This document shows positions 1 through 12,774 of a stretch of 12,774 bases of DNA, piece after piece. The notes below the pieces were generated by a model. That model saw only the letters and a program-made list of their open reading frames with translations, had not been told where the DNA came from and did not search any database. Source of the stretch: Acidobacteriaceae bacterium (GTDB lineage: Bacteria; Acidobacteriota; Terriglobia; Terriglobales; Acidobacteriaceae); NCBI GenBank assembly GCA_030040395.1, contig JASHTU010000376.1, positions 1-12,774 on the forward strand. Reading direction: 5' to 3'. Positions within the stretch are counted from its first letter, which is position 1. The number at the start of each line of letters is the position of its first letter. The translations under genes and the position numbers were made by a program.

Positions 1-233
1 TTTCCAGGTTAATTGCCTCGAGGAGTTTCACTTTTTGGGGGAACGGGAGATTTCACATTATTGGGTCGCCCCATTCGCAAAGCAATGACTCGACAGGTCG
101 AGAGATTGCGCCTTTTATGTCAGCCCACATTGGAGCTTGTGGGTTTACGCATCATGTGAAAGATACTGCATTCCTGATGCAGGCGACAATCGTTGGCGTT
201 TCCATCGACTCGCGTTCCCGGCAGATGTTTTTC
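1..233. other. Left-edge intergenic stretch, no gene seen
   Basis: This stretch lies downstream of the GH2 gene and runs to the window edge. I see no supported gene in it. One plus-strand frame is open from the edge to a stop at 279-281, but it has no good start, no ribosome site and no recognisable motif. The only structure is a short inverted repeat, CCCACA at 124-129 and TGTGGG at 138-143 with an 8-nt loop, which lacks a T-tract on either strand and so is not a convincing terminator. Confidence 0.5.
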
Positions 234-2723
234 TCAACCGCCGGCAGTTATGACGGTTTCCGCGCCTGTCAGAGACGGTGAAGAAGCGGAAAGGCGCAAG
301 GTTCCTGGCTGGCCATTGGATTGCACCAACGCCAGCGCGCGTCCAAAATACGCCTTGCGCCGGTTCCCCTGGTAGCTCTCGTGGCTGACGGGATCGCCGT
401 TGTCCAAGCCCAAAATTCGTCCCGGGCCGCTGAGTGCGAAAACCACTTCGTTGTCGGCAGTAGGCACGACGCGCCCCTGGCTGTCGACAATCTCGACCGT
501 GACATGAGAAACGTCGTCCCAATGCGTGCCGATTTGCGCCCTGTCGGCAGTGAGGCGAATGGCCGCCGGCTCACCGGTTGTGCTTTGTTCCACGGTCAGC
601 ACGTTCTGGCCACCTTTTGCGCCTACGGCTCTAAGCGTGCCGGGCTGGTAAGGCACGGACCACGTGAGATGAAGGTCGCCCGTGGTCTGCGGCACTCTGG
701 CTCGAGCCGGGAAGTGTCCATACTCGCCTTCCATGCCCGGCTCCGGAAACATGAAGCCCTGGACGCCAAGGCTTTTGCCGTTCAGGAACAATTCGACCGT
801 ATCGCAATTCGTGTAGCAGATTACGGGAATCATCTCGCCCTCTTTGCCGGCCCAGTTCCAATGCGCAGACAGGTGCAGCACAGGGACCTTTGTCCACACG
901 CTCTGGTAAAAGTAATAGCCGTCATGGGCAAAGCCGCAGGTGTCGAGAACGCCGGACTGCGATCCCTTGGCCGGCCATCTTGCTTCGCCGAGGTAGGCGA
1001 TGCCCGTCCACATGAAATCGCCGATCACGTAGTCGTAGACCTGGGTGAATCGTTGCAATTGCTCGGTGGCGATGCGTAAGTTGGATTCGAAGCCGCCGTA
1101 AGGAGAGGCGCTGCTGCCCGGGTAATAGCCGGGCATGGCTGGGTTCTCTGTTCCGACCATAAGCCGCTGCGGGAAATCATGACGATCGACGCTGTAATAC
1201 TTTTCCCGCCGGTCGCGCCAGCGGCCAACGTAGTTGTAGCCCACCACATCGAGCATGGCCAAAAACTCCGGCAGAACGGCCTGGGGCTCCGCGGCGATGC
1301 GGTCGCAGGCCACCGTCACCAGCCGGGTTGGATCCATGGGGTGCAGGATGCTCAGTAACTCGCCAAGCGTCTGCGGGCCGCGGCGAACCACCTGGTCGGG
1401 GACTTCATTGCCGGCGCTCCAGAGAACAATCGAGGGGTGGTTGCGGTCGCGCAAAATCATGTCGGTCAAGTCGCGCGCTCCCCACTCGTCGAAGTACTTA
1501 TGGTAGCCAAATTGCGGGGTTTGCAGCTTGGGTTCGCGCCACTCGTCGAAGGCTTCGGCCATGACCAGGAAGCCCATGGTGTCGCAGAGGTCGAGAAACT
1601 CCGACAGATGCGGATTGTGGCTGGTCCGGATGGCGTTGCAGCCCATCTCCTTGAGAAGCGCGAAGCGCCGCTCCCAAACTCGCGCTGGAACCGCCACGCC
1701 CACACAACCGCCATCATCGTGCAGGCAAACCCCATTCAGCTTCACGCGTTCGCCATTCAGGAGAAATCCCTCGTCGGCGTTGAACTCAATCGACCGGATG
1801 CCGAAAGGCGTCTCCACGGCGTCGGCCTCCGCGTCCTCGTGGCGCAGGGTCTGGCGAACGGCATAAAGGTACGGCATGGCGGTGGACCAGAGGCTGGGAT
1901 TGGTCACGGTCAGGCGCTGGGTAAAAACATGGCCCCCGCCGGCGGCGATATTTGCAGTGGCGTCCGCCGACTGCACGACATTTCCTTCCCGGTCAACAAT
2001 GGCGGTGGTCAGGGTGGTTGGCGCGGACTGCTTCAATTCATTCCGCACCCGCGTGGTCACTTCGACGGCGGCGCTCTCTTTGGTGATTTGCGGGGTGGTG
2101 ACGAATGTGCCCCATTGCTCGACGTAGACAGGCCCGGTGTTGATGAGCCAGGTGTGCCGGTAAATCCCGGAGCCGGAGTACCAACGCAAATTGGGCTGGT
2201 GTGAGTTATCCACGCGCACCGCAACCACATTTGGCTCGTCGCCAAAATGAAGGTGGGGGGTGAGATCGTAGTAAAACGTAGAGAAGCCGTAGGGGCGGTA
2301 GCCCAGATGCTGGCCATTGATCCACACATCGCTGCACTGGTAGACGCCGTCAAATTGAAGCACGAGGCGCCGGCCCGCATCGCTTTGCGGAAGCCGAAAG
2401 GTCTTGCGGTACCAGCCGATGCCGGTGGGCAGATAGGCGCCTTGGGAGCCACAGGGCGCATCTTCGCTAAAGGGTCCGGCGATGCTCCAGTCGTGAGGCA
2501 AGTCCAGCGCCGTCCAGTTCTCATCGGCAAAATCCGGAGATTGGGCGTTTGGAAAATCTCCCTTTATGAACTTCCAGCCGGCGTCGAAAACGGTCTTCCT
2601 GGAGGGTGTGAAAGCATTGGCGGTTTGGCCGCCGGCGGACGCATTGTTCAAGCCGATCACGGATGCCGCCCCGGTTATCGCTGCATTCCTCAAGAAAGTG
2701 CGACGCGTCAGACCTTCACTCAT
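234..2723 (-). CDS. Tat-exported glycoside hydrolase family 2 (beta-galactosidase-like)
   Basis: Predicted 829-residue retaining glycosidase of family GH2, probably acting in the periplasm or outside the cell on beta-galactosides or related plant or polysaccharide oligomers; the exact substrate cannot be read from the sequence. The N-terminus has a twin-arginine signal (T6-R7-R8-T-F-L-R12, then an alanine-rich hydrophobic stretch to about residue 31). A GH2 sugar-binding jelly-roll follows (about 44-200), then an immunoglobulin-like domain (205-310) and a TIM barrel (about 315-600). The barrel has L-N-G-V-x-L-H-D-D (H335), R-T-S-H-N-P (366-371), the acid/base in W-S-A-G-N-E (E440) and the probable nucleophile in G-T-E-N (E526), so it looks catalytically intact. 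The C-terminal part resembles the DUF4982 (about 612-690) and terminal Ig-like (about 715-828) modules common in Bacteroidota and Acidobacteriota enzymes. ATG is supported by AGGAG 8 nt upstream. No neighbour is a sugar transporter or another glycosidase. Confidence 0.93.
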   Translation of the reverse strand: MSEGLTRRTFLRNAAITGAASVIGLNNASAGGQTANAFTPSRKTVFDAGWKFIKGDFPNAQSPDFADENWTALDLPHDWSIAGPFSEDAPCGSQGAYLPTGIGWYRKTFRLPQSDAGRRLVLQFDGVYQCSDVWINGQHLGYRPYGFSTFYYDLTPHLHFGDEPNVVAVRVDNSHQPNLRWYSGSGIYRHTWLINTGPVYVEQWGTFVTTPQITKESAAVEVTTRVRNELKQSAPTTLTTAIVDREGNVVQSADATANIAAGGGHVFTQRLTVTNPSLWSTAMPYLYAVRQTLRHEDAEADAVETPFGIRSIEFNADEGFLLNGERVKLNGVCLHDDGGCVGVAVPARVWERRFALLKEMGCNAIRTSHNPHLSEFLDLCDTMGFLVMAEAFDEWREPKLQTPQFGYHKYFDEWGARDLTDMILRDRNHPSIVLWSAGNEVPDQVVRRGPQTLGELLSILHPMDPTRLVTVACDRIAAEPQAVLPEFLAMLDVVGYNYVGRWRDRREKYYSVDRHDFPQRLMVGTENPAMPGYYPGSSASPYGGFESNLRIATEQLQRFTQVYDYVIGDFMWTGIAYLGEARWPAKGSQSGVLDTCGFAHDGYYFYQSVWTKVPVLHLSAHWNWAGKEGEMIPVICYTNCDTVELFLNGKSLGVQGFMFPEPGMEGEYGHFPARARVPQTTGDLHLTWSVPYQPGTLRAVGAKGGQNVLTVEQSTTGEPAAIRLTADRAQIGTHWDDVSHVTVEIVDSQGRVVPTADNEVVFALSGPGRILGLDNGDPVSHESYQGNRRKAYFGRALALVQSNGQPGTLRLSASSPSLTGAETVITAGG

Positions 2724-2731
2724 GAGTTCGG

Positions 2732-2736
2732 CTCCT
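2732..2736 (-). promoter_or_regulatory. Ribosome binding site of the GH2 gene
   Basis: On the minus strand AGGAG lies 8 nt before the ATG at 2723. It supports this start, which also places the twin-arginine motif at residues 6-12, where a Tat signal should be. Confidence 0.7.
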
Positions 2737-2779
2737 GCATCCTGTATTTAGGTTATGGCGACAGCCGCTCCTCCTGGCG

Positions 2780-2793
2780 CCAAACAAGTTTGG
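2780..2793. promoter_or_regulatory. Operator-like dyad upstream of the GH2 gene
   Basis: CCAAAC at 2780-2785 and GTTTGG at 2788-2793 form a perfect 6-bp inverted repeat around AA, 56 bp before the GH2 start codon. Its size and place fit a site for a sugar-responsive repressor, but no regulator gene is next door and I could not place a good -35/-10 pair around it. Function is inference. Confidence 0.3.
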
Positions 2794-3262
2794 TGATCAT
2801 CGATCGTTAAGTCGCGGTTGCAAAATCGCGCCGATCCAAACGGGCGCCGCTCCGAGGCCGCGGAGAGAGCAAATGCGCAGCGAACCATGACTAAACTTGG
2901 GGTTGATCCTCTCTCGCAGAATCGGTTGCCATCCAATGCCATCCAACCGGACGCTACTTCGCCGCCGCATCGTCCGCTTCCAGGCGGTTGCCTGATTTTT
3001 GGTTAAACGCGATCGGGCAGGAAAGCAATTCGCAGCGATCGTAGATCACCGTGTATACGTTGTCAATGTGTTCTCTCGTAATTCCGCCGAAGATGGTGGC
3101 CTATTGTTGAGCCTGCGTGATTGAGGACGGCTCGGCCTGTTGAAATTCGCGCGCGCATGAGCAAGCCCAGCGCGAACGCACTCGCGCAGAACCTCGTGTT
3201 CGAATGCGGCGAAGACGGCCAGCGGTGCAGCATGGCGGGGCCCAGCGCAACTGAGATTCGCG

Positions 3263-3312
3263 AAAGGGCGTGACGGCGTACTTTTACAAAGGGCGTGACC
3301 GCATTCTTTTGC
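3263..3312. repeat. Two tandem 25-bp repeats
   Basis: Two abutting 25-bp copies, 3263-3287 and 3288-3312, share 21 of 25 positions; both begin AAAGGGCGTGAC and keep a CTTTT block near the end. The second copy runs directly into TATGAT, so the pair occupies the place where an activator would bind upstream of a promoter. No other copy was noticed in this window. Confidence 0.75.
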
Positions 3313-3318
3313 TATGAT
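3309..3318 (+). promoter_or_regulatory. Extended -10 promoter-like element
   Basis: TTGCTATGAT holds TATGAT (one mismatch to TATAAT) at 3313-3318 preceded by TGC, the extended -10 signature. There is no acceptable -35 hexamer at 16-18 bp; that position is filled by the tandem 25-bp repeats. No convincing gene follows within 500 bp, so it could drive an untranslated RNA or be chance. Confidence 0.3.
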
Positions 3319-3782
3319 CGGGAATCCGGATCCCATCCTTGGCGGATGGCGGGCTTTCGGTTAGGAGGTACACTGAGAACGTAGATTCGTGTGAGCCCTT
3401 GTCGGCCTCGAAAGCAGAAATGGTTGCTTTGCTGCTAAGGGAAGCGGCAAGGCGTACTCTTTTGATTTCTTTTGCTCCCACAAGAGATGTTTTGACCATC
3501 TGCGAGGGAAAAATCCATTGAGGCGCGTTTGCGGGACGATCGTGAACCAGACGCCGTTTGGAGCCGGACGGGGAGGAGTTGATCACCGCTGATCATCACC
3601 ATTACCACGCCGCTCCTGTCCTCGCGAAATCAGCTATGCTGATCGGAAAGGCAAGTATCAAAATCAAGAAAACGATCATTCTTTTCAAACCTTAGGGCTC
3701 CTGCCGCGGCGCCATTGCGTCCGGCGGCCCATGGATGAAATATGACGGCGCGGGCGCCGGTGGTCCGGCCGATCGGATTCCA

Positions 3783-3809
3783 GTTCTCTTTATTTTCTGG
3801 TTCTCTTTA
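3783..3809. repeat. 10-bp direct repeat before the response regulator
   Basis: GTTCTCTTTA occurs at 3783-3792 and again at 3800-3809, 17 bp apart start to start, within 50 bp of the regulator ATG. Such spacing can mark a regulator's own binding site or a slipped duplication. No functional evidence beyond position. Confidence 0.35.
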
Positions 3810-3829
3810 CCGGTGACGGGAGTGGTGCG

Positions 3830-4528
3830 ATGGCGAGTGCGAAGGGTGGACCCATTCGCATTGGCGTGGTGGCGGACGAACCCATCCGCGTAGCGGGCTT
3901 GGCGAGCATTGTGGAGCAGCCCACGCAAAGGGGGCAGGCACAGCTCACGCTTGTAACCGGGAGCACCGAGGAACTACTCGCCGGCCCGCCGCTCGAGTAC
4001 ATCATCATCGACCTGCACGCAACATCCGGCTTCGTGTCGCTCGAAACCGTTCGGAGGGCCCGCCCCGACATCCGGCTGATCGTCATCGGCCCTCAGGGCG
4101 ACGACGAGTTGGTAATGAAGTCGATCATTGCCGGGGCCCGCGCCTACCTGGACCTCACCGCCGGTCCTGAGGTTGTGCGCCAGGCAATCGATGTCGTCAC
4201 CAGCGGATCAATCTGGGCCCCGCGCAGACTCCTTTCACGGCTCATTGACCGGCTACTCAAGGTACCCGAGGCAGGCTTCTCGGGCAACCCTCAGCTCACC
4301 CTCCGGGAGCGGCAAGTGCTGGAACTGATCATGATGGCGCGGTCGAACCGGGAAATTGCATCGCAGTTGGGGATCGAGGAGCGCACCGTGAAGGCCTATG
4401 TCGGCCGGCTTATGCGCAAGACGGGGGCCGACAACCGCATCAAACTCTCGATGTTCGCCATGAACATGGCGTCGCTCGCCGGGGCCAACCAAGCCGGGTT
4501 GCGCGAAGCTCATCAGATAACTAGTTAG
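3830..4528 (+). CDS. Orphan NarL/FixJ-type response regulator, degenerate receiver
   Basis: Predicted 232-residue cytoplasmic DNA-binding regulator. Residues about 8-128 have the receiver layout: V-A-D-E-P-I-R-V-A-G-L (13-24), the phospho-acceptor position in I-I-I-D-L (D61), and G-A-R-A-Y-L (102-107). A LuxR-type helix-turn-helix covers about 155-212 (L-T-x-R-E-R-Q-V-L-E-L-I, N-R-E-I-A, and recognition helix T186 to A200). The receiver is unusual: D61 remains, but only one acid (D16) of the usual pair is at its place, the switch Thr/Ser position is G87 and the invariant lysine position is L109. That argues for phosphorylation-independent control or a different ligand. No histidine kinase is adjacent. 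GGGAG at 3818-3822, 7 nt before the ATG, supports the start. An intrinsic terminator lies 100 bp after the stop. Confidence 0.88.
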   Translation: MASAKGGPIRIGVVADEPIRVAGLASIVEQPTQRGQAQLTLVTGSTEELLAGPPLEYIIIDLHATSGFVSLETVRRARPDIRLIVIGPQGDDELVMKSIIAGARAYLDLTAGPEVVRQAIDVVTSGSIWAPRRLLSRLIDRLLKVPEAGFSGNPQLTLRERQVLELIMMARSNREIASQLGIEERTVKAYVGRLMRKTGADNRIKLSMFAMNMASLAGANQAGLREAHQITS

Positions 4529-4628
4529 TAATCCTCATAGGTTACTAAATGGCAATGCCCTTAAGTACTCTTGTGCTATTGGGATCGTTCCCTGACTCTG
4601 TTGATAGAAACAACGCAGATCTGGGGAA

Positions 4629-4679
4629 AGGAGTTCCCAGGCGACATCTTCAATGTGGCGCGGGAACTCCTCTTTTTTT
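4629..4679 (+). terminator. Rho-independent terminator after the response regulator
   Basis: AGGAGTTCCC (4629-4638) and GGGAACTCCT (4662-4671) are perfect 10-bp complements, followed by C and seven T residues (4673-4679). The 23-nt apex can itself form ACAT/ATGT pairing. It lies 100 bp after the regulator stop on the same strand and is the clearest terminator in the window. It leaves a rather long 3' untranslated region. Confidence 0.85.
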
Positions 4680-4792
4680 GCAACTCTCATCACAACCCCG
4701 GCAAGATTTGCGTTAGGGCCGAGCCCTCCCCCTTTGAATTTACACGTTGGTGGCATTCGCCTGAAAGGCGTCTGCCGGCGTATTTTCGCACC

Positions 4793-4882
4793 CGGCACAC
4801 TTTCGTTACGCGGCGCACTTTCGTCACGCGGGGCACTCTCGTTCCCCGGCGCAACCTGGCCGCCCGGCGGAGCCTCCGTCGA
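4793..4882. repeat. Degenerate 18-bp minisatellite, about five units
   Basis: Units start at 4793, 4811, 4829, 4847 and 4865, each beginning CGG. The first two, CGGCACACTTTCGTTACG and CGGCGCACTTTCGTCACG, differ at two positions; similarity then decays unit by unit. Because 18 is a multiple of three, all frames across it stay open and give six-residue repeats, which explains the spurious arginine-rich frames here. Confidence 0.75.
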
Positions 4883-4983
4883 ACTCCTCGCGTTCTGCCG
4901 GGATTGGGGGCCATGTCTTCGGCGGCCGATTTTTCATAAGGTGAGGATGCGCGGTCCCGCGTGGATGCTGTAGGCTGTTCGAC

Positions 4984-5009
4984 AAGGGCGGCTCGTTGCC
5001 GAGGCCCTT
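4984..5009 (+). promoter_or_regulatory. Leader-region stem-loop upstream of the SYLF gene
   Basis: AAGGGC (4984-4989) pairs with GCCCTT (5004-5009); inside it, after a two-base GG bulge, CTCG pairs with CGAG around a TTGC loop. It is followed by a pyrimidine-rich stretch but no T-tract, so it is a poor terminator. It could be a leader structure of the downstream gene. Confidence 0.3.
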
Positions 5010-5087
5010 ATTCCCTTCCTCTAAGCCTGCGGGCCGGGCACCAGGATTAAGGCTGCAGCTTTGGGATTCGACACCAACACTATGCAT

Positions 5088-5107
5088 CCGCGGCAAGTAG
5101 TCCGCGG
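5088..5107 (+). promoter_or_regulatory. CCGCGG hairpin next to the SYLF ribosome site
   Basis: CCGCGG occurs at 5088-5093 and 5102-5107. Being self-complementary, the two copies can form a 6-bp GC stem with an 8-nt loop ending 4 nt before the AAGGA ribosome site (5112-5116). Such a hairpin could protect the 5' end or influence translation; alternatively the repeated TCCGCGG is a protein-binding direct repeat. Confidence 0.35.
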
Positions 5108-5125
5108 AGTAAAGGAACGGATTTT

Positions 5126-5815
5126 ATGAAGAAGACGCTCGCCTCCATCTGCATCTGCTTTCTGGCGACATTCATGGCCTTTGCGGCTTCCTCGCAACAA
5201 GATTTGCAGAACCGCGTTGACCAGGCAAAGGTGGTCCTCGACCAAATCATGGGCGCGCAAGACCGCACCATTCCCCTAGACATTCTCCATTCGGCGACGT
5301 GCGTGGCCGTGGTTCCGGGGTTGGTTAAGGGGGCATTTGTTTTTGGCGCGCAATACGGGCAGGGCGTGGTGACGTGCCGCACCGGCCACGGCTGGAGCGG
5401 GCCGGTCTTTATCCGGATGGCTGGCGGCTCGTTCGGCTTTCAAATCGGGGGGCAGTCCACAGACCTCATCCTGGTTGCGGTAAACGATCGCGGCTTCCAG
5501 GACCTGCTCAAGAACAAGTTCAAGATCGGCGGTGACGCTTCCGCTGCCGCGGGTCCTGTAGGTCGAGCCGGCCAAGCGTCGACGGATTGGAAGATGAACG
5601 CAGAGCTCTTAAGCTACTCGCGCAACAAAGGCCTGTTTGCCGGGATCGATCTGGACGGGACCAGCGTGACCCAGAACTTCGACGACACGCAGACGTACTA
5701 CGGGGCGCCGGAGAGATTCGAGAACGTGCTGCGGGGCAACGTAGCCGTCCCGCAGGGCGCGGTAGAGTTCGTGCGGACGGTGGCTCACGACTTCATGAAG
5801 GCGAAAAGCCAGTAG
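5126..5815 (+). CDS. Secreted SYLF (Ysc84-type) lipid-binding domain protein
   Basis: Predicted 229-residue exported protein. Residues 1-20 form a classical Sec signal (M-K-K, hydrophobic core, A-F-A then A-S-S-Q). The remainder is one SYLF domain (also called Ysc84 or DUF500), known in eukaryotes to bind phosphoinositides and actin; bacterial members are mostly periplasmic or outer-membrane associated with unclear function. Family hallmarks are D-I-L-H-x-A-x-C-V-A-V-V-P (52-64), the glycine-rich K-G-A-F-V-F-G-A-Q-Y-G-Q-G (68-80), S-G-P-V-F-I (91-96) and the name-giving S-Y-S-R-N-K-G-L-F-A-G (163-173). Length matches bacterial homologues and the domain looks complete. ATG is supported by AAGGA at 5112-5116, 9 nt upstream. 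It stands alone on its strand and ends 84 bp from the convergent VWFA gene. Confidence 0.92.
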   Translation: MKKTLASICICFLATFMAFAASSQQDLQNRVDQAKVVLDQIMGAQDRTIPLDILHSATCVAVVPGLVKGAFVFGAQYGQGVVTCRTGHGWSGPVFIRMAGGSFGFQIGGQSTDLILVAVNDRGFQDLLKNKFKIGGDASAAAGPVGRAGQASTDWKMNAELLSYSRNKGLFAGIDLDGTSVTQNFDDTQTYYGAPERFENVLRGNVAVPQGAVEFVRTVAHDFMKAKSQ

Positions 5816-5816
5816 A

Positions 5817-5840
5817 CGCCGGAAGGGGCCCGATCCGGCG
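5817..5840. terminator. Possible hairpin between convergent genes
   Basis: CGCCGG (5817-5822) and CCGGCG (5835-5840) form a 6-bp GC stem one base after the SYLF stop, in the 84-bp gap before the convergent VWFA gene ends. No T-tract follows on either strand, so it could only act as a weak or factor-assisted end for both transcripts. Confidence 0.3.
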
Positions 5841-5899
5841 GCGATCAACAGGCTCGAGTCAATGAAGCCACGGAAGCCACGCAGGAGAGAGGGTCGAGG

Positions 5900-7207
5900 C
5901 TACTCCACCTCCTGCTTGGAGCGATAACCGTCGCGATAGATGAGATCGTATTTGAGCGGACGGTGCTTCTCGTCCTGCATGCGCAGGGGATTGCCTTCGT
6001 CATCGACGAGCATGACCCGCAGCTTCCGGTACGTGCCGTCCTGCTTGGCGTCAGTGGGCTGATAGACCAGCTCGTACTTGGAGCGGATGTTCTGGTTGAT
6101 CACGCGCATATCGTCGGGGAGTTCGCCGATGAATTTGGGGTCGAAATACATGCCGCCGGTGAGATTGGCAAAGGTACGCATCTGGTTTTCAGCCTGCAGA
6201 TAGGTCATATCGCGCATGCCGCCCATCATGCCGCCCGAACCCTCGGTCATCTCCAGAAGCAGGCCGCCGGTGGAGATGCTGAAAATGGTGATGTCGCGTG
6301 AGGCTTTCACGCGCTGCAAGATCTTATCGAGAGTGAGCTTGGACATGGTGTCCACGCCGGAAGCGATGAGGATGATGTACTTCTGGCCTTCGATGCGGGA
6401 GAGACGGTCGAGGCCTTCGGAGAGCGCGTCGAAGACGTCGGTTTCAGAAAACGCGGCCGGCATATAGGATTCCATGGCCAGTTGGTTGATGCCTTGCTGA
6501 ATCTGTTGCTTGTCCTGGGTAAAGTCGCTGACGATGTGGGTGTTGAGGTCGAAGGTCATCATCGCTATGTAATCCTGGGAACGCAAAGATTGGGTGAAGG
6601 CCCAGGCACTGTTGAGCATGTCGATGCGAAAGGCCCAGCCGCGGGCGGCAAACTCGCAAAGCATCAAAGCCGTGATGGGCGCCTCGATGCGCCGGAAACC
6701 CATGATCTTTTGCTCCACGCCGTTCTCGTAGACGCGAAAGTTGGCGGGCTTGAGGCCAGGGACGAAGGTGTGGGTTTTTTCGAGCAGCACGCCGACATCG
6801 ACGGTTACTTCGGGAACGTTGAGCTGGAGTGAGACATTGGGTGCGCCCTCAGGGTTTTTGAAAGTGGGTCTAGGCGGGGCCGGCGGGGCCGGCGGCGTCA
6901 CGTCTTCGGGGTTCTTTTTGGGGATGGCGATGGCGCCTGAGTCGGCGCCGGGACCTCCGGCAGCCGGGGTAGCCGGGGCCGGCTGCTGGGTCTGCTGTCC
7001 GGCGGGCTGGGACTGGTCCTGCGTGGTTTGGCCGTGGGCGCGCCAGACCGGCGCCGCCGCGAAAGCGAAAGCGGCGGCGAAGAGGACCGCGAGCGAAAAA
7101 CGGCAACGGGGAGCGGCAAAAAACGTGCGCAGCCTGAGCATAGCAACCTCTTTCCAGATAAGCATACGGGATTTCGATCGATTCCCGGTGCGTGCTCTTT
7201 GGGGCAT
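5900..7207 (-). CDS. VWFA-related Acidobacterial domain protein, degenerate MIDAS
   Basis: Predicted 435-residue exported protein of the VWFA-related family expanded in Acidobacteriota; role unknown, probably protein-protein interaction in the periplasm or at the surface. An N-terminal hydrophobic segment (about 38-54) ends A-H-G-Q, a likely signal cleavage near residue 59. A Gln/Pro/Ala-rich linker (about 62-115) precedes an Ig-like strand region (V-T-V-D-V to V-Y-E-N-G-V-E-Q, about 134-165) and a VWA-like fold (about 175-367). The metal site is lost: the usual D-x-S-x-S is C184-E-F-A-A-R-G-W, though F-D-L-N-T (219-223) and S-G-V-D-T (283-287) remain. A Met/Gly-rich loop lies at about 318-333. 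I chose ATG 7207 because GGAGG lies 5 nt upstream; ATG 7141, with AGAGG 5 nt upstream, gives 413 residues and a more normal signal peptide and is nearly as likely. Divergent from the S55-like gene. Confidence 0.88.
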   Translation of the reverse strand: MPQRARTGNRSKSRMLIWKEVAMLRLRTFFAAPRCRFSLAVLFAAAFAFAAAPVWRAHGQTTQDQSQPAGQQTQQPAPATPAAGGPGADSGAIAIPKKNPEDVTPPAPPAPPRPTFKNPEGAPNVSLQLNVPEVTVDVGVLLEKTHTFVPGLKPANFRVYENGVEQKIMGFRRIEAPITALMLCEFAARGWAFRIDMLNSAWAFTQSLRSQDYIAMMTFDLNTHIVSDFTQDKQQIQQGINQLAMESYMPAAFSETDVFDALSEGLDRLSRIEGQKYIILIASGVDTMSKLTLDKILQRVKASRDITIFSISTGGLLLEMTEGSGGMMGGMRDMTYLQAENQMRTFANLTGGMYFDPKFIGELPDDMRVINQNIRSKYELVYQPTDAKQDGTYRKLRVMLVDDEGNPLRMQDEKHRPLKYDLIYRDGYRSKQEVE

Positions 7208-7212
7208 GGCGT

Positions 7213-7217
7213 CCTCC
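7213..7217 (-). promoter_or_regulatory. Ribosome binding site deciding the longer VWFA-protein start
   Basis: On the minus strand GGAGG (plus-strand CCTCC at 7213-7217) sits 5 nt before ATG 7207. A second site, AGAGG, sits 5 nt before the in-frame ATG 7141. The first matches the anti-Shine-Dalgarno better; the second gives the better signal peptide. Confidence 0.5.
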
Positions 7218-7294
7218 AATCTTTGCGTCGGCCGTAATGGCAAAGACAGCCGACCCGAGTTGCCTCTAAAGCAGCAAACTCGCGCAGGCTGTAC

Positions 7295-7300
7295 TCTAAT
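7295..7300 (+). promoter_or_regulatory. -10-like hexamer abutting the S55-like gene start
   Basis: TCTAAT (one mismatch to TATAAT) ends 4 nt before GTG 7305. Transcription would then begin at about the start codon, which is the layout of leaderless genes and agrees with the lack of any Shine-Dalgarno string here. The -35 position (CAGCAA) is poor. Confidence 0.3.
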
Positions 7301-7304
7301 AGAC

Positions 7305-9266
7305 GTGAAACTTTCTCTGAAGCAAGCTAAATCGCGCTCGGCGGTGCTGGCGATGGTGGCTTTGGCGGTGGCCTGCCCCGTCCTGCCCGTCGCGCAAGGC
7401 TTAACCTCCGAGGCGGCCGGCGGCGCGCCGGCGCAAGCCGTTGAGACGCAGACCGCTCCACCGCCCAGCGGGCAGTTCTTCCCCCTAAGCCAGGTGCGGC
7501 GGGGCATGATGGCGACGGCTTGGACGGTCTTCCAGGGGACTAAGCCGGAACCGATGCCGGTGGAAATCCTGGGCATACTGCGCGGGGCGCGCGGGCCCGG
7601 GCAGGACATGATTCTGGCTCAACTCCACGGGACTAAGGCCGAATATACGGGCGTGGTGGAGGGCATGAGCGGCAGTCCGGTGTATATCGGCGCCAAACTG
7701 GTGGGGTCGCTGTCGTACCGCATCGGGCAATTCACAAAGGAGCCGATCGCGGGCATTACGCCCATTGAACAGATACTCGAAGTGCGCAATGTGCCCCTTG
7801 GCGCTTCCGCGAATGCGTCGGATTCGGCGAACAATTTCGGCTCCGGAACCGCTCCGGCCGATTTGGCTGCCGAGTTGAGCCTTCCGCCGCGGCCGGGCGC
7901 ATCCACGCCGGGCGATGGCGGCCCCGGAGACGGTCTGGGGACCGGAAGCACGAACTTCCAGGCCATGGAGACGCCGCTGGTGATGAGCGGATTCCGTCCG
8001 GAGGCCATTCAACTCTGGGAACGGAAGATGGCCGGAACGAGCCTGGAATCGGTGGCGGCGGGGGGTATGGGCGGGTCGTCGGATGGGGACTTGAAGCCTT
8101 CGCCAGCGGCCGAAGCCACGCTGCTGCCGGGATCGGCGATCAGCGCGCAATTGGTGCGAGGCGATCTGGAGATCGCGGCCACCTGCACGATCACCTATAT
8201 CGATCCGAAACAACTGGTGGCGTGTGGCCATCCCATTTTGCAGGCAGGGCCGGTTTCGCTGCCCATGACCACGGCGGATGTGGTGACGACGCTGGCTTCG
8301 CCGCTGAACGCCTTCAAGATCATCAACACGGGCGCGACGGTGGGCGCGTTTACGCAGGATCGCGAGTCGGGGGTGCGCGGCGTGCTGGGCGCGGTGGCGC
8401 ACATGATTCCCATGCACATTGTGGTGGATTCGCCGGAGGGCCGGCGGAAGGTGAACGTGGAGGTGCTGGACTTGCCTTCGCTCACCGGCCAGGCGGTGCT
8501 TGTCGTGGTCTACGACGCGCTGCTGGAGTCGAACGAGAGCACCGCGGACACCAGCTATCACATTACGGGAAGCATCGATCTGGCTAATTATCCGCCCTTG
8601 CCGCTCGATCTATGGGCCACGGCTGGAGGAATGTTGCCGGCGCCGATGCAGGCGGCGCTGGTGACCGGGCAACACTTTGTCGATCTCTACTCGAACGACT
8701 CACGGCGGGGCGCGGTGCGCAGCATCGATTTGCACATCGACGCGATTCCCAGGCGCCTGGAGGTGGAGCTGGTGAGCGCGCGGCTGGTTTCGAACGACGT
8801 GGTTCACGCCGGCGATACGGTGATGGTCGAGGCGACGCTTCGTCCCTGGCAACAGCCGGAGAGGAACATTCGCATTCCGGTGACGCTGCCGGCCCGGTTG
8901 GACGCGGGCGGGGTGCGGCTATTGGTTTCTGACGCGGGGACGCTTGACAGGACCCTGAATCAACCGCAGGCCAGGAATCGCGCCGTGAACATCGAGACGG
9001 TTTTGGCCGAGGATCGGCGCGAGCACGCGGCCGACCGGGTCTATGTGAGCCTGCTGGCTCCGGAGGCGCAGGCGGGGATGGAAGGCGACACCCTGACGAA
9101 CCTGCCGCTTTCGGTGGTCAACGCGCTGGAGCCGGTGCGCTCGGTTGAAGAAATTCGGCTTAATGGAGAGTCGGCCGAATTGGAGGCGGAGACGCCGGCC
9201 GGCGGCGTGCTGAGCGGGTACCAGATTCTGGACCTGCACATCGTGCCGGGCGGAGGGTTAAACTAG
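7305..9266 (+). CDS. Exported SpoIVB/S55-peptidase-like protein, permuted motif order
   Basis: Predicted 653-residue exported protein related to the SpoIVB serine peptidase family (S55). Numbering is from GTG 7305, chosen because a signal peptide follows at once (K-Q-A-K-S-R, hydrophobic 12-30, V-A-Q-G); ATG 7206 is an in-frame alternative with no good ribosome site. Residues about 57-157 carry the serine lobe, with G120-M-S122-G-S-P125. A Gly/Ser/Pro-rich spacer (about 160-265) follows, then the histidine lobe (about 275-390): T-Y-I-D-P (297-301) and C-G-H309-P, continuing to G-A-F-x-Q-D-R-x-S-G-V-x-G-V-L-G. From about 480 on it is beta-rich, probably an Ig-like domain. As I recall SpoIVB, its order is His236, Asp363, Ser378; here Ser precedes His, and no Asp stands 15 residues before the Ser. 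Peptidase activity is therefore plausible but unproven. Divergent from the VWFA gene. Confidence 0.85.
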   Translation: MKLSLKQAKSRSAVLAMVALAVACPVLPVAQGLTSEAAGGAPAQAVETQTAPPPSGQFFPLSQVRRGMMATAWTVFQGTKPEPMPVEILGILRGARGPGQDMILAQLHGTKAEYTGVVEGMSGSPVYIGAKLVGSLSYRIGQFTKEPIAGITPIEQILEVRNVPLGASANASDSANNFGSGTAPADLAAELSLPPRPGASTPGDGGPGDGLGTGSTNFQAMETPLVMSGFRPEAIQLWERKMAGTSLESVAAGGMGGSSDGDLKPSPAAEATLLPGSAISAQLVRGDLEIAATCTITYIDPKQLVACGHPILQAGPVSLPMTTADVVTTLASPLNAFKIINTGATVGAFTQDRESGVRGVLGAVAHMIPMHIVVDSPEGRRKVNVEVLDLPSLTGQAVLVVVYDALLESNESTADTSYHITGSIDLANYPPLPLDLWATAGGMLPAPMQAALVTGQHFVDLYSNDSRRGAVRSIDLHIDAIPRRLEVELVSARLVSNDVVHAGDTVMVEATLRPWQQPERNIRIPVTLPARLDAGGVRLLVSDAGTLDRTLNQPQARNRAVNIETVLAEDRREHAADRVYVSLLAPEAQAGMEGDTLTNLPLSVVNALEPVRSVEEIRLNGESAELEAETPAGGVLSGYQILDLHIVPGGGLN

Positions 9267-9343
9267 AGGCAAGCGAACAATCATCTCGGTCGCAAAAAGG
9301 GATCCACGGCTCCGCCATGGAGCTGAACGAATACAATCCCGGC

Positions 9344-9349
9344 GAGGAG
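9344..9349 (+). promoter_or_regulatory. Ribosome binding site of the alcohol dehydrogenase gene
   Basis: GAGGAG ends 11 nt before ATG 9361, a slightly long but workable spacing. It favours this start over the out-of-frame ATG at 9317. Confidence 0.55.
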
Positions 9350-9360
9350 CCCACGATCGT

Positions 9361-10368
9361 ATGGCTCAAATCCAAGGACTTGCAGCACATGCGGCAGGCG
9401 CCGAACTTCTGCCTTTTCGTTATGACCCAGGCGAATTAGGCGCGCAAGAGGTGGAGATCGCCATCACCCACTGCGGCGTCTGCCACAGTGATCTTCACTT
9501 GATTTCGAACGACTGGGGTCTCAGCCAGTTTCCTTTCATTCCTGGCCACGAGGTGGTGGGCACGGTGGCCGCGCTGGGCTCCGCGGCGCGCCAGCTTGAA
9601 GAAGGCCAGCGGGTGGGGCTGGGGTGGCAATCGAACTCGTGCGGGGTGTGCGAGTGGTGCCTGCGGGGACTCGAAAACCTTTGCCCGACAGCGGAAGCGA
9701 CGTGCGTCCACCGCAACGGCGGCTACGCTACGCGGGTGCGCGCCAACGCCCGCTTCGTGGTTCCCATTCCCGAGGCGCTGGAGAGCGAACACGCGGCGCC
9801 GATGCTCTGCGGCGGCATCACGGTTTATAGTCCGCTGCGCAGCCAGGGGATCAATCCTTCGTCCCGGGTGGGGGTGGTGGGCATCGGAGGGCTGGGACAC
9901 CTGGCCATCCAGTTCGCGCGCGCCTTTGGCGCGGAAGTGACCGCGTTTTCGACCTCGGCCGGAAAGGAGGAGGAGGTGCGCGCATTGGGTGCGCGCCACT
10001 TTGTGAACACGCGGGAGTTGAAAGCCATGAAAGAAGCGGCCGGCAGCCAGGACTTGCTGTTGATCACGGCCAACGCCGACCAGGACTGGGCGGCGCTGCT
10101 TCAGGTGCTGCGGCCCACCGGAACGCTCTGCATCCTGGGTGTTCCGCCTTCCCCGGTAACGGCGCCGGCGTTCCCGCTGATCTCGGGCATACGCAGCATC
10201 CGGGGCAGCAACATCGGCAATCCGTACGGACTGCGCGAGATGCTGGATGTGGCCGCGCGGCACGGGGTGAAGGCCACGACGGAGTCTTTCCCGATGGCGA
10301 AGGCCAACGAAGCCATCGCCAAAGTGAAAAAGAACAAGGTGCGGTACCGGGCGGTGCTGACGAATTAG
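9361..10368 (+). CDS. Zinc-dependent alcohol dehydrogenase (CAD/YahK-like MDR)
   Basis: Predicted 335-residue cytoplasmic medium-chain dehydrogenase that interconverts alcohols and aldehydes; substrate unknown. Catalytic zinc ligands are visible as C41 (G-V-C-H-S-D), H63 with E64 (P-G-H-E) and C150 (M-L-C-G-G). The structural-zinc lobe is complete with C94, C97, C100 and C108. The nucleotide fold carries G174-I-G-G-L-G179-H. The segment after the second strand is F-S-T-S (196-199), with no acidic residue, as in the NADPH-preferring cinnamyl-alcohol-dehydrogenase group, so NADP(H) is my best guess. Length is typical, though the N-terminus is slightly short. It starts 94 bp after the S55-like gene on the same strand with no terminator between, so read-through is possible, but there is no functional link I can see. 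Confidence 0.93.
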   Translation: MAQIQGLAAHAAGAELLPFRYDPGELGAQEVEIAITHCGVCHSDLHLISNDWGLSQFPFIPGHEVVGTVAALGSAARQLEEGQRVGLGWQSNSCGVCEWCLRGLENLCPTAEATCVHRNGGYATRVRANARFVVPIPEALESEHAAPMLCGGITVYSPLRSQGINPSSRVGVVGIGGLGHLAIQFARAFGAEVTAFSTSAGKEEEVRALGARHFVNTRELKAMKEAAGSQDLLLITANADQDWAALLQVLRPTGTLCILGVPPSPVTAPAFPLISGIRSIRGSNIGNPYGLREMLDVAARHGVKATTESFPMAKANEAIAKVKKNKVRYRAVLTN

Positions 10369-10654
10369 CGAGCCGCGAATTGACGGTCTCTCAACTTGCG
10401 GCGCAGTTCGCATGCTGGAGACATCGGGAGCCCGGCTGCCACGAAGAAGCTGAGGCGCCGCCTTAGAGCTACCGGGCGCCAATTTTCTTTGAACGCGATC
10501 TTCCATGGATTGGCCCTGGTTCCGAACAAGGGAACGAGGGAGAATCGAGTGGGCCGGCTTCCGGGAGAAACGATCCGCTTTTTGAGGAGTCATTCGCCCG
10601 TTCGCGAGCTTGCGACTCGCCGGAATTTCTGCCCGCCCTTAAACGAGACATTGG

Positions 10655-10876
10655 TCACGTACTACGAACGCCGACGACCATCAGGCTGACTCCCGCTATC
10701 AGCGAGACGGTACTCAAAATTGGGGAGATAGGCACCGTTTTGGTTTGCTTGTGCGAGATTTGAACGGGACCCATGTCCACGTCCTTCTTCTCATGGGTAA
10801 AGCTGATTCCGCCTACGGCAAAGCCGACGACCCCGAGAATGATTAGGAGTATTCCAACGATTGTCGCTGTCTTCAC
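10655..10876 (-). CDS. Small two-helix membrane protein, 73 residues
   Basis: Predicted 73-residue inner-membrane protein of unknown function. Helix 1 covers about residues 5-25 (rich in I, L, V and G) and helix 2 about 51-70; between them is a polar loop with E-K-K-D-V-D-M-G-P-V-Q-I and K-Q-T-K-T-V-P-I-S-P. I recall similar short proteins with a D-x-G-P-(I/V)-Q loop in other acidobacteria, without an assigned role. The frame stays open upstream, to 11041, but that extension is Arg-rich and unlike a protein. GTG 10876 is chosen because GGAGG lies 5 nt before it and the first helix follows directly. It is convergent with the alcohol dehydrogenase and has no same-strand partner nearby. Confidence 0.72.
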   Translation of the reverse strand: MKTATIVGILLIILGVVGFAVGGISFTHEKKDVDMGPVQISHKQTKTVPISPILSTVSLIAGVSLMVVGVRST

Positions 10877-10881
10877 TAAGA

Positions 10882-10886
10882 CCTCC
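10882..10886 (-). promoter_or_regulatory. Strong ribosome site that sets the GTG start of the 73-residue protein
   Basis: Plus-strand CCTCC reads GGAGG on the minus strand, 5 nt before GTG 10876. Nothing comparable precedes the upstream in-frame start at 11041, so this site decides the start. Confidence 0.7.
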
Positions 10887-11177
10887 GGGTCAGTTGGATG
10901 CGAAGACCGCAACGTCCGTTGGGCGCGATTTCCCCTTGCTCTCGCGGGTTCTCGACTGGCGACTACAGGCCAATGCGCTCGCTTAAAACGATGTGAACGC
11001 TGCTGAATAGGGATAGAGGAGGGTACGCCGCGGCTCTGCACCGGTCCCCATCCCCCTTCCCCACTCCCCTTTTTGCGTTAAGTGGTTTGTTTGCAATCAT
11101 CGGCAACGTCTGCACCACTTCGGGATTCAAACTCGCATCGGACGCCGCTCCCGCTGAAGGTGAAAGGTGGGCTGTCT
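10887..11177. other. Intergenic region, no gene seen
   Basis: About 290 bp between two minus-strand genes. It includes a purine/pyrimidine-skewed tract near 11041-11075 and presumably the promoter of the small membrane protein, but I found no convincing promoter hexamers, RNA gene or coding frame. Confidence 0.45.
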
Positions 11178-11201
11178 AAAAGGCGCACGCTACACACGTG
11201 C
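11178..11201 (-). terminator. Possible intrinsic terminator of the TPR-glycosyltransferase gene
   Basis: On the minus strand, directly after the TGA (11204-11202), GCACG and CGTGC (plus positions 11197-11201 and 11185-11189) form a 5-bp stem with a 7-nt loop, followed by GCC, one more base and TTTT. The stem is short and the T-tract only four long, so it is plausible but weak. Confidence 0.35.
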
Positions 11202-12605
11202 TCATCGGGATATCATGTTTTGCCCAAGGGCATTTTTCACGTGTTGTACAACGGATTGCCAGTCATTTATTTTCGTTTGGCGAAACAGGCGAATAGAGGG
11301 ATACCAGGGGCTGTCACTCCGATCCAGTAGCCATCGCCAATCAGGTACGAACGGCAACAGAACCCACGTCGGAACTCCCAGGGCGCCCGCCAGGTGCGCC
11401 GTAGAGTTATCGATGGTGATCACCAAATCCAACGCGGCAATTTGCGCCGCGAACTCATCCACATTTGTGAACTGGTCGACATCATGATCGATGAGAACGG
11501 GCGCGTTCGCTGCCGCCGCCTGCTTTTCCAGTGTGTCGTGGCCTCCATACTGGAGGCTGATCCACCGGACTCCTAAAAGGGCGAAGAGCGGCGCGAGCAT
11601 CGATAGGTCGACGGAGCGAATGCGCCCTGTCTTCTTGTTCATCGTGTACCAGGCCAGTCCAACAGTTTTGCGGCCGTCAAAATAACGCTTGCGGAACATG
11701 GCCCGCTTCATTGTATCGGGCACTAAATAGGGCGATGTGGTAGCCGCAAAGGCTGCGCCCGATGTTCGGAACAGGCCGGGCAAGCTACCGCAAGGTAAAT
11801 GCGCCGCAATCTCCAGTTCGGGATGGTCCCCAGGGGTGAGAGCGGGGGCGATGACGACCTTGGGAAACGAGCGCGCGAAGAGCGTCTCCAGCCGCGGATC
11901 ACAATCGAGCACGCAGGAGACCCCAGAATGAATGACATCCGGGATGAGCCCGGCAAACATGATTTGGTCTCCGATTCCCTGCTCGCGCCAAATGAGCAAT
12001 CGGCCAGACGGCGTCTGCTCGCCATTCCAGCGCGGCCACGGATAAGAGCGCGGCGGCGTGTCGTGATCCAGCGTATCCCAACGGCGTTCAGAAGCGCGCC
12101 ATCCGGCTGCAAAATCGCCCCTGAGCAACAGGACCGCGGCTTCCGCAGTGGCCGCCTCGGCCAACAGGGGATTGAGGCCCGACGCGCGGCGATAGCAAAC
12201 AAGGCTGGAATCAAGCTGGCCCTGCGCCTTGAAGATGTTTCCAAGGTTCACGTAGATCTCAGCCGAATCAGGCTTGAGTTGCAGCGCACGTTGGTAACAT
12301 GCCCCCGCTTGCGATAGCTCGCCTTGTGACTGAAGAACATTGCCGAGATTGGAATGATAGGTCGGCGCGTTACCTTTGATTTCAATCGCCTTTTTGATGA
12401 GATTGACTGATTCTTCGCCGCGTCCCATTTGGAAGGCGATCATGCCGAGCAAATGCAGGCTATCTGAATGTTGGGAATCTAGGGACAGGATTTGCCGGTA
12501 AATTTGCTCGGCCTCCGCGAGGCGGCCCGCTCGGTGATGTTCAAGCGCTTCAAGGGCCATGTTCTGGACGAGAGAAGATTGTTGACGGCTCACGCTTCGG
12601 CCCAT
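11202..12605 (-). CDS. TPR-repeat protein with GT9/heptosyltransferase-like C-terminal domain
   Basis: Predicted 467-residue cytoplasmic protein. Residues about 12-150 hold roughly four tetratricopeptide repeats (A-G-R-L-A-E-A-E-Q-I-Y, then the units with Y-H-S-N-L-G-N-V-L-Q-S-Q-G and Y-V-N-L-G-N-I-F-K-A-Q-G). A linker (about 155-200) contains F-A-A-G-W-x-x-x-E-x-R-W. The C-terminal half (about 201-462) resembles glycosyltransferase family 9, the ADP-heptose:LPS transferase fold: W-R-E-Q-G-I-G-D-Q-I-M-F (206-217), G-L-A-W (316-319) and D-N-S-T-A-H-L-A-G-A-L-G-V-P-T-W (399-414), the likely nucleotide-sugar site. Related fusions are found near glycan or flagellar-modification loci, so sugar transfer to protein or envelope glycan is a fair inference; donor and acceptor are unknown. 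ATG 12605 is the first in-frame start but has no clear Shine-Dalgarno; ATG at residue 16 is an alternative. A perfect inverted repeat lies 24 bp upstream. Confidence 0.88.
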   Translation of the reverse strand: MGRSVSRQQSSLVQNMALEALEHHRAGRLAEAEQIYRQILSLDSQHSDSLHLLGMIAFQMGRGEESVNLIKKAIEIKGNAPTYHSNLGNVLQSQGELSQAGACYQRALQLKPDSAEIYVNLGNIFKAQGQLDSSLVCYRRASGLNPLLAEAATAEAAVLLLRGDFAAGWRASERRWDTLDHDTPPRSYPWPRWNGEQTPSGRLLIWREQGIGDQIMFAGLIPDVIHSGVSCVLDCDPRLETLFARSFPKVVIAPALTPGDHPELEIAAHLPCGSLPGLFRTSGAAFAATTSPYLVPDTMKRAMFRKRYFDGRKTVGLAWYTMNKKTGRIRSVDLSMLAPLFALLGVRWISLQYGGHDTLEKQAAAANAPVLIDHDVDQFTNVDEFAAQIAALDLVITIDNSTAHLAGALGVPTWVLLPFVPDWRWLLDRSDSPWYPSIRLFRQTKINDWQSVVQHVKNALGQNMISR

Positions 12606-12629
12606 TGAACGCGAGGGGATTGGCGTTCT

Positions 12630-12646
12630 TTCAGGTCGAACCTGAA
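12630..12646. promoter_or_regulatory. Perfect 17-bp inverted repeat upstream of the TPR-glycosyltransferase
   Basis: TTCAGGTCGAACCTGAA has 7-bp arms (12630-12636 and 12640-12646) around CGA and ends 24 bp before the ATG. It could be an operator for a dimeric repressor or, in RNA, a tight hairpin with a 3-nt loop close to the start codon. No T-tract follows, so it is not a terminator. Confidence 0.45.
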
Positions 12647-12774
12647 GCCGGCGCAGGACCCTTGACGGAATAGTCCCAAGCCATAGGGCGCGAAATTGAC
12701 AAACGAGCGAGTCACCCCTTCCCAGTCTAAGACAAGTCGACTCGTTGGTCGGATACGAACTGCGTGATCAGGCT
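12647..12774. other. Right-edge upstream region
   Basis: Sequence upstream of the TPR-glycosyltransferase gene, cut by the window edge. The gene's reading frame stays open back to near 12770 but contains no start codon, so I treat it as non-coding. A TTGACA at 12696-12701 on the plus strand has no matching -10. Confidence 0.4.

Follow-up and report, generated by a model that had tools for sequence, protein, structure and literature searches.

A predicted S55-type peptidase of Acidobacteriota, probably circularly permuted and probably active

The stretch of DNA analyzed here, called the window below, comprises 12,774 nucleotides at the start of contig JASHTU010000376.1, from an Acidobacteriaceae bacterium whose draft genome is 77 percent complete. 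The gene of interest encodes a protein related to SpoIVB of Bacillus subtilis (MEROPS S55, PDB 9LNF), and it is surrounded by neighbours of ordinary appearance:

234-2723, family 2 glycoside hydrolase
3830-4528, LuxR-type regulator
5126-5815, Ysc84-domain protein
9361-10368, zinc alcohol dehydrogenase, following the S55-like gene
11202-12605, TPR protein that also matches glycosyltransferase 9, below the cut-off

A further gene at 5903-7150, divergent from the S55-like gene, has von Willebrand A matches under the Pfam cut-offs, and at four loci from the window's family (L054-L057) genes of one cluster lie divergently upstream of the S55-like gene. Scans of the window for tRNA genes and for Rfam families (gathering threshold) returned no matches. 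The S55-like gene and the parts of its product are as follows:

7305..9266, + strand, gene for an S55-like, putatively exported protein (open frame, GTG start, 653 aa)
7305..7400, + strand, signal-peptide-like N-terminus with a basic start and a hydrophobic stretch (judged by eye from the sequence; helix predicted at 12-19)
7452..7799, + strand, Ser lobe, residues 50-165, counterpart of the SpoIVB C-terminal lobe (306-424)
7668..7670, + strand, S122 in GMSGSP, candidate nucleophile (Ser in 279/279 aligned sequences covering the position)
7800..7970, + strand, linker, residues 166-222, predicted to be mostly disordered (pLDDT <50 at 170-214)
8130..8480, + strand, His lobe, residues 276-392, counterpart of the SpoIVB N-terminal lobe (about 214-305)
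8163..8165, + strand, D287, invariant acid between His-lobe strands one and two (Asp in 281/281)
8229..8231, + strand, H309, candidate general base, right after the third His-lobe strand (His in 281/281; strand predicted at 303-306)
8358..8360, + strand, D352 in a QDR motif at the end of His-lobe strand five, candidate third catalytic residue (Asp in 279/280)
8502..9263, + strand, C-terminal region, residues 400-653, predicted to be beta-rich (hhalign against SpoIVB, P 0.63)

One database copy of the protein (P0002) has an alternative, later start at residue 17, which leaves the argument unaffected. The residue counts come from an alignment of 281 sequences. Besides the query and its own copies (L002 and P0002), it contains relatives that are in many cases similar to each other; the most distant sequence shares 23 percent identity with the query.

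An earlier note on this DNA, made from the letters alone, drew attention to the order of the motifs, and its observation was borne out: G120-M-S122-G-S-P125 precedes C307-G-H309-P310, with the Ser and the His 187 residues apart, and T297-Y-I-D-P301 lies between them. Residue 15 before the Ser is indeed Leu107 and not an Asp. D101, which had been called the nearest acid, is so among the Asp residues only: Glu113 lies at an equal distance from position 107, and both Glu113 and Glu119 are closer to the Ser. The Ser comes before the His in all 279 aligned sequences that have both positions, query and own copies included, at a distance that varies from 140 to 212 residues (median 168). Together with the profile matches given below, this makes the pairing of the two motifs more than a coincidence. 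By itself, GMSGSPVY is not diagnostic: one DNA form of it has a sole match in IMG/VR, and that match falls in a frame which, judged by eye, is trypsin-like and has a His motif ahead of the Ser.

Published family models recognize only part of the protein. The sole Pfam family matched is Peptidase_S55 (PF05580), over profile positions 117-192 of 210 and at 25.8 bits against a cut-off of 25; in a six-frame search the same match reached 22.2 bits, under that cut-off. The NCBIfam model spore_IV_B (TIGR02860) gave 19.6 bits over profile positions 303-377 of 402, without reaching its equivalog cut-off of 305.25. Because these matches are partial, the two models can be said to cover the Ser half alone. 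PF05580 coverage in three relatives of the protein was similarly 169-192, 124-194 and 127-202, whereas in four true SpoIVBs it was linear, at 2-210 or 2-209; the linear full-length match that the earlier note had named as evidence against a rearrangement was thus not found. No PDZ family was detected in the 653-residue protein by Pfam at E up to 1, whereas the four SpoIVBs of the comparison set have a PDZ domain. A search against PDB with hmmsearch again gave SpoIVB (9lnf) as the best profile match, at E 8.9e-8 and for the Ser half only; the His lobe had no match to SpoIVB in this search, and its weak match to 3NJJ-type peptidase chains had an E of 0.7.

In comparisons of the predicted structure, the Ser lobe was aligned by VIA with residues 306-424 of 9lnf, and HtrA proteases were listed with a Z at least as high as 9lnf reached. 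The His lobe alone resembles the C-terminal halves of trypsin-like enzymes among the VIA matches listed, where 9lnf is absent, and Foldseek returned no match at E <0.001 for either model. (In PDB chain 9lnf_A the SpoIVB motif GMSGSP reads GMAGAP, with both serines replaced by Ala; the entry title and the available text of the paper name only S378A.) The Z values of the HtrA proteases, and the occurrence of GMSGSPVY in a trypsin-like frame, might suggest an ordinary trypsin-like or HtrA-type protease that carries a SpoIVB-like motif by chance. That reading is very improbable, however. No Pfam trypsin family matches the protein at E up to 1, which sets it apart from HtrA/DegP and the trypsin-like enzymes of clan PA, and its best profile match in PDB is SpoIVB itself. 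Furthermore, HtrA/DegP and trypsin-like proteases have the His lobe first and the Ser lobe second, as do the clan PA proteases known to us, so that the lobe order seen here is reversed with respect to HtrA as well.

Both lobes were further compared with SpoIVB profile against profile, with a SpoIVB profile that was built in three steps: 22 Bacillus-type sequences, then 17 sequences including three clostridial ones, and finally eleven more, whose sources were faecal and viral contigs. Between the first and second of these profiles there were further differences, in the Bacillus subset and in the alignment settings, and the sequences added last drew on ten of the twelve phage-collection matches (H9 and H19 were omitted). 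A profile search intended to broaden the SpoIVB set yielded, among its best 120 matches and where names are given, only Bacillus and relatives. With the first profile the Ser segment was matched at a probability of 96.8 in the full-length comparison and 97.7 alone, and there was no significant match for the His segment; the expected one ranked second (P 0.042, probability 1.2), behind another region at 2.1. With the second profile the expected His match ranked first, and over the three steps its probability rose with the diversity of the SpoIVB sequences from 1.2 to 12.3 to 88.9.

With the final profile, full-length hhalign paired residues 62-165 with SpoIVB 318-419 (probability 97.7, P 1.3e-12) and residues 289-389 with SpoIVB 214-345 (probability 77.6, P 1.9e-5); the next candidate had a P of 0.082, or 0.056 and 0.026 in variant runs. 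The His segment alone, compared with SpoIVB 201-426, scored 46.2 (P 7.8e-7), against a best score of 21.5 (P 0.013) in 200 column shuffles of the template and a P of 0.43 with the template reversed. The alignment of 281 sequences gave the same two-segment result. The lobe swap or circular permutation proposed in the earlier note is supported by these two matches in swapped order; the check that it proposed, on whether an S55 profile matches as two swapped segments, was positive when the SpoIVB alignment served as the profile, and the Pfam profile itself gives the one segment already described. Profile comparison, for the His lobe profile-profile comparison only, demonstrates both lobes to be homologous to those of SpoIVB in swapped order. 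Since the lobes match in this order while the linker (P 0.43) and the C-terminal region, which has no SpoIVB counterpart by hhalign, match nothing in SpoIVB, the predicted cut site falls in the stretch from about SpoIVB 305 to 318. The two matches stayed separate when tandem and permuted SpoIVB templates were used to bring them into a single alignment, perhaps because of the long linker.

An alternative account would join an S55 Ser lobe to an unrelated barrel in which the Gly-His is convergent, the two having no common active site. The His-lobe match is the weaker of the two, was absent with the first SpoIVB profile and was missed by hmmsearch, and the resemblance of the isolated lobe to the C-terminal halves of trypsin-like enzymes, among the VIA matches listed, would also suit this account. 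Against it, the P of 7.8e-7 was obtained with just the region of SpoIVB that would be expected, at a score above those of all 200 shuffles, and H309 is invariant; we regard it as improbable.

The Ser, His and Asp of the proposed active site are invariant or nearly so. Two rows of the alignment are truncated at the Ser, and the single exception at D352 is an Ile, in L025. That locus (G071:C97) belongs to a genome with two copies of the gene and keeps the Ser and the His, which makes it a naturally occurring test case for D352. From the order of the strands in the predicted structure, which has strands at 337-353 and 356-361 in this region, D352 is, of the two conserved acids considered, the candidate for the third catalytic residue, with D287 less likely; an Asp just before the strand equivalent to that at D287 is shared by the six SpoIVBs compared. 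The counterpart of D352 in SpoIVB is uncertain, because in the hhalign alignment it falls opposite a SER stretch of SpoIVB, with a gap of ten residues.

The lack of an Asp before the Ser had been offered in the earlier note as a possible sign of a non-catalytic relative. This argument is weakened by the crystal structure of the SpoIVB S378A variant, for which a separation of about 24 A between Asp363 and His236 is reported and Thr393 is suggested as the third residue (PMC12502668). With Asp363 that far from the His in the SpoIVB variant, a missing equivalent is no sign of lost activity here. The suggested role of Thr393 is not conserved in the S55-like family, since by spacing Thr393 corresponds to S137, 15 residues after the Ser, which is often Ala (Ser 209, Ala 65 and Gly 5 of 279). 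One could still propose that the permuted S55 fold is no longer proteolytic and instead binds the beta-propeller protein described below or acts as its scaffold, and the missing acid at the Asp363 position, the frequent Ala at S137 and the linkage to the propeller gene would all fit. We consider this unlikely, though less so than the two preceding alternatives, in view of the position of Asp363 and of the near invariance of the Ser, the Gly-His and the Asp in sequences as distant as 23 percent identity, which would be unusual if catalysis had been lost.

The gene is present in most of the genomes sampled from the phylum: 187 of 199, the window's genome included, and 114 of 119 genera. A profile search of the 12 genomes without it again found nothing, and five of them (G049, G130, G187, G102 and G198) are at least 97 percent complete. 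PF05580 was matched in 179 of the 199 genomes, and none of the matches listed starts before profile position 94, which leaves no canonical SpoIVB among them. In a protein search, 7693 of 7999 scored candidates passed E 0.001; few of the best 120 have an organism in the source name, and those are all Acidobacteriota or Terracidiphilus. A contig scan gave at least 596 stretches, of which 575 were confirmed, and the best 80 are titled Acidobacteria or related genera (Acidobacteriaceae, Terriglobus roseus and Acidipila rosea among them), which we take to belong to the Acidobacteria. Outside the phylum, plasmids, viral contigs and a phage collection yielded no member of the family, but these collections are poorly suited to the question and absence is not implied; the phage-collection matches to the family profile were only to records that also carry spoIVB matches. 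A family label, SpoIVB peptidase S55, already exists in the protein search results. To our knowledge the host group does not make spores, and the lobe exchange would explain why its proteins carry the name of a sporulation protease, since the Pfam model is matched by their Ser half alone.

A beta-propeller protein with Reg_prop repeats, its N-termini hydrophobic as judged by eye, is the common downstream neighbour of the S55-like protein. The propeller was found in 192 of the 199 genomes, and the two genes are linked: in 76 of the 117 genomes with both genes among the matches listed, no more than 400 bp separates the S55-like gene from a propeller gene that follows it on the same strand, in 16 more the propeller gene lies within 6 kb, and in 25 it lies elsewhere. 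They also tend to be absent together. Of the 12 genomes that lack the S55-like gene, seven have no match to the propeller and five have weak ones only (E 1.7e-6 to 4.3e-4). G159 presents the opposite case, an S55-like gene, near a contig end, with a best propeller match of only 1.5e-8. At two loci from the window's family (L055 and L056) one gene lies between the S55-like gene and the propeller gene, and in the window's own genome the propeller is encoded on another contig (G000:C509:2242-4059). It is likewise on another contig in two genomes of the same genus (G007 and G171), and the pair seems to be separated in the window's genus.

The reading that we prefer, with a probability of roughly three in four, is that the gene encodes an exported, SpoIVB-related (S55) serine peptidase whose lobes were exchanged by circular permutation and which acts in the envelope with a propeller partner. 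Judged from sequence, the permuted S55-type peptidase is probably active. The chain would run from the signal-like N-terminus through the Ser lobe, the flexible linker and the His lobe to the beta-rich C-terminal region, with its new ends corresponding to the inter-lobe linker of SpoIVB. By analogy with other two-barrel proteases, the two lobes would face each other and assemble an active site in which H309 activates S122 and D352 completes the set, D287 being the less likely choice for this third position. We infer export from the N-terminal sequence as judged by eye, activity from the invariance of the residues, and the pairing with the propeller from gene linkage and joint absence. The enzyme would then carry out specific processing or signalling in the cell envelope, together with the propeller protein whose gene often comes next after its own.

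Measured against SpoIVB, the protein shares the GMSGSP and G-H motifs and two lobes that match by profile; it differs in its reversed lobe order, in the long linker predicted to be disordered, in the conserved D352, in the extra C-terminal region and in having no PDZ domain that could be found. What appears new is the lobe exchange, while the family label and the occurrence of S55 in acidobacteria were already known; indeed, a comparative paper, in its available text, has S55 widely detected in acidobacteria (PMC8841776). Among the titles and abstract openings listed in searches of the literature on SpoIVB, S55 and permuted chymotrypsin-like proteases, none describes a permuted S55 peptidase. 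A possible parallel is Vpar_0521 of Veillonella parvula, which the available text of an outer-membrane proteome study describes as having a SpoIVB domain at its N-terminus in a non-sporulating bacterium (PMC5491611). The likeness is one of description only; a permuted protein would look like this to a domain search.

A broader picture can be put forward tentatively, at somewhat less than even odds. The proteins may form a lobe-swapped clan PA family of single S55-type origin, a near-core envelope peptidase of a non-sporulating phylum, which uses a reversed Ser122-His309-Asp352 triad and works as one system with an exported beta-propeller. If so, S55 peptidases would be mainly envelope proteases of bacteria with two membranes, and SpoIVB a specialized sporulation branch. 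If a natural lobe exchange has persisted throughout a phylum, the two-barrel active site must be able to withstand re-wiring of its chain, and the S55-like gene and the propeller gene together would make a testable two-gene system in most of the sampled genomes.

Two observations concern spoIVB itself in viral and phage records. Clostridial-type spoIVB genes are present in Bacteriophage sp. records from human faeces (L184-L193), and because they carry such genes these records may in fact come from bacterial contigs or from the flanks of prophages. In four IMG/VR viral contigs (L100-L103), spoIVB is represented by a 3' part whose first codons are those of SGSP or SGAP. The sequence before it is not SpoIVB and has a CC pair in a comparable position; a phage attachment site may lie inside spoIVB at the catalytic serine.
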